From: Peptococcaceae bacterium
Lineage (GTDB): Bacteria; Bacillota; Desulfitobacteriia; Desulfitobacteriales; Syntrophobotulaceae
Assembly (NCBI GenBank): GCA_012517475.1
Contig: JAAYUV010000056.1
Location: 1 to 57,266, forward strand
Direction of reading: 5' to 3'
DNA length: 57,266 nt
Part shown: positions 1 through 57,266 of the stretch, one piece after another
Numbering within the stretch: the first letter of the stretch is position 1
How the letters are laid out: the number at the start of each line of letters is the position of its first letter
Translations under genes and position numbers: made by a program
The notes under the pieces: model-generated
Database searches by the model: none
Told to the model about the DNA's origin: nothing
Seen by the model: the letters and a program-made list of their open reading frames with translations, nothing else

Positions 1-2
1 AG

Positions 3-77
3 CATCCGGAACTCATTGAAAAGTTTGTTCCTTGGTCAAAAGAACTTCCGGCAAACTGTTACAAAACTAAAAAATAG
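3..77 (+). CDS. C-terminal tail of a transposase, probably IS66 family (partial)
   Basis: An open frame enters from the left edge and ends with TAG at 75-77. The last 24 residues include PELIEKFVPWSKELP followed by NCYKTKK. The 'PWS..LP..C' ending resembles the C-terminus of IS66-type transposases as I remember it, but so short a tail cannot be assigned firmly. An intrinsic terminator follows at once, which suits a gene end. If right, an insertion sequence borders the damaged lgt gene next to it. Confidence 0.4.
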   Translation, partial: HPELIEKFVPWSKELPANCYKTKK

Positions 78-83
78 ATTCAT

Positions 84-110
84 GTCCAACCTGGTGGTTG
101 GGCTTTTCTT
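84..110 (+). terminator. intrinsic terminator
   Basis: CCAACC (86-91) pairs with GGTTGG (96-101) around a TGGT loop, followed by GCTTTTCTTT. It sits just after the stop codon of the partial gene at the left edge. Confidence 0.7.
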
Positions 111-279
111 TACTCAAGTGCTTAGGATTTGACAATTACTTCCTCATAAAAGTCGTTTTCGAAACTAAAATTTGTAATAAAGAAAAAAGCCCTATGCCGC
201 AAACTCATCACTTCCCGCAACACACAGCTTTTTATACTAACGGCACTTTAGCCTGTCTCCCCCACCCTATTCTTCCGAT

Positions 280-840
280 GATATCTCTGGTAAACACTTA
301 CCAGGCGCGCTTGCGCGACGTTGACGCCGACAGGCTTTCTGATCTGTCGCTTTTGGTCATTCCGGCTGCCATCGTTGGAGCCAGGATCTACTATGTTCTC
401 TTTAACTGGGAAAGTTACGCTGGAAATCCCGGGGAAATCATTGCCGTTTGGCATGGCGGCTTAGCGATTCACGGCGGTGTGCTCGGCGGGTTTTTGGCCG
501 GGTATTGCTACATCAGCTACACAAAAAGCTTAAAATTATGGCCGACGGCGGACGTGATTGCACCCAGCTTAATTCTCGGACAGGCCATTGGCCGGTGGGG
601 TAATTTTTTCAATCAGGAAGCTCACGGCGGACCTGTTTCTTCAGAATTTATCAGCAGGTTTCCGCATTTTATCCAACAAGGCATGTTGATCGACGGTCAG
701 TATTACCATCCCACTTTTCTCTATGAGTCGGTGTGGGACGGCTTTGTTTTTCTGATCCTGCTCTGGCTGCTCCGGCGGAAATCCTTACCAGGCGGGGTCG
801 TGGCCATGAGTTATTTGATCCTTTACTCCCTGGGCCGTGA
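280..840 (+). pseudogene. lgt: lgt remnant, prolipoprotein diacylglyceryl transferase, truncated at both ends
   Basis: The translated stretch carries unmistakable Lgt signatures: HGGLAIHGGVLGG, GQAIGRWGNFFNQEAHGGP, YHPTFLYES and LPGGVVAMSYLILYSLGR. Lgt is a membrane enzyme that transfers diacylglycerol to the lipobox cysteine of prolipoproteins. Homology stops at GR near base 840, just before the normal FIExxR motif and last transmembrane helix. The frame then runs on into the antisense end of the neighbouring hydrolase gene. Upstream of about 300 the first helix is unrecognisable. The open frame technically runs 98-937, but only about 300-840 looks like Lgt. The copy lacks conserved C-terminal residues and is probably inactive, so an intact lgt should exist elsewhere. 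The start given is an in-frame ATG chosen only as a boundary. Confidence 0.8.
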
Positions 841-882
841 TCCCAAATATATCGTAGCTTATAAGGTAAATACGAAGGGAGG

Positions 883-1698
883 TTATGCTTCCATGAATTG
901 CACCAATTCCTTGTTAAATTTATCCCGCTGGTCATAGAACAGGAAATGGCCGCACTCTTTAAAGGGTACAAGCCTGGAATTTCTGATACTGTTCTTTTGC
1001 GCTACAGCTAACGGGTATAAGCAGACTTTATCGTTAATACCGTGCAGGATCAGAGTTGGAACGTTTATTGTTTTCAGATCTTGAAATAGGCCTTCTTCCC
1101 CCAGCCAGGTGTTGGCAATCGCCGCAGTAGACCAACTGGCCGCCTGCAGCCCCAATTGGAAAATCCAATCTGCAAAAGCGCCGGTGACAGGATTATAGAA
1201 GATCGTATTGCCAAACTCTCTCAACATTTTGGGCCGGTCTTTATATGTACCTTTGATGATGTTAATGACAACTTTTTTATCCAAACCATACGGAAAATAT
1301 GGACGCTGAACAAGACTCGGAGCCGCTGCGGCAAAAAGAGCGAGTTTGGCTACCCCGTAACCGTTATGCCTGGCCATGTATCTGACGCAAATCGCTCCCC
1401 CTGTAGAATGTCCTCCAAGCACAAAATTATGTAGATTGAGTGTTTCCACCACACATCTGATATCATCGGACAATCGATTATAATCGTAGCCTGTCCATGG
1501 TTTGTCTGATAAACCAAACCCCCTGCAGTCTATTCCGATGCACCTGTACCCCATTTTGGGCAATTGGTTGAACTGGTATTCAAACAAATTGTGGTTTCCC
1601 GGCCAACCATGAATGAACAGGATCGTCTTGTTGCCTGCCGGGTTAATATCCTCCACATAGATTTTTACATGCGGTTCAACACCAATATAAATTCCCAT
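883..1698 (-). CDS. alpha/beta hydrolase fold protein
   Basis: The 271-aa protein has the alpha/beta hydrolase plan: HGWPG oxyanion motif near residue 30, nucleophile elbow GHSTGG, acid-turn region LILHGINDK and catalytic His in ECGHFLFYDQ close to the C-terminus. The triad Ser-Asp-His is therefore complete. The family includes esterases, haloperoxidase-like hydrolases and epoxide or dehalogenating enzymes, and the substrate cannot be read from sequence. I chose the ATG at 1698 because AGAGGT lies six bases upstream. An alternative start 18 bases earlier lacks a good site. No signal peptide is seen, so it is cytoplasmic. It is co-directional with the next gene upstream, 77 bases away. Its 3' end abuts the truncated lgt remnant. 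Confidence 0.85.
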   Translation of the reverse strand: MGIYIGVEPHVKIYVEDINPAGNKTILFIHGWPGNHNLFEYQFNQLPKMGYRCIGIDCRGFGLSDKPWTGYDYNRLSDDIRCVVETLNLHNFVLGGHSTGGAICVRYMARHNGYGVAKLALFAAAAPSLVQRPYFPYGLDKKVVINIIKGTYKDRPKMLREFGNTIFYNPVTGAFADWIFQLGLQAASWSTAAIANTWLGEEGLFQDLKTINVPTLILHGINDKVCLYPLAVAQKNSIRNSRLVPFKECGHFLFYDQRDKFNKELVQFMEA

Positions 1699-1775
1699 GT
1701 CAATACCTCTATTCATAAATTCTTACGACATAGGATATTCAATTGAGAATTTATATGTGTGAGTGGTTATATAGC

Positions 1776-2528
1776 TTAGCGAACCTGCGGCTCTCCCTTT
1801 AAAGAAAGAATTCCGTCGAACGCCTTTTTGACTTCGTTTTCCTCACCATCAATAACCAGAACTACCGCGCCTTCCGAACCGTCGACCCCACCCGAAGCGA
1901 TACACTTTGCCTTGACCTGATAGAGAGTCTCCAAAGCTGTGATTTCCGTGATAACCGTCGCCCCCAGCAGCGGCATAAGACCGACCTTATCCCCTATTAC
2001 CAGATCGATCGGGTGACCTGCCATAAATTCTACTGCTTCACGTACATCCGGGACAAGCTTTTCCAGGCCGATAGGAACAACCAGCTCAATACCGCGCTGC
2101 ATGAGCGGACCCCAAGCAGCGCCAATCGTGCCTCCCATACTATCTGAAGCCAATACGGCCGCTAATCCGGTGTGATCGACCGCATTCCCGCCTTTGATAA
2201 ACACATCCCCGGGTTCGATTTGCGGAAGATAGGACTTCCAATGAAAATCCCTTCCTTCAGCCTTTCCTTTGGTTATGACAAAGGGGTGGATGCGATCTTC
2301 CGCAGCACTGACCCCTGTCTTCCCATTCGTAATAATACCAACCGTGTAGGTACTCTTTTTTTCGATCGCTTCCCCAAGAAGCTCTTCGGCCAGGAATCCG
2401 TTTGTTGTTCCGCCAGCCAGTATAATGCGGTGATGGAGAAGGGCCTTTTGAATACTTGGTAGGGCTTTAACCCCCTTCGCAATCAGTCTTTTGGATTCAC
2501 TTGGCGTTAGTGTGATTTGTGCTCTCAT
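1776..2528 (-). CDS. conserved-looking protein of unknown function
   Basis: I do not recognise this 250-aa protein. It is soluble and rich in glycine loops: ILAGGTTNGFLAEELLG near residue 37, GDVFIKGGNAVDHTGLAAVLASD mid-protein, MGGTIGAAWGP, and a C-terminal half with VDGSEGAVVLVIDGEE. The GGTTN and KGGNA loops recall phosphate- or nucleotide-binding loops of isomerase/CoA-transferase-like Rossmann folds, but this is only an impression. The start has GAGGAG eight bases upstream. There are no transmembrane segments, cysteine clusters or repeats. It lies between the Fe-S protein gene and the hydrolase on the same strand and may be cotranscribed with the hydrolase. Confidence 0.7.
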   Translation of the reverse strand: MRAQITLTPSESKRLIAKGVKALPSIQKALLHHRIILAGGTTNGFLAEELLGEAIEKKSTYTVGIITNGKTGVSAAEDRIHPFVITKGKAEGRDFHWKSYLPQIEPGDVFIKGGNAVDHTGLAAVLASDSMGGTIGAAWGPLMQRGIELVVPIGLEKLVPDVREAVEFMAGHPIDLVIGDKVGLMPLLGATVITEITALETLYQVKAKCIASGGVDGSEGAVVLVIDGEENEVKKAFDGILSLKGEPQVR

Positions 2529-2598
2529 GATAACATCTCCTCGTTTTTCTTCGGTTAATAACTATTTTAGCAAACTGTTCGTAGAATTTATTCATCTC

Positions 2599-3735
2599 TT
2601 ATCTCATATTCGATAAGGCCATGTTAATCTCTTCTTTTACAGACTCAGAAGTTTCCCTGCTATTGCTTGATTCCAAAATTTGTTTGGCCGGCCTGCCGCC
2701 AATTTTACCTAAAGCCCAAGCAGCATAACCTCTTACCAGCTCTTCAGGATCATGCATAGCAATCTCAAGATCGGGAATAAATGCCGGGTCACCTAAATTA
2801 CCAAGCGCTATGGCCGCATTCCTCTGAAAATATTTACGTTCCTTAATATAATTGTACATCAGCGGCTGTATTCTGGTTGCATAAAATTCATCCGTCATGT
2901 TAAGCATTTTCGGGAGGCTAAAATCCTGGGCTAATGTAATCAAAAAATTATCGGGAGGTAGATTGGCTTTCAATTGCGCTTGATTGCGGGGGCATACTTC
3001 TTGGCAGACATCACACCCGTGAACTCGGGTCCCCATTTTTTCTCGAATTTCATGGGGTATATGGCTAGTAAGCCCGGCAGGTTTTCCATCCTGGGTCCAC
3101 CAGGCATTAAAAGCTATACAACGCCTGGGATTTAACTTATTCGGCTCATAAATGGCTTGCGTCGGGCAAGCTTTCATGCAAGCAGTACATCCCTCCGGAC
3201 ATTTAACTTCCAGGGTCGGCTTATCGTATTCAAGTTCTTCATCAACAATAAAAGAGCCAAGCAAAACAAATGATCCTATTCCTTCTGCATAAACAAAATT
3301 GTTTTTACCAAAAGTAGTAACCCCTGCCCTTGCCGCTGCCCAGCGTTCAGGAATATTAATCCCCTTGCCGACTTCACAACCGCTCCTTTTTAAAAAGTCT
3401 TGCATAAGTTGGAAACGAGCGCCATTAACACGGTGTGGAGGGGCATTGTAACATCTGCCTTGGTAAATTCGCCCGATCTTACCGACAAGTGATTCAGGAA
3501 ATGATTTTTGGGCATAATCCCATACAAAACAAATAATGGACTTGGCAGAAGGCATTAATTTCTTGGGTTCGGCACCTAATAGCGGCTGACGGGGGTCCTC
3601 CACATAAAAGTCGTACATGCTTTGTCTGGATTCCAATTTCTCAATGTACTCGTTAAAACTATCCGCAGTGGTTATACCTACTTTGCTATAACCCAGGTCT
3701 AACGCAAATTCCTTGATGTCGTCTGTTAAAGACAT
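2599..3735 (-). CDS. QueG-like double 4Fe-4S protein with C-terminal HEAT repeats
   Basis: The 378-aa protein follows the plan of epoxyqueuosine reductase QueG: an N-terminal catalytic-like domain, two 4Fe-4S clusters (CPEGCTACMKACP and HGCDVCQEVCP) and a C-terminal HEAT-like stretch (RNAAIALGNLGDPAFIP, RGYAAWALGKIGG). QueG is a cobalamin enzyme of the last step of queuosine synthesis. Here the gene sits behind a MarR regulator and carries that regulator's palindrome in its promoter region, which is odd for a housekeeping tRNA-modification gene. A specialised paralogue acting on another substrate is therefore likely. The start at 3735 has AGGAGG eight bases upstream. The longer frame beginning in the palindrome is rejected. 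Confidence 0.75.
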   Translation of the reverse strand: MSLTDDIKEFALDLGYSKVGITTADSFNEYIEKLESRQSMYDFYVEDPRQPLLGAEPKKLMPSAKSIICFVWDYAQKSFPESLVGKIGRIYQGRCYNAPPHRVNGARFQLMQDFLKRSGCEVGKGINIPERWAAARAGVTTFGKNNFVYAEGIGSFVLLGSFIVDEELEYDKPTLEVKCPEGCTACMKACPTQAIYEPNKLNPRRCIAFNAWWTQDGKPAGLTSHIPHEIREKMGTRVHGCDVCQEVCPRNQAQLKANLPPDNFLITLAQDFSLPKMLNMTDEFYATRIQPLMYNYIKERKYFQRNAAIALGNLGDPAFIPDLEIAMHDPEELVRGYAAWALGKIGGRPAKQILESSNSRETSESVKEEINMALSNMR

Positions 3736-3756
3736 CTCTCCAGCCTCCTTTTTATA

Positions 3757-3770
3757 TGTGTATATACACA
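3757..3770. promoter_or_regulatory. perfect palindrome, probable MarR operator (copy 1)
   Basis: TGTGTATATACACA is a perfect 14-bp palindrome between the MarR gene and the QueG-like gene, 22 bases before the latter's start codon. An identical copy precedes the MarR gene. MarR-family proteins bind such AT-rich dyads, so autoregulation and control of the Fe-S gene is the natural inference. Confidence 0.75.
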
Positions 3771-3786
3771 ATTAATCCAAAAAAAA

Positions 3787-4224
3787 TTAAGGCATAATAG
3801 ACTCCAATTTCCGGAGTGCTCCCGTAAAAATAGTAAATTCCTCTTCTGTAAATAGCTCCTTCAAATCTTGCTGGGCGTGATTCCAATAGGAAATTGCCCT
3901 GTCCAATTGTTCAAGACCTTTATCGGTGAGCTGCACTTGACGGGCTTTTGATGATTTTTCATCTATAATACTAACCAAGCCCATGTTTTCTAAAGGTTTA
4001 AGGTTTCGGACAAGCGTCGTACGTTCTAAACGAATTGCTTCGGATAATTCATTCATGGTAAGCGGACCCAGGCGTTTCAAATGATTTAATAATGAATACT
4101 GGGTAACTTTTAACCCGCTTGGCTCCAGCAGCTTGTCATAATAACGGGTAATGGCTCGTGTTGCCCGTCGCATATTCGTGCAGTAGCACTTACTTGGTTC
4201 TTTGGGAAATGTCTTAATATCCAT
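3787..4224 (-). CDS. MarR-family transcriptional regulator
   Basis: The 145-aa protein has the winged-helix MarR plan: N-terminal dimerisation helix (NMRRATRAITRYYDKLL), recognition region LGPLTMNELSEAIRLERTTLVRNLKPLENMGLV, wing IDEKSSKARQVQLTDKG, and a C-terminal dimer helix. It is probably a ligand- or redox-sensing repressor: two cysteines (KCYC) lie close to the N-terminus. The start at 4224 has AGGTGA just upstream. A longer reading would begin inside the operator. It is probably cotranscribed with the QueG-like gene 51 bases downstream, with an extra operator in the gap. Perfect palindromes before both genes suggest it represses both. Confidence 0.9.
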   Translation of the reverse strand: MDIKTFPKEPSKCYCTNMRRATRAITRYYDKLLEPSGLKVTQYSLLNHLKRLGPLTMNELSEAIRLERTTLVRNLKPLENMGLVSIIDEKSSKARQVQLTDKGLEQLDRAISYWNHAQQDLKELFTEEEFTIFTGALRKLESIMP

Positions 4225-4245
4225 CAAGTCACCTATATTGAAAAG

Positions 4246-4259
4246 TGTGTATATACACA
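4246..4259. promoter_or_regulatory. perfect palindrome, probable MarR operator (copy 2)
   Basis: This second exact copy of TGTGTATATACACA lies 21 bases upstream of the MarR start codon, where a repressor would cover the promoter or ribosome site. The matching position in front of both genes argues against chance. Confidence 0.8.
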
Positions 4260-4620
4260 TTAAAATATACTAATTATCGCTGAATATGTCAAGAAACTAT
4301 ATGCTTCATTTTTTAAAAGCTCAACAATTAAATGGAATCACAACTGTATCAACTTTTATTATGCCATATTATAAGTCTGTGGTTTTACTTACACTTTTTT
4401 CTATATTCCTTGCTTCTATTGGCTTTATTGCTCGTATATTGTGCAGTATCACTATTTTTTGATTAATCAGTGAGGCTGCCCATTCATTAAATATTTTAAA
4501 TTGGTCACGATGTTTTAATACGACTTTATAATTTTATACAAATTCATACAGTTTTTAACATAGAAAGGCCGCTGTCCTTTTAAGATGCTCATTATCAGTT
4601 GAAATAGCATTCTTTTCAGT

Positions 4621-4637
4621 TTGGCATGATAATTGCT
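4621..4637 (+). promoter_or_regulatory. sigma54 (-24/-12) promoter for the CoA-transferase gene
   Basis: TTGGCATGATAATTGCT matches the sigma54 consensus TGGCAC-N5-TTGCW, with the invariant GG (4623-4624) and GC (4635-4636) correctly spaced. It lies about 220 bases before the CoA-transferase start. Two nearly identical sites occur at 8398 and 21491, and a sigma54-dependent activator is encoded at 6186-8165. The rest of the 4261-4855 gap is AT-rich, with no gene I can support. TGTAT-containing stretches at about 4535-4550 (on the opposite strand) could be activator sites, but this is weak. Confidence 0.8.
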
Positions 4638-4855
4638 CTAAAAATAAATGTCCTGGTATAGCTAAAGTTTTTAATTGCACAGAAAAGTACCTTCGGACAT
4701 CCATGCCGAATAATAACTGGAGGGATGTGATGAATCAAAGATTGTTAATTTATTTTTAACTGATAGGAGGCAAGATTTTAGATTGGAAAAAACTAATCGA
4801 AATAATCTATATTTAATTGTACTTTAGTTTATTATCAATTGGAGGGTATTATTTA

Positions 4856-6076
4856 ATGAAGAGTTCAGAGATTCCTAAATTTGGTCCATTATCAGGCATT
4901 AAGGTTATTAGCTGCGGTTTATCAGTGGCAGGTCCATTTGCTGCTGCAATGATGGCAGATTTCGGAGCGGATGTCATTTTTGTAGAAAGTCCTATCGTGA
5001 AAGATCAATTCAGGACAACAGATACATTGTCCTATCTTAATAAGGATCGCCGCAATCACCGAGCCGTTGTTTTAGATGTGGTGAATCCTGAGGGTAAGGA
5101 AATTTTCTTAAAGCTAATTAAAGAAGCTGACATCTTCGTAGAAAATTCTAAAGCGGGAACATGGGATAAAAGAGGCTTGGGCGACGAAGAATTATGGAAG
5201 GTTAATCCGAAGCTTGTCATTACACATATTTCAGGGTATGGGCAAACAGGCGATCCTGAATATTTAAGCAGAGGATCCTATGATTCCATTGGTCAAGCTT
5301 TCAGCGGTTTTATGAATATGAACGGTGAGCCTGATGGTCTTCCCTCCCCTGCCCCGGCATACATGGGAGATTATGTAGCCGGACTAACTGGCTCATGGGC
5401 TACACTTGCAGCCTATATCAATGCCCAAAAAACGGGCAAAGGAGAAAGCATTGACTGTGCACAATTCGAAGCTTTGCTTATGATTCAAGCAGGATTCCCC
5501 AGTGACTGGCTGAATTACAAAATCGAGAGGAAGCGTTCGGGTGCGTCTAGTCCCACATTTGCCGGATGCCAGCCCTATAAATGTAAAGATGGCTATGTCT
5601 ATACCTTTTTCTTAAGCACACTTACCTTAAAAAAAGGATTGCCTTTGTTAGGCCTGGAGTTCGGATCCCCAGATTTTCCGACTGATAAATATGCTGTTTT
5701 CAAAGGAACGCCTGGTGCGGAAATTTTGCATCAACGGCTGGAAGAATTCTGCGCTGAGAGAACAGTAATGGAAGCCGAGAAAGAACTCAATGCCCACGGG
5801 ATAGTTTCCAGTGCAATCGTGACTTACCAAACCATGTATGATCATCCGCACTATAAGGCACGCGGCGTATTTGTTGAATACGATGCTTTTGAAGGCGGTA
5901 AATTTATAGCGCCTGCCATCGCCCCAAGACTAAAGAACAACCCTGGCAAAGTCTGGAGAGCCGCCCCCAGTTATGGTAAGGATAATGAAGATGTTTTAGA
6001 GGAACTGGGTTACTCTCAGGAGCAAATCAAAGAACTATACGCGAAGAATATTATTAAGCAAGATCCCACTTGTTAG
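4856..6076 (+). CDS. type III CoA-transferase, CaiB/BaiF family
   Basis: The 406-aa cytoplasmic enzyme moves CoA between acyl-CoA and a free carboxylate through an aspartyl-CoA thioester. Family features seen are GPLSGIKVISCG at the N-terminus, GPFAAAMMADFGADVIFVE, NPKLVITHISGYGQTG, and the probable catalytic Asp172 in YMGDYVAG. The length is normal. The ATG at 4856 has GGAGGG ten bases upstream. A start 39 bases earlier has no ribosome site. It is a single-gene unit behind a sigma54 promoter, next to the divergently oriented end of its likely activator. With the ligase, acyl-CoA dehydrogenase and Etf/Fix genes nearby, I infer it activates the substrate at the expense of the product CoA ester, like CaiB. 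Confidence 0.88.
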   Translation: MKSSEIPKFGPLSGIKVISCGLSVAGPFAAAMMADFGADVIFVESPIVKDQFRTTDTLSYLNKDRRNHRAVVLDVVNPEGKEIFLKLIKEADIFVENSKAGTWDKRGLGDEELWKVNPKLVITHISGYGQTGDPEYLSRGSYDSIGQAFSGFMNMNGEPDGLPSPAPAYMGDYVAGLTGSWATLAAYINAQKTGKGESIDCAQFEALLMIQAGFPSDWLNYKIERKRSGASSPTFAGCQPYKCKDGYVYTFFLSTLTLKKGLPLLGLEFGSPDFPTDKYAVFKGTPGAEILHQRLEEFCAERTVMEAEKELNAHGIVSSAIVTYQTMYDHPHYKARGVFVEYDAFEGGKFIAPAIAPRLKNNPGKVWRAAPSYGKDNEDVLEELGYSQEQIKELYAKNIIKQDPTC

Positions 6077-6114
6077 AAAACTTAAGGCCCTTATAGCACC
6101 TATTATAACGCAAG

Positions 6115-6158
6115 AAAAATGAAGCAGTCCAAATTCCAAACGGGGCTGCTTCATTTTT
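6115..6158. terminator. bidirectional intrinsic terminator
   Basis: AAAAATGAAGCAG (6115-6127) pairs with CTGCTTCATTTTT (6146-6158). A- and T-tracts on both flanks make it work for the convergent CoA-transferase and sigma54-activator genes. Confidence 0.85.
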
Positions 6159-6185
6159 ACGGCTTCAAGGATAAAAAACTTTATC

Positions 6186-8165
6186 TTATGCCAAATTATA
6201 GTCTTTTAATTTCTTATATAATGTACTTCTGGACATTCCAAGGTCTTGGGCTACCTGAGATTTGTTTCCATGATATCGAATCATAAGGTTCAGTATGATT
6301 CTTTTTTCCTCTAATATGAACTCATTTTCTGAAGCGGATGATTTTTTGCCGCCGGTTTCTATAATCGGGTCTGTATCATCTTCAAAACAATACGAGGGCA
6401 AGTGTTCCGGTTCCAAAATGTCCCCAAACGCATTATTAACTCCGCATTCAATTGTGTTTCTTAATTCCCGTATATTGCCTTCCCAGGGATTGTTAATCAA
6501 AGAAGCCATCGCATCGGGGGATACTTCTTTAACGTTCTTATTTAAAAATGAATTAAAATACTTCAAATAATAATCGACAATAATGGGTATATCTGTAATC
6601 CGTTCCCTTAATGGCGGGAGATGAAGATTAAGAACATTGATTCTAAAATATAAGTCCAGGCGGAATGTGCCTTCCCTCACCATTTTATGCAGGTTTCTAT
6701 TCGTCGCACAAATCAGCCGCACATCAATAGGTATAGAGACATTGCTTCCGATTCTGGTTATAGATCGTTCTTCTAAGACCCTTAATAAAATGGTCTGAAC
6801 GTGAAGCGGCATTTCCCCGATTTCATCAAGAAAAATTGTGCCGCTATTGGCAAATTCAAATTTTCCCATCGACCCGCCTTTTCGAGCACCGGTAAAAGCA
6901 CCTTCCACATAGCCGAATAATTCGCTGGCAATTAACTCAGTGGGTATAGCTGCACAATTAATGGAAACAAAAGGGCCTTCTTTTCTTTTACTCGCATTAT
7001 GAATAGCCTGAGCAATAAGCTCTTTTCCTGTCCCGCTCTCTCCGGAAATAATAACATTGCTATTGCTGCGCGCCGCATTCATTGCCCTTTGCTTGGCTTC
7101 TTTAAATACCTTGGATTCTCCGATAATATCATCAAAGGTGTAATAAGCGGTGTTCGATATTTTAGTAGCTCTCTGACGAAGTGTTTTGCTGTCCATTAAG
7201 GTAACGATCAATCCGGTTATTTCTTCTTCTTTGGTCGTAGGTATAACGTCCATCCTAACAAACTGCATATGCCCCGGCAGTTCCGACAATTGAATTTCTT
7301 CTGCGATAATTTTCTTACCCGTTTCCAGGCAACCAAGGATTCTTTGCATTTCAGGTATGGTTTCCACAACATCCCGATCTTTTACGTCTTTAGATTCTAA
7401 TTGAAACCAATCGCAAAACCTTTGATTAACATCGACAATCTTCCCAAAAGAATCTATAAAAAGAACAGCTTCTTTTTGCATTTGAAAATATTGATTGATC
7501 AATTTATTTTTAAGGTCAGATTCCAACCTGTTTCTATAACTAATGATTGTATTTTTACGCGCCTTATGAAATAGCCTGAGGTAATCAAGAAACAGCGGTG
7601 TAAATTCTTCCTTTGGCAAAATGATAAACGCATGGGACAGCCCATAAAAATCTTCTTGACAATAACTATAAGTTACATAAGGAGTAAACAGATCCAAATA
7701 ATGCTCATATCCGGTAACCCAGGACTCCTCATGGGGCCTTCTAGCCAGTGAAATTCCTGTGGTACCTACATATTGCTCTTCTAAACATGTACCAATTCCA
7801 ATGTTTTTTGAATTTAATAAATCAAGAAGTTCTTTATCCCCTCTTTGGGAAAAGACGATTAAATTATGGCTATATACCCAGAATAAGGCGCCGTGACACC
7901 TTTCTAGTAAGGCATATAGCGCTCCAACTATCTCAGGTAAAATATCGTCCCTTAAAAAGGACATAATTCTGTTAGGTTTACTGTGTGTTTCCGGAATATT
8001 AGCGGGAAGAGGCACGGCAGCAGCTGTAGGATCAAGGCTGGATTCTTTGCACCGCAGCCAGGAGGCCAGAATTTCCGGCCTTAAATCCCCGTCGCCATAT
8101 TCCCCTCGGGTTAAAAAAGATGTACGAGCTCTTTTTAATTGTTCCTCATCATAGTTACTAAACAT
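6186..8165 (-). CDS. sigma54-dependent transcriptional activator, AcoR-like (GAF-PAS-AAA+-Fis)
   Basis: The 659-aa protein has four parts: a GAF-like sensor (about 60-200, with GIGTCLEEQYVGTTGISL), a PAS domain (about 225-330, AVLFIDSFGKIVDVNQRF), a sigma54 AAA+ domain (about 345-590) and a Fis-type HTH (NKSQVAQDLGMSRSTLYKKL) at the end. The AAA+ domain has Walker A GESGTGKE, the sigma54-contact loop GAFTGA, Walker B GTIFLDEIGEMP and the arginine-finger region. All catalytic motifs are intact. It lies between two genes that carry -24/-12 promoters, and a third such promoter heads the acyl-CoA operon, so it is the obvious activator of all three. The GAF/PAS pair probably senses the substrate or a CoA ester. 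Its own promoter is not evident. Confidence 0.93.
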   Translation of the reverse strand: MFSNYDEEQLKRARTSFLTRGEYGDGDLRPEILASWLRCKESSLDPTAAAVPLPANIPETHSKPNRIMSFLRDDILPEIVGALYALLERCHGALFWVYSHNLIVFSQRGDKELLDLLNSKNIGIGTCLEEQYVGTTGISLARRPHEESWVTGYEHYLDLFTPYVTYSYCQEDFYGLSHAFIILPKEEFTPLFLDYLRLFHKARKNTIISYRNRLESDLKNKLINQYFQMQKEAVLFIDSFGKIVDVNQRFCDWFQLESKDVKDRDVVETIPEMQRILGCLETGKKIIAEEIQLSELPGHMQFVRMDVIPTTKEEEITGLIVTLMDSKTLRQRATKISNTAYYTFDDIIGESKVFKEAKQRAMNAARSNSNVIISGESGTGKELIAQAIHNASKRKEGPFVSINCAAIPTELIASELFGYVEGAFTGARKGGSMGKFEFANSGTIFLDEIGEMPLHVQTILLRVLEERSITRIGSNVSIPIDVRLICATNRNLHKMVREGTFRLDLYFRINVLNLHLPPLRERITDIPIIVDYYLKYFNSFLNKNVKEVSPDAMASLINNPWEGNIRELRNTIECGVNNAFGDILEPEHLPSYCFEDDTDPIIETGGKKSSASENEFILEEKRIILNLMIRYHGNKSQVAQDLGMSRSTLYKKLKDYNLA

Positions 8166-8397
8166 CTAAAAACACCCCATACTTATATCTTTTTAAGTAT
8201 TTATAACGAATTAATTCAAGCTTATTATAGTATAACTTTGTTCATATTCATAATAGATTCTCATATACGATTTTAATAATCGTAAAGTATAATTTTGTAT
8301 CCATTTTGAAATAGGCATTTTTGTACATTTTTATACACTATTCCCAAAAATAAATTTAAAAAGGGCCTGGTTACTGGAGATTTTATAAACTTACGGG

Positions 8398-8414
8398 TTG
8401 GCATGAGAGTTGCT
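8398..8414 (+). promoter_or_regulatory. sigma54 (-24/-12) promoter for the first MFS gene
   Basis: TTGGCATGAGAGTTGCT has GG (8400-8401) and GC (8412-8413) at sigma54 spacing, and is almost identical to the sites at 4621 and 21491. It lies in the 512-base space between the activator gene and the MFS gene. The leader to the start codon is long, about 265 bases, and shows no gene. TGTA-N8-TACA at 8331-8346, upstream of the promoter, is a possible activator site. Confidence 0.8.
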
Positions 8415-8677
8415 TTTCTAAAATAACAACTGATTATAGATTCGGGAACAATACCATTTATTTCATATGAAAGGAGGATTGCATACTCTTCTAATCTTAA
8501 ACTAAGTCAGTGAACTTTAGAATTTATCAAAAAGTTCTTCTATTTTTATGCTATTAAAAGTTATTTTTGGTACAAGTTTTCGTGTCTATAACCGAAATAG
8601 ATATCCCATGATCAAAAAGGGTTGACCTTTTGATAAGAAATGGGTGAATTACAAGAGACTATGGAAGGGGCTTATGT

Positions 8678-9997
8678 ATGGGTATCACAAATAAATCAAA
8701 TCGCATTCATCATGGGTTTTTAATCGTTATTGCCTGCTGCGCAATGAGTTTAACTTGTTCCATAACCTGGAATACCGCAGGAATATTCTTTGTCCCCATT
8801 TTAAAAGAGTTTGGCATCCCCAGAGGATCTCTGGCCTTTTATCTGACGATTGTTTCCGCTTCAGCAATGATTTTTCTTCCTTTTGCCGGTCAACTGCTTG
8901 CTAGGTATGATGCCAGAAAATTATTATCTATTTTCGTTATGGTAAACGCTATTGCGGTGGGCTCTATGTCTACTTTCACGAGTGTCTACCATTTTTATAT
9001 TGGCGGGGTTTTCCTTGGAATTTCCCAAGCATTTTTCCTTTATATTGCTACCCCAACCATGATTACCCGGTGGTTTAAAGTCAGGACGGCATTCTTTATT
9101 GGGGTGTGTATGGCTTTTTCTGGTGTAGGTGCGATTATTTTTAATCCCATCGGGGGTTATATCATTGCTACCTTGGGCTGGCGGGCAGCTTACTTAACTT
9201 TTGGCCTGATTATTGCACTTATCGTTTTTCCTTTGGTTGCTTTATTCATCAGAAACAGCCCTGCTGACATCGGGTTAAAAGCCTATGGCGAATCGGATGA
9301 AGTTAATACGAATATTAAAGAGAATAATAAAATTGAAACCAATAGCAGCGCTAGCATATACAATGGAGTACCGGTTTCCGTCGCGGTTAAAACATCAGCC
9401 TTTATCGTCCTTCTCCTATTTTTAGCTTCTGTAGCACTTTTTACCGACATTAATGTTTACTATCCGTCCATTGTCACATCACTCGGACAGGGTGCTGTCG
9501 TCGCTTCTACCGTAGGTTCGGCGAGTATGTTTGGTGTTTTGGTGGGCAAAGTCGTATTGGGTTGGCTGAATGATAAAAGCATTGTTGGCGGAATACTTTT
9601 TTCCGGAATTTCCGGGTTTGTTGGCGTAGCTATGATTACTTTTTTGGGAACTCATAATCCAACCTTTTTCTTGATCGGTGCTTTCCTTTATGGCTTTGGC
9701 TTTGCGCAAGCAACTGTGGAATCGCCGGTGCTGACCCGCAAGATATTCGGTGATCGCTATTTCACCCAAATATACTCTATTGTCATGATGTTTTATGCCG
9801 GAGCGTCTGCTGTCGGTCAATCTCTGTACGGATACATTGCCGATTTTAATCATGGTTCTTATATCATTCCCCTATTTATGGTAATGGGACTGGCTGTGGC
9901 TTTCAGCGTTTTCGGCATCACAGCTTATTCCTTGAGAAAAAGAATTTCCTATCATGAACCCAATGTAAACTCCATTGCAAAATCCATTGCCAAATGA
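8678..9997 (+). CDS. MFS transporter, oxalate/formate antiporter (OFA)-like
   Basis: The 439-aa integral membrane protein has about twelve hydrophobic segments and OFA-type features: SITWNTAGIFFVPILKEFG in helix 1, RYDARKLL in the 2-3 loop, TPTMITRWFKVRTAFFIG, and FNPIGGYIIATLGWR. OFA carriers exchange or import monocarboxylates and dicarboxylates. It is a clear paralogue of the MFS protein at 20040-21314 (shared RWFK, FxGVGAIIFNPI.G, IRN.P.D.GLK.YG). The start has GAAGGGG upstream. The gene follows its own sigma54 promoter and ends in a strong terminator. I infer uptake of the carboxylate that the neighbouring CoA genes handle, or exchange of substrate for reduced product. Confidence 0.88.
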   Translation: MGITNKSNRIHHGFLIVIACCAMSLTCSITWNTAGIFFVPILKEFGIPRGSLAFYLTIVSASAMIFLPFAGQLLARYDARKLLSIFVMVNAIAVGSMSTFTSVYHFYIGGVFLGISQAFFLYIATPTMITRWFKVRTAFFIGVCMAFSGVGAIIFNPIGGYIIATLGWRAAYLTFGLIIALIVFPLVALFIRNSPADIGLKAYGESDEVNTNIKENNKIETNSSASIYNGVPVSVAVKTSAFIVLLLFLASVALFTDINVYYPSIVTSLGQGAVVASTVGSASMFGVLVGKVVLGWLNDKSIVGGILFSGISGFVGVAMITFLGTHNPTFFLIGAFLYGFGFAQATVESPVLTRKIFGDRYFTQIYSIVMMFYAGASAVGQSLYGYIADFNHGSYIIPLFMVMGLAVAFSVFGITAYSLRKRISYHEPNVNSIAKSIAK

Positions 9998-10003
9998 CCT
10001 CCT

Positions 10004-10055
10004 TCTGGGGGCAAGACCAAGGCGAGCAGCACTGTCTTGCCCCCAGATTTTTTTA
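10004..10055 (+). terminator. intrinsic terminator after the MFS gene
   Basis: TCTGGGGGCAAGAC (10004-10017) pairs perfectly with GTCTTGCCCCCAGA (10034-10047), followed by a run of seven or more T. The enoate-reductase-like gene downstream therefore probably needs its own promoter or readthrough. I see no convincing promoter in the 60 bases between them. Confidence 0.9.
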
Positions 10056-10115
10056 AAATGAAAGCACAGCCATTATAGTAAATGGCAAGAATAAAACCGG
10101 TAAATGAGGTATTCG

Positions 10116-12146
10116 ATGTCAAGTTTATATTCACAAGGGGAAATAGGCAAAGTAGAGCTTATCAATCGCCTGGTAATGGCTCCTATGGGTATGGGTTACT
10201 GTGAAAAAGGTATGATTACGGATAGGGCCATTATGTTTTATCGCTTGCGGGCCCGAGGGGGTGTCGGCCTTATCGTTTTGGGCGCAATGCAAATTGATCC
10301 CATTCATAAAACAGAATATGACATGATTTGTTTAGATGATGACCGGTATATCCCCGGCCTTCGCCGTTTAACAGATGCCGTTCATGATGAAGGATCGAAG
10401 ATTTTCGGTCAATTATTACATCAGGGCCGCTATGCGCGTTCCAAGGAATACAACGGAATGGAAGCGGTTGCCCCTTCAGCCGTCTTTTCAAGATATACCG
10501 GCGAAACGCCGCGTGAACTGACTTTATCCGAAATAACAGAGATGATTTCTTATTATGCGGCTGGTGCCAAACGCTTGGTCCAGGCCGGTTTTGACGGCGT
10601 CGAAATCTGTACCAATTCCGGTTATTTGATCGGACAATTTCTGTCTTCTGTCACCAATAAAAGAACGGATCGTTATGGCGGGGATTTACTTGCCCGTATG
10701 ACATTTCTCTTAGAAGTAGTATCGGCTGTCAGAGAGAGCGTAGGTCAAGATTTTCCCATATCTGTCAGACTGGGAGGCAGTGATTTTATAGAAGGGGGAA
10801 CCACAAACAAGGAAGTTAGAGAAATCGCCGTGGCTCTTGAGAAAGCCGGGGTAGATGCTATCAGCATCACCGGAGGCTGGCATGAGGCGCAAGTACCTCA
10901 GGTAACAATGGAGGTGCCGCATGGTGCCTTTCGTTATTTAGGAAGACGGATTAAAGAGTCCGTGTCCATTCCTGTAATCCTTAGCAATCGTATGAATATC
11001 CATGTCGCCGAGGAAATCATGGACGAGGGCAACGCCGATTTTATTGCAATGGCCCGTCCGTTTATTGCAGAACCAGAGCTGGCGAAAAAAGGTATGCTGG
11101 GAAAATATGATGAAATTCGTCCCTGTGTCGCCTGTAACCAAGGATGTTTAGATCGAATTATGGCCCATACTTCCGTAGAATGTCTTTGCAACGCGGAAGC
11201 CGGGAGGGAATCTGAGATATTGCAAGGTTCTTATTTACCATCTCAGGTTAAATCATCACGTCCGGAAAATATATTAGTCGTCGGTGCAGGAATAGGAGGT
11301 TTGGAGTACGCCCGTGTGGCTGCGTTGAGAGGCCATAGAGTCACTATCTGGGAACAGAGCGGCCACGCAGGAGGGCAAGTTGAAGTTGCCTCTGCACCTC
11401 CGGGCCGTAACGATTTCACCTATCTGGTAAGATACCTGACATTAGAATGCAGCAAATTGGGTGTGGAAATTGAGTATCAGAAGAAAGCAACAAAGGAAAA
11501 TATTCTGGAACAAATTCAAAGGGGAAAAACTGATCGCGTTGTCATTGCTACAGGAGCTAAACCTATTCAACCAACTATTCCAACTGAAGACGGTATTGCA
11601 GTTGTCCAAGCCTGGGATATTTTGAAGGGATATGTTAAATCAGGTTTAAAAGTGGTAATTGTGGGGGGAGGCGCAGTTGGCGTTGAAACTGCGTTGAAGC
11701 TTGCCGAGATTGGTACTTTGGATGCTCATACGCTAAAGCACCTTATGCTCTATCAGGCTGAAACTCCGGAGGAACTGTACTATCAACTCACCCACGGCAG
11801 TAAACGGGTTACGCTGGTCGAAATGACTAAAATGATCGGCAAAGACATTGGTGCAACCTCGCGCTGGTCCATGATAGCACGCTTGAAACAATTTCATGTT
11901 GATACTTTAAAGCTTACAAAAGTGATAGCAATTAAAAAAGATGGCGTTGTCGTCGAAGACCAGGAAGGCCAAAAATTTATTGAGGCGGATACCGTTGTCT
12001 TAGCCGTAGGCTCCCGTGCTGAGAACAGTCTCTATGATGAGCTGCGGAACAGTCTGAATAAACTTGACATCATCGGTGATGCTGTTACCCCTGGGAAGAT
12101 TCAAGATGCTATTAGAACAGCCTATGATGCTGCGATTAGCGTTTAG
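10116..12146 (+). CDS. old-yellow-enzyme family oxidoreductase, 2-enoate/2,4-dienoyl-CoA reductase-like
   Basis: The 676-aa protein has an N-terminal FMN TIM barrel (RLVMAPMG, GQLLHQGRYA, GFDGVEICTNSGYLIGQFLS), a 4Fe-4S motif (CVACNQGCLDRI, then CLCNAE) at about 340-370, and C-terminal FAD/NAD(P) domains (VVGAGIGGLEYARVAALRG; VVIVGGGAVGVETALKLAE). This is the plan of FadH and clostridial enoate reductases, which reduce alpha,beta-unsaturated acids or CoA esters. The start at 10116 has TGAGGT six bases upstream. The earlier ATG at 10104 is possible. Its place inside the CoA-activation and Etf cluster suggests a second route for double-bond reduction. The terminator just upstream separates it from the MFS gene. 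Confidence 0.88.
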   Translation: MSSLYSQGEIGKVELINRLVMAPMGMGYCEKGMITDRAIMFYRLRARGGVGLIVLGAMQIDPIHKTEYDMICLDDDRYIPGLRRLTDAVHDEGSKIFGQLLHQGRYARSKEYNGMEAVAPSAVFSRYTGETPRELTLSEITEMISYYAAGAKRLVQAGFDGVEICTNSGYLIGQFLSSVTNKRTDRYGGDLLARMTFLLEVVSAVRESVGQDFPISVRLGGSDFIEGGTTNKEVREIAVALEKAGVDAISITGGWHEAQVPQVTMEVPHGAFRYLGRRIKESVSIPVILSNRMNIHVAEEIMDEGNADFIAMARPFIAEPELAKKGMLGKYDEIRPCVACNQGCLDRIMAHTSVECLCNAEAGRESEILQGSYLPSQVKSSRPENILVVGAGIGGLEYARVAALRGHRVTIWEQSGHAGGQVEVASAPPGRNDFTYLVRYLTLECSKLGVEIEYQKKATKENILEQIQRGKTDRVVIATGAKPIQPTIPTEDGIAVVQAWDILKGYVKSGLKVVIVGGGAVGVETALKLAEIGTLDAHTLKHLMLYQAETPEELYYQLTHGSKRVTLVEMTKMIGKDIGATSRWSMIARLKQFHVDTLKLTKVIAIKKDGVVVEDQEGQKFIEADTVVLAVGSRAENSLYDELRNSLNKLDIIGDAVTPGKIQDAIRTAYDAAISV

Positions 12147-12187
12147 ATAATTCTAAGTTTATGATGAGCAAATTCTTAACACCAATG

Positions 12188-12238
12188 CTGTAGAGGCTGC
12201 TTGAAACAATCGGTCCGGTGTTTCGCCAGCCTCTACAG
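12188..12238. repeat. inverted repeat between convergent genes, terminator-like
   Basis: CTGTAGAGGCTG (12188-12199) pairs with CAGCCTCTACAG (12227-12238). No clear T-tract follows on either side. Its place between two convergent 3' ends makes a weak or factor-assisted terminator plausible. Confidence 0.55.
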
Positions 12239-12262
12239 AATAATAGATTTAAAAATAGAAGA

Positions 12263-13801
12263 TTAAATGACCAGGCTGTTTTGGAGTGCTTTTTTATCGA
12301 TTTTCCCATTTGCCAACTTTGGCATACTATCCAATAATATGACGTGATCGGGCACCTTATATTTCGCTATATTCCCTTTGGCAAACTCCCGCAGTAATTC
12401 GGCTGTTTCTTTGGAATCCGGCTTTAATTGAATATACGCTATGGTTTGTTCTCCCAATTCTTTGTGAGGAACCCCAATCACACATACCTCTAATACATCC
12501 GGATGATTATAGTAGATTTCTTCCACTTCACGGGGATAGATATTGTACCCGCCCCTGATGATGACTTCTTTTTTTCTGGCAACAATTTTTATATACCCTA
12601 GCTCATCAATTCTCGCTAAATCCCCGGTGCGCAGCCAGCCGCTTTCATCCAATACTTCCTTCGTTTTATCAGGCAATTTATAATAGCCCTTCATTACGCC
12701 GTAACCCTTGCATAAAAGTTCTCCGATTTCCCCGGTTTCTGCGACTCTTCCGCTTTCATGAACGATCTTAACCTCAATCCCCTCATACGGACGTCCAACA
12801 GTCCTAAATCTATGTTCCAATGTATCATCAAGGCTCGTCATTGAAACCCCGACGAATTCAGTTAACCCGTAAGCAACCATCAGATCAAATTTTAAATCCG
12901 TGTTGATTTTTATCATGGTGTCTTCAGAGCAGACTGCGCCAGCAACGATACCGGTTCTCAATGAGCTGATATTGACTTGATGCTGTTTGTATTCTTCCAA
13001 TTCCCGGATAAACATTGTTGGTACACCATGATGAACCGTTATCTGTTCCTGTTCAATTAGGTCCAACGCTTCCCGTGAATTGAATTTTTCCATGATGACT
13101 ATTCTTGCGCCAAAATACAAAGGTACAATGATTCCGGTAACCATTCCAAACAAGTGTGTACATGGAAGCGGCACAAGAAAAACGTCTTGTTCCAAACTTT
13201 TTAAGCGCTGGCCGATACTCATTGCTGTCTTTAAAATGCTCCAGGAGGTAAGTTCTACTCCTTTTGGAATTCCCGTTGTTCCGGAAGTAAATATAAGAGC
13301 AAAAACATCTTCTTTAATATTTAGAGGGTAATTCCTTGCAACTTTCTGATTAATACATTTTTCCCCTAACGCAATAACTTCCGAATACGTAAATAAAGTT
13401 TTCTTTTTAAACCGAACCGTAATCACTTTGCGGAATTCCTCATTTGTATCCAGCCACATTAATTGGTCGCGGCTGGATACAAATGCTAATTTTGGTTGAG
13501 TTAAATCAAAGCGTTCTTTTAATTCTTTTTCACTCAATGATACATTGCAAGGAACAAGGATGGCGTCTATTTTTGCTACTGCAAAAAAAAGGGTGACAAA
13601 TTCATGCCAGTTGGGCAGGATAACCAGGACCCTGTCCCCTTTTTGAATGTCCAGAAAGGATAATGCTGATGCTAACTGTTCAGCCTCAATCTTTAATTCT
13701 CCGTAGCTCATCCTCCTCAGCCCGTCATATACGGCTTCTTTTTCGGGTGTTTTTTCTCCCCAGTAATCTAATAGACTATTGAAGGTTTGCTCCCTATCCA
13801 T
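12263..13801 (-). CDS. AMP-forming acyl-CoA synthetase (CaiC-like position)
   Basis: The 512-aa adenylate-forming enzyme has the P-loop IFTSGTTGIPKG, A5 YGLTEFVG, A7 GWLRTGDLARID, the A8 hinge near KEVIIRGGYNIYPREVEEI and the A10 lysine in LANGKIDKKAL. It makes acyl-CoA from a carboxylate, ATP and CoA. The acid is unknown. It is the last gene of the minus-strand operon, 29 bases after the ferredoxin-like gene, the position that CaiC-type ligases occupy in carnitine clusters. AAGGAG lies eleven bases before the ATG. Having both a ligase and CoA-transferases would allow initial ATP-driven priming followed by cheap CoA recycling. Confidence 0.9.
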   Translation of the reverse strand: MDREQTFNSLLDYWGEKTPEKEAVYDGLRRMSYGELKIEAEQLASALSFLDIQKGDRVLVILPNWHEFVTLFFAVAKIDAILVPCNVSLSEKELKERFDLTQPKLAFVSSRDQLMWLDTNEEFRKVITVRFKKKTLFTYSEVIALGEKCINQKVARNYPLNIKEDVFALIFTSGTTGIPKGVELTSWSILKTAMSIGQRLKSLEQDVFLVPLPCTHLFGMVTGIIVPLYFGARIVIMEKFNSREALDLIEQEQITVHHGVPTMFIRELEEYKQHQVNISSLRTGIVAGAVCSEDTMIKINTDLKFDLMVAYGLTEFVGVSMTSLDDTLEHRFRTVGRPYEGIEVKIVHESGRVAETGEIGELLCKGYGVMKGYYKLPDKTKEVLDESGWLRTGDLARIDELGYIKIVARKKEVIIRGGYNIYPREVEEIYYNHPDVLEVCVIGVPHKELGEQTIAYIQLKPDSKETAELLREFAKGNIAKYKVPDHVILLDSMPKLANGKIDKKALQNSLVI

Positions 13802-13830
13802 TTTGTATTTATCTCCTTAGTCGATTTTGA

Positions 13831-14127
13831 TTACCCGAATCTAAATTCAATTCCCATGGTTCCCTGTGGGAATTCCCATTTCTCCAGGATTGTTTTTCCG
13901 CATAATACACGGCAGGTGCCACACTCCAAACATCCGGCGTAATCGAATTGGGGGTTCCCGTTTTCGTCAATTTTATAGAGCCCGGCCGGACAGGCGATCA
14001 TCAACTTTTGATATTCTTGCATATCAATCTTATCTTTTTTTAAGACAATATGGGCATTTCCTTCATCGACATGGAATTTATCTATGCCAAGCTTTTGATC
14101 CACATTAACCGTATTGACGATTGTCAT
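13831..14127 (-). CDS. fixX: FixX-like ferredoxin
   Basis: The 98-aa protein has CPAGLY and CLECGTCRVLCG, the cysteine pattern of FixX-type ferredoxin-like proteins, and ends in WEFPQGTMGIEFRFG, as FixX does. It is the small Fe-S partner of FixC in passing electrons between quinone or another carrier and EtfAB. Its ATG overlaps the TGA of fixC (ATGA at 14124-14127), so the two are translationally coupled, as expected for subunits of one complex. The length matches the family (about 95 aa). Confidence 0.92.
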   Translation of the reverse strand: MTIVNTVNVDQKLGIDKFHVDEGNAHIVLKKDKIDMQEYQKLMIACPAGLYKIDENGNPQFDYAGCLECGTCRVLCGKTILEKWEFPQGTMGIEFRFG

Positions 14128-15416
14128 AGCGAGCGTACTCCTTTCCAGCCATCCTTGGCAATATTAAGCATCCCCATGTTTTTCACGTGTTTCATCATCA
14201 TCTTCATCATGGGTTGGGGCGGATTGCCCGTCACAACAAACAGATCTGTCATAATATCTGCGGCCATACCGGGATATCCGTTAAAAATCCTTGGTGTCTC
14301 TTCTAAGAAATGCGGGAAGTTCCTGTAATGTTTCAGGTCTTTCATCACAAAGCTTTCATCCAGGAAAGACTGATAGCACTGAAGGAACCCTGCACTAAAA
14401 TCTTGGGCTTTATTTGCTTTTAGAACTGCTTTAGCAGCACATTCTGCCGAGCCTACGGCAAAGTCCATCCCACGCACAGCGTACCCTAAGTTAATGCAAA
14501 ATCCGGCCGCATCACCTACGACCAATACCCCGTCGCCGATAATTTTCGGCACCATATGAAATCCGCCCTCCGGAACCAAATGACCGGAATACTCCATCAT
14601 TTTTCCCCCTTTTAAGAGAGGTTCGATGGAAGGATGGCTTTTGAAATCCTCCAACATTTGAGGAAGGGTTTTATTTGCTTTGATCAATTCACTGAGAGTA
14701 CTAACAACCCCTAAAGAAATGCTTGTTTTATTTGTATACAGGAATCCGCCGCCTACTTTTCCTGCCGAAGGGATCCCTGCAAATAACCAAGAGGTTCCTT
14801 CCCCCTCCCTGCAGTTAAAACGATTGTCAATGACTTCAGCGGAGAGTTCAATGATTTCTTTAACGCCGACAGCGACTTGATGCGGCGCCAATTCTCCCCG
14901 GTATCCTAACTTTTGAGCCAGGAGCGAATTAACGCCATCCGCAAGTATGGTGACATTGGCTTCCAACTCATCTTCCCCCGCAATAACTCCGCATACTTTT
15001 CCTTCTCTGACAATCAAGTCATCGACCCGGATGCCGGTCACCATTTGTACCCCGGCATCTTCGGCTTTACTCGCCAGCCACTGGTCAAAAACACCTCTTA
15101 ATACGGAGTAAGAATCACTTCCTTGTTCACCTAATCGTGTTGAACTAAATTCGACGGTTACATTGCTTTCTTCTGTCATGAGACTAATTTTTTCACGCGT
15201 AATCTTGCGTTCCACAGGTGCCTCCTGAGCGAAGCCGGGCATGATTTTTTCCAGACTATGGCTGTAAATGCGTCCACCCGTTACATTCTTGCTTCCGGCA
15301 TAATTGCCCCTTTCAACGAGCATCACTTCCAGTCCTTCTTTGGCCAGCAAGTAAGCGGTTACTGTTCCGGCAATTCCCCCGCCGACAATAATGGCGTCAA
15401 ATCTATCATCAGACAT
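14124..15416 (-). CDS. fixC: FixC-like flavoprotein (Etf:quinone oxidoreductase family)
   Basis: The 430-aa protein has an N-terminal FAD-binding Rossmann motif (DAIIVGGGIAGTVTAYLLAKEG), the family sequence GGRIYSHSLEKIMPGF, and the second FAD motif GDGVLVVGDAAGFCINLGYAVRGMD. It belongs to the FixC/ETF-QO family, which links EtfAB to a membrane electron pool. I set the start at 15416, where AAAGGTG lies seven bases upstream. The frame is open 21 codons further. It is coupled to fixX and follows etfA by 85 bases. In anaerobes with caiABCD-fixABCX clusters this module feeds electrons to the acyl-CoA dehydrogenase acting as a reductase. Confidence 0.92.
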   Translation of the reverse strand: MSDDRFDAIIVGGGIAGTVTAYLLAKEGLEVMLVERGNYAGSKNVTGGRIYSHSLEKIMPGFAQEAPVERKITREKISLMTEESNVTVEFSSTRLGEQGSDSYSVLRGVFDQWLASKAEDAGVQMVTGIRVDDLIVREGKVCGVIAGEDELEANVTILADGVNSLLAQKLGYRGELAPHQVAVGVKEIIELSAEVIDNRFNCREGEGTSWLFAGIPSAGKVGGGFLYTNKTSISLGVVSTLSELIKANKTLPQMLEDFKSHPSIEPLLKGGKMMEYSGHLVPEGGFHMVPKIIGDGVLVVGDAAGFCINLGYAVRGMDFAVGSAECAAKAVLKANKAQDFSAGFLQCYQSFLDESFVMKDLKHYRNFPHFLEETPRIFNGYPGMAADIMTDLFVVTGNPPQPMMKMMMKHVKNMGMLNIAKDGWKGVRSL

Positions 15417-15501
15417 TGCTTGCACCTTTCCTTCTTTATTTAATGGAAAGGTGGAAAAACTAATTTCTCTTTTTTCCACCTCGTTTATACAGGATGTTTT
15501 T

Positions 15502-16401
15502 CTACTTCAATTGATCCAGTAAGGCAGGAACGACCTTATATAAATCCCCGACGATTCCATAGTCGGCTTGACCAAAGATGGGGGCGTTTTTATCTTTGTT
15601 AATGGCAATGACTACCTTTGATCTGTTCATGCCAACCGTATGCTGAACCTGACCGGAGATACCAATCGCCATATAGACCTCCGGGGCAAGCATTAAGCCT
15701 GAAACACCAATATAGGTTTCCTTTGGCATCCATCTTTCTGCTTCAGCAATGGGACGGGAACATCCTACTTCGGCGTTGATAACATCAGCAAGCTGCCTGA
15801 TCATTCCTAAATCCTCTTCTTTGGCGATTCCCCGGCCTACCCCGATCACCCGTTTGGCGCTGGGCAAATTAACACTTAATTTAGGTTTTTGTTCTTTATT
15901 CAAAACTTTTATCTTTCTAATGGGTTCAACAAATGGGAAGAGCTCTATCTCACCCTTTCCTGTCTCTTTCGATCCTTGAAGGACGCCCGGTCCAATCGTG
16001 GCAATTGCCAAACTTGTATTCAATTTCTCTTTACGAATAGCCGCTCCGCCATAAACCAAATGGCTGCCCTCTCCCTCTTTAGTCAATTCGATCAGATCGG
16101 TCATCACACTGGTTCCAGCCATAGCCGCAAGCCTGCCGGCAATTAACTTGCATCTTTTTGTTGGCTCAAAAATTAGCAAGTCCGGTTTTTCTCTCTCCAA
16201 CAGCGCCGCGATAGTCTCCGTGTAATCTTCCAGCATGGCATTATCCTGTTGAGGAATGCTCCATACTTTATCAGCAACTTCAGTATCTTTATCGTCTTGA
16301 CTGTTGATGACAATAGCCTCAATCCGTTCTCCGATTTGACGAGCGCCGCAACATAATTCTAAAAGCGCTTTCTGGTTTTCTGCAAATACGAATACTTTCA
16401 T
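15502..16401 (-). CDS. etfA: electron transfer flavoprotein alpha subunit (FixB/EtfA)
   Basis: The 299-aa protein has the alpha-subunit N-terminal domain and the C-terminal FAD domain with VGVGRGIAKEEDL, GCSRPIAEAERWMPKETYIGVSG, APEVYMAIGISGQVQHTVGM and VVIAINKDKNAPIFGQADYGIVGD. All FAD-contact motifs are present. AGGTGG precedes the ATG, which lies 20 bases after etfB. With EtfB it forms the soluble heterodimer that carries electrons between FixCX and the acyl-CoA dehydrogenase encoded upstream in the same direction. Confidence 0.95.
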   Translation of the reverse strand: MKVFVFAENQKALLELCCGARQIGERIEAIVINSQDDKDTEVADKVWSIPQQDNAMLEDYTETIAALLEREKPDLLIFEPTKRCKLIAGRLAAMAGTSVMTDLIELTKEGEGSHLVYGGAAIRKEKLNTSLAIATIGPGVLQGSKETGKGEIELFPFVEPIRKIKVLNKEQKPKLSVNLPSAKRVIGVGRGIAKEEDLGMIRQLADVINAEVGCSRPIAEAERWMPKETYIGVSGLMLAPEVYMAIGISGQVQHTVGMNRSKVVIAINKDKNAPIFGQADYGIVGDLYKVVPALLDQLK

Positions 16402-16421
16402 TTCTATTCCACCTGCCTTTT

Positions 16422-17192
16422 CTATTTCAGTACTTCTTGTATTTTAGTGATGAATGACTTAATCGCTTCTTCCGAATCGCCCTGAACGATATCTTTCTTT
16501 CTATCCATTTGTTCAGGTGCTTTGGTTTCGATCACTCCGAGGGTAGCCGACAGGTTCCCTATACCGGCATCTTCGGCACTCCAGATAGTCGCGGACTTCT
16601 TTCCGGCCGCCAAGATTTGTTTCATACTTGGGATTCTCGGCAGATTGATATCTGAAGTGACAGATATCACTGCAGGCAGGGAAATCTCTAAGGTTTCCAG
16701 CTCATTTTCCAGAGTGCGTTCCACGATAGCCTTGCCATCGGCAAGCGTTATTTTACTGACACTGTTGATTGCAGGCAAACTAAGGAGCTGCCCCAACTGA
16801 GGGCCCACTTGTTGGGCATAGAGGTCCGCTGATCCTTCTCCGCAAAGAATCAAGTCGTAATCCTTAATCTTTTCAGCAACCGCTTTTAAAGCATTGGCTG
16901 TTTGGTAGGTATCGATATTTTCCAATTTATCGTCCGCAACCATAAAGATGCTTTCCGGACCTCTGGACAATACATTTTTCTTTAATTTTGAATCATCAAT
17001 CTTTTTAGCCCCAACACTGATACCAATGACGTTTCCTCCATTGGCTTCTGCCAGCTGTGTTCCGGCTTCAATACAGTTTAAGTCATAGGCACTGATCGTC
17101 ATTGGAGCTTTTTCAAAGGAAATATCTCGATTAGGTTTTACCGTAATATCCTGTTCTTCAGGTACTACTTTAAAACATGTAATGATATTCAT
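16422..17192 (-). CDS. etfB: electron transfer flavoprotein beta subunit (FixA/EtfB)
   Basis: The 256-aa protein has features of the beta subunit: start MNIITCFKVVPEE, SAYDLNCIEAGTQLAE, GISVGAKK, DLILCGEGSADLYAQQVGPQLGQLL and IPSMKQILAAGKK. It partners EtfA from the next gene. AGAGGT precedes the ATG. About 495 bases separate it from the acyl-CoA dehydrogenase gene upstream. That space holds a hairpin-rich element, so etfB-etfA-fixC-fixX-ligase may be transcribed partly on their own. Confidence 0.95.
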   Translation of the reverse strand: MNIITCFKVVPEEQDITVKPNRDISFEKAPMTISAYDLNCIEAGTQLAEANGGNVIGISVGAKKIDDSKLKKNVLSRGPESIFMVADDKLENIDTYQTANALKAVAEKIKDYDLILCGEGSADLYAQQVGPQLGQLLSLPAINSVSKITLADGKAIVERTLENELETLEISLPAVISVTSDINLPRIPSMKQILAAGKKSATIWSAEDAGIGNLSATLGVIETKAPEQMDRKKDIVQGDSEEAIKSFITKIQEVLK

Positions 17193-17231
17193 TTTTACAC
17201 CTCTGCATAAATGATTATTTTAATATCTTTT

Positions 17232-17272
17232 AGAGCAGATAATTTGAAAAGAAACTTCATCTTATCTGCTCT
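17232..17272. repeat. 11-bp inverted repeat upstream of etfB
   Basis: AGAGCAGATAA (17232-17242) pairs with TTATCTGCTCT (17262-17272). It lies about 40 bases before the etfB start and has no T-tract in the direction of transcription. It could be an operator or a leader hairpin rather than a terminator. Confidence 0.5.
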
Positions 17273-17321
17273 CTATTTAAATACGGCTGTCATGAAGCGT
17301 ATAATTTTAAGAATTTCGCAT

Positions 17322-17676
17322 CTAGTAGAATGATTCCAAGTAGTGATAAAATTGCTTAAACTACCCCAAATTAGTCTCTGTAATGGATAGATAGCGTCAA
17401 GCGGAGCACGGCGACGGCACTGGATGTGCCTAGGGTCGAATGCGTCATGGATGACATAGCATTCGACAAGGAGCGCGGCTGTTTGATGGCCATGGATGGA
17501 CTAACGCCGCGATGCCATGGATGGCAAGGAGCGGCTCGCCACGGATGGCCGTAAAGGCCTAGCAGGCCTTTACGCTGCTGAAAGCGTCTATCCATTACAG
17601 AGACCTGCCCGGATAAAGTGAAAATGATGCTATCATAGGCTCAATATATAATGCTATTTGCGAATCGTTCTACTAG
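17322..17676. repeat. hairpin-rich element with nested inverted repeats (MITE/REP-like)
   Basis: The ends are a 15-bp inverted repeat with one mismatch (CTAGTAGAATGATTC at 17322-17336 and GAATCGTTCTACTAG at 17662-17676). Inside is a perfect 16-bp inverted repeat (17374-17389 and 17589-17604). The core between these holds small hairpins that nearly all display GGAT: GGCAC-TGGAT-GTGCC (17416-17430), GTCATGGATGAC inside a 9-bp GTCGAATGC stem, GCCATGGATGGA, GCCATGGATGGC and GCCACGGATGGC. CGTAAAGGCC-TAGCA-GGCCTTTACG follows. Its base composition is more GC-rich than its AT-rich flanks. No open frame of worth is inside. It divides the acyl-CoA dehydrogenase gene from etfB and looks like a non-autonomous mobile or dispersed repeat. 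Confidence 0.75.
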
Positions 17677-17687
17677 TATTGAATGGT

Positions 17688-18839
17688 TTACTTTTTATAT
17701 TTTTTCAGAATCTCTCTGCCTGCGATATGAACCATGATTTGGTCTGTTCCGCCTGCAATCTGCCATCCTCTGGCATCCTGCCAAGCCCGTGATACACGGG
17801 TTTCAGTGGTATAACCCAAACCGCCGAAGATTTGAATGGCATCCGAGCAGACTTCGGTACCGGTCATACCGCAATAACGTTTGACCAAGGCAGACTCAAG
17901 CTTGATCGGAAGACCATTATCATGTCTCCAGGTAGCTTCATAGAGCAGGTTGTGCATATTCTTGATTTTGATTTCCATGTCGGTGAGCATTTGTTGAATC
18001 ATTTGCTGGCTGCCTATCGGTTTTCCAAACTGGATTCTTTCATTGGCATAAGCGGCAGCATCATCCATGGCTGCTTTGGCCAGACCAAGAGATTGTGCAG
18101 CAATGAGCAGACGTTCTACTTCAAAGTTTTTCATCAGCTGAAGGAAACCTTTATTTCTTTCACCGACGAGAGCACTTTCATCAATTTCTACATTGTCCAG
18201 GTACATTTCGCAGAAAGTAGTACTGGTCTGACCAATCTTGTGAAGCTGAGAAAATTTCACACCAGGTGTATCAGCCGGGAATAAATACATTGACATGTTT
18301 TTATTGGTTAACTCCGGCGACTCTTCTTTACAGACTACAAGTGTCCAAGGTGCTACATTTCCGTGAGTAACCCAAGTTTTTGCCCCGTTTAGATACACTT
18401 TCCCGTTCTTATGGGTAGCTACGGTGGTCATGGAACTGTTGTCCGATCCGGCTTGGGGTTCCGATATGGCTAAGGAAAATGCGGGTTTGCCGGTCTGTCT
18501 GTAAATCTCCATCGTCGTAGTGATCTGGTCCGGTCTGCCAAACTCAACCATATCATACATATTTAGAATGTTGGACATGAACGGGAATACTGCGGCTCCC
18601 TGTCTGGATAGCTCTTCACCTACGAGCATTAAAGTGGTCACATCTGCCGGAGTACCGCCATATTCTTCAGGAATCCCTAAGAAACCAAAACCTGCTTCAA
18701 TAAATGCCTTGGAGAATTTTTCAGAAACAGCGCCTTCTTTATAGAAAGTCTTGATATCTTCTTCGGTCACTTCTCTGGACATGAATTCTCTAAGGCTTTC
18801 CACTAATAATTCTTGCTCTTCGGTAAATTTAAAATCCAT
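17688..18839 (-). CDS. acyl-CoA dehydrogenase, CaiA-like
   Basis: The 383-aa flavoprotein has acyl-CoA dehydrogenase signatures: PEEYGGTPADVTTLMLVGEELSR, FSLAISEPQAGSDNSSMTTVA, NGAKTWVTHGN, the Gln-rich FAD contact AYANERIQFGKPIGSQQ, and DAIQIFGGLGYTTETRVSRAWQDAR. The C-terminal position that holds the catalytic Glu in YEGT-type enzymes reads IAGGT here, so Gly replaces Glu. Some family members place the base on another helix. The ATG at 18839 has AGGAG seven bases upstream, and the ATG two codons earlier is too close. Beside etfBA-fixCX it probably acts as an enoyl-CoA reductase, as CaiA does. Confidence 0.9.
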   Translation of the reverse strand: MDFKFTEEQELLVESLREFMSREVTEEDIKTFYKEGAVSEKFSKAFIEAGFGFLGIPEEYGGTPADVTTLMLVGEELSRQGAAVFPFMSNILNMYDMVEFGRPDQITTTMEIYRQTGKPAFSLAISEPQAGSDNSSMTTVATHKNGKVYLNGAKTWVTHGNVAPWTLVVCKEESPELTNKNMSMYLFPADTPGVKFSQLHKIGQTSTTFCEMYLDNVEIDESALVGERNKGFLQLMKNFEVERLLIAAQSLGLAKAAMDDAAAYANERIQFGKPIGSQQMIQQMLTDMEIKIKNMHNLLYEATWRHDNGLPIKLESALVKRYCGMTGTEVCSDAIQIFGGLGYTTETRVSRAWQDARGWQIAGGTDQIMVHIAGREILKKYKK

Positions 18840-18954
18840 TTTCATTCTCCTTTTTGTTTAATGTTGCTATGACAGCAATGGCCATTCAATTTGGAATAGG
18901 TGCTCCCCTCTCAGATACACCATGAAGATGTTGTATCTGAAGGGGAAATCATGA

Positions 18955-20019
18955 TTAATTGTGTTCGCCAAGTTTAGAATAGGGATTAGCAAAATCTAAA
19001 AATGATTTTCCTTGATTGTAGCGAGTTGCCACATAATCGAGGCCCCATTTATGCTCAATGAAATGTCTTTCTTGAAAAACGGCTTGATCTTTTAATTCAC
19101 TGGTTTCAAGCACGGGAGTCATACAGCAGTCAACTTTTTTGGAGAAGTCTGTCCATTCACTGAAAGTTCGGGATTTGAAAAGCTCAATCATCTCTTTATA
19201 GTAAGGGTTTCCGGGAAGGGGTTGGGTCTTGTGACCTGGAATGAGATCCTCCCTTTCAACACCTTGACAGAAATTTCTCCAAAATTTATCCTCGATGGCC
19301 CCTATCGTCATGTAACGCTGATCCTTCGTCTCATAAATGTAGTAAGCGATTCCGTGATCGTTGATCCCATGCTCTTCTCCGGTAGCAGATTGATGTGAGA
19401 CGTGAAGTCCCATCCAGGAAAGCATCGTTTCTGTCATTGAAACATCCAGATAAACACTTTTCCCGGTTCTTTCCCGCTGGACCAAGCCAGCTAGAATCTC
19501 TTCACTGGCAACAACACCCCCTAACAAATCAGCCATCGCAATGTTAGGTTTGATGGGCCTTCCTTGGGCATCTGTCAATTGCGCCAAGACCCCGCTTAAG
19601 GCCATATAGTTCAAATCATGTCCTCCCAAGTGGGAGATGCTTGTGTTTTGGCCGAAACCTGACAGAGAACAATAGACAAGGGATGGATTGATCTGAATCA
19701 AACTGTCATAATCAATACCCAGTTTTTTGGGCACACCCGGCCGAAAGCTTTCGATAACCACATCAGCTTTACGAATCAATTCTAAGGCCTTTTGAAGCTG
19801 GTCTTTTTGCTTTAAGTCAAGGACTACGCTTTTCTTGCCTCGGCTCTGAGAACGAAAGATACAGCCTTCTGCTCCGTCAATCGTATCCATAAAGCGGGCC
19901 GGATCACCTGTCGGTTCTTCGATCTTGATTACCTCCGCTCCGCGTTCAGCTAAACGCAAGGTGGCAAACGGACCAGGAAAGTAACGCGTGAAATCGACTA
20001 TCTTTATTCCGGAAAGCAA
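18955..20019 (-). CDS. type III CoA-transferase / alpha-methylacyl-CoA racemase-like
   Basis: The 354-aa protein of the CaiB/BaiF family shows MLSGIKIVDFTRYFPGPFATLRLAERGAEVIKIE, SLVYCSLSGFGQ, and GHDLNYMALSG with Asp164 in AMADLLGG. The GHDLNYMALSG segment resembles alpha-methylacyl-CoA racemases (His and Asp catalytic) more than the CoA-transferase at 4856. It may therefore epimerise a 2-methylacyl-CoA rather than transfer CoA. The start is TTG at 20019, with GGAGG seven bases upstream. It follows the MFS gene by 20 bases and precedes the acyl-CoA dehydrogenase by 115 bases, all in one operon direction. Confidence 0.88.
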   Translation of the reverse strand: MLSGIKIVDFTRYFPGPFATLRLAERGAEVIKIEEPTGDPARFMDTIDGAEGCIFRSQSRGKKSVVLDLKQKDQLQKALELIRKADVVIESFRPGVPKKLGIDYDSLIQINPSLVYCSLSGFGQNTSISHLGGHDLNYMALSGVLAQLTDAQGRPIKPNIAMADLLGGVVASEEILAGLVQRERTGKSVYLDVSMTETMLSWMGLHVSHQSATGEEHGINDHGIAYYIYETKDQRYMTIGAIEDKFWRNFCQGVEREDLIPGHKTQPLPGNPYYKEMIELFKSRTFSEWTDFSKKVDCCMTPVLETSELKDQAVFQERHFIEHKWGLDYVATRYNQGKSFLDFANPYSKLGEHN

Positions 20020-20039
20020 ATCTATTCCTCCAGTAAAAG

Positions 20040-21314
20040 TTACTTCTGGGCAGCAGCTTGTTCAGCAGTCAAATGCGGAAGGCTTTTGCCGCGTTTCAGA
20101 ACCGCCAAACCGCAGGCTAGGGATACGGCCATCAGTGCTACGGAGGTAATAAAGACATAGGCATAGTTATTGGTTGCATCAACAATAAAGCCCCAGGCTG
20201 AAGATCCGATGGTTGAACTGAAAGATAATGCCATGGATATGTTACTGATGATCTGCCCGTATTCTCTTGCACCAAAGGCTTCTTTAATTACCAAAGGTAT
20301 TACAACGCTATTGACTGAGTTAGCGAAGGCATATAAGAATGCTCCACCCATAAGGAATAAAGGATTAACCGGCCCAAGGAAGTACAGGGCAAGTATCCCG
20401 AGTATGCAGCCTCCCTGGCCAAGAGTTAAAGCTGTCTTAACGCTTTTATCGGCTACTGCCCCAAGGAAGAATTTTCCGATCATATTGCCGAACATGCTGG
20501 CAGATGCAGCTGTTGCTCCTACTGTCAGGGCGAGTCCCAAAGAGGTTGAGTACACGGGAATGTAGAAGTTGATATTGGTAACAAAAGCATTACAGAAGGC
20601 AAAAAGAAGCGCGATATAGAAAACCACCGTTTTAATGACAAAAGATCTTGAAACACCTGTTAGATTAAGATTAACTGCAGTTTGAGTTTCCCCCGTATCG
20701 CCATAAGGTTTCAACCCCATATCACTTGGGTGATTTCTGATTAACAAAGCGCAAGGAACACCGATGACTAAAGTTACGATGGCATAAACCATATAACCTT
20801 GCTGCCAGCCGGAGTTTGTGATAATTTGACCCGCAATCGGGTTAAATATGATTGCGCCAACACCGGTGAAGGCTGAAGCAATTCCAATGAAAAATCCTGC
20901 CTTGGCTTTGAACCAACGGGGAATCATTGTCGGTGCTAAAAGGTAGAGAACAAAGGCTTGGCAGAAACCCATCATAGCGCCTGCAATATAAAACATCCAA
21001 ACTGCTGTTGACTGTGACATTAAAAAGAATGCTGCAGCATTAATGATGACGCACGCCAGCAAAATCTTGCGGGCGCTGTATTTGGCATACCACGAACCTG
21101 CAAAGGTAAGGGTTATGGTACAAACCAGCAAGAGTATGGACATATAAAGAGCAAAAGTTCCTTTACCAACACCTAATGCTTTACTAACAGGTCCATAAAA
21201 AACCCCTGCTGCATTAAAGGTTAACGCTGCGACCGTGCCTAATATTCCACAGCAGGCAACTGCAATCACAAAAGCATAATGAAAACCACCAGTTTTGGCA
21301 GTATCTGTACTCAT
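20040..21314 (-). CDS. MFS transporter, oxalate/formate antiporter (OFA)-like, operon head
   Basis: The 424-aa membrane protein has about twelve helices and the same OFA-type motifs as the carrier at 8678-9997: LTFNAAGVFYGPVSKALG, KYSARKILL, APTMIPRWFKAKAGFFIG, FTGVGAIIFNPIAGQII and IRNHPSDMGLKPYG. GGAGGG lies six bases before the ATG. As first gene after the sigma54 promoter at 21491 it is the dedicated carrier of the acyl-CoA operon. The two carriers may serve substrate and product, or be isoforms. Strong sequence kinship points to local duplication and divergence. Confidence 0.9.
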   Translation of the reverse strand: MSTDTAKTGGFHYAFVIAVACCGILGTVAALTFNAAGVFYGPVSKALGVGKGTFALYMSILLLVCTITLTFAGSWYAKYSARKILLACVIINAAAFFLMSQSTAVWMFYIAGAMMGFCQAFVLYLLAPTMIPRWFKAKAGFFIGIASAFTGVGAIIFNPIAGQIITNSGWQQGYMVYAIVTLVIGVPCALLIRNHPSDMGLKPYGDTGETQTAVNLNLTGVSRSFVIKTVVFYIALLFAFCNAFVTNINFYIPVYSTSLGLALTVGATAASASMFGNMIGKFFLGAVADKSVKTALTLGQGGCILGILALYFLGPVNPLFLMGGAFLYAFANSVNSVVIPLVIKEAFGAREYGQIISNISMALSFSSTIGSSAWGFIVDATNNYAYVFITSVALMAVSLACGLAVLKRGKSLPHLTAEQAAAQK

Positions 21315-21490
21315 TGTATTCCCTCCAAAATTGAAAATATAAACTACTAATCACTTATAAGTTCAAATAGATAATTTATAATAAGTTCTCCGGGTTTTGA
21401 CCTCCTTCCTAATCACTTTTCATCTTTTCATAGATGACTAACGTTCAAAACCTCCTTCTTACAGTCTTTTTCCTTTCAAGTTTTCTTAAG

Positions 21491-21507
21491 AGCAACTTTT
21501 ATGCCAA
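21491..21507 (-). promoter_or_regulatory. sigma54 (-24/-12) promoter of the MFS-CoA-transferase-dehydrogenase operon
   Basis: On the minus strand the sequence is TTGGCATAAAAGTTGCT, with the invariant GG and GC of sigma54 promoters and the same TTGGCAT block as the sites at 4621 and 8398. It lies about 180 bases before the MFS start. The rest of the 21315-21824 gap holds only the terminator of the neighbouring cupin unit and AT-rich sequence, with TGTA-containing stretches near 21550-21600 that might bind the activator. Confidence 0.8.
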
Positions 21508-21648
21508 CAAAAAAACTCAGAAAAAATCATAATTTCCATATTGGTGTGTACAGAAATGATCAGAAATTGTATGGTATTGTTTTGTTTTTTATGTACAACG
21601 AATCACAAGCTATGAACTAATATCAAAAATTGAACTTCCTTGTAATAA

Positions 21649-21702
21649 AGTAAGAGCCCCAATAATAGAAGGATTTCTATCAAAGGAACTCTTACTCTTT
21701 TA
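21649..21702 (-). terminator. intrinsic terminator after the cupin gene
   Basis: AGTAAGAG (21649-21656) pairs with CTCTTACT (21689-21696). On the minus strand the stem is followed by TTATTA. It separates the MerR/flavodoxin/cupin unit from the acyl-CoA operon. Confidence 0.6.
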
Positions 21703-21824
21703 GTGAAACCTATTTTATAAATCAGAGAAACTACCATTTCCCTATTCATATAAGTTTACGCAGTCAGGTTTAATGGATATCTTTAACTTACGGTATTCAG
21801 ATAATATCGTTTTGGAATCTCATA

Positions 21825-22241
21825 TTATTTCAAATTGGTATATTCTTCATCCGTGACGGGTTCCAGCCATTCGGCGTCTCCCTTTTGGGCATTCGTCGTT
21901 ATTCCGATATGTGTAAACCAGCTATCAGGTGCAGCACCATGCCAATGTTTTACATCCGGAAGAATCTTAACCACATCCCCTTCGTGAAGCACCTGTACCG
22001 GCTTGCCTTCTTCCTGATAATACCCTTTGCCGCCGGTAACAAGCAGTAGTTGGCCGCCTGGATGTTTATGCCAATTATTTCTTGCACCTGGTTCAAAAGT
22101 TACATTATATATCGGGCAATTAAAGGTACTGTCATTAGAAACCAGCATTTCAAGCCATGCTGTCCCTATAAAATAGTTATTTGTAATTTTTTGACCTTTC
22201 GGGAAGATTACACTATTACTTAAATTATTTGATTTATCCAT
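21825..22241 (-). CDS. cupin domain protein
   Basis: The 138-aa single-domain cupin has NNWHKHPGGQLLLVTGGKGYYQEEG as cupin motif 1 and LHEGDVVKILPDVKHWHGAAPDS as motif 2. The metal-binding His-x-His, Gln and distal His are present. Small cupins of this type are often found with carboxymuconolactone-decarboxylase-like proteins or in aldehyde and redox-stress operons. The activity is unknown. The gene follows the flavodoxin gene by 48 bases and is probably cotranscribed with it and merR. AAGGAG precedes the ATG. A TTGAAGTGCACTTGAAG stretch just upstream resembles a degenerate MerR site. Confidence 0.88.
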   Translation of the reverse strand: MDKSNNLSNSVIFPKGQKITNNYFIGTAWLEMLVSNDSTFNCPIYNVTFEPGARNNWHKHPGGQLLLVTGGKGYYQEEGKPVQVLHEGDVVKILPDVKHWHGAAPDSWFTHIGITTNAQKGDAEWLEPVTDEEYTNLK

Positions 22242-22289
22242 TTTGTATTCTCCTTTTTAATAACTTGAAGTGCACTTGAAGTGCTAACC

Positions 22290-22830
22290 CTATACGTTCT
22301 TGCCCATCTCATAAGCTTGTTTCATTGCCGGAAGTCCTTTAATGTCTCCCTTATTCCAGGCACCGGTTCCATAGACAATTCCCTTTTCTTTTGCCCCGCT
22401 AAGGCAGGAAGTAAATCCTCTGAATCCTTCTATTGTCCTTTCCATTGCCTGTTTTCTGCTGTTTGCGGCAGTCACAATGAAATATATCTCCTTGCTGCTG
22501 ATTTCGGTATACCGGGAATAAGTTCTGTCAATCAGCGTTTTCATCTGTGCGTCCATGGTATAAAAATAAACAGGTGTTGCCATGACAATTACGTCAGCTG
22601 CTATCATTTTCTCCAGGACCTCAGCCATGTCATCTTTCTGTACACAGCTGCCGCCATTTCTTTTACAGCCATCGCAGGCCACACAATAATTGATTTTTTT
22701 ATCTCTTATAAAAATTATCTCTGTTTGATTGCCTGCTTCTTTTGCTCCAAGCATAAACTGGTCGCATAATAGGTCGGTATTCCCGCCTTTCCTCGGGTCT
22801 GGCGGACAGTACCAATACTTTTTTCCCCAT
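22290..22830 (-). pseudogene. flavodoxin-fold NADPH-dependent FMN reductase / iron-sulfur flavoprotein, frameshifted
   Basis: The gene starts at ATG 22830 (GGAGG nine bases upstream) as MGKKVLVLSA and should go on SPRKGGNTDLLCDQFMLGAKEAGN, the FMN phosphate loop. The second part is in another frame. Removing one base, T at 22798 on the plus strand, restores it. The intact remainder has CVACDGCKRNGGSCVQKDDM and ATPVYFYTMDAQMKTLIDRTYSR, typical of Isf/WrbA-related flavoproteins of about 180 aa. Translation as written gives no FMN loop, so the product is dead unless this is a base-call error. It follows merR by four bases and belongs to its unit. Confidence 0.8.
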
Positions 22831-22834
22831 AAAA

Positions 22835-23221
22835 CTAATCCTCCGATTTTTTCAACTCGTTTTCTATTGGAATGATGGCTTGTTCATAACGTTCGATTTT
22901 ACAATTCAGGCGTTCCAGCGTTTTCTGCATATCTTCCATTCTTGCAATCAACTGATCACGCTGCTCGGTCAAAAGTTTTTTTCTGGCATCTATGGTCGCA
23001 TCCCCCTGTTGAAACAGTCCAACATATTCAATCAATACTTCAATCGGAAGACCTGCATTTCGCATGCATTTGATAAATTCGATCCACTTACAGTCTTCTT
23101 CCGTATAATCCCTGATTCCGCCTTTATTGCGGTTCACACTCGGAATCAATCCGATACGTTCATAATAACGGAGCGTATCCTGCGAAAGGTCGAACTTTTT
23201 ACTCACTTCTGTAATTGTCAT
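22835..23221 (-). CDS. MerR-family transcriptional regulator, AdhR-like
   Basis: The 128-aa protein has the N-terminal MerR winged helix (TITEVSKKFDLSQDTLRYYERIGLIPSVNRNKGGIRDYTEEDCKWIEFIKCMRNAGLPIE) and a long C-terminal dimerisation coil. It has no cysteine cluster for metal, which places it with the AdhR/YfmP-like aldehyde- or electrophile-responsive branch rather than with metal sensors. Its own promoter and those of the alcohol dehydrogenase and aldo/keto reductase nearby carry the same dyad in a 19-bp spacer, so autoregulation and control of these genes is strongly suggested. Confidence 0.93.
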   Translation of the reverse strand: MTITEVSKKFDLSQDTLRYYERIGLIPSVNRNKGGIRDYTEEDCKWIEFIKCMRNAGLPIEVLIEYVGLFQQGDATIDARKKLLTEQRDQLIARMEDMQKTLERLNCKIERYEQAIIPIENELKKSED

Positions 23222-23245
23222 ACAATTTTACCTCCTCTTATTTAT

Positions 23246-23276
23246 ACCGTAACACTTGAAGTTAACTCTAAGTCAA
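23246..23276 (-). promoter_or_regulatory. MerR-type promoter of merR (19-bp spacer)
   Basis: On the minus strand TTGACT and TACGGT are separated by 19 bases, with the dyad AGAGTTAACTTC in the spacer. The stretched spacer and central dyad are the hallmark of MerR-activated promoters. Related copies are at 24564 and 26532. Confidence 0.7.
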
Positions 23277-23279
23277 GAG

Positions 23280-23319
23280 TTTTTAAATAGCAGCACGAAT
23301 CCATGCTGCTATTTAAAAA
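23280..23319 (-). terminator. intrinsic terminator after the alcohol dehydrogenase gene
   Basis: A perfect 16-bp stem, TTTTTAAATAGCAGCA (23280-23295) with TGCTGCTATTTAAAAA (23304-23319), ends the alcohol dehydrogenase transcript just before the merR promoter begins. Confidence 0.8.
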
Positions 23320-23359
23320 TCGGTGTGTTAAGTTTGCCACATTCAGTCTGGGATAAAAA

Positions 23360-24529
23360 TTACAGTGCTCTTTCAAGAATCTTTTGGCTTATATCCAATG
23401 TAAGATCCTGAGTTTCCGAAAGTGCTGTCAACCCATGGGCCTTCAGCTGTTCTACGATAACCGGTATTCTGTCGGCTCCAACGCCATATTGAGACAGACG
23501 AGTCTTAACGCCAAGACTTTCAAAGAATTCTCTGGTTTTCTGAATTGCCGCATCTATCTTTTCATCTTGGCTGCCACTGTCGATATGCCATACACGTTCT
23601 GCGTATTGCAGAAGTTTCGCGCGTTTTTGCTCGCGTCTTACCTCGAGTAATGCCGGCAATACAATCGCTAACGTCTGTCCGTGATCAATACCGAATAATG
23701 CGGTGAGTTCATGTCCGATCATATGAACCGCCCAATCCTGCGGAACCCCTGCACCGACGATTCCGTTTAAGGCAACAGTAGCAGACCAAACAAGATTGGC
23801 ACGTGCATCATAATTTTCGGGTTCAGCAATTGTCGTTTCACTGATTTCAATCAATGTTTGTAAAATACCCTCCGCGATCCGGTCCTGCAGTTTAGCATCC
23901 ACAGGGTAGGTAAGGTATTGCTCGGTTGTATGCACAAAAGTATCAATCACACCGTTAGCAACCTGAATCTTGGGAAGCGTAAAAGTAATGGTCGGATCTA
24001 ATATGGAGAATTTAGGAAAAGTCAGTGGACTCATAACGGGGAATTTCCCGTGTTCATAACTGATTACCGCTCCGCTGTTCATTTCAGATCCAGTTGCGGG
24101 CAGAGTAAGCACCGTACCGATTGGAACTACTTTATTACCTACTACTTCAGAAGTAATAGGCGTAAAGCCATACTTCAACAGGTCACGCGAATCTCCTTGA
24201 TAGGAAGAAGCAAGTGTTATAAATTTAGTCCCGTCAATAACAGAACCACCGCCAACAGCAAGCAAAAAATCAATATTCTCCTTGCGTACAATTTCTACAG
24301 CTTTTACCAGTGTTTCGTAACGGGGATTCGGCTCGATTCCGCCGAATTCATAAACTTTCCTGTTCCCGAGTACGGTTTTCACCTTGTCGATAAGGCCGCT
24401 CTTTACGGCGCTTCCTCCTCCATAGGTGATTAAGACAGTAGCATCGGCCGGGACAAACTTATCAATGCTATCAAGTCTGTCTTTACCGAAAAAAATACGT
24501 GTCGGATTATAAAAATCAAAGTTTAGCAT
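23360..24529 (-). CDS. iron-containing alcohol dehydrogenase, YqhD/BDH-like
   Basis: The 389-aa group III alcohol dehydrogenase has NPTRIFFGKDRLD, the nucleotide loop YGGGSAVKSGL, AVGGGSVIDGTKFI, and Fe ligands within the HTTEQYLTYP, HMIGHELTALFG and IDHGQTLAIVLP segments. The GGGSVIDGTK sequence is that of YqhD/butanol-dehydrogenase enzymes, NADPH-dependent reducers of many aldehydes. The start at 24529 has GGGGAGG about eight bases upstream. The longer frame to 24604 overlaps the -10 and -35 boxes and is rejected. Its strong MerR-type promoter suggests induction by aldehydes or electrophiles, and the role is probably detoxification or fermentation of aldehydes. Confidence 0.93.
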   Translation of the reverse strand: MLNFDFYNPTRIFFGKDRLDSIDKFVPADATVLITYGGGSAVKSGLIDKVKTVLGNRKVYEFGGIEPNPRYETLVKAVEIVRKENIDFLLAVGGGSVIDGTKFITLASSYQGDSRDLLKYGFTPITSEVVGNKVVPIGTVLTLPATGSEMNSGAVISYEHGKFPVMSPLTFPKFSILDPTITFTLPKIQVANGVIDTFVHTTEQYLTYPVDAKLQDRIAEGILQTLIEISETTIAEPENYDARANLVWSATVALNGIVGAGVPQDWAVHMIGHELTALFGIDHGQTLAIVLPALLEVRREQKRAKLLQYAERVWHIDSGSQDEKIDAAIQKTREFFESLGVKTRLSQYGVGADRIPVIVEQLKAHGLTALSETQDLTLDISQKILERAL

Positions 24530-24563
24530 AATAGAACCTCCCCGTATAATATTTTCGAATTGA

Positions 24564-24594
24564 ATTATAAGGCCTGGAGTTAACTCCAAGTCAA
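24564..24594 (-). promoter_or_regulatory. MerR-type promoter of the alcohol dehydrogenase gene (19-bp spacer)
   Basis: On the minus strand TTGACT (24589-24594) and a perfect TATAAT (24564-24569) lie 19 bases apart, with the dyad TGGAGTTAACTCCA between them. It is the best of the three matching promoters. Confidence 0.85.
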
Positions 24595-24641
24595 GTGTTT
24601 TCAAAAACTTTTAGTGTGGGTTGATGAATGATTGTACACCC

Positions 24642-25778
24642 TTATTTTGTCGGTAATGATAATCCATCAAATGTTTTAGAAACATCTTTTAAATGTTCTG
24701 TTATCTTCAGGTGCTGAGGACATGCTTTTTCACATTGTTTACAGCCGGTACAATCACCGGCCTTTCCATGCGTGGATGCAAGGTTCAGATAATAAACAAA
24801 CTGACTGGAAAGATTGTCGCATATGGCACGCTTGGCGCTGTTATATAAGGCAAAATAATCCGGGATGGCAATGTTCTGCGGACAGCCCGCTTCACAATAT
24901 CTGCAAGTCGTACAAGGAACAGCGGTATTTTCATTGATAATATCAATAACCTGATTGATGATCCTGTATTCTTCCTCGTTAAGCGGTTTGAAGTCCGTCA
25001 TATAGGAGGTATTATCAAGGACTTGCTCCGGTGTGGACATACCGCTTAAGACCATGATAACGCCTTCCTGACTGGCCGCAAACCGGAGTGCCCAAGAAGG
25101 GATTGAGGAAGCAGGATTGTATGCTTTCATCAATTCTTCCGCCTTTTCGGGAACTTCGGCAAGGTTTCCGCCCTTACAGGGTTCCATGACAATAATAGGC
25201 ATGTGATGTTTCCTTGCCGCTTCATAGCATCTTCTTGACTGGATACCGGGATTCTCCCAATCAATGTAATTGATTTGCAACTGGACAAAATCCAGTTCAG
25301 GATGAGCCGTTAGAATTTCATCCAGCAATTCCGGCGTGTCATGGAAAGAGATACCCAGGTTTTTTATTTTACCTTCTTTCTTTTTATTCAAAGCAAAACC
25401 GAAAGTATCGTATTTGCATGCCTGCCGGTAAGCACTCACCCCGAGATTGTGGATCAGGTAGTAATCAAAAAATTCCACGCCGCATTTTTCCAATTGTTCA
25501 TTAAAAATTCTTTCCTGGTCTTCCGCCGCTTTTAAAACTCTGGGAGGAAGTTTGGTCGCAAAGGCAAATTCATCCCGGCGATGCCGTTTCACCAAAGCCT
25601 CCCGCATCGCCACTTCACTCTTAGAACTATGATAAACATAGGCCGTGTCGAAGTAAGTAAATCCTCTTTCCAAAAACGTATCGACCATTTTGTTTAATGT
25701 CTCCGTATCAAATGATGTTTGATCATTTTTATCCAGAAGGGGTAATCTCATGCATCCAAAACCTAATTTCTTTTGCAT
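24642..25778 (-). CDS. aldo/keto reductase with C-terminal 4Fe-4S ferredoxin domain
   Basis: The 378-aa protein begins with an aldo/keto reductase barrel: LGFGCMRLPL, FDTAYVYHSSKSEVAMREAL with the catalytic Asp and Tyr, FATKLP with the catalytic Lys, and DYYLIHN with His. It ends with a ferredoxin domain: CTTCRYCEAGCP near residue 285 and CTGCKQCEKACP near 345, hence two 4Fe-4S clusters. This fusion is common in anaerobic Firmicutes and is thought to couple carbonyl reduction to ferredoxin-type electrons. It lies 112 bases downstream of the YqhD-like gene start in the minus-strand series and is followed, after 96 bases, by the remains of a second copy. No own MerR site is seen directly before it. 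Confidence 0.92.
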   Translation of the reverse strand: MQKKLGFGCMRLPLLDKNDQTSFDTETLNKMVDTFLERGFTYFDTAYVYHSSKSEVAMREALVKRHRRDEFAFATKLPPRVLKAAEDQERIFNEQLEKCGVEFFDYYLIHNLGVSAYRQACKYDTFGFALNKKKEGKIKNLGISFHDTPELLDEILTAHPELDFVQLQINYIDWENPGIQSRRCYEAARKHHMPIIVMEPCKGGNLAEVPEKAEELMKAYNPASSIPSWALRFAASQEGVIMVLSGMSTPEQVLDNTSYMTDFKPLNEEEYRIINQVIDIINENTAVPCTTCRYCEAGCPQNIAIPDYFALYNSAKRAICDNLSSQFVYYLNLASTHGKAGDCTGCKQCEKACPQHLKITEHLKDVSKTFDGLSLPTK

Positions 25779-25874
25779 ATTTATCTTTCTCCTTTTTGAT
25801 TCGTTCTATTTCTGGTAATTTACTTTTCACAGCACTAAGCGCTTCTTGTGGTTCATAGATTCCAATTAACTAAT

Positions 25875-26512
25875 TTAATTGCCGAAAAGTTGAACTGCCT
25901 GTTCCATTTTATGAATAACATCTACTCCAAACGGACAATTTTTCAGACATGACCCGCATCCGATGCACTTACCGGCGTGATGTTCCAATAACTCATAATG
26001 ATTCTTTAATGTTTCAGGAACATCTTCCTGAATTAATGCCAAATCTAAATATTTATTGACTGAGGCAATATCTATCTGTTGCGAACAAGGGGCGCAATGC
26101 CCGCAATACATACAATGTCCTCTAAATGAACTTTTTGGAGCATTGGCAAGAATTTCACTATAATCTTTTTCTTTATGACTCGCAGTAACATAGGCGGTTG
26201 CTGCAAAGATTTGATCTATATTCGATACGCCAACCATGACGGAAGCAACAGCCGGTCTGGTTAAACAATAATGTAAACATTGTACCGGGGTCAGTGCTTT
26301 TTCGAAAGGCGATTCTTTGTCACCGAGTAACGTTCCGGCAGCATATCCCTTCGGAATTGGAATTATATAGATCAATAAAAATTAATACCTTGATTAATTG
26401 CACAATCAATAAGGGCTTCACAATCCTCATAACTTTTATTTTCAAAGCCCACACCGCCAATTCCAATGGCACTGACTTTAATTCCTGTTCTTCCTAAGAT
26501 TTGATATTCCAT
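25875..26512 (-). pseudogene. second ferredoxin-type aldo/keto reductase, internally deleted and frameshifted
   Basis: The gene starts at ATG 26512 with EYQILGRTGIKVSAIGIGGVG and reaches GINF, where AKR proteins continue IDTYN. Here one extra T shifts the frame and a TGA follows at once. The remaining open part resumes at the far C-terminal region (PKGYAAGTLLGDKESPFEKAL), continuing to CMYCGHCAPC and CIGCGSCLKNCPFGVDV. About 170 residues of the barrel, with most catalytic residues, are gone, leaving 638 of an expected 1100 bases. A good MerR-type promoter still stands in front, so the locus was once part of the same regulon. Confidence 0.85.
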
Positions 26513-26531
26513 GCTATACACCTCTTAACCA

Positions 26532-26562
26532 AGGATATCACTTGGAGCTAACTCCAAGTCAA
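26532..26562 (-). promoter_or_regulatory. MerR-type promoter of the broken aldo/keto reductase (19-bp spacer)
   Basis: On the minus strand TTGACT and TATCCT are separated by 19 bases, with the dyad TTGGAGTTAGCTCCAA overlapping the spacer. This is the third member of the set at 23246 and 24564. Confidence 0.8.
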
Positions 26563-26570
26563 GAGTTTTT

Positions 26571-26615
26571 AAATGGGGACGTAGCGAAATTTTAGTTTCG
26601 ATGCGTCCCCATTAA
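26571..26615 (-). terminator. intrinsic terminator after ileS
   Basis: AATGGGGACG (26572-26581) pairs with CGTCCCCATT (26604-26613), with an inner GCGAAA/TTTCG stem. On the minus strand TTAAAAA follows. It closes the ileS transcript. Confidence 0.75.
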
Positions 26616-26639
26616 TGATTCTTTATAACGTTTTCCGGT

Positions 26640-29600
26640 TTAAATTCGTTCGACCTTTATTCCCGTATTGTGATCATTTAAATTGACTTCCGTTAAATCG
26701 CTCGTATCTTTTTCTTCCAGAATTTCCGCCAGGGTCTCCTGCTTGATGTAGCTTTGATATTTGTTGATGGCCTTCACGACTTCCTCGTCGCCGCGATAGT
26801 AAATTCTGATACGGTCCATCACCTCAAAATCATAGTTCTTGCGCATCTGCTGGACTTTTGAGACAAGCTCTCTGGCCAGCCCTTCGTCAATGAGATCTCT
26901 GGTTAAGGTCGTATCGATAATGACAAACAGATTGTTTTCCATGGTTACCGTAAATCCTTCTTTAGCGGATATGGAAACGGTAACATACTCTTTGGTGATA
27001 TTCAGCGGTTCCCCGTCCACATCTACCGAGAGGGATTGGCCGGCTTCCAGTTTTGCCGCAGAGGCCGAGGCATCCAGGTCAGCCAGGGCCTTACCCAGGG
27101 ATTTGATTTTCGATCCGAATACAGGGCCTGCCGTTTTAAAATTAAGCTTCAAACTGAAGTCCATAAAATCGCTCAGATTTTTGGCAAAGACAACTTCTTT
27201 GACGTTTAATTCCTCCTGAATTAAGGGAACAAGATCGGAAATAAGAGCCTCGTACTTCCCTTCCACCAGAATCTTCTGAATGGGCTGTCTTACCTTGATT
27301 TTTACCTGTTCCCGGGCTGACCTTCCCAACGTGACCAGACCCCGGACCAAATCCATCCTGGCCTCAACGTTTTTGTCGATTAAGGTGGTGACGGCAACCG
27401 GGTAATCGGCCAGATGGACCGAGGTTTCTCCGGTCAGGTTCATAAAGATCTCTTCGGCCAGGTAAGGAGCAAAGGGCGCTGAAATCCTGGCCAACCCCAG
27501 GAGGATCTCATACGTGGTGTTATACACGGCTTTTTTGTCGTCGGACAGCCCGGAATCCCAGAACCTGCGGCGGGAGCGGCGGATATACCAGTTGGAAAGG
27601 TCTTCAACGACGAACTCCTGAATCTTCCGGACAGTCTTGGTCAGATCATAGACAGCCATGTTGGCTTCAACCTCTTCCAGTAAACCGTGGTATTTGGATA
27701 AGATCCACCTGTCAAGCTCGGGCCGGTTTTTATATTCAATAAAGAAATCCCGGGGATTTACCTGATCCGTATTGGCATAAAGCGCAAAAAAGGTGTAAAC
27801 ATTGCGGAGTGTTCCGAAAAATTTACTTTGAACTTCTTTGAGCCCTTCGATATCGAACCGTTTGGGCGTCCAGGCCGGAGACACATAAAGCAAATACCAG
27901 CGCAGCGTATCGGCGCCGTATTGATCAAACAGTTCAAACGGGTCAACCGTGTTGCCTTTGGACTTGGACATTTTCTGCCCCTGTTTATCCAAAACCAGAT
28001 CATTGACCAGCACTCTTTTGTACGGAGCCTGCCCCATCACGAAGGTCGAGATCGCCAGCAAGGAGTAAAACCATCCTCTGGTTTGATCGATCCCTTCACA
28101 GATAAAGTCCGCCGGGAAAAGTTCCTGGAAGTTTTCTTTGTTTTCAAACGGGTAATGGTGCTGGGCATACGGCATAGCGCCGCTGTCAAACCAGCAGTCG
28201 ATAACCTCGCTGACACGGGTCATCGCCTTGCCGCACTTTTCGCAGCGGATGTGAACCTCATCCACATAGGGCCTATGCAGTTCGATACTCTCATCGATCT
28301 TTTCGACGGCTTTTTCAACCAGTTCCTTCCTGGACCCAATGGATGCGGTATGGCCGCATTCACAGCGCCAGACATTGAGCGGGGTTCCCCAGTAACGGTT
28401 CCGGGATAAAGCCCAGTCATTCACATTCTCCAGCCAGTTGCCGAACCGTTTTTCCCCGACAAAATCGGGATACCATTCCACGGTCTTGTTGTTGGCGACA
28501 AGCTGATCTTTCAGTTTGGTCATCTGGATGTACCAGCTCGGTTTGGCGTAATATAGGAGCGGAGTCTGGCAGCGCCAGCAGTGCGGGTAGTTATGCTCCA
28601 TTTTTTCCTTTTTAAACAGTTTGCCCTCGGCATGCAGCCATTTGATGATCTCCAGATCGGCGTCCATCACAAAATGGTCTTTCCAGGGCGTATCAATGAA
28701 TTTTCCGGATTCGTCCACCGGCTGGAAAACCGGCAGATTGTAGCGCCTGCCCGTATTATAGTCATCTTCGCCGAAAGCCGGCGCGGTATGCACAATACCG
28801 GTACCGTCTTCCGTGGTCACATAATCTGCCGTGGTCACAAAGAAGGCTTTGCGTTCGGCTTTCAGGAAAGGCATCAGCTGTTCATACTCCATGTATTCCA
28901 GCTCGCTGCCTTTTAATTCCTGAAGGACTTCATACCCTTCGTCCAAAACTTTGGGGGCCAGCGTCTTGGACAAATAATAGATTTCATTGTTGCTCCGGAC
29001 TTTGACATAGATCTCGGCCGGGCTTACGGTGAGCGCCGCATTGGAAGGCAAGGTCCAGGGTGTGGTCGTCCAGGCCAGGAAATACTCCTCAACGCCTTTT
29101 CTTTTAAATTTGACAATAACGGTATTGGTCTTAATTTCTTTGTACCCAAGCGCCACTTCATGCGAAGCAAGGCCGGTTCCGCATCTTGAGCAGTAGGGCA
29201 CGATTTTATGCCCTTCGTACATCAGGCCTTCCTTAAAAAACCTGTCCAGTATCCACCAGACACTCTCGATATAGTCATTGTCCAAGGTGATATACGGGTG
29301 GTCTAAATCGATGGAATAGCCCATTCTTATCGTCATTTCCCGCCATTGCCGTTCATAGGTAAATACGGAGTCGCGGCATTTAGCATTGAACTCGGCAATG
29401 CCATATTTCTCGATTCCCTGCTTATCGGATAGATTGAGCTGCTTTTCCACTTCAATTTCTACCGGCAGGCCGTGCGTATCCCAGCCGGCTTTTCTTTTGA
29501 CCTGAAAGCCCTTCATATTATGATAGCGGCAAACAGAGTCTTTCAACGTTCTGGCCATAACATGGTGGATACCCGGTTTCCCGTTGGCAGTGGGAGGGCC

Positions 29601-29738
29601 TTCGTAGAAAACAAACGGTTCCGCCCCTTCACGGTTTTCTATGGTCTTTTGCAGAATATCAATTTTGTCCCAGTACTCCGCTATCTGTTTTTCGCGTTCA
29701 GCAACCGGAACATCGGTCAAAGGTTTAAAGCTTGCCAT
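26640..29738 (-). CDS. ileS: isoleucyl-tRNA synthetase, type 2 (eukaryote-like)
   Basis: The 1032-aa class I synthetase charges tRNA-Ile. The nucleotide-binding signature reads GIHH (residues 56-59, in NGKPGIHHVMARTLKD) instead of the canonical HxGH. GWDTHGLPVEIEVEK, the editing-domain segment TAPAFGEDDYNTG and KMSKSKGN are intact. Length and motifs fit the IleS2 branch, which tends to be mupirocin-tolerant. The swapped GxHH motif has been described in type 2 enzymes with very strong resistance. Of two adjacent ATGs (29741, 29738) I chose the second, seven bases after AGGAG. A T-box leader precedes it and a terminator follows, so it is monocistronic. Confidence 0.96.
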   Translation of the reverse strand: MASFKPLTDVPVAEREKQIAEYWDKIDILQKTIENREGAEPFVFYEGPPTANGKPGIHHVMARTLKDSVCRYHNMKGFQVKRKAGWDTHGLPVEIEVEKQLNLSDKQGIEKYGIAEFNAKCRDSVFTYERQWREMTIRMGYSIDLDHPYITLDNDYIESVWWILDRFFKEGLMYEGHKIVPYCSRCGTGLASHEVALGYKEIKTNTVIVKFKRKGVEEYFLAWTTTPWTLPSNAALTVSPAEIYVKVRSNNEIYYLSKTLAPKVLDEGYEVLQELKGSELEYMEYEQLMPFLKAERKAFFVTTADYVTTEDGTGIVHTAPAFGEDDYNTGRRYNLPVFQPVDESGKFIDTPWKDHFVMDADLEIIKWLHAEGKLFKKEKMEHNYPHCWRCQTPLLYYAKPSWYIQMTKLKDQLVANNKTVEWYPDFVGEKRFGNWLENVNDWALSRNRYWGTPLNVWRCECGHTASIGSRKELVEKAVEKIDESIELHRPYVDEVHIRCEKCGKAMTRVSEVIDCWFDSGAMPYAQHHYPFENKENFQELFPADFICEGIDQTRGWFYSLLAISTFVMGQAPYKRVLVNDLVLDKQGQKMSKSKGNTVDPFELFDQYGADTLRWYLLYVSPAWTPKRFDIEGLKEVQSKFFGTLRNVYTFFALYANTDQVNPRDFFIEYKNRPELDRWILSKYHGLLEEVEANMAVYDLTKTVRKIQEFVVEDLSNWYIRRSRRRFWDSGLSDDKKAVYNTTYEILLGLARISAPFAPYLAEEIFMNLTGETSVHLADYPVAVTTLIDKNVEARMDLVRGLVTLGRSAREQVKIKVRQPIQKILVEGKYEALISDLVPLIQEELNVKEVVFAKNLSDFMDFSLKLNFKTAGPVFGSKIKSLGKALADLDASASAAKLEAGQSLSVDVDGEPLNITKEYVTVSISAKEGFTVTMENNLFVIIDTTLTRDLIDEGLARELVSKVQQMRKNYDFEVMDRIRIYYRGDEEVVKAINKYQSYIKQETLAEILEEKDTSDLTEVNLNDHNTGIKVERI

Positions 29739-29784
29739 CATGATTCTCCTTCTATTGATTATTATTGCCAGGTTAAGAAACATA

Positions 29785-30040
29785 ATAAAATCCCCAAGTA
29801 TTATACTTAGGGACGAGTTACCGTGGTACCACCCTGATTACAAACCCGTTTTTCACGGGTTTATCACTTTTTACCCTATAACGCAGGGCCTGCGGAACAC
29901 CTTACCGCTACTTTCAGGTGTCCGGCTCCCGGGTGATCTTGGCTTAAAAATCCGGTCGTAATCTCTCAGCCTGCGATTACTTCTCTGTAGACTTTCTTTT
30001 AAGCTACTGTCCCGATCATGGCCGTTCATAAAACGCAGTA
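29785..30040 (-). ncRNA. T-box riboswitch of ileS
   Basis: On the minus strand AGGGTGGTACCACGG (29821-29835) is the conserved T-box sequence that pairs with the uncharged tRNA acceptor end. It is followed by a terminator stem CCTAAGTAT/ATACTTGGG and ATTTTATT. Upstream are the stem I elements GGGACAGTAGC, AGAGAAGT and GCTGAGAG. The candidate specifier is ATC (29935-29937), an isoleucine codon, which agrees with the downstream gene. Transcription should read through when tRNA-Ile is uncharged. Confidence 0.93.
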
Positions 30041-30063
30041 TCATTTACAAATTAATTGGTTTT

Positions 30064-30093
30064 ATTATATGACAAAATAAGTTAAAATGCCAA
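30064..30093 (-). promoter_or_regulatory. sigmaA promoter of the T-box-ileS transcript
   Basis: On the minus strand TTGGCA (30088-30093) and TATAAT (30064-30069) are 18 bases apart, directly upstream of stem I of the T-box. Confidence 0.65.
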
Positions 30094-30255
30094 GTTTTCT
30101 AAAAAAATTCCCCGGAATTTTTTTCAACGGTGCCAGCCGGTGGCAGGAATGGGAATTTAACTTTTCATTTTACTAATAGAATCCACCTTGTCATTTATAT
30201 TCTTGTAGAATTATCATATAATAATAGCAGAATAATTTGATTGGAGGATGCCAAC

Positions 30256-30525
30256 TTGATTATAAAGTCATCCACTACCCTACGTAATGATTATAACGCC
30301 ATCGCCCAACTTGCCCATGAAAAAGGAGAGCCGGTATACATTACCCGCAACGGCGAAGGCGATCTTGTCGTGATGAGCATTGAAGCCTTTGAACGCCGGG
30401 AAGCTATGCTTGACCTGCGTGAAAAACTGATGTTTGCCGAACAACAACGTCTTGCAGGCGAGCCGACAATTTCACTTAACGAAGCGCATAAGCGGCTGCA
30501 GGAGAAAATCAATGGACCGGTATAA
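30256..30525 (+). CDS. antitoxin, Phd/RelB (YefM-like) family
   Basis: The 89-aa protein begins IIKSSTTLRNDYNAIAQLAHEKGEPVYITRNGEGDLVVMSIEAFERRE, the typical Phd/YefM DNA-binding and dimerisation part, and ends in a charged helix that would wrap the toxin. The start is TTG at 30256, eight bases after GGAGG. An in-frame TTG 15 bases earlier overlaps that site. It overlaps the toxin gene by 14 bases, typical of a type II toxin-antitoxin pair. The complex should repress its own promoter (a TATAAT lies at 30217-30222). Confidence 0.93.
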   Translation: MIIKSSTTLRNDYNAIAQLAHEKGEPVYITRNGEGDLVVMSIEAFERREAMLDLREKLMFAEQQRLAGEPTISLNEAHKRLQEKINGPV

Positions 30526-30829
30526 CGTTGAGTTACTACCCGCCGCCTATTCAGACTTAGACGAAATATTTGACTATATCATGGCGGAAAATCCCCAGGC
30601 CGCAGCCGGAATCCTTGAAAGTATTACGCAGTCTCTACAGCATCTTGAGCGTTATCCGCATTCCGGCGCACCACTGTTCGACCGTTCTCTGAAAAAATTC
30701 AATTTTAGAATGGTTATCGTTGACCCTTATATAGCCTTCTATCGCTTGATAAGCGACAAGGTCATTGTCTATCGCATTTTGCACGGCGCCAGAAACTACG
30801 CTCACCTTTTGAAAGACACAACACAATAA
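30512..30829 (+). CDS. toxin, RelE/ParE family
   Basis: The 105-aa protein has the RelE/ParE fold pattern: YNVELLPAAYSDLDEIFDYIM, a central helix pair, HLERYPHSGAPLFDRSLKK, FRMVIVDPYIAFYRL and VIVYRILHGARNYAHLL. Members either cut mRNA on the ribosome or poison gyrase. FRMVIVDPYIAFYRL followed by YRILHGARNY is common to both, so the target is open. It starts inside the antitoxin gene with AGGAG upstream. Its stop codon abuts the broken acyl-CoA synthetase gene on the other strand, which suggests the pair arrived there by insertion or recombination. Confidence 0.92.
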   Translation: MDRYNVELLPAAYSDLDEIFDYIMAENPQAAAGILESITQSLQHLERYPHSGAPLFDRSLKKFNFRMVIVDPYIAFYRLISDKVIVYRILHGARNYAHLLKDTTQ

Positions 30830-31795
30830 TATTCTTTTCCCTCAATCGCAATGCCTTACGGTCCAGTTTATGCACGGATGTGCGGGGAAGAATATCAATA
30901 AATTCTACAATCGTAGGAACGTTATATGCAGCCAGGTATTGCCGGCAATAGTCTTTCACATCATTCCCGGATAATGCCTCACCGGCTTTCACGACAACAT
31001 AAGCCTTAACGGGTTCCCCGCGTTTGACATCGGGAACCCCCACTACCCCGGCTTCCAGGATTTTGGGATGGCTGTTTAATATTTCATCGACTTCATTGCA
31101 AAATACGTTAAACCCGTTGCAAATAATCATATCTTTTTTTCGATCCAGGACAAAGATGAAACCATCCTCATCCATATAGCCGATATCGCCTGAGTACCAC
31201 CAGCCGTCTCTTAAAGCCAAAGCAGTTTCTTCCGGATGCTGCCGATACTGCTTGATAACCTGCGGGCCTTTAAAGCACAATTCTCCGATTTCACCAAGAG
31301 GCAGTTCGGTATTGCCTGTTTTAATATCCACTACCTTAAAATCAATATTGGGTAAGGAATCCCGATACTGCCTACTTTTCTCTTTTTTATCGGATTACTG
31401 GAAACTGCCATGGAAGTTTCTGAAGCTCCAAAGCCTTCTATGATCGGTACCTGTATAATACTTTCAAACTCTTTCATGATAGCAACCGGTATTGGCGAGG
31501 AACCGCATCCCAGGTGTTAGGCCTGTACGGCAATAACAAATTCCGGCATGTTGGGAAGGGTTATGGCAACACGGTCACCTTTCCGGATCCCGGCATTGAT
31601 TAGGGCATTGGCCAATTTACAGGCTGCAGTATTTGCTTCCTGATAGGTAATGATCTGATCCTTAAAATATATATAAGGCCGGTGGGGGTGTTTTTTCACC
31701 TGGGCTTTAAATTGTTCTTTGAGCGGTATGGTTGTATAAGCCGGTGATAAATTTACACCCGGATCATAATATTGCTGCCAAGGCTTAGTTTCCAA
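30830..31795 (-). pseudogene. AMP-forming acyl-CoA synthetase, multiply disrupted
   Basis: Three pieces can be read. An N-terminal part (31517-31795) runs METKPWQQYYDPGVNL to LPNMPEFVIAVQA and then stops. A central part continues after a deletion of about 180 residues with LGCGSSPIPVAIMKEFE, VPIIEGFGASETS and GSIGIPYP. It breaks by a one-base frameshift near 31347. The C-terminal part (30830-31331) runs DIKTGNTELPLGEIGELCFKGP, GWWYSGDIGYMDEDGF to LPRTSVHKLDRKAL. The natural stop is missing, and homology ends exactly where the toxin gene stops. The P-loop SGTTG motif is deleted, so no function remains. Confidence 0.85.
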
Positions 31796-32096
31796 TTTTA
31801 GACGCCTCCTTAACCAAAGACCATAAAGGTTTTTTACGTCTCAAACACGTCTATATGTTATTGCATTTTTAGTGCCAGTATTAAAACAGCCCTTTTTTCC
31901 TGATCTTAGAAACAAGTGGGACAAAAATAACTAAATGTGAGAATAATCTGTCCCATATTAAACCCCGGATAATCATTCAATTTTCAAAAAGAAATACCCC
32001 CTATTCTGGGTTTTTTCCATTCTACAATAGGGGGTCTGTAATTTCATTCATCGGGGTCTGCAGTTTCGTTTCCATTTTTCCATTGTGAAATATTTC
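31796..32096. other. gap with an inverted repeat, no gene seen
   Basis: This 300-base space lies between two broken genes and holds no supportable frame. ACCCCCTATT (31996-32005) pairs with AATAGGGGGT (32026-32035), with a T-rich loop. It may end the sigma54-activator remnant's transcript on the minus strand, though no good T-tract follows. Confidence 0.5.
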
Positions 32097-32700
32097 TCAG
32101 ATAAGGTCATACTCCTTAATTTTTCTGTATAAGGTGGATTTACTTAACCCTAACATTTTAGCGGCATTGCGTATATGGTTATTGGTATCATCAAGAGCCG
32201 TCTTAATGACCATTTTTTCAATATCTTTCATCGAAGATGAATTCGTGTTGACGGCTGTGCTGTCAGATATTAATTCCATCTGCATTTGTTCTTCGTAAGA
32301 ACCGGTAGTTTTGCAAATAGTAAGGATTTTGTCGGGAAGGCAATCCGGACGAATAATCCCGTCACAGCACATGCATACGGCATACAGCATCGCATTTTGC
32401 AGCTGGCGTACATTCCCGGGCCAGCTATACTTCAAGAGGATATACTTGGCGGCACTGCTCAAAGTGGGTTTGAGGGAACCGTTTTCCTGGGCAAAGATAT
32501 TAATAAAATGCTCAGCCAGTTGAATGATTTCCAAGCCTCTTTCCCGTAAGGGTGAAATCATGATACTAAATACCGATATGCGATAGTATAAGTCTTCCCT
32601 GAATTGATTTTTCTTAACAAGTTCCAGTAGATTTCTGTTGGTTGCCGTAATTAATCTGAAATCTACATGGTGAATTATTCCATTGACTGTTTTAAAATTT
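32097..32700 (-). pseudogene. C-terminal fragment of a sigma54-dependent activator
   Basis: From about 32700 down, the frame reads VNGIIHHVDFRLITATNRNLLELVKK, FREDLYYRISVF, SPLRERG, YSWPGNVRQLQNAMLYA and a C-terminal Fis-type helix HIRNAAKMLGLSKSTLYRKIKEYDLI. These are the second half of the AAA+ domain and the DNA-binding domain. Walker A, GAFTGA, Walker B and any sensor domain are missing, and homology fades near 32710, where the Mn riboswitch begins on the other strand. It is a relic of an activator like that at 6186-8165. It may have regulated the broken acyl-CoA synthetase next to it. Confidence 0.85.
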
Positions 32701-32717
32701 ACAAGTATAATTTTACC

Positions 32718-32827
32718 TGCAAAGGGGAGTAGCCTTACTGGATTGCCAACAATGCGACTTTATGTCTGGCTTCCAGGGACACACCAATTGTCTGGCCAGA
32801 CCTTTGTTCCTATAGGAACAAAGGTCT
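32718..32827 (+). ncRNA. yybP-ykoY (Mn2+) riboswitch with first expression-platform hairpin
   Basis: AAAGGGGAGTAGCC at 32721-32734 is the hallmark 5' element of yybP-ykoY riboswitches, and the 3' part includes GGCTTCCAGGGACAC. CAAAGG (32720-32725) can close helix P1 with CCTTTG (32801-32806). The same CCTTTG is part of a perfect 13-bp hairpin, AGACCTTTGTTCC (32798-32810) with GGAACAAAGGTCT (32815-32827), followed by TAATTTTT. P1 and that hairpin exclude each other, so Mn binding should keep transcription on. The downstream gene is a TerC-family exporter, as usual for this riboswitch. Confidence 0.9.
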
Positions 32828-32835
32828 TAATTTTT

Positions 32836-32869
32836 AAGCCTTGATCCAATAGGATCAAGGCTTTTTTTT
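32836..32869 (+). terminator. second intrinsic terminator between the Mn riboswitch and terC
   Basis: AAGCCTTGATCC (32836-32847) and GGATCAAGGCTT (32852-32863) form a perfect 12-bp stem with an AATA loop and eight T. It follows the first riboswitch hairpin within 10 bases and precedes terC by 63 bases. Confidence 0.9.
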
Positions 32870-32932
32870 ATTTGCACTGCAGGCTATTTTTGACGAATTC
32901 AAAATTATTAAAAACGGAAAGAGGGATATTAA

Positions 32933-33616
32933 ATGACTGAATTATTGTCCGGTATTGTAAGTATTATTGTGATTAACCTGGTCTTAAGCGGAGACAATGC
33001 GGTGGTCATTGCCATGGCAGCCCAGGGATTATCTGAGACGTACCGCAAAAAAGCGATATTTTGGGGTGCAACCCTTGCGGTATTCTTAAGAATTGGTCTT
33101 ACCTTTGTGGCGGCAATGCTCATGAGAATTCCTATGGTTCAGTTTTGCGGCGGAATACTTTTGGCCATCATCGCTGTAAAATTGCTTAAGCCGGAACAGG
33201 AACATGAACATGCTTCAGCCAAGAAAGGATCAGGGGACTTCAAAAAGGCTTTATTGACTATCCTTTGGGCTGATCTCATTATGAGTCTGGATAATGTCTT
33301 AGCGGTGGCAGGAGCTGCCCAGGGCAACATGCTGCTTCTCGTAATCGGGATTTCCATCAGTATTCCCATTGTTCTTGCCGGCAGTACCTTATTGACTAAA
33401 CTCATGGATAAATTCAGTTGGATCGTCTATGTCGGCGCGGGAGTATTAGCCTATACGGCAGGCGAAATGATGATCAAGGATCAGTTTATGGCTAATTATG
33501 TCCACTCTTATCCGGTGCTGGAATACGGAATTCCCGCAGGGCTCATTATCCTTACCATCATGCTTGGCAGAACCTTGCGCACCCAAAAGACTTCATCTAA
33601 AAACGCTGCTGTATAA
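32933..33616 (+). CDS. TerC-family membrane protein, probable Mn2+ exporter (YkoY/MeeF-like)
   Basis: The 227-aa protein has about seven transmembrane helices. The TerC signatures are VINLVLSGDNAVVIAMAAQGL at the start and TILWADLIMSLDNVLAVAGAAQGN in the middle, with metal-binding Asp-Asn pairs in each half. A short charged loop with His and Glu (PEQEHEHASAKKG) divides the halves. TerC proteins under yybP-ykoY control export manganese, often to supply secreted metalloenzymes. AGAGGG lies eight bases before the ATG. The gene stands alone behind the riboswitch. The neighbours on both sides are gene fragments. Confidence 0.92.
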   Translation: MTELLSGIVSIIVINLVLSGDNAVVIAMAAQGLSETYRKKAIFWGATLAVFLRIGLTFVAAMLMRIPMVQFCGGILLAIIAVKLLKPEQEHEHASAKKGSGDFKKALLTILWADLIMSLDNVLAVAGAAQGNMLLLVIGISISIPIVLAGSTLLTKLMDKFSWIVYVGAGVLAYTAGEMMIKDQFMANYVHSYPVLEYGIPAGLIILTIMLGRTLRTQKTSSKNAAV

Positions 33617-33652
33617 CTACTAACGGGACTATCCTTCGCTTTTTATTACACT

Positions 33653-33900
33653 TCAGTTCAGCGCGGTTTCAACATCTTTGGCCGGCATAGGCGGAAAATA
33701 GTAGAATCCTTGTACTTCATCACAGGTATTCTGACATAAAAACTCCTGCTGCTGTTTGGTTCGACCCCCTCGGCAACCACCTTAAGGCCTAAGTTCTTAG
33801 CCAGATTAATAATAACTTTGGTTATGGACCGGTCTTTCTTATCTCCCTCAATACCTCGTACAAATTGCATATCCATTTTCAAACGATCAATTGGCAGCAT
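33653..33900 (-). pseudogene. EAL-domain (c-di-GMP phosphodiesterase) fragment, frameshifted
   Basis: The frame reads LPIDRLKMDMQFVRGIEGDKKDRSITKVIINLAKNLGLKVVAEGVE, the second half of an EAL domain. A missing base then shifts the frame. In the proper frame it continues KQQQEFLCQNTCDEVQGFYYF, then PPMPAKDVETALN, and stops at 33653. The EAL motif itself and all upstream signalling domains are absent. It is a dead relic. Confidence 0.85.
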
Positions 33901-34257
33901 CTTTATTCTTCTTTCTATATCGGTAATGATTTATTACTTGCGCAGATACGCTCTACATGTAACAAATAAACTAATTTTACTTGCAGGAATCTTTTTGGCG
34001 GAATCAATGATTTGCTTATATCTGCCTTCCTTTTTATTTTGGTCATTTCCTCCATAGTTCCACCCTCTTCCTCGTTATTTATATATTCCGGGTTCATATC
34101 TTTTGAGCTTATACCTGCTTGAATAAGACATAATCTTACAAAAGTTTCGGACTCATAAAACTATGAAAAATTAAGACAAACTCTTCATAAAATGATATGA
34201 TGGCTTTAGGCGTCGGGTATACCGATTTACTCCAAGATAGAAATGAGAAGTGAACCC
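33901..34257. other. gap with a possible promoter, no firm gene
   Basis: A 46-codon minus-strand frame (33915-34055) starts with GAGGGTGGAACT before its ATG, but its sequence is like nothing I know and it ends at the EAL relic, so I do not call it a gene. AAGACA (34173-34178) and TATGAT (34196-34201), 17 bases apart, may be the promoter of the DUF3006 gene downstream. Confidence 0.45.
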
Positions 34258-34473
34258 ATGATTGTTGTCGTTGACCGGATCGAAGAAGATTATGCGGTTA
34301 TTGAGTTTTCTGACCGCACAACCAAAGATTATAAATTGGCTGAACTTCCGGCCGGGACAAAACCCGGAGATTGTCTCAATTTAGAGGACGGGGTTTTTAC
34401 CCTGAATTCTGAAGAAACCGCGAAACGCGAAAAAAATGCGGCGGAACTGCTTAATTCCCTGTGGGAGAAATAG
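34258..34473 (+). CDS. DUF3006 family small protein
   Basis: The 71-aa acidic protein starts IVVVDRIEEDYAVIEFSDRTTKDYKLAELPAGTKPGDCLNL, the pattern of DUF3006, a small beta-rich domain common in Firmicutes and often beside metallo-beta-lactamase-fold proteins. Its function is not known to me. I prefer the ATG at 34258, where the family begins, over 34243. The Shine-Dalgarno sequence (AGAAGTGAA) is weak. It is monocistronic, with a hairpin after the stop. Confidence 0.8.
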   Translation: MIVVVDRIEEDYAVIEFSDRTTKDYKLAELPAGTKPGDCLNLEDGVFTLNSEETAKREKNAAELLNSLWEK

Positions 34474-34479
34474 AAAAAA

Positions 34480-34502
34480 CTCGGGACTAGTTTGATCCCG
34501 AG
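34480..34502 (+). terminator. hairpin after the DUF3006 gene
   Basis: CTCGGGA (34480-34486) pairs with TCCCGAG (34496-34502), followed by CTTTACACATTTTT. The stem is short and the T-tract is broken, so it is a weak terminator. Confidence 0.6.
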
Positions 34503-34526
34503 CTTTACACATTTTTGCCAAACAAA

Positions 34527-34607
34527 TTAAGATATGGGTGTGGTTACTTTTTTACTTCCCTGTTTTTTCTTTTTCTTGTCAATATTTTTCGGACTTTTAT
34601 CTCCCAT
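34527..34607 (-). CDS. 26-aa lysine-rich small protein
   Basis: The frame MGDKSPKNIDKKKKKQGSKK plus VTTPIS has 26 residues and begins eight bases after GGGAGG, an excellent ribosome site. Very short lysine-rich proteins starting MG.KSPKNK..KKK are widespread but uncharacterised in Firmicutes. This matches that style. It might bind nucleic acid, but nothing proves a role. It lies between the DUF3006 gene and the acyl-CoA synthetase. Confidence 0.55.
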   Translation of the reverse strand: MGDKSPKNIDKKKKKQGSKKVTTPIS

Positions 34608-34679
34608 AACATAGCCTCCCAAATGCCAGATTATCCCTATTATTCCACACTTGGGATGGTTCCATACATTCGGATCAAT

Positions 34680-36314
34680 TTATCTTTGTGTTTGAACCGC
34701 GACGATACCCGCTGCCCCGTATTTTTCCCTTAAGCGGGGTTTTTCAATCTTTCCGGTCGGGTTGCGCGGCACTTTATCAAAAATAATTTTGCGGGGGCGT
34801 TTATAACGCGGCAAGGAGGAGCAGAAGGTTTTAATATCCTCTTCACTGCACTCGCAGTCCGGTTTTAACTCAATGATCGCTGCGGCAATTTCACCTACAC
34901 GGGCATCCGGCAGCCCAATCACGGCGACATCTTTAATGGCGGAATGGGCACGGAGAAAATCCTCGATTTGAACCGGATAGATATTCTCTCCGCCGCTGAT
35001 AATCACATCTTTTTTGCGGTCAACCAAATAAATAAATCCTTCTTCATCCATCCGGGCCATATCCCCGGTAAATAACCAGTCCCCTTTGATTGCGTTGGCG
35101 GTGGCTTCAGGATCGTTATAATAGCACTTCATAAGACCGGGTCCCTTGACAGCCAATTCCCCGACCTCTCCCTGAGGTACGGTGCAGCCATTCTCATCGG
35201 TGATTTTGACTTCCCAATTGTAACCGGGAATTCCGATAGCGCCCACTTTATGAATATTCTCGGTTCCCAGATGAACACACCCGGGACCGATCGATTCGCT
35301 CAAACCATAATTCGTATCATAAAGGTGATTGGGGAAATATTTTTTCCAACGGTGAATTAGACTGGGCGGAACCGGCTGCGCACCGATATGCATGAGCCGC
35401 CACTGGGCCAGATCGTAATCTTCCAGTTTCACATCTTCCCGGTCAATGGCATCCAGAATATCCTGGGCCCAGGGAACCAACAGCCAGACGATCGTTATTT
35501 TTTCTTCGGAGACAGTTCTGAGAATCCACTCCGGTTTTACCCCGCGCAGCAATACGGCTTTGCTTCCCGATAACAAACTGCCGAACCAGTGCATTTTTGC
35601 ACCGGTATGATAGAGCGGCGGAATGCACAGGAAATTATCTTCCCGTGTTTGGGAATGGTGATTATATTCCGTATAACAAGCCGACATCAGGCTTTGGTGG
35701 GTATGCAAAATCGCCTTCGGAAATCCTGTTGTTCCCGAAGAAAAATAGATGGCCGCATCATCCTCGTCCGAAAGCTTAACCTGCGGTGCTTCTGAAGAGC
35801 AATTAGCGGTCAGACGGTCATAGTTTTCGGCAAAAGAAGGACGGTTCTCCCCTGCAAAAAAGAGTGTTTTCACATTCGGGATCTGGTCATAAATGGTTTC
35901 CAGCCGGCCGATAAATTCCGGCCCGAAAATTAAGGCAATGGTTTCGGATAAATCCAAACAATATTTGATTTCCTCGGCTGTATAGCGAAAATTGAGCGGA
36001 ACGGCAATAGCCCCTGCTTTTAATATTCCGAAATAGATGGGAAGCCACTCCAGGCAATTCATTAAAAGAATTGCCACCTTATCCCCTTTTTTAATCCCCC
36101 GCTTGATCAGCAGATTGGCCAAACGATTGGCTTTTTCGTCAAAAACCCGCCAGGTCATTTCCCTCCGGTATTCACCTGCCGGATTGTTTTCGATCAGTTC
36201 ATATTCACGCCACGTAACATTATGACTTTCCTGAAGATCCAAATTAATTTCTTTTAAGCAGGTTTCCTGCCCGTACTGTTCCGCATTACGCGCTAAGATC
36301 TCCGTAATAGGCAT
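34680..36314 (-). CDS. AMP-forming acyl-CoA synthetase / long-chain fatty-acid-CoA ligase-like
   Basis: The 544-aa enzyme has YFSSGTTGFPKAILHTH (P-loop), YGLSESIGPG, DWLFTGDMARMDEEGFIYLVDRKKDVIISGGENIYPVQIEDFL and the catalytic lysine in NPTGKIEKPRLREKYG. It makes an acyl-CoA of unknown chain from ATP and CoA. GGGAGG lies nine bases before the ATG. It stands alone on the minus strand and is not obviously linked to the Etf/Fix operon, where another ligase lies. It is complete, unlike the synthetase relic at 30830-31795. Confidence 0.9.
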   Translation of the reverse strand: MPITEILARNAEQYGQETCLKEINLDLQESHNVTWREYELIENNPAGEYRREMTWRVFDEKANRLANLLIKRGIKKGDKVAILLMNCLEWLPIYFGILKAGAIAVPLNFRYTAEEIKYCLDLSETIALIFGPEFIGRLETIYDQIPNVKTLFFAGENRPSFAENYDRLTANCSSEAPQVKLSDEDDAAIYFSSGTTGFPKAILHTHQSLMSACYTEYNHHSQTREDNFLCIPPLYHTGAKMHWFGSLLSGSKAVLLRGVKPEWILRTVSEEKITIVWLLVPWAQDILDAIDREDVKLEDYDLAQWRLMHIGAQPVPPSLIHRWKKYFPNHLYDTNYGLSESIGPGCVHLGTENIHKVGAIGIPGYNWEVKITDENGCTVPQGEVGELAVKGPGLMKCYYNDPEATANAIKGDWLFTGDMARMDEEGFIYLVDRKKDVIISGGENIYPVQIEDFLRAHSAIKDVAVIGLPDARVGEIAAAIIELKPDCECSEEDIKTFCSSLPRYKRPRKIIFDKVPRNPTGKIEKPRLREKYGAAGIVAVQTQR

Positions 36315-36486
36315 TTTCTCTTTCCTCCCGTTCTACCCAATAACAAAAATTGTTTTTTAAATAAACCGTACTGCCTTAATGGGGTAATAATAAAGCTCTA
36401 CTAAATTATAAAGTGATGCACGCAGTTAATCAACAACCTTTTTAGACAGAACCGGCATTATCAAATTAATTAGAGAAAAATTAAAA

Positions 36487-36517
36487 GGGAACCGTTCATT
36501 GTTCATTCACGGTTCCC
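36487..36517 (-). terminator. intrinsic terminator after the spore-protein gene
   Basis: GGGAACCGT (36487-36495) pairs with ACGGTTCCC (36509-36517). On the minus strand TTTTAATTTTT follows. Confidence 0.8.
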
Positions 36518-36547
36518 CCTATTTAAGGAGTGGATACGATTTAATAA

Positions 36548-36694
36548 TTAACGCTGACCAAAGCTTTCAAAGGTTTTCTTAACCATATAGCCTCCAACGG
36601 AACCATTCTGTCTAGCGGAGGTATCAGCTCCTAAGCTTACACCCATTGCACTTGCTGCCTGACTCTTGTCTATGGGAAGTCTATATTTAGCCAT
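36548..36694 (-). CDS. small acid-soluble spore protein, alpha/beta-type, short
   Basis: The 48-aa protein has AASAMGVSLGADTSARQNGSVGG and YMVKKTFESF. The second conserved SASP block (GSVGG..VKK.I..) is plain, and the first helix region is shortened or divergent from the usual 60-70 aa members. Such proteins coat and protect DNA in spores. The ATG lies eight bases after GGAGGG. Its presence says the organism forms endospores. Expression is likely forespore-specific (sigmaG), but no promoter was judged reliable. Confidence 0.8.
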   Translation of the reverse strand: MAKYRLPIDKSQAASAMGVSLGADTSARQNGSVGGYMVKKTFESFGQR

Positions 36695-36808
36695 TATTCT
36701 TTCCCTCCTTTCTAATGGATTCTAAGCTTATTATTTCCTTATTCGATTTTGTTACTCAGGAAGTTGTTGGATAGAGTTTTGTTCATAATTTTAATTTAAA
36801 CAAAGCCG

Positions 36809-39800
36809 TTACTCCCGGGGGGAAACCTTATAGTCTCCGGCCAGCTGCCGGAGTTTGGGATCCGGCGTGCTGAACACCACCTGCCTGGAAAGGGACAGTT
36901 CCTGAAGATAAGCCAGGATATCCTCCCAAAACTCCTGCGGTTCCTGCATTTCTCCGACAGATAAACGCAAAGGCGTATCCGGGCTCTCTTCCAGGGCGGT
37001 CAGAGCGAGAGCCAGGCGATAGGCAAAATAAAGCTGCTTGATGTCGATTCCGTTCTTATCCTTGTTCTCTGATCCCGGAGAAGAGAAAGTCCGGCTCATA
37101 ATCCGCTGGGCCTTTTTTTCTAAGTCGTCTCCGTATCCGGTTTGCCATCTCTGCTGGGAAGCTTCCAATAAATTCTTCGTGTCATCCAGTGCCCGCCGGA
37201 GATTTTCATGGGTTTGCCACTGTTCCCTGGCAGTTTCCAGCCTTTTTTCCAGGTCAGGTCTTACCGGAGTATTCCGGCTCAGCTGAAGACTCTTTTCGGT
37301 ATTTGCCAGCTGGCGGCTGATGGCTTTCAGTTCCTGGTCGCAGGTTTGGAGTTCGGCTTCCCTTTCCTCATCAGAAAGGCAGGCTTCCCGTTCCAGATCG
37401 GCCAGGGGCTCCAATTCCCCGGTCAGCTGGTCCATATCCCGCTGACCGAGCTTGGTATAAAACAAAGGCTTTAATACGGCCAATTCATTTTCCGCTTCCT
37501 CTTTGATCCTCTTCTGGCAGGAAATCTGCATAATCGCTTCCAGGGCTTCATCCACATTGGATAAGGGCGAACTCCAATTGCTTAACTGTTCCCTCATCTG
37601 ATTTTTGTAGGCGGTGACTTTTTGCTCTTCCATCCTGAGCTGCTCTGTTTTGATATGCAGCAGTTCCGTCATTTCCGCCAACCGGCTTTTTCTTTGCAGG
37701 AATTCTTCCCAGCCCATGATCCAGCCGGTATAGTCTGTTTTATTTACCCTGGAATAAGCATTTTTTAACATCTGATTCCGGGAATAAATGATTCGCTGAA
37801 GATCCTTTTCCCGTCCGGCTTCTTTCCGCAGGTCGTCTATTTTGACCTGGAGGGTTTGGAGCGCTTGCTTTTGTTCCCGGTATTCTTTTTGCTTCCTGAG
37901 GAATTCTTCGTAGTCAGCCACCTGGTATTCCTGACAGTACCGGATAAGACGGGAAGTTAATCTTTCTTCCATACCGGCCAGGCCAAGCTGTTTTTCCAAA
38001 ACTCTGTCGAGGAAGCCGCTGAATTTGGAGCTGCGATGTTTGGCCAAACGACTGACAATCTGAGCTATGCGGCGTTCATCTTCTTCGGTGAGATCAGCGA
38101 TTCCTGAAAAGCTCTGAAGCTTCTCCTTCTCTTTGTGATAAGTCTCTTCTAACTTTTCAATCATTGCGGGCAGGGTCCCCAGTTGTTCCAGCTCCTTCTC
38201 CGCCGCATCCCGTTCTTCTATTAATTTCCGCAGGCGTTGGTCCTCATCTTCCGGCAATTCCGCATACCCGGTAAGCTGCAGGGAGCTTTGCATGTCAAAT
38301 ATGTCATGTTCCCGCCGCCGGATTTCCTCCGCCGTCTGATTTACCTGCTTTTGCAGAGCGGACCACACCATGCACTCTTCGCGCAAATACTCGAGCATCG
38401 CGTCGTTAACCTGGGTATTGTGGGTATAGGCCCTTAATTTTTCTTCCGCATCCTGGCAAAGTTCCACCAACAGGGACAACTCTCCCTGAATCCGCCGCAA
38501 TTCCCGGTAATCCGGGTTCTGGCGCAAAAGTTCCAGCCGTGCCCCAATTTTTTTCATATGGGCTATTTTTTCAGTAAGGTGCTCTTTCTTAGCCTGAAGG
38601 TTTTTGATTTCGATTTTGATTAAACGTTCTTCTTCCTGTTTACGGTTCCACGTCTCCCACTCGACCCGCAGGGATTCATACTCGGCTTTGATGTCCTGCA
38701 TGTTTTCGGCTTGTTCTTCCACTCTTTTTTTCGCTCTGGCCAACGAATCCCAGGCCTGCGTCAGTGAAATATCTTCATCGCCGGCCTGCTGCAAGTTGCG
38801 GAGCCGCCGGCAAAAATCATCCATCCGGTTTTCCGGCCAATAAAAAGTCCATTGATCTTTTTGTCTGTTGTTCGGGGAAGAGGCCTGCCGGTTTCTGCTT
38901 AAGGCAGCCAGGCCAATTTTTTTTACCAGTTCCCAGTGTTCCTGCTCCTCATCTTTTTGGGCATCCATCTGGCGTTTTTGTATTTCATGGTTAAAAACCT
39001 GCGTTAAGGACGGGATTCCATACAGTCCGCTCCCAACCAGAAATTTTCTCGCGCCGCCCTGTACCCCAAGCTGAGAGATGGCTTCTTTGGCATAAGGCAG
39101 AACTTCGATAAAGGAGAATCCGCCGTCCAGAAGTTTCTGCAAGGTTTTTGCGGATTCCTCCGGTTCCGGAAAAGATTCTTCCAATCTAAACCGGAACAGG
39201 TTTTTTTGCCGTTCTTCAACAGGTATACTGTCCAGTAGCTGCGCAGCCATAATTTCCAAATCACCTGTTTGCGGCAGCATTTTTTCTATATAGCGGCGCT
39301 GTCCCAGTTCCTGAAATGTAATGCGGGTTCTGCTTCCGTCGGTTTCCCCCAATAAGACGCCGTGCGGGCTGTTCTCGCGGAAACCCCTGGCTTCAACAGA
39401 GCCGCAGTCGGCCCAAACCGTTTCCCCGGCTTGCCGGATGCCGCTCCACTTCTCTTGATGTCCCAGAGCCAGGTAGGTCAAACCGCTTGCGGCAATCTGT
39501 TCTTCCTGAAGCGGGATAAACCCCTCGGTATTGCTTTCTGACTCTGCTTCCGCATGGAGAAGCATGAATCGGATCGGACCCGTATCTTCGGAAGCATAAA
39601 AATCTTCCAGAAAGGCGCTGTTCTGGCGGTAAGTCGTCCAACCCGTTCCATAGACCGTAACTCCCTTGGACGGGATATCGATTTGACTGATACTTCCGGT
39701 GAAAATATGGACGTTTTCCGGCCATTGGGTTAAACGATAGGCGGATGTCATGACAAGCGGGTCCCGTTCTCCCGGTGTAATAAAAATACTCGTTTTGCTC

Positions 39801-40039
39801 AGCCTGGCCAGGGATTTGGCGACGCGCACAACGGTTTCCTTGCGGACTGTTTCCTGTTCGAACAGGTCTCCGGTCAAAAAGAGAAAGTCCGCTTTTTCCC
39901 TTTCACAAAGAGCAAGGACCGCTTCAAATGTCCCCCACAAGTCCTGATTACGCGCGGATACCCAGGAAGAAGGACCTTCCCAGGAGCGGCTGTCGAATAA
40001 AAACCCTGCGCAATGGACAAACCGGACAGAATGAGCCAT
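36809..40039 (-). CDS. degenerate Mre11-Rad50 (YhaO-YhaN)-like fusion protein
   Basis: The 1076-aa protein has an SbcD/YhaO-like phosphoesterase fold at 1-330, a long coiled coil (about 370-960) and a YhaN/Rad50-like C-lobe. The metal ligands of the nuclease are largely lost: HCAGFLFDS (9-17) stands where HxADxHLxS is expected, PGERD (89-93) for PGNHD, GHQE (193-196) for GHxH. Only GDLFE (57-61) and MLLHAE (159-164) remain. There is no Walker A anywhere. The C-lobe keeps QLYFAYRLALA (1002-1012) but reads PLRLSVGEM where Walker B PLxLDD should be. No zinc-hook CxxC is seen. It is probably structural or regulatory in DNA-end handling. The ATG at 40039 is favoured over the GTG nine bases earlier. 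Confidence 0.8.
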   Translation of the reverse strand: MAHSVRFVHCAGFLFDSRSWEGPSSWVSARNQDLWGTFEAVLALCEREKADFLFLTGDLFEQETVRKETVVRVAKSLARLSKTSIFITPGERDPLVMTSAYRLTQWPENVHIFTGSISQIDIPSKGVTVYGTGWTTYRQNSAFLEDFYASEDTGPIRFMLLHAEAESESNTEGFIPLQEEQIAASGLTYLALGHQEKWSGIRQAGETVWADCGSVEARGFRENSPHGVLLGETDGSRTRITFQELGQRRYIEKMLPQTGDLEIMAAQLLDSIPVEERQKNLFRFRLEESFPEPEESAKTLQKLLDGGFSFIEVLPYAKEAISQLGVQGGARKFLVGSGLYGIPSLTQVFNHEIQKRQMDAQKDEEQEHWELVKKIGLAALSRNRQASSPNNRQKDQWTFYWPENRMDDFCRRLRNLQQAGDEDISLTQAWDSLARAKKRVEEQAENMQDIKAEYESLRVEWETWNRKQEEERLIKIEIKNLQAKKEHLTEKIAHMKKIGARLELLRQNPDYRELRRIQGELSLLVELCQDAEEKLRAYTHNTQVNDAMLEYLREECMVWSALQKQVNQTAEEIRRREHDIFDMQSSLQLTGYAELPEDEDQRLRKLIEERDAAEKELEQLGTLPAMIEKLEETYHKEKEKLQSFSGIADLTEEDERRIAQIVSRLAKHRSSKFSGFLDRVLEKQLGLAGMEERLTSRLIRYCQEYQVADYEEFLRKQKEYREQKQALQTLQVKIDDLRKEAGREKDLQRIIYSRNQMLKNAYSRVNKTDYTGWIMGWEEFLQRKSRLAEMTELLHIKTEQLRMEEQKVTAYKNQMREQLSNWSSPLSNVDEALEAIMQISCQKRIKEEAENELAVLKPLFYTKLGQRDMDQLTGELEPLADLEREACLSDEEREAELQTCDQELKAISRQLANTEKSLQLSRNTPVRPDLEKRLETAREQWQTHENLRRALDDTKNLLEASQQRWQTGYGDDLEKKAQRIMSRTFSSPGSENKDKNGIDIKQLYFAYRLALALTALEESPDTPLRLSVGEMQEPQEFWEDILAYLQELSLSRQVVFSTPDPKLRQLAGDYKVSPRE

Positions 40040-40265
40040 TTCCTTCACCTCGTTAACAAAAAAATAGGTATATAAAGGTAAAGTAAACTTTTATACCGCT
40101 ATATGGAGCCATACCCGGTGAATCATTTTGATACTGGGTTTTTGTTTCTATCATTGTATATCGGCAATTACATCCATATTCTTGATAGCAGACACAGCAT
40201 TTATGCTTGCGTAAGAATAAAAAAAGCCAGTATTACTTGCCTTTACACTGGAAAAAAAATCCTTG

Positions 40266-40982
40266 TCATAAACATCCCCGCTTTTCCACAAACCTCACAT
40301 ACACGGCCAAAAGGAAAACGGCTGCCGCCACCAGCAGCAAAATAATATCCAGGGCTTTAAAAGTCAGTTTGTAGTCCGGGGTCCAGGTTTTGCCATAACC
40401 GAAACCCCTGCTCACCATGGAGATAGACAGGGTATTGGCCATTTGAATGGAACTGGCAAATAAGGGGATCACGATCGGGACAAAGGAGCGAATGGAATGA
40501 AAAAATCCGCCTGTATGGCTGGTTGACCCCCGCGCTGTCTGTGCTTCGGTGATTTGAAGCCTTTTTTTGTTGAGCGCCGGGATGAAACGGAGGGCCGTCA
40601 GGAAAAGGAATGAGATCTCGCCAGGGAACTTCAACCATTGAAATAACTGCAATAAGTCGGTCTGGGAAGTATTCTGCTGAACGATCATGGAAGCCAGCAT
40701 AAAAATCAGGATCCGGACCGCGTAAGTGATCCCGAGGGCCAAGCCGCCCCCCGTATGGTTTATATTCAAGCCGGTGCAAACGAGGATTAACAGCACCAAA
40801 GGCAAAAGGGGCAGCACAAACTTCACGACCTTATCCCAAGGCAGCCTGACGAGGAAAGCAACTGCACAGGCCATGAAGAATAACCCTGCCATATACCGGG
40901 GATCATTAAAGAAAAAAGTCATGGACATATAGCCGGCAAATAGAATCGCTTTGGTCCGGATATCGATCCGTATTCTTTGCAT
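40266..40982 (-). CDS. ecfT: ECF transporter transmembrane subunit EcfT
   Basis: The 238-aa membrane protein has about six helices and the two EcfT coupling motifs: AQTARGST (A-R-G) and SMVSRGFGYGK (S-R-G). These short helices touch the ATPase subunits. GAGG lies eight bases before the ATG, and the gene starts 32 bases after the ATPase gene, as the last gene of the cobalamin-riboswitch operon cblS-cblT-ecfA-ecfT. The dedicated A and T subunits mean a group I-style, self-contained ECF transporter. Confidence 0.92.
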   Translation of the reverse strand: MQRIRIDIRTKAILFAGYMSMTFFFNDPRYMAGLFFMACAVAFLVRLPWDKVVKFVLPLLPLVLLILVCTGLNINHTGGGLALGITYAVRILIFMLASMIVQQNTSQTDLLQLFQWLKFPGEISFLFLTALRFIPALNKKRLQITEAQTARGSTSHTGGFFHSIRSFVPIVIPLFASSIQMANTLSISMVSRGFGYGKTWTPDYKLTFKALDIILLLVAAAVFLLAVYVRFVEKRGCL

Positions 40983-41014
40983 TACCGTTTCCTCACTTTA
41001 TTACGCTGAATGGT

Positions 41015-42739
41015 TCAACTTAAGCTTGACAGGGATTGCTGCAGTTGACGGAGCCTGACAATTTGCGGGGGGATGATCCCGGCCGAGGACATACATGCTT
41101 CATCCGTGAAAATTTCCCAAGGTGAGCCGCTGCGCAATATGCGGCCGTCTTTTAAGACGATGACCCGCCCGGCCTGTGCCGCCAGCTCCATATCATGGGT
41201 GATCACGATCACAGTCGTCCCCTCCCGGTGAAGCTTTTTCATGATCCCCATCATTCTTTGTGCTCCGGGCCAATCCAGTCCCTTGGTAGGTTCGTCAACA
41301 ACCAGAATATCCGGTTTGAGCACCAGGGCGGCAGCCACAGTCAGCAACTGTCGCACACTTTTTCCCAGGGTCAAAGGGTGGACCCCGCGGTATTCCGTTA
41401 AATCAAAATCATGCAGGACCTCTTCCACCCTCTTGTTTACAGCTTCGGGAGACATCCCCGCTTTCTTCAAACCAAAGGCCAACTCTTTTTCCACCGTCGT
41501 CTCGAAGAGCTGGTGATCGGGGTTTTGAAACACATACCCTACCGTTGCGGCCAACTGTGCTGTGCCGAATTCCCTGGTATTTTTACCGCTGACCCACACA
41601 TCCCCCCGGACCGGCTTTAACAAACCGTTGAGATGTTTGGTTAACGTTGTCTTCCCTGCCCCATTGGGGCCGATCAATGCGGCAAATTCCCCTTTCCCGA
41701 TTTCCAGGTGAATGTTATCCAGGCTCAATACTGAACTTGTGTACCGGTGCGTCAAACCCCGGATCACGACGGTTCCCGCGGGATTATTTTCACCCTCCTG
41801 CCCGGCTGCCTGACGATCTTTTCCTTCCTCTGAAGATTGCCGGTTCTCCGCAGCCGAAAATTCTCCGGCTGTGGCAGAAAATTCCCGGACGGGGAGCTTC
41901 GGGAGCAAGCCCGCAGCCTCTTCAATGCTCAAAGGGATCTCCCCGGCTGTCAGCCATCCTTTTTCCACAAAAGGCCAAAAATACCGGCTTACCGTTAAGG
42001 GCTTTATACCGAGAAGATAGAGCAAGGGCAGGTTTTGAAAAAGCAGCCTGGGCTCCCCCTGCCAGGCAACCTTCCCTTCTTTTAAGACGATCACCTCATC
42101 CGCTCTGTGCCAGACATCTTCAATGGCATGCTCGATCACGATTATGGTACGCGATCCTTCCCTGCGCAGCTGATCCAGGACGGCATATAACCGGGCCCGC
42201 CCTTCCGGGTCAAGCTCTGAAGCAGGTTCATCCAGAACCAGCACATCCTGGCGCATAGCCAGAACCCCGGCTAAGACCAGCCGTTGTTTTTCTCCTCCGG
42301 ACAGCTCATCGGTAGGGCGCGATTCATAGCCTGAGAGCCCTGTCTTAGCGAGTTCAGTCTGAACCCTTTCCTCAATCTCCCCGGGGGAAAGTCCCAGGTT
42401 CCTTGGGCCAAAGGCGGTATCTTCCGCTACCGTCAGCCCGATGATCTGGCTTTCCGGGTCTTGCAGGACCAGCCCCACGGTGCCGGCCAGAGACTGGGTC
42501 CGGGTCTTCCTCGCGTCTTTCCCTCCGACCCGCACTTCCCCAAGCAGTCTTCCTTCGAGCAGCTGCGGGATAATCCCGTTCAGGCAAAGGGCCAGGGAGG
42601 TTTTTCCCGCTCCATTCACCCCCATAATGACGATGAAGCGGTTACGCGGAATATTCAGGCTGATACCGCTTAAGCAGGGGGCGGCGCTGTCCGGATAATA
42701 ATACGTAAGGTCCTTTATTTGAACTGCCATATCGGTCAT
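41015..42739 (-). CDS. ecfA: ECF transporter ATPase, two fused ABC domains
   Basis: The 574-aa protein contains two nucleotide-binding domains. The first has GVNGAGKTSLALCLNG, signature LSGGEKQRL and Walker B VLVLDEPASELD. The second (from about 325) has GPNGAGKTTLTKHLNG, Q-loop VFQNPDHQLFETTVEKELAFGLKK and Walker B ILVVDEPTKGLD. Its signature is LTLGKSVRQLL instead of LSGGQ-like. An acidic linker (about 275-320) joins them. It powers the S component from the next gene upstream. The ATG at 42739 follows that gene's stop by six bases, and the ribosome site is poor, so translation is likely coupled. Confidence 0.93.
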   Translation of the reverse strand: MTDMAVQIKDLTYYYPDSAAPCLSGISLNIPRNRFIVIMGVNGAGKTSLALCLNGIIPQLLEGRLLGEVRVGGKDARKTRTQSLAGTVGLVLQDPESQIIGLTVAEDTAFGPRNLGLSPGEIEERVQTELAKTGLSGYESRPTDELSGGEKQRLVLAGVLAMRQDVLVLDEPASELDPEGRARLYAVLDQLRREGSRTIIVIEHAIEDVWHRADEVIVLKEGKVAWQGEPRLLFQNLPLLYLLGIKPLTVSRYFWPFVEKGWLTAGEIPLSIEEAAGLLPKLPVREFSATAGEFSAAENRQSSEEGKDRQAAGQEGENNPAGTVVIRGLTHRYTSSVLSLDNIHLEIGKGEFAALIGPNGAGKTTLTKHLNGLLKPVRGDVWVSGKNTREFGTAQLAATVGYVFQNPDHQLFETTVEKELAFGLKKAGMSPEAVNKRVEEVLHDFDLTEYRGVHPLTLGKSVRQLLTVAAALVLKPDILVVDEPTKGLDWPGAQRMMGIMKKLHREGTTVIVITHDMELAAQAGRVIVLKDGRILRSGSPWEIFTDEACMSSAGIIPPQIVRLRQLQQSLSSLS

Positions 42740-42745
42740 GGTTTC

Positions 42746-43282
42746 TTACTTGAGCAAGGAGCTTTGTTTTAAAGCCTTATAGGCGATCCCGGATAAAACG
42801 ACATTAATGGCTGAACCGGCAACGAGGAAAGGCATTACTCCGATGACTGCGCCCATTCCTCCCATGGGAAGCATAATAAACGACGAGACCACGCCGTTTA
42901 AAATCGTCGCGACAACCATGGCCGGAATGAGTCCCAATTTTTTATTTATCAAACGATAGCTGATTGCCCAGAGAGCCATCAGTACGGCAATCACCAGATG
43001 AAGCGGAATGGTTAAAGGAAAACCAACCACTGCCGAGGTCAGGATATGTCCTAAAGCGATAATGACGGCGCCCTCGAAACCGCCGAAAGCCAGGGCCGCA
43101 AAATAACCGGGTGCGGAATCCAACCCGATGGTGCAGACGGGGCTTGGAATCTTAATGAACGAACCTACCGCGCTCAAGGCGATAAAAATAGCCATAATCG
43201 CCAGTCTCCTGGCATTCCAGAAAGGTTTTTTGAGATCTTCTTTCATATTGCTTTGAATGCTTACTTGTGTCATCATTATCAT
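42746..43282 (-). CDS. cblT: ECF transporter S component, probable alpha-ribazole transporter CblT
   Basis: The 178-aa membrane protein has about six helices. It starts with a charged tail and ARRLAIMAIFIALSAVGSFIKIPSP, followed by GYFAALAFGGFEGAVIIALGHILTSAVVGFPLTIPLHL. This is the plan of an ECF substrate-binding subunit. Known CblT proteins import alpha-ribazole for cobalamin repair. The assignment rests mainly on its place directly after the alpha-ribazole kinase gene and under a cobalamin riboswitch. A corrinoid or DMB carrier cannot be excluded. Several ATGs crowd the start (43282, 43276, 43273). GGAG precedes all of them, and 43282 is given. Confidence 0.75.
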   Translation of the reverse strand: MIMMTQVSIQSNMKEDLKKPFWNARRLAIMAIFIALSAVGSFIKIPSPVCTIGLDSAPGYFAALAFGGFEGAVIIALGHILTSAVVGFPLTIPLHLVIAVLMALWAISYRLINKKLGLIPAMVVATILNGVVSSFIMLPMGGMGAVIGVMPFLVAGSAINVVLSGIAYKALKQSSLLK

Positions 43283-43307
43283 CCATCTCCAATCATTTTT
43301 TTCATTT

Positions 43308-43363
43308 TCTTTTGAGATTTTCTTCTTCACTTTTTTGAGATTCTTCTTGAGATTTTTTTTTAA
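43308..43363. repeat. short A-rich direct repeats between cblS and cblT
   Basis: On the minus strand an AAATCTCAA-like unit recurs three times, separated by A- and G-rich stretches (AAGAAG, AAAAAAGTGAAGAAG). The array fills the 90-base space before the cblT starts and would make an unstructured, A-rich leader. It overlaps a longer but unlikely reading of the cblT frame. Confidence 0.5.
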
Positions 43364-43370
43364 GAACCTT

Positions 43371-44111
43371 CTATAGGGAAAAAATTTGTCCGATGAGGTA
43401 TAACGGAGGCATGTCCGGCCCTAGCTCCTGAATTTTGTCCTTGGCGGAAAACAGTAAAACCGTTGAAGGTCCTGCCGACTTTGTGATAGGTACGGGACAG
43501 CCAGGAGCAAATTCTACCCGTCCCCGGACTGTTTGTTGAAGCAGTTCGCATTCATAACGGATTCCTCGGGACCCGACAGGGATCAAATCATGGATGGGTT
43601 TTTTCTTCAATAACACCGCCAAATGTTTCACCTGGATAATTTCCCGATCCTCCGGGTCATCTACTTCCGGACCTACCTTTGGTTTCCCCAGCCCGTAGAT
43701 AAAATCTCCCGGTTCCGTTTTCCCCAAGCGCAGATCATCAAAATCACAGCTGCCGAACACACTGATGCCAAGCCCTGTTTGTTTTGTAGGAATGTTTTTT
43801 TCAGTGCTTGTTACCATCTTCAATCTCTTCAGTCCTGCCGACAGGAGTTCGGCCCGGACACCGCTGAGAATCTGAATCCCGGTCGGATCCGGTTCGTTGG
43901 AGATGGCAACGGTAATCATCTGCGGAATTGCGCCGCTCGCGATCACTTCCAATAAAGCCACACGCGCGGTAAAACGTCCGGTCACATCAGCAGGGACGGA
44001 AACGGCATCCAGTTCTTTTGAGCCGATTGCCCCGCAGGAATCACAGGCAGCGACGAGACATAACCCTTCTTTGAGAAATACCACTTCGACATCCCGGTTT
44101 TTGTACCCCAT
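43371..44111 (-). CDS. cblS: alpha-ribazole kinase CblS (PurM-like fold)
   Basis: The 246-aa protein has PurM/ThiL-like features: AACDSCGAIGSKELDAVSVPADVTGRFTARVALLEVIASGA, AISNEPDPTGIQILSGVRAELLSAG, TSTEKNIPTKQTGLGISVFG and the late GPSTVLLFS. It matches what I recall of CblS, the kinase that phosphorylates alpha-ribazole to alpha-ribazole phosphate for cobalamin salvage in Listeria and Geobacillus. The ATG at 44111 has AGGAGGG six bases upstream. The frame is open 16 codons further. It is the first gene after a cobalamin riboswitch and heads an ECF transporter operon, a context that supports the call. Confidence 0.82.
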   Translation of the reverse strand: MGYKNRDVEVVFLKEGLCLVAACDSCGAIGSKELDAVSVPADVTGRFTARVALLEVIASGAIPQMITVAISNEPDPTGIQILSGVRAELLSAGLKRLKMVTSTEKNIPTKQTGLGISVFGSCDFDDLRLGKTEPGDFIYGLGKPKVGPEVDDPEDREIIQVKHLAVLLKKKPIHDLIPVGSRGIRYECELLQQTVRGRVEFAPGCPVPITKSAGPSTVLLFSAKDKIQELGPDMPPLYLIGQIFSL

Positions 44112-44201
44112 TCTAACCCTCCTTTCAAAAAAATAAAGTTCACAACCATTTATCCCCAAGCTTTCGCTCCAGCGGATAAACTGGCCATGAACTTTGCCTT
44201 T

Positions 44202-44392
44202 GTATCATGTCTCTTCCGTCTGCAGGCAGGTCTCCTGACTTGGTCTCATCACCCTGCGGCACCTTCCCGGCGCCTATACGCCAGTGGTCTTTTTGCCGAG
44301 GGCTCCTCCTTACAGTGGCGGGTCCGTCCGGGATTTACACCCGGTTCCCTATTATCCGTTGCTTAGCAACGGCACCTGAAGACATTTACTTG
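44202..44392 (-). ncRNA. cobalamin riboswitch of the cblS-cblT-ecfA-ecfT operon
   Basis: On the minus strand are GGGAACCGGGTGTAAATCCC, ACGGACCCGCCACTGT, GGGAAGGTGCCGC and the B12 box AAGTCAGGAGACCTGCCTGC, in the order of the cobalamin riboswitch. It ends about 90 bases before cblS. B12 should switch the operon off. Confidence 0.95.
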
Positions 44393-44485
44393 TAATTATA
44401 TTAACGTGAGAAAAATAATTTGGCAAGAGAAAAATATATGAGCGATTTCATGATCAATTAATATTTGACTCTTTATTTATACTGC

Positions 44486-46006
44486 TTATTTTTCTTCTTT
44501 TTGTTTGGCCATGGCTTCTTTCAGCAGATCTCCCATGTTGCTGCCGATATTCTGGTGATCACTGTAACGGGCAATCAGTTTTTGATTCATCTGGCTGGCC
44601 TTTTTTGAGCTGCCGAAATTGAAATCCCGTTCCTTCTCCGGCTGCCGGTGCCCGCAGGACCTGTCCTGGCAAACCAGCATTTTACCGCGTTTGCCGTTGA
44701 CCAGAAGCATATATTTGCCGCAGACAGGGCACTTTGTCCTGGAAATATTGTCTGCCCGGTAAACCGAATTGTCCTGGGCAATGCTTTTTACCAGATGAAC
44801 GGTCTGCTCACGGATACCCTGGATAAAAGCGGTCTTGCTCCCTTTTCCCCTGGCAATGTCCGTCAGAGCCTGTTCCCATTGGGCCGTAAGCTCCGGGCTT
44901 CTGAGTTCGGGGGCAACCAGATTGATTAATTGCCGGCCTTTGGATGTCGGGACCAATTCCTTTCCGGAGCGTTCAATATAGCTGGTATGCAAGAGCTTTT
45001 CAATAATTTCAGCGCGGGTTGCCGGAGTTCCCAGGCCGCTGCCTTTCATGGTCTCCCGCAGTTCCTCGTCTTCAATGAACTTGCCCGGATTTTCCATGGC
45101 CGTCAGCAAAGTCGCTTCCGTATACCGGGCAGGGGGTTTGGTCTTCCCTTTTTGGGGTTTCAGGTTTTTCACGGTTCGCGCTTCGCCCTGGTTCAGATTG
45201 GCCAGGGTTTGTTCCGGCAAAGCATCTTCCTGGTTTTCTTCCTGATCGGACTGATGAGAAGTCACCGCCCGCCATCCCGGGTCCTTCAATACTTTCCCCC
45301 GGGCATAGAACTTTTCACCCTGAATACCGGCGATTACCGTGAGCTGGTCATAGCGGTAAGGCGGGGACAATACGGCCAGAAAACGCCGGGCGATCAAATC
45401 GTATAAGGATTTCTCATCTGAAGTAAGTTCGGCAAGCTTAAGCGGTTGTTCCGTCGGGATAATCGCATGATGATCGGAAACTTTGCTGTCGTCCACCAGG
45501 CGTTTGGTAGGCTTTAAAGGCGATGCTAAAAGCTTCCTGGCGGCCTCGGCATACGGACCTGCGGCAAGGCCTTTGGCAAAACCTTCCAGGATCGCGGCAA
45601 CGGTCTGGGAGGAAATCCAGAGGCGTTTAAAGGGTTTATGCCAGTCACCGAGCTTCATAATCCAGCGGGCTACCAGTTCACCCTCCCGGCCGGCATCCGT
45701 GGCAATCACCAATTCCCCGATGTCGGCGCGTTTCATCAGCCTTGTCACGACCTGGTACTGCTGGGAGGTTTGGCGAATCACCTTGAGCTTTAGCTGGTCA
45801 GGCAGCATGGGGAGGTCTTCCATCCGCCATTCCTTGTATTTCCGGTCGTAATCTTCCGGTTCGGCCAAAGTGACCAGATGGCCCAAGGCCCAGGTCACGA
45901 CGTACTTCGGCCCCTCCATAAATCCTTTATTCTTGATATTACATTGAAGAACCCGGGCAATTTCCCGGGCGACACTGGGCTTTTCGGCCAATACCAATGA
46001 TTTCAT
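44486..46006 (-). CDS. topB: DNA topoisomerase III (TopB) with internal deletion of the active site
   Basis: The 506-aa protein starts as a type IA topoisomerase: Toprim part SLVLAEKPSVAREIA and IATDAGREGELVARWI. Near residue 145 (base about 45570) it jumps from WISSQTVAAILEGFAK to GPYAEAARKLLASPLKPTKRLVDDSKVSDHHAIIPTE. The roughly 180 residues between, including GRVQTPTL and the YPRTDSRY segment with the catalytic tyrosine, are missing in frame. The rest is preserved: TPATRAEIIEKLLHTSYI and one C-terminal zinc finger (CPVCGKYM, CQDRSCGH). Family length is about 700. AAGGAG lies seven bases before the ATG. DNA cleavage should be impossible. Either a decayed copy or an assembly deletion. Confidence 0.88.
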   Translation of the reverse strand: MKSLVLAEKPSVAREIARVLQCNIKNKGFMEGPKYVVTWALGHLVTLAEPEDYDRKYKEWRMEDLPMLPDQLKLKVIRQTSQQYQVVTRLMKRADIGELVIATDAGREGELVARWIMKLGDWHKPFKRLWISSQTVAAILEGFAKGLAAGPYAEAARKLLASPLKPTKRLVDDSKVSDHHAIIPTEQPLKLAELTSDEKSLYDLIARRFLAVLSPPYRYDQLTVIAGIQGEKFYARGKVLKDPGWRAVTSHQSDQEENQEDALPEQTLANLNQGEARTVKNLKPQKGKTKPPARYTEATLLTAMENPGKFIEDEELRETMKGSGLGTPATRAEIIEKLLHTSYIERSGKELVPTSKGRQLINLVAPELRSPELTAQWEQALTDIARGKGSKTAFIQGIREQTVHLVKSIAQDNSVYRADNISRTKCPVCGKYMLLVNGKRGKMLVCQDRSCGHRQPEKERDFNFGSSKKASQMNQKLIARYSDHQNIGSNMGDLLKEAMAKQKEEK

Positions 46007-46050
46007 ACGAATCTCCTTAAGCTTTGTTGAATAAGAGTATAACGAAAAAA

Positions 46051-46206
46051 TTATTTATCAAATAAGCCGCCTTTTTTCTGGCTCTTGCGTCCCCCTCGGG
46101 TATTGCCCAAACTGCCGGGCTGGCGCTGCATACCGCTTTGACTGGCGCTTTTGCGTTTTTTCTCTTCGATAATTTTCAGCATGGCTTCACGGGTTTTGTC
46201 GTCCAT
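46051..46206 (-). CDS. 51-aa basic protein of unknown function
   Basis: The frame starts at ATG 46206, six bases after AGGAGG, and reads MDDKTREAMLKIIEEKKRKS, then a Gln/Gly/Lys-rich tail ending KKGGLFDK. An N-terminal helix followed by a disordered basic tail fits a small nucleic-acid- or ribosome-associated protein, but I do not recognise the family. It lies 44 bases upstream of topB on the same strand and is probably cotranscribed with it. A longer start at 46248 lacks a good ribosome site. Confidence 0.65.
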   Translation of the reverse strand: MDDKTREAMLKIIEEKKRKSASQSGMQRQPGSLGNTRGGRKSQKKGGLFDK

Positions 46207-46308
46207 CGTATCCTCCTGGTAAGTGTAGTGAGTTTTTATTCCTTCCATAATTAGTATAGCATAAAATAGCCAAAGCTATTTGTCATTAAAGTCCTTTCGG
46301 CCGAGGTC

Positions 46309-47700
46309 TTAATAATCCGGGTTCGTAACCCTCTTGATAAATTCGTCCATGCCCATATCGGCATAGCAATTCACCCTGGGCAACAGGAAAAGGTTTTGCC
46401 GGGAATTGATCCAGCCTTTTTTGGTGGTAAACGCCATCCGGTATCCTTCTTTTTGCAGCTCCTTGATCATCCCGTCATTATACTTCCCAAACGGGTAAGC
46501 ATAATAGACGATATCCTGTCCTAAGATATTTTTCAATTTTTCCGTGGAAACCTTCAGTTCCGCGGTGAACACTTCGGGTTTCACCTTGTTGAATTCAGGG
46601 TGAGTTGCGGAATGGCCGCCAATTGTCCAACCGGCGGATTGTAAAGCCAGTAATTGCTCTGCGCTTAAATAACCTTTCCCGTTAATAAAATCGGATACCA
46701 TGAACACTGTTGCCACAAAGCGGTATTTTTGCAGGATGGGAAAAGCTTTGGTGTAATTGTCTTCATAGCCGTCATCAAAGGTGATCACGAATGGCTTGGG
46801 CGGAACCTGACCGGCTCCCTTTATATGCTGTTCAAGCTGGGCGATGGTAATCACATTGTAACCATGCTCAGCCAAATAACGCATTTGCTCTTCAAACTGT
46901 TCGGGCGGCACCCGGAGAGCATTGCCTTTTTGGGTTAAAACGGAATGATAATAAAGAACCGGGATGGAAGAGGTTTTTTCAGACGAAGAAGCGGTATTTG
47001 CTCCGCTGGTGGATGAGGCCGGCTTGAGAAGCGCTTGAAATTTAGCGCTCTTGCGTACAGGATCAAAATCATGTTCGGCTTTAGCGGTTTCCCTGGCATC
47101 CGGCTCAATGTCTATAGCCTGCTTTAAATAGGTTACGGTTTGGTCAACGTTCCCCTGCCGGCCGTAAATGCTGGCGATTCCATAGTAGGCCCAGGCATCC
47201 CGGGAATCATATCTAAGCGCGGTTTGGTAAGCGGAGATGGCGGTGTTCCAATTTCCGGCCAGTTCATTCGCCAAGCCGAGATTAAAATGGCCGTATTCAA
47301 AGTCCGGTTTAAGGGTTAAGGCTTGTTTAATCAGATCAATTCCTTCGGTATGGCGGCCTTGAAAAGCATAGGTTGCCCCCTTGGCGTTTAAAGCCTGGTA
47401 GCAATTGGGGTCCAAAGACAAAGCTTTATTAAATAAAGTCAGCGCCTGATTCAAATCCTTTTGGTAATAGAGTTTAAGCCCCTGTTCATAATAGGATAGC
47501 GCTTCTGAATTTGTCTGAGCCTGGGAGGAACTATTCTGCGGATCAGGCTGTTGATTGTTCTGGACTTGGCTTGCCGTTGTCTGTCCGGTGGTATCCCCTG
47601 CGGGATTCCCCGGCAGTACGGTTTGGACACTGAATAAAATCGTACCCAGGAGGATAACCAGGAAGGAAAGTAAGACATGCTTTCTTGTTTTTACCTTCAT
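46309..47700 (-). CDS. TPR-containing polysaccharide deacetylase (NodB domain), membrane-anchored
   Basis: The 463-aa protein has an N-terminal signal anchor (VLLSFLVILLGTILFSVQTVL), a Gln/Ser/Asn-rich linker, about four TPR units (residues 70-210: YYEQGLKLYYQKDLNQALTLF, ALNAKGATYAFQGRHTEGIDL, GHFNLGLANELAGNWNTAISA, AYYGIASIYGRQGNVDQTVTY) and a C-terminal NodB deacetylase. The deacetylase shows TFDDGYEDN with the metal Asp, GGHSATHPEF with two His, and YPFGKYNDGM. It probably deacetylates peptidoglycan or another surface glycan outside the cell, the TPRs holding a partner. It is a single-gene unit. Confidence 0.9.
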   Translation of the reverse strand: MKVKTRKHVLLSFLVILLGTILFSVQTVLPGNPAGDTTGQTTASQVQNNQQPDPQNSSSQAQTNSEALSYYEQGLKLYYQKDLNQALTLFNKALSLDPNCYQALNAKGATYAFQGRHTEGIDLIKQALTLKPDFEYGHFNLGLANELAGNWNTAISAYQTALRYDSRDAWAYYGIASIYGRQGNVDQTVTYLKQAIDIEPDARETAKAEHDFDPVRKSAKFQALLKPASSTSGANTASSSEKTSSIPVLYYHSVLTQKGNALRVPPEQFEEQMRYLAEHGYNVITIAQLEQHIKGAGQVPPKPFVITFDDGYEDNYTKAFPILQKYRFVATVFMVSDFINGKGYLSAEQLLALQSAGWTIGGHSATHPEFNKVKPEVFTAELKVSTEKLKNILGQDIVYYAYPFGKYNDGMIKELQKEGYRMAFTTKKGWINSRQNLFLLPRVNCYADMGMDEFIKRVTNPDY

Positions 47701-47768
47701 ACCAATTCTCCATAATAGAAATAAGCACTTTATTTTACCATATTGCGTGCAATGTGTGACAGGCGCCC

Positions 47769-48603
47769 TTAAAGGATGGTCTCCATTTCGATTCCTGCCA
47801 TTTTCATTAAAAATGCGGCATTGCGCGTGGTGGAAACACCGGGCCGCAGTTGATAGTCAAAGCAGATCCGGTTATTTTGATAGTATTCCTGAAAATGATA
47901 GTTGCGGATCTGCTCATTTTCCTTAGCCAAATCCCCGAGTTCCAGGTCATGCGTGGAGATAAGCCCTAACAGTTTTTCCCCGCTTAACTTCTTAATTAAA
48001 GCCTTCGCCCCGGTATGCCTGTCTATGGAATTCGTTCCCTTAAAAATCTCATCCAGCAAAAAGAAAATTCTGGCGCCAGTCCAGCCTGCCGGCAAGATCC
48101 GCCACAGCTTCCTGCCTGGCGTTTATATTATTACTGCTTTTAGGAGGGGAAGTAAGCAGATCTCTTAATCTGTGTCTCCCCAGGTAAGTGCCGGCCGTAT
48201 TGATGAACTGGAAAAGCGAGCCTTGGCCGAAGATGTCCAGATCCTGCGAGTACGGATGACTTTCGTCGATGAATTCTTCCCCGTCATCCTTGAACGTATT
48301 CCACTCCCCCCTGATGCGCTTGATGGAATCTTCATTGATGTTTAAGAGGATGGTTGAAAATTTTCTTTCCTTATAATAGCGCTCGTGCAGGACAATCAGG
48401 AGAAGGAACAATGTCAGAAATATAACCGCATCGACAGCGAGCAAGCTGAATTTTTTTTCAACGGTGAAATAGATCCCCAAAACCGAGCCGGCAAAAAATA
48501 CGATCAACCGGAGGTAGCTGATTAAATTGATGGTCCGGGTTTGTTCAGCAATCCGTGATTGGTACTTCTTTTTCAGTTCGTTGTACTTTTCTTCCGCCTT
48601 CAT
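47769..48603 (-). pseudogene. MutS-like membrane ATPase, centrally deleted
   Basis: The first part (48049-48603) starts MKAEEKYNELKKKYQSRIAEQ, has two transmembrane helices (LIVFFAGSVLGIYFTV; LAVDAVIFLTLFLLLIVL) and the MutS-like core piece DLDIFGQGSLFQFINTAGTYLGRHRLRDLL. The second part (47769-48095), in another frame, resumes at FFLLDEIFKGTNSIDRHTGA (Walker B), LISTHDLELGDL and HFQEYY. The Walker A loop and about 250-300 residues between are missing. Intact relatives are about 600 aa and of unknown role. The joint lies at about 48050-48095. The locus cannot make an active ATPase. Confidence 0.85.
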
Positions 48604-48655
48604 GACTTGGATTTACTTCCTTTGTGATATTTATAAATAAGATACTGCAGTTTTT

Positions 48656-48811
48656 TTATATTGCAGTATCTTCATTGTACGATGAAATTCCAGTTTTGAC
48701 CAGTTCATAAGCTTGTTTATCTTCCGGACATAACGTGCTGCAGCTTTGAGGCAGACCAATGCCACCGCAACATTGAGTACGGAGACAATGGTATTGAAAG
48801 GAGCTGGCTCG
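48656..48811 (-). other. 51-codon cysteine-rich open frame directly after, and in frame with, the VOC gene's TGA
   Basis: After ...VENRP and TGA (48812-48814) the same frame stays open for 51 codons to TAA at 48656. It includes RTQCCGGIGLPQSCSTLCPED followed by KQAYELVKTG. The five cysteines and natural codon use look like a genuine protein C-terminus. It may be the tail of a deleted gene or, less likely, a read-through or selenocysteine extension. I saw no convincing SECIS hairpin. Confidence 0.4.
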
Positions 48812-49177
48812 TCAGGGGCGGTTTTCTACAAATTGAATTTTTACACCGTTCGGATCCAACACGTAGAAAAACCGGGTATACGGGTTTGGCTGGAAGGGCC
48901 CGCTGTGAATGGCAATGCCTTTTTCCTGAACGAGAGCCATCATTTCATCGAGCGAATCCACTTCAAAGCCGAGTGAAATATCCTCTCCGAAAGTCACCTC
49001 ACTTTTCGTCCGGCTACGAATCAGCTCAACCTTGGTTTCCCCGTCGCCCAAAAATACGATTTCCGTTTCCGGCCCCGCCTGAAATCTTCTGCTTACAGGA
49101 AGTCCGATGATCCCGGTATAGAATTCTAAAGATTCGTCCAGGTTTTTGACCATAATTGTACTCCAGCAAAACTTCAT
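48812..49177 (-). CDS. VOC-family protein (glyoxalase/bleomycin-resistance fold)
   Basis: The 121-aa protein has the paired beta-alpha-beta-beta-beta units of the vicinal-oxygen-chelate fold: STIMVKNLDESLEFYTGIIGLPVSRRF, EIVFLGDGETKVELI, ISLGFEVDSLDEMMALVQEKGI and RFFYVLDPNGVKIQFVE. Glu residues at the usual metal positions (VELI and FVE) are present. The substrate is unknown. Relatives include lactoylglutathione lyase-like enzymes and dioxygenases. GGAGGG lies eight bases before the ATG. The frame continues open beyond its TGA (see the neighbouring entry). Confidence 0.88.
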   Translation of the reverse strand: MKFCWSTIMVKNLDESLEFYTGIIGLPVSRRFQAGPETEIVFLGDGETKVELIRSRTKSEVTFGEDISLGFEVDSLDEMMALVQEKGIAIHSGPFQPNPYTRFFYVLDPNGVKIQFVENRP

Positions 49178-49386
49178 GTTGTTGTCCCTCCATACATTTA
49201 TGTTTCATGCTTTCCCGTTATTCAGGAGTATAAGCCAATTTCCCTATTCCGTCCAGGCCGCCGTCTCTCTCCCCTTCCCCATATCATCCCGTAATCGCAA
49301 AACATAAATGAAAAGCCGGGCACAGCTTTTGCCGTCTATCATGGAATAGGTCTATGGTCTAAATGATCCATTATCGTGAATACTTT

Positions 49387-50514
49387 TTAGAAATCCCCGG
49401 TTGTAACCCCCGCTGCTTCAAACGTTGCCATTTCATCCGCAACTTTCAGGGCGGCTTCCACCATCGGGAACATGAGCGCAGCGCCTGTGCCCTCCCCCAG
49501 CCTCATATGAAAATCAAGTCTTGGTTTTAAGCCCAGTTGCTGCAGGGCTGCCCGGTGGCCTTGTTCTTCCGAACTATGGGAGGAAATCATATAGAAAGTT
49601 GAAAGCGGGGCCAGTTTGGCGGCCACAAGCGCTGCCGCAGTGGAAATGATGCCATCCAGAATGATCGGCACGTGCTGGTAAGCAGCTTCGAGAATGGCCC
49701 CGGTCAGGGCTGCGATTTCCAGGCCGCCTACTTTGGCCAGGGCATCGAGCGGGAGATCCGGGTCGGGTTTGTTCACCTCAATGGCCCGTTTAATCACCTC
49801 CTGTTTATGTTTGAGCGCTTCGTCCCGGACCCCGGTGCCGCTCCCGGTGACTTCCTCCACCATATAGCCGGTAAAGACGGAAACCAGGGCAGCGCTTGGA
49901 GTTGTATTGCCGATGCCGACTTCTCCCGTTGCCAGGAGATTGATCCCGGAAGCGATTGCTTTGGCAGCGACCTTGGCGCCGGTGAGAATTGCCTGCAGGG
50001 CCTCCTGTCTTGTCATCGCCGGTCCGTGCATGATATTGCCTGCCCCGTTTTTAACTCGGCCGGCCATCAGTTCGGGCGGGTCTAACGGAGGGACGATGCC
50101 GACATCGGTACAGATCACTTCGGCTCCGGCATGCCGGGCCAGGACGTTAATCCCTGCCCCGCCGCTTAAGTAACTATAGAACATCTGGGCCGTAATTTCC
50201 TGGGGAGCGGCACTGACTCCTTCCGCAACAACGCCGTGATCGCCGGCCATTAAAAGGACGGCTTTGCCTTTGATTTCGGGACGGGAAGTGCGGTAAATAC
50301 CGGCAATCTGCGCTGCAATATCCTCCAATACGCCCAAACTTCCGGTGGGCTTGATCTTTACGTCCAAACGCTTTTGCATGGCCGCAGCGGACTCCTGGTC
50401 CAACTTGTCTATACTCTCCGTAATCTCCAGCAAGGCGGCCTCAAGTTCTTCCGTATTAGCCTTTTTCAGACTCTCCAGGGTATCCAATTTGCTGTGCTTT
50501 CTTAAGGTGGTCAT
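49387..50514 (-). CDS. cobT: nicotinate-nucleotide:dimethylbenzimidazole phosphoribosyltransferase CobT
   Basis: The 375-aa enzyme makes alpha-ribazole phosphate, the lower-ligand nucleotide of cobalamin. Seen are KIKPTGSLGVLEDIAAQIAGI, LMAGDHGVVAEGVSAAPQEITAQM, TGEVGIGNTTPSAA, VGGLEIAALTGAILEAA, SSEEQGHRAAL and the catalytic Glu in MRLGEGTGAALMFPMVEAA. The start at 50514 has AAGGAG ten bases upstream. The frame is open 28 codons further, but that stretch overlaps the riboswitch terminator region. It stands alone behind its own cobalamin riboswitch. With CblS/CblT in the same window the organism has both the synthetic and the salvage route to alpha-ribazole phosphate. Confidence 0.96.
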   Translation of the reverse strand: MTTLRKHSKLDTLESLKKANTEELEAALLEITESIDKLDQESAAAMQKRLDVKIKPTGSLGVLEDIAAQIAGIYRTSRPEIKGKAVLLMAGDHGVVAEGVSAAPQEITAQMFYSYLSGGAGINVLARHAGAEVICTDVGIVPPLDPPELMAGRVKNGAGNIMHGPAMTRQEALQAILTGAKVAAKAIASGINLLATGEVGIGNTTPSAALVSVFTGYMVEEVTGSGTGVRDEALKHKQEVIKRAIEVNKPDPDLPLDALAKVGGLEIAALTGAILEAAYQHVPIILDGIISTAAALVAAKLAPLSTFYMISSHSSEEQGHRAALQQLGLKPRLDFHMRLGEGTGAALMFPMVEAALKVADEMATFEAAGVTTGDF

Positions 50515-50571
50515 CTCATTTAATCTCCTTTGCTTTAAAATGATGAAAATAATATACCGGGGTAAGATTGA

Positions 50572-50619
50572 TGGGAAAAAATAAAAATCCCGCCACAAAA
50601 CTATTGTGGTCGGGATTTT
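50572..50619 (-). terminator. riboswitch-controlled intrinsic terminator before cobT
   Basis: AAAATCCCGCCACAA (50584-50598) pairs with TTGTGGTCGGGATTTT (50604-50619) with one bulged base. On the minus strand a TATTTTTT tract follows. It is the likely expression platform of the cobalamin riboswitch. Confidence 0.85.
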
Positions 50620-50667
50620 ACCATCATCGCCGCTGCTTTCCTTTTCATAAACAAGGAAAGGCTTTTC

Positions 50668-50836
50668 TCTATCTCAGGCAGGTCTCCTGACTCAGACTCA
50701 AGCGACCGGAACGCTCCTTCCCGGCATCAGCCAGTGGATCAGCGGGGTCTCGTCTTTACAGTGGCGGGTCCGTACCGGACTTGAACCGGTTTCCCTATTC
50801 TCCCCTTCCGGGGCACCTAAGACAGGTGATCAATAT
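50668..50836 (-). ncRNA. cobalamin riboswitch of cobT
   Basis: On the minus strand are GGGAAACCGGTTCAAGTCC, ACGGACCCGCCACTGT, GGGAAGGAGCGTTCC and the B12 box GTCAGGAGACCTGCCTGAG. A terminator follows before cobT, which suggests control by transcription attenuation. Confidence 0.95.
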
Positions 50837-50872
50837 TGATTTGGTCTCAGTTTACCAGAAGCCCGCAAAAAG

Positions 50873-51217
50873 TCAAGATAAATGTCCTGCCTTCTTCTTA
50901 AGAAATTCAATATATTCGCTGCCCCATACCTCGAGCGCATCCAAAACAGGTTTGAAATGCTCGCCCAACCGGCTCAGTGCGTATTCCACCCTTGGCGGTA
51001 TCTGAGTGTATACGGTTCTAACAATCAGGCCGTTCTCTTCCATCATCCGCAGCTGCTTTGTCAGGGTAGCATGGGTCAAATTGTCAAGCGCTCGCTGCAA
51101 TTCGTTAAAACGCATGGGTTTTAAGCTCAAGTGGTGCATAATGAGCAATGTCCATTTCCCGGTAAGTAATTTTTGCGCCGTCACATACGGACAACGTCCA
51201 AATAAATCCTCCTGCAT
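50873..51217 (-). CDS. HxlR-family transcriptional regulator
   Basis: The 114-aa winged-helix protein shows the HxlR pattern: CPYVTAQKLLTGKWTLLIMHHLSLKPMRFNELQRAL, THATLTKQLRMMEENGLIVRTVYTQIPPRVEYALSRLGEHFKPVLDALEVWG. The early cysteine (GRCPY) is the redox- or electrophile-sensing residue of several members. It is divergent from the flavin-oxidoreductase gene at 51347, and the shared space holds a 7-bp inverted repeat, so it probably regulates both. GGAGG lies shortly before the ATG. Confidence 0.93.
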   Translation of the reverse strand: MQEDLFGRCPYVTAQKLLTGKWTLLIMHHLSLKPMRFNELQRALDNLTHATLTKQLRMMEENGLIVRTVYTQIPPRVEYALSRLGEHFKPVLDALEVWGSEYIEFLKKKAGHLS

Positions 51218-51228
51218 GTTTCCTCCTT

Positions 51229-51248
51229 AAGTATCCTGTTTGATACTT
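51229..51248. promoter_or_regulatory. inverted repeat, probable HxlR operator
   Basis: AAGTATC (51229-51235) and GATACTT (51242-51248) form a perfect 7-bp inverted repeat with a 6-base spacer in the divergent promoter region. A related GTACTT...ACGTAC stretch lies about 30 bases further on. The geometry fits HxlR-type operators. Confidence 0.65.
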
Positions 51249-51346
51249 ACTATACTAAAGAATCGTACTTGAATATTATAACGTACTATGATGTAATAAT
51301 GTAGAAAAAATTAGGAATCTACCCCAAAGAAACGGAGGAATTATTC

Positions 51347-51742
51347 ATGGAAAAAGTTTATGAGTTTTTGAAAAAGTGCGAAACATATTTTATCGCAACA
51401 GCGGATGGCGACCAGCCGAGGGTCCGGCCTTTCGGCACGGTGGATATTTTTGAGAACAAGCTTTATATCCAAACCGGCAAGGTCAAGAATGTGTCCAAAC
51501 AGATCAAGGACAATCCCAAAATTGAAATCTGCGGTGTGGTAGACGGCAGTAAATGGATTCGCGTGGAAGCAGTCGCTGTCGAGGACGACCGGTTGGAACC
51601 GAAGCAGCATATGCTGGACGCGTATCCCATGCTAAAGGGAAGATATGCGGCCGGCGACGGCAACACCCAGGTTTTTTATCTCAAAGACGCCACAGCAACC
51701 TTCTACTCTTTCACGGATGCACCTGAAGTAATTAAATTCTGA
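51347..51742 (+). CDS. pyridoxamine 5'-phosphate oxidase-like FMN-binding protein
   Basis: The 131-aa split-barrel protein has MEKVYEFLKKCETYFIATADGDQPRVRPFGTVDIFENKLYIQTGKVKNVSKQIKDNPKIEI, which is the NimA/PNPOx-like flavin-binding pattern, and a C-terminal strand. Such proteins reduce quinones, nitro compounds or F420-like substrates. The substrate is unknown. GAGG precedes the ATG. The divergent HxlR gene and the dyad between them suggest electrophile- or redox-induced expression. Confidence 0.88.
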   Translation: MEKVYEFLKKCETYFIATADGDQPRVRPFGTVDIFENKLYIQTGKVKNVSKQIKDNPKIEICGVVDGSKWIRVEAVAVEDDRLEPKQHMLDAYPMLKGRYAAGDGNTQVFYLKDATATFYSFTDAPEVIKF

Positions 51743-51833
51743 AGCGCGCAAAAACTGAAAAGATAAACTGGTTCAGTCATAACAGCAGGCTGGCATAACG
51801 CTCGGCCTGCCGCTTTTTCTGAAATCCCTATTG

Positions 51834-52060
51834 TTATTGCTGAAGCTTGATCTTGAATTGCAAGTCCTCCATGAAGTCGATACCTGTAAGCTGACTTGTC
51901 CCTGCGTTGTACTGCTTACCGGCCTCAAGGGCGGTGAATACCATGGTAAAATCGTTGGGGTGTTCCTCATCCCTGCGGATACCATATTTGGAGTGTATAT
52001 ATTCCCCGGCGGCATTCTTCAGGTATAAATTGGTCCCCTGAAATAGGGCGCTACTTCGAA
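51834..52060 (-). pseudogene. C-terminal fragment of an unidentified, probably extracytoplasmic protein
   Basis: The minus-strand frame without a start codon reads LFQGTNLYLKNAAGEYIHS, KYGIRRDEEHPNDFTMVF and TALEAGKQYNAGTSQLTGID to a TAA at 51834. It looks like the end of a beta-sandwich domain of the kind found on Firmicute surface or anti-sigma proteins. The upstream part is gone, and a stop occurs near 52060. I could not name the family. Confidence 0.45.
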
Positions 52061-52133
52061 ATTAACTACTTTTGTTATTCTTTGTTTCCAGTAGTTCCTG
52101 TCTGATAGTAAAGAAAAACAATAGAATTGAGAT

Positions 52134-52161
52134 AAAAAAATAAACCGCTATTCTGCGGTTT
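52134..52161 (-). terminator. intrinsic terminator after the broken CWB2 gene
   Basis: AAACCGC (52142-52148) pairs with GCGGTTT (52155-52161). On the minus strand a run of seven T follows. Confidence 0.8.
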
Positions 52162-52171
52162 GGTTTTTTAT

Positions 52172-53772
52172 TTAAGAAGAAAAGATTCTATTCAGCAAAG
52201 AACCGGGAACAACCTCTTCTCCCCCAAGGATATACTTCATCTTCATGATATCCTTGTTTGCTTGCAATGTATAAACAACTTCCTCGTCCATCGAATTGGA
52301 GACCAGAAGCAGCGGGTTGTTGCCCTCCCCTGCCAAGGCTGAACCTGCCAAGGCATCCGGGAAGTTTGCTCCTGTGGCAATAAACGTCTGACTAAAGTCG
52401 AAGCCGAATTTCTCTAATACTGCCAGATTCGTTTGATAGCGGTTGCCTCCGGCAATCCTTTCTCGGTTCACAAAGTGTTGGGCCACATCTTCAGAAATTG
52501 CGTACTCGCCGCCAACCACATAACTTTTCGTAATCCGGTGTTGGTGTATAAAATCATTCAGTTCTGACGGCAAGCTGTCTCTCGGTGTCAATAAAATAGG
52601 AAACTGATATTGGGCTGCATAAGAAGCAATCGACAGCGCATCTGGAAAACTGCTTCCCGTAACTACAAAGACTCCGGAAACAGGGCCCAAGTAATTGGCA
52701 ATTGCTACAGAAGTCGCATAACGGTCGGTACCTTGCAGCCTGGCTGTTTGAATTCCCTTAGCCTGAAGTTTCTCTTCAATGGCGGAAGATACGGCTCCGT
52801 AGCCGCCGATGATAAATACGTTTCTCACTTGAAGACGTTCAAGCTCGGTTTCGGTCTGGGCAGGCAGGGAATCCGGGCTTGTCAGTAAAATCGGAGCAGA
52901 ATATTTTTTTGCTAAGGGAGCAGCGCTTAAAGCATCGGGAAAATCCTTCCCGGTGGCAAGTACTGCAAAATTCGATTGCTGCCATCCTTGCCGGCTGATT
53001 TTAACGGCTGTCTCGTAGCGGTCCTGTCCGCCTAATCGTTCAAACTCCTGGCCGGTACTAAAACTTAAGGAATAAGGATTAGCCCCGAATCCTTGCCCGG
53101 CTACATTCACACCCGCCGTTCCCGAGATGGTAACGGTGTAACTGGAGTTATATTTCAGGTCCTGCACAAGCTTGATACCATTTCTGTACCGACAGTGTAT
53201 AGCTTGTCTGTCTCAGGCTGAAGCATAGCCAGCGACCATGCCCTGATATGTGCATTGGAATTATTTGTTGAACCAACCAGCGCTTTACTGGCCCGGGAGT
53301 AAACAAGCATATACCCCCACTGATTAGATCCGGGTGTGATGTAGATAAAACCTTGACGGTCAACAGCAATACTGTAGGGATCGGTGGCAACCGTAAATTG
53401 ATCTGTGACTGTCCAGGTTTTCGGATTGATAATCGCAATCTCACCGCTTAATGTCGCTGGATTGTAATACTGGTGTGGGGTCTTTAACAGGGTCACAAAA
53501 AGTTCGCCATTGGCATACGTTAAATGTTCTGGTCTGAGGTTAAACGCAAGCATTGATTGGGTACCGGTCTCATAGTTTACTGCAACAACACGATTATGCG
53601 AACCATCCGTCAAATAAATAACCGGCAAAGTTGGATCCATTAGAGCGTCAGACGGCGCGAAATCGAGTGAAAGAATGATTTTCGAGGTGTCGGAACCTGT
53701 ATCCGCGGCTTTAACCGGTGTATTTGTAAATATCAGCAATAAGATGAGCAAAACATGAAAAAATAATTTCAA
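52172..53772 (-). pseudogene. surface protein: YVTN-type propeller plus CWB2 repeats, broken in the middle
   Basis: The first frame (53155-53772) has a signal peptide (LFFHVLLILLLIFTNTPVKA) and about three to four YVTN/NHL-like blades (PVIYLTDGSHNRVVAVNYETG, GEIAIINPKTWTVTDQFTV, GFIYITPGSNQWGYMLVYS). It stops after KLYTVGTEMV. The second frame (52172-53167) picks up in a Big_5-like sandwich (DLKYNSSYTVTISGTAG) and has three CWB2 repeats (RLGGQDRYETAVKIS, RLQGTDRYATSVAIA, RIAGGNRYQTNLAVL, each with a FPDAL). The switch at 53155-53167 loses frame and probably several blades. CWB2 domains bind anionic wall polymer. The second part alone lacks a signal peptide, hence a broken gene rather than two genes. 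Confidence 0.82.
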
Positions 53773-53878
53773 AAAAAGACCTCCCTGAAAATTAAAAATA
53801 AAATTATTAATCCAAATAAATGATAATTCTATTGTAAAAGTTTAAATTAGACATTCAACGAACAACTTTTACCATGAT

Positions 53879-53913
53879 AATCAGCACCACCCGCTAAGCG
53901 GGTGGTGCTGATT
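53879..53913. repeat. perfect 16-bp inverted repeat, probable terminator
   Basis: AATCAGCACCACCCGC (53879-53894) and its exact complement (53898-53913) enclose a 3-base loop, just after the stop codon of the minus-strand gene at 53921. The strong GC stem suggests termination, though the T-tract on the minus side is poor. Confidence 0.65.
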
Positions 53914-53920
53914 TTGTACC

Positions 53921-54835
53921 TTAGTCTACAGCCTTTAGCTTAAAGGTTTCCTGGTTGTTATTCCATTTTACCGTATAGGTATAAACACTGTCTTCTTGCG
54001 GGAAAAACCCGCCACTCCCGCCAACGGCTCCTCCCATACTAAGAACTGTCCCGCCGTAGTTATAGACGCTCTCTCTTTCCGCAAACTGCCTGGTATCAAA
54101 TCCGTCTGAAGATGTACCACCGGCTTTACCCGAGAGAGTCTGAAGTTCATAGCTGAAATCGCCATGAATCGTGCCCGGGTCCCCTTTAAACGCCAGAGTC
54201 AGTTGTTTGCGGCTCCAGCCGTCATAACGGTTAACGCCTTTATCATCCGTCCAAAAATGATTGTAGTAATAGAAAATGACTTTCCCTTTCCAGTACTCGC
54301 CTTCTCCTTGATAAACAACCTGTTTTCCCTCATTTAAGTTGTAAAAGACTGCCTTTCCCATGTTCAGAATGTGAGGTGTTATTTTCTGAGAATATTCGTT
54401 GCTCGGAAATTGGGGTAAACCAATAACGAGGATGGTATTCTTCGCTGCAAAAGCTATCTGGAATTGCCATTTGGGGGTAAACATATTGGAGAGAGAGTCG
54501 CTGTTGTTCTTTCTGCCGGCTTCCTCCCATTGCGAATACGCAGAATTCCGTTCCCCGATCGATGCGAAATGATAGAAAAAAAGCGTTCCGTCAAACTCTT
54601 TCACCTGATAGATGCTTGGTAAAGCCTGCCCCATTTTATAACCGGCAGGGTTTTCATGTCTGTCGGCGACTAAGGTAAACCCGGCGTCTTTAAGCGTTCT
54701 GGCAACGTCCTGGATCGTTAGCATTTCTTTTTTATCTGCGTTATCAGCCGTATAGTTTAAGAACCCAATCGTCGCACCGGTCAGCAGGATGATGATCAAT
54801 CCGATAAGACCAGCTTTTTGAAGGAATTTATCCAT
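53921..54835 (-). CDS. membrane-anchored extracytoplasmic protein of unknown function
   Basis: The 304-aa protein has one N-terminal transmembrane anchor (AGLIGLIIILLTGATIGFLNY). The rest is soluble and presumably outside: a helical piece TIQDVARTLKDAGFTLVAD, and two long beta-rich regions with FFYHFASIGERNSAYSQWEE and VIFYYYNHFWTD. The C-terminus has a Gly/Ser-rich loop (GGAVGGSGGFF) and VKWNNNQETFKLKA, a strand typical of Ig-like domains. No catalytic motif is known to me. GGAGGATC precedes the ATG at 54835. It is flanked by two CWB2 surface-protein genes and may belong to the cell envelope with them. Confidence 0.75.
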   Translation of the reverse strand: MDKFLQKAGLIGLIIILLTGATIGFLNYTADNADKKEMLTIQDVARTLKDAGFTLVADRHENPAGYKMGQALPSIYQVKEFDGTLFFYHFASIGERNSAYSQWEEAGRKNNSDSLSNMFTPKWQFQIAFAAKNTILVIGLPQFPSNEYSQKITPHILNMGKAVFYNLNEGKQVVYQGEGEYWKGKVIFYYYNHFWTDDKGVNRYDGWSRKQLTLAFKGDPGTIHGDFSYELQTLSGKAGGTSSDGFDTRQFAERESVYNYGGTVLSMGGAVGGSGGFFPQEDSVYTYTVKWNNNQETFKLKAVD

Positions 54836-55084
54836 TATCGATCCTCCATTTCCATCAAAAAATATAGACAAGTGCTGAGAACGGCAATAGTATATTAGTT
54901 TATGATTCTCCTTATCACTTCCATTTCCTGCCAGAGTTTATTATTGTTAATATATTTTGCAGTCAATTTTTACCCTTGTTGCCAACAATACAGCAATGAT
55001 ATTCAACACTTATTGCTTTAGAATAATTCTTGGTATAAATCTTTGCATTTTTATATGTATTTTTATTTTTATGGAGGGGTAAAA

Positions 55085-57133
55085 TTGAAAAATATAAAAG
55101 CAATGGCATGTTTTTTTCTGTCCTTTTTACTTATTTTTACGAATGTTACACCAGTGCTGGCGCTCAATGCGGTTCCGGAAATGGTCAGTCCCGGTGTGAT
55201 GCATACTCTTAATGTTAAAAACGGTGAACTCTATGCCTGGGGAGACAATACTTTCGGGGAACTTGGGGATGGTACGCAAATTACTCGTCTTATGCCGGTG
55301 AAAGTTCCATTTAATAAAGGATCTATTGCTTCGGTTGCTGCCGGGTATGGCTTTAGTCTGATTTTAACTACCGACGGCAAACTATGGACTTTGGGGCTCA
55401 CTCAATCTAAAAGCAATCCGTACAATCTGGAACCGGTCATGGTCCTGGATTCTGTAAAAGCGATATCGGCAAGAACAGATTTTGCACTTGCCCTGAAAAA
55501 TGATGGAACAGTCTGGACATGGGGAAAAAATTCGCAAGGCCAGCTGGGGATAAACTCAACAGAAGATCAATTATCCTATGTACAGGTCGATAATCTTTCC
55601 GGAATTACTCAGATTTCTGCCGGTTATGATCATAGTTTGGCTCTGGATCAGAACGGCAAGGTTTGGGCTTGGGGCGCAAATGCGTCCGGTCAGTTGGGTA
55701 TGGGTGACGTCTTACAAAGAAAAACTCCTGTCCAGATAACATCATTGCCTGGTATTCAGCAAGTATCGGCAGGATATGGATACAGCCTGGCGCTGGATAC
55801 CGGCGGAGATGCCTATGCTTGGGGAAAAAATGATTTTGGTCAGCTTGGAATTGGCGATAACACCCATCAGGCAAAATATAGTCCTGTGCATATTGTGATG
55901 GATTGGAACAATAAATTAACCAAAGTTATCGCCGGGTCGACAAATTCGTTTGCTTTATATGGTTCTGATTTCTATGCCTGGGGAAATAATAAAACAAGAA
56001 TTATTGAAAATGGCGAACATTCGGTTGATTTTTTTGATCGGCCCAACAGACTGTTTTTGGGGCCACTCACTGACGCAGCAACCGGTTTTAATAATGTATT
56101 CCTTATTTATCCATCCGGCATTCAGGCAGCCGGTTTCAACGCTAACGGTCAATTGGGTGACGGAACAATGGTTGACAGCAATATGTTTGGGGATGTCCTG
56201 CTGGATCAAAATACCGCTGCGGCACACCGTCTGGGCGGAAGTAACCGGTTTGAAACTGCCGTGAAGATTTCGAACAGCGGGTGGCCTCATGCTTACACGA
56301 CATCCGTCGTTTTGGCCAGAGCCGATGCGTTTCCGGATGCTCTTTCCGGGACTCCTTTGGCTTTCGGCCTTGCTGCCCCCATCCTTTTGACAGATAAGAA
56401 TACCCTCTCCCCGGAAACCGCTGCGGAAATAAAACGCCTTAGTCCCAAAACAGTGTACCTGCTCGGCGGCGAAGGGGCTATCTCCAATAACATCAGCAGC
56501 AAATTGAAGACAGAAGGTTACACGGTCATCCGCCTTGGGGGTACGGACCGTTTTGATACTTCATATAAAATTGCTCAATATCTTTATGACAATAAATTAG
56601 TTACCGGCGAAAAAGCAGTTGTCTGCAACGGCCTGAATTATCCGGATGCACTTTCAGTCTCATCAGCTGCCGGATATCAGAAAATGCCGATCCTTTTGAC
56701 TATGCCGGATGAACTATCACCGGCCGCACAGGTGGCATTGACCGAACTTGACGTCAAGAAGGCTTTTGTCATTGGCGGAATCGGTGTCGTATCGGAAAAT
56801 ATATTGCAGCAACTCCCTGATGCCATACGGTACGGCGGGACCGACCGTTATGATACTTCCCTGAAAGTCGCTAAAAATATGGGGATGGATACGGGAACCG
56901 TGTTCTTTGCCAGCGGCAAGAACTTCCCGGATGCCTTGGCCGGATCGGTGCTGGCAGCTTTTACAAACAGCCCGATTATATTAGTCGGGAACAACCCTCC
57001 GAATCTGGAAAAGTATCATACCTTACTAAATCACTTAACCAGAAATGTTTATGTCCTTGGCGGGGACGGCGTGATTAATGACGACCTGTTATACAGTATG
57101 GAAAACAAATACTTTTCATATATCGATTGTTAA
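55085..57133 (+). CDS. surface protein: RCC1-type propeller plus three CWB2 repeats
   Basis: The 682-aa protein starts at TTG 55085, seven bases after GGAGGGG. It has a signal peptide (ACFFLSFLLIFTNVTPVLA) and seven RCC1-type blades (LYAWGDNTFGELGDGTQ; VWTWGKNSQGQLGINS; VWAWGANASGQLGMGD; AYAWGKNDFGQLGIGD and more degenerate ones), enough to close a seven-bladed propeller. From about residue 390 there are three CWB2 repeats (RLGGSNRFETAVKIS, RLGGTDRFDTSYKIA, RYGGTDRYDTSLKVA, each with FPDAL or YPDAL and a GG.G.(V/I) end). CWB2 anchors it to the wall. The propeller is displayed outside, with an unknown ligand. The signal peptide resembles that of the broken CWB2 gene at 52172-53772. Confidence 0.92.
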   Translation: MKNIKAMACFFLSFLLIFTNVTPVLALNAVPEMVSPGVMHTLNVKNGELYAWGDNTFGELGDGTQITRLMPVKVPFNKGSIASVAAGYGFSLILTTDGKLWTLGLTQSKSNPYNLEPVMVLDSVKAISARTDFALALKNDGTVWTWGKNSQGQLGINSTEDQLSYVQVDNLSGITQISAGYDHSLALDQNGKVWAWGANASGQLGMGDVLQRKTPVQITSLPGIQQVSAGYGYSLALDTGGDAYAWGKNDFGQLGIGDNTHQAKYSPVHIVMDWNNKLTKVIAGSTNSFALYGSDFYAWGNNKTRIIENGEHSVDFFDRPNRLFLGPLTDAATGFNNVFLIYPSGIQAAGFNANGQLGDGTMVDSNMFGDVLLDQNTAAAHRLGGSNRFETAVKISNSGWPHAYTTSVVLARADAFPDALSGTPLAFGLAAPILLTDKNTLSPETAAEIKRLSPKTVYLLGGEGAISNNISSKLKTEGYTVIRLGGTDRFDTSYKIAQYLYDNKLVTGEKAVVCNGLNYPDALSVSSAAGYQKMPILLTMPDELSPAAQVALTELDVKKAFVIGGIGVVSENILQQLPDAIRYGGTDRYDTSLKVAKNMGMDTGTVFFASGKNFPDALAGSVLAAFTNSPIILVGNNPPNLEKYHTLLNHLTRNVYVLGGDGVINDDLLYSMENKYFSYIDC

Positions 57134-57266
57134 TGCTGCCGCATAATGACCAAATACAGCTGGTGTAAGTTGTCCAAGTTCTGACGGATAAACTGACCGA
57201 ATATAAAGTCCGTCCGTCAGTCCGTCAGCTTACCGGCCTGAAAATATTAAGGGAGAAGCCGGTCGC

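Follow-up and report, generated by a model that had tools for sequence, protein, structure and literature searches.

A hairpin-rich element of 355 nt, at positions 17322-17676 of the window (the whole 57,266-nucleotide stretch of Peptococcaceae DNA analysed here), is in our judgement, with a probability of about 0.83, a non-autonomous mobile palindromic repeat, a composite of small double-hairpin modules. We show that the family is present in many copies, that the same site is empty in one species and filled in another, that modules have inserted into one another at precise positions, and that their stems and loops are conserved. The best reading is that the family is a new variant among palindromic mobile repeats of the MITE, REP and RPE kind; a literature search found no published description of it in these genera. 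The family, undescribed as far as we could find, reaches tens of copies in a genome and occurs in several anaerobe groups; it inserts into its own hairpin loops, and an empty site between species shows that it moves.

Anatomy of the composite and its modules

Two double-hairpin modules and two further hairpins make up the interior of the element, which is bounded by outer terminal repeats and, within these, a closing inverted repeat. The outer arms, CTAGTAGAATGATTC at 17322-17336 and GAATCGTTCTACTAG at 17662-17676, pair over 15 nt with one mismatch (93% complementary), the length given in a first-pass annotation of this DNA; that annotation also recognised the inner inverted repeat but put its arms at 16 bp, and they prove to be 18 nt long and 100% complementary (17374-17391 and 17587-17604, plus strand). 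Between these arms, all on the plus strand, lie module B (17412-17467), a nested double hairpin of the form CGACGGCAC-TGGA-TGTGCC TAG GGTCGAATGCGTCA-TGGA-TGACATAGCATTCGAC; module A (17485-17535), a double hairpin of 51 nt in which both loops are CATGGATG and which matches covariance model R1 with 76 bits (E 1.3e-15); a third GGA hairpin, seen in the fold, with loop CACGGATG (17536-17549); and the CGTAAAGGCC hairpin (17550-17574), which has GCGTGAAGGC instead in other copies and is the longer extra hairpin, here the GTAAAGGCC hairpin, that had been described at the first pass.

The same annotation counted five small hairpins built on YCAYGGATGR; there are indeed five NGGA hairpins, with GGA at 17422, 17449, 17494, 17519 and 17543, but the motif is exact in only four of them, the first hairpin having the variant CACTGGATGTG. 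The suggestion that GGA is displayed in loops agrees with the partition function, which leaves all five GGAs largely unpaired except for the last A of the fifth. When both strands were folded, as had been proposed, each strand of the 355-nt stretch came out about 9 SD below shuffles (z ~ -9), and 0 of 100 shuffles folded as well. The inverted repeats and hairpins at this place are far beyond chance, and they are multi-copy. An Rfam search of the element, at gathering and at relaxed thresholds, gave no credible match.

Alignment of copies puts the elementary unit at 51 nt: a first hairpin G(G/T)(C/T)CAnGGAnG(G/A)(C/A)C, a linker TARTG, and then a longer hairpin with the tip CAnGGAnG. The module stems covary, with changes on both sides in 5 of 15 pairs; the arms of the closing repeat also covary across 17 copies, this stem varying yet staying complementary, with both-side changes in 11 of 18 pairs, a value reached in 0 of 500 shuffles. 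Outer ends of the CTAGTAGA type occur on four complete elements in the host genome, that of the window and three others. CTAG stands at every end of these four elements and may be a target duplication; it is palindromic and thus indistinguishable from a terminal repeat. In the draft assembly of the host, the paired outer ends are all less than 400 bp apart, two single outer ends have no transposase nearby, and no full-length insertion sequence with the element's outer ends was seen.

Copies, spread and movement

The form of the element had been likened to a dispersed MITE or REP, and this likeness is upheld by 54 blastn matches and 78 covariance-model hits in the host genome, by a spread beyond one order and by an empty and filled site; instead of a single copy without relatives we find dozens of copies and many relatives. 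Most of the blastn matches in the host genome are to the core or to single hairpin modules, the only other match over the full 355 bases being C96:22385-22713 (73%), and the 78 hits were obtained with a model of the 51-nt double-hairpin module at E <= 0.01, in a draft assembly in which some copies stop at contig borders. In a search of relatives the covariance model matched 38 of 61 genomes, 70 times in the host and 1 to 65 times in each of the others. A pattern scan of named genomes identified carriers in Desulfosporosinus, Candidatus Formimonas, Syntrophomonas, Gracilibacter and others, and of 299 genomes sampled evenly across the phylum 14 carry the module, these carriers belonging to only six families. 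No matches came from scanning genomes and viral contigs with an exact pattern that was too specific, and no copies were found in plasmid and phage collections. A second MITE-like type, whose ends GGGGCTGTTGCAAAAC...GTTTTGCAACAGCCCC differ from the CTAGTAGA ends of the window element, encloses many core copies in the host genome (at L007, L014, L024 and other loci).

Movement is evident at the rplS-rbgA site, the one between-species empty site studied in detail (n=1). The site is empty in genome G002, where it reads GCTCTTTTG-TTTTCTATGGAGG, and filled in its congener G012, where it reads GCTCTTTT-GACGTCC...GAGCGGT-GA-ATTTCTATGGAGG, the module lying directly 3' of the terminator T-tract; no target duplication as long as 3 bp is seen in the comparison. 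At the same point a module is present in both genomes of the window's genus, the host's own with further palindromes nested inside it; no module stands there in six other genera, and in G003 the point is taken by a complex in reverse orientation. At several orthologous sites different species and genera all carry the repeat, so that some of the family may be of old date and have been maintained.

Modules are also found inserted in the loops of other modules exactly after GGA (CANGGA^N), at L030, L193, L002, L004, L077, L168 and L173. The host hairpin GTCCACGGA^TGGAC at L030 is interrupted by CGACGG...CGAC, the insertion at L193 lies at GGCCACGGA^GGGCC, and that at L077 and L168 lies at GCCATGGA^TGGC; at L002 and L004 the insertion point is GCACGGA^TGCGG, where L026 is empty, and it is module B that is present at this GGA^TG and absent in L026. 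These nested insertions cut right after GGA, and no duplicated target base was seen. Among standalone copies, a T-tract with its hairpin lies directly upstream on the same strand in 13 cases and in reverse in 4. Copies also occur in frame in protein genes, namely in an ABC-F-like ATPase gene (L155) and, as two tandem 17-codon units, at the C-terminus of a CbiF/CobM-like methyltransferase gene (L109), gene names at copy loci being our reading of translations and not a database result.

At L097 and, by sequence, also at L037 a T-box leader has a module directly behind its terminator. At L103, L169, L187 and L201 modules are flanked by another repeat, itself a composite, whose ends (GGTGGGATTCG...CGAATCCCACC) are like tRNA T-arms; it adjoins tRNA genes at three of these loci and carries the module in several genomes; insertion of modules inside the tRNA genes themselves was considered for these loci and rejected, as no tRNA call spans a module, and intact tRNAs lie beside the module at L103, L169 and L201, with none found at L187.

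Mobilisation and kinship with known repeats

We propose that modules move as units of roughly 50-60 bp, any target duplication being shorter than 3 bp, and that they land beside or inside hairpins, either directly 3' of terminator T-tracts or within the loop of another module at GGA^N; because insertion is beside or into hairpins, modules nest into larger inverted-repeat composites of the window's type. A candidate trans-acting enzyme would recognise both the hairpins and the GGA loops. No mobilising enzyme was found, and the Y1 (IS200-type) transposase showed no correlation with the module across 41 genomes. The CGTC-REPs likewise have no known mobiliser, so the family also offers a handle on that question.

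Among the closest known systems are the REPs of the GTAG and CGTC super-families, which like the present repeats are short, palindromic and high-copy, lie intergenically between unidirectional or convergent genes, and are in part intragenic or within other palindromes (PMC3733652). Our repeats could accordingly be REP elements moved by a Y1/HUH transposase, a RAYT or another, that works on hairpins in single-stranded form, and the match in size, palindromic form, copy number, intragenic copies and insertion in palindromes speaks for this (PMC3733652); we nevertheless hold it to be unlikely, because alignment and column counts show no GTAG tag in the module, Y1 is absent from the near-complete carriers G012, G017 and G033 and from the carrier G023, Y1 genes are present in the module-free genomes G011 and G030, and the left target varies (GGA, TTTG, CCG). 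The family thus differs from a GTAG-REP with its RAYT in having neither GTAG at the palindrome foot nor a Y1 association. A CGTC-REP, for its part, has a stem of 8-9 bp with complementary A/T at positions 1-2 (the foot), a CGTC tag and a CCA tail (PMC3733652), whereas our unit has two hairpins, 5-bp GC-rich stems and a fixed ANGGA loop, and contains CGTC only as the reverse of GACG, which places it outside the CGTC-REP definition. The text of the REP survey never mentions Firmicutes, Desulfitobacterium or Dehalobacter (PMC3733652).

Rickettsia palindromic elements (RPE) are likewise palindromic and, among other sites, enter protein genes in frame, but differ in sequence, structure and host phylum. 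With MITEs the family shares terminal inverted repeats and a non-coding, multi-copy, dispersed state, as well as the composite with CTAG ends; it differs in that no parental insertion sequence was found and in that modules also occur without terminal repeats. That the element is instead a structured regulatory element, a terminator or attenuator kept by selection at fixed operon positions, would suit its strong fold on both strands, the location of copies behind terminators and between genes that converge, and the orthologous sites filled in different genera; however, no terminator-like T-tract site was found in or around the window element, position and orientation vary, and presence is polymorphic, so that we regard this as very improbable.

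The GGA loop, CsrA and the host operon

In 85 distinct modules, detected with a covariance model whose seeds had conserved loops so that loop conservation may be inflated, GGA hardly varies in either loop, and the A that precedes it by two bases is present in 84 and 82 of the 85, respectively, with the facing base varying; a single base change would rarely push a module match of 60-80 bits below threshold. The T was lost with the facing A kept 33 times and the opposite occurred 2 times, so the loop sequence itself appears constrained, beyond pairing. A model-free tally also ranks NGGA loops first, on 39 different stems. The ANGGAX hexaloop on a stem is a high-affinity binding site of CsrA/RsmE (PMC4005645), and the SELEX consensus of CsrA is RUACARGGAUGU (PMC7652899). 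The module loop CANGGANG equals this hexaloop by sequence, and the host genome has one csrA gene. With a loop of exactly this type, binding by the host CsrA could be tested clearly and cheaply.

The first-pass annotation had seen a likeness to CsrA-sequestering RNAs, and at the level of the loop the likeness is exact; the sponge role it suggested finds no such backing. If each GGA-strand module bound a CsrA dimer, with copies acting as sponges or as cis-regulatory leaders, one could account for the hexaloop, for the A kept over the T, for GGA loops on so many stems, and for those sense copies that adjoin ribosome-binding sites upstream of putative glmS, dapF, rbgA and thiD. Relative to co-directional neighbours, called by a simple longest-ORF rule, standalone copies are however sense in 30 cases and antisense in 28, and composites sense in 12 and antisense in 27. 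Mispairs on the GGA strand show no bias toward G-U, with G-T against A-C at 15:9 in the modules (p 0.31) and 58:49 in the closing arms; a 12:2 excess of G-U, found at first in the closing stem, disappeared in this wider sample. All 14 carriers of the phylum sample have csrA, against 199 of 285 non-carriers (70%; Fisher p 0.008, uncorrected for kinship), but the gene is widespread in any case and the carriers span few families; among close relatives csrA presence does not discriminate carriers, and a single module match occurs in G035, a 100% complete genome that gave no csrA hit. The window copy is moreover antisense to its own operon. The orientation, wobble and csrA tests give an RNA role no support, and the GGA loops could just as well be explained by recognition during mobilisation, because the loops are observed landing sites; we consider CsrA-binding RNA decidedly unlikely. 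The family shares repeated ANGGA hairpin loops with CsrB/RsmZ-type RNAs, but is a dispersed genomic repeat with no strand bias and no Rfam match. In the Firmicutes phylum the known antagonist of CsrA is a protein, FliW. It would be a long shot that a mobile repeat spreads ready-made CsrA sites across several anaerobic Firmicutes classes, wiring genes to CsrA and titrating it, with the same GGA loops serving as landing sites.

To return to the mobile repeat in its setting, the element sits between an upstream acyl-CoA dehydrogenase gene (17688-18845; Pfam PF00441/PF02770/PF02771) and the downstream etfB, for a protein with an ETF beta subunit domain (16422-17192; Pfam PF01012). Both genes are on the minus strand, as had been noted at the first pass, so the operon mRNA bears UCC and not GGA loops. 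This mRNA would carry the element as a large UCC-loop hairpin between the two genes, where at most mRNA stability or polarity might be affected. A separate, imperfect AT-rich hairpin of 17 bp (88%) lies between the element and etfB at 17232-17272. Elsewhere on the minus strand of the window are two cobalamin riboswitches, at 44208-44394 and 50660-50835 (131 and 110 bits), and a T-box leader at 29806-30028, just upstream of a 1047-aa ORF.
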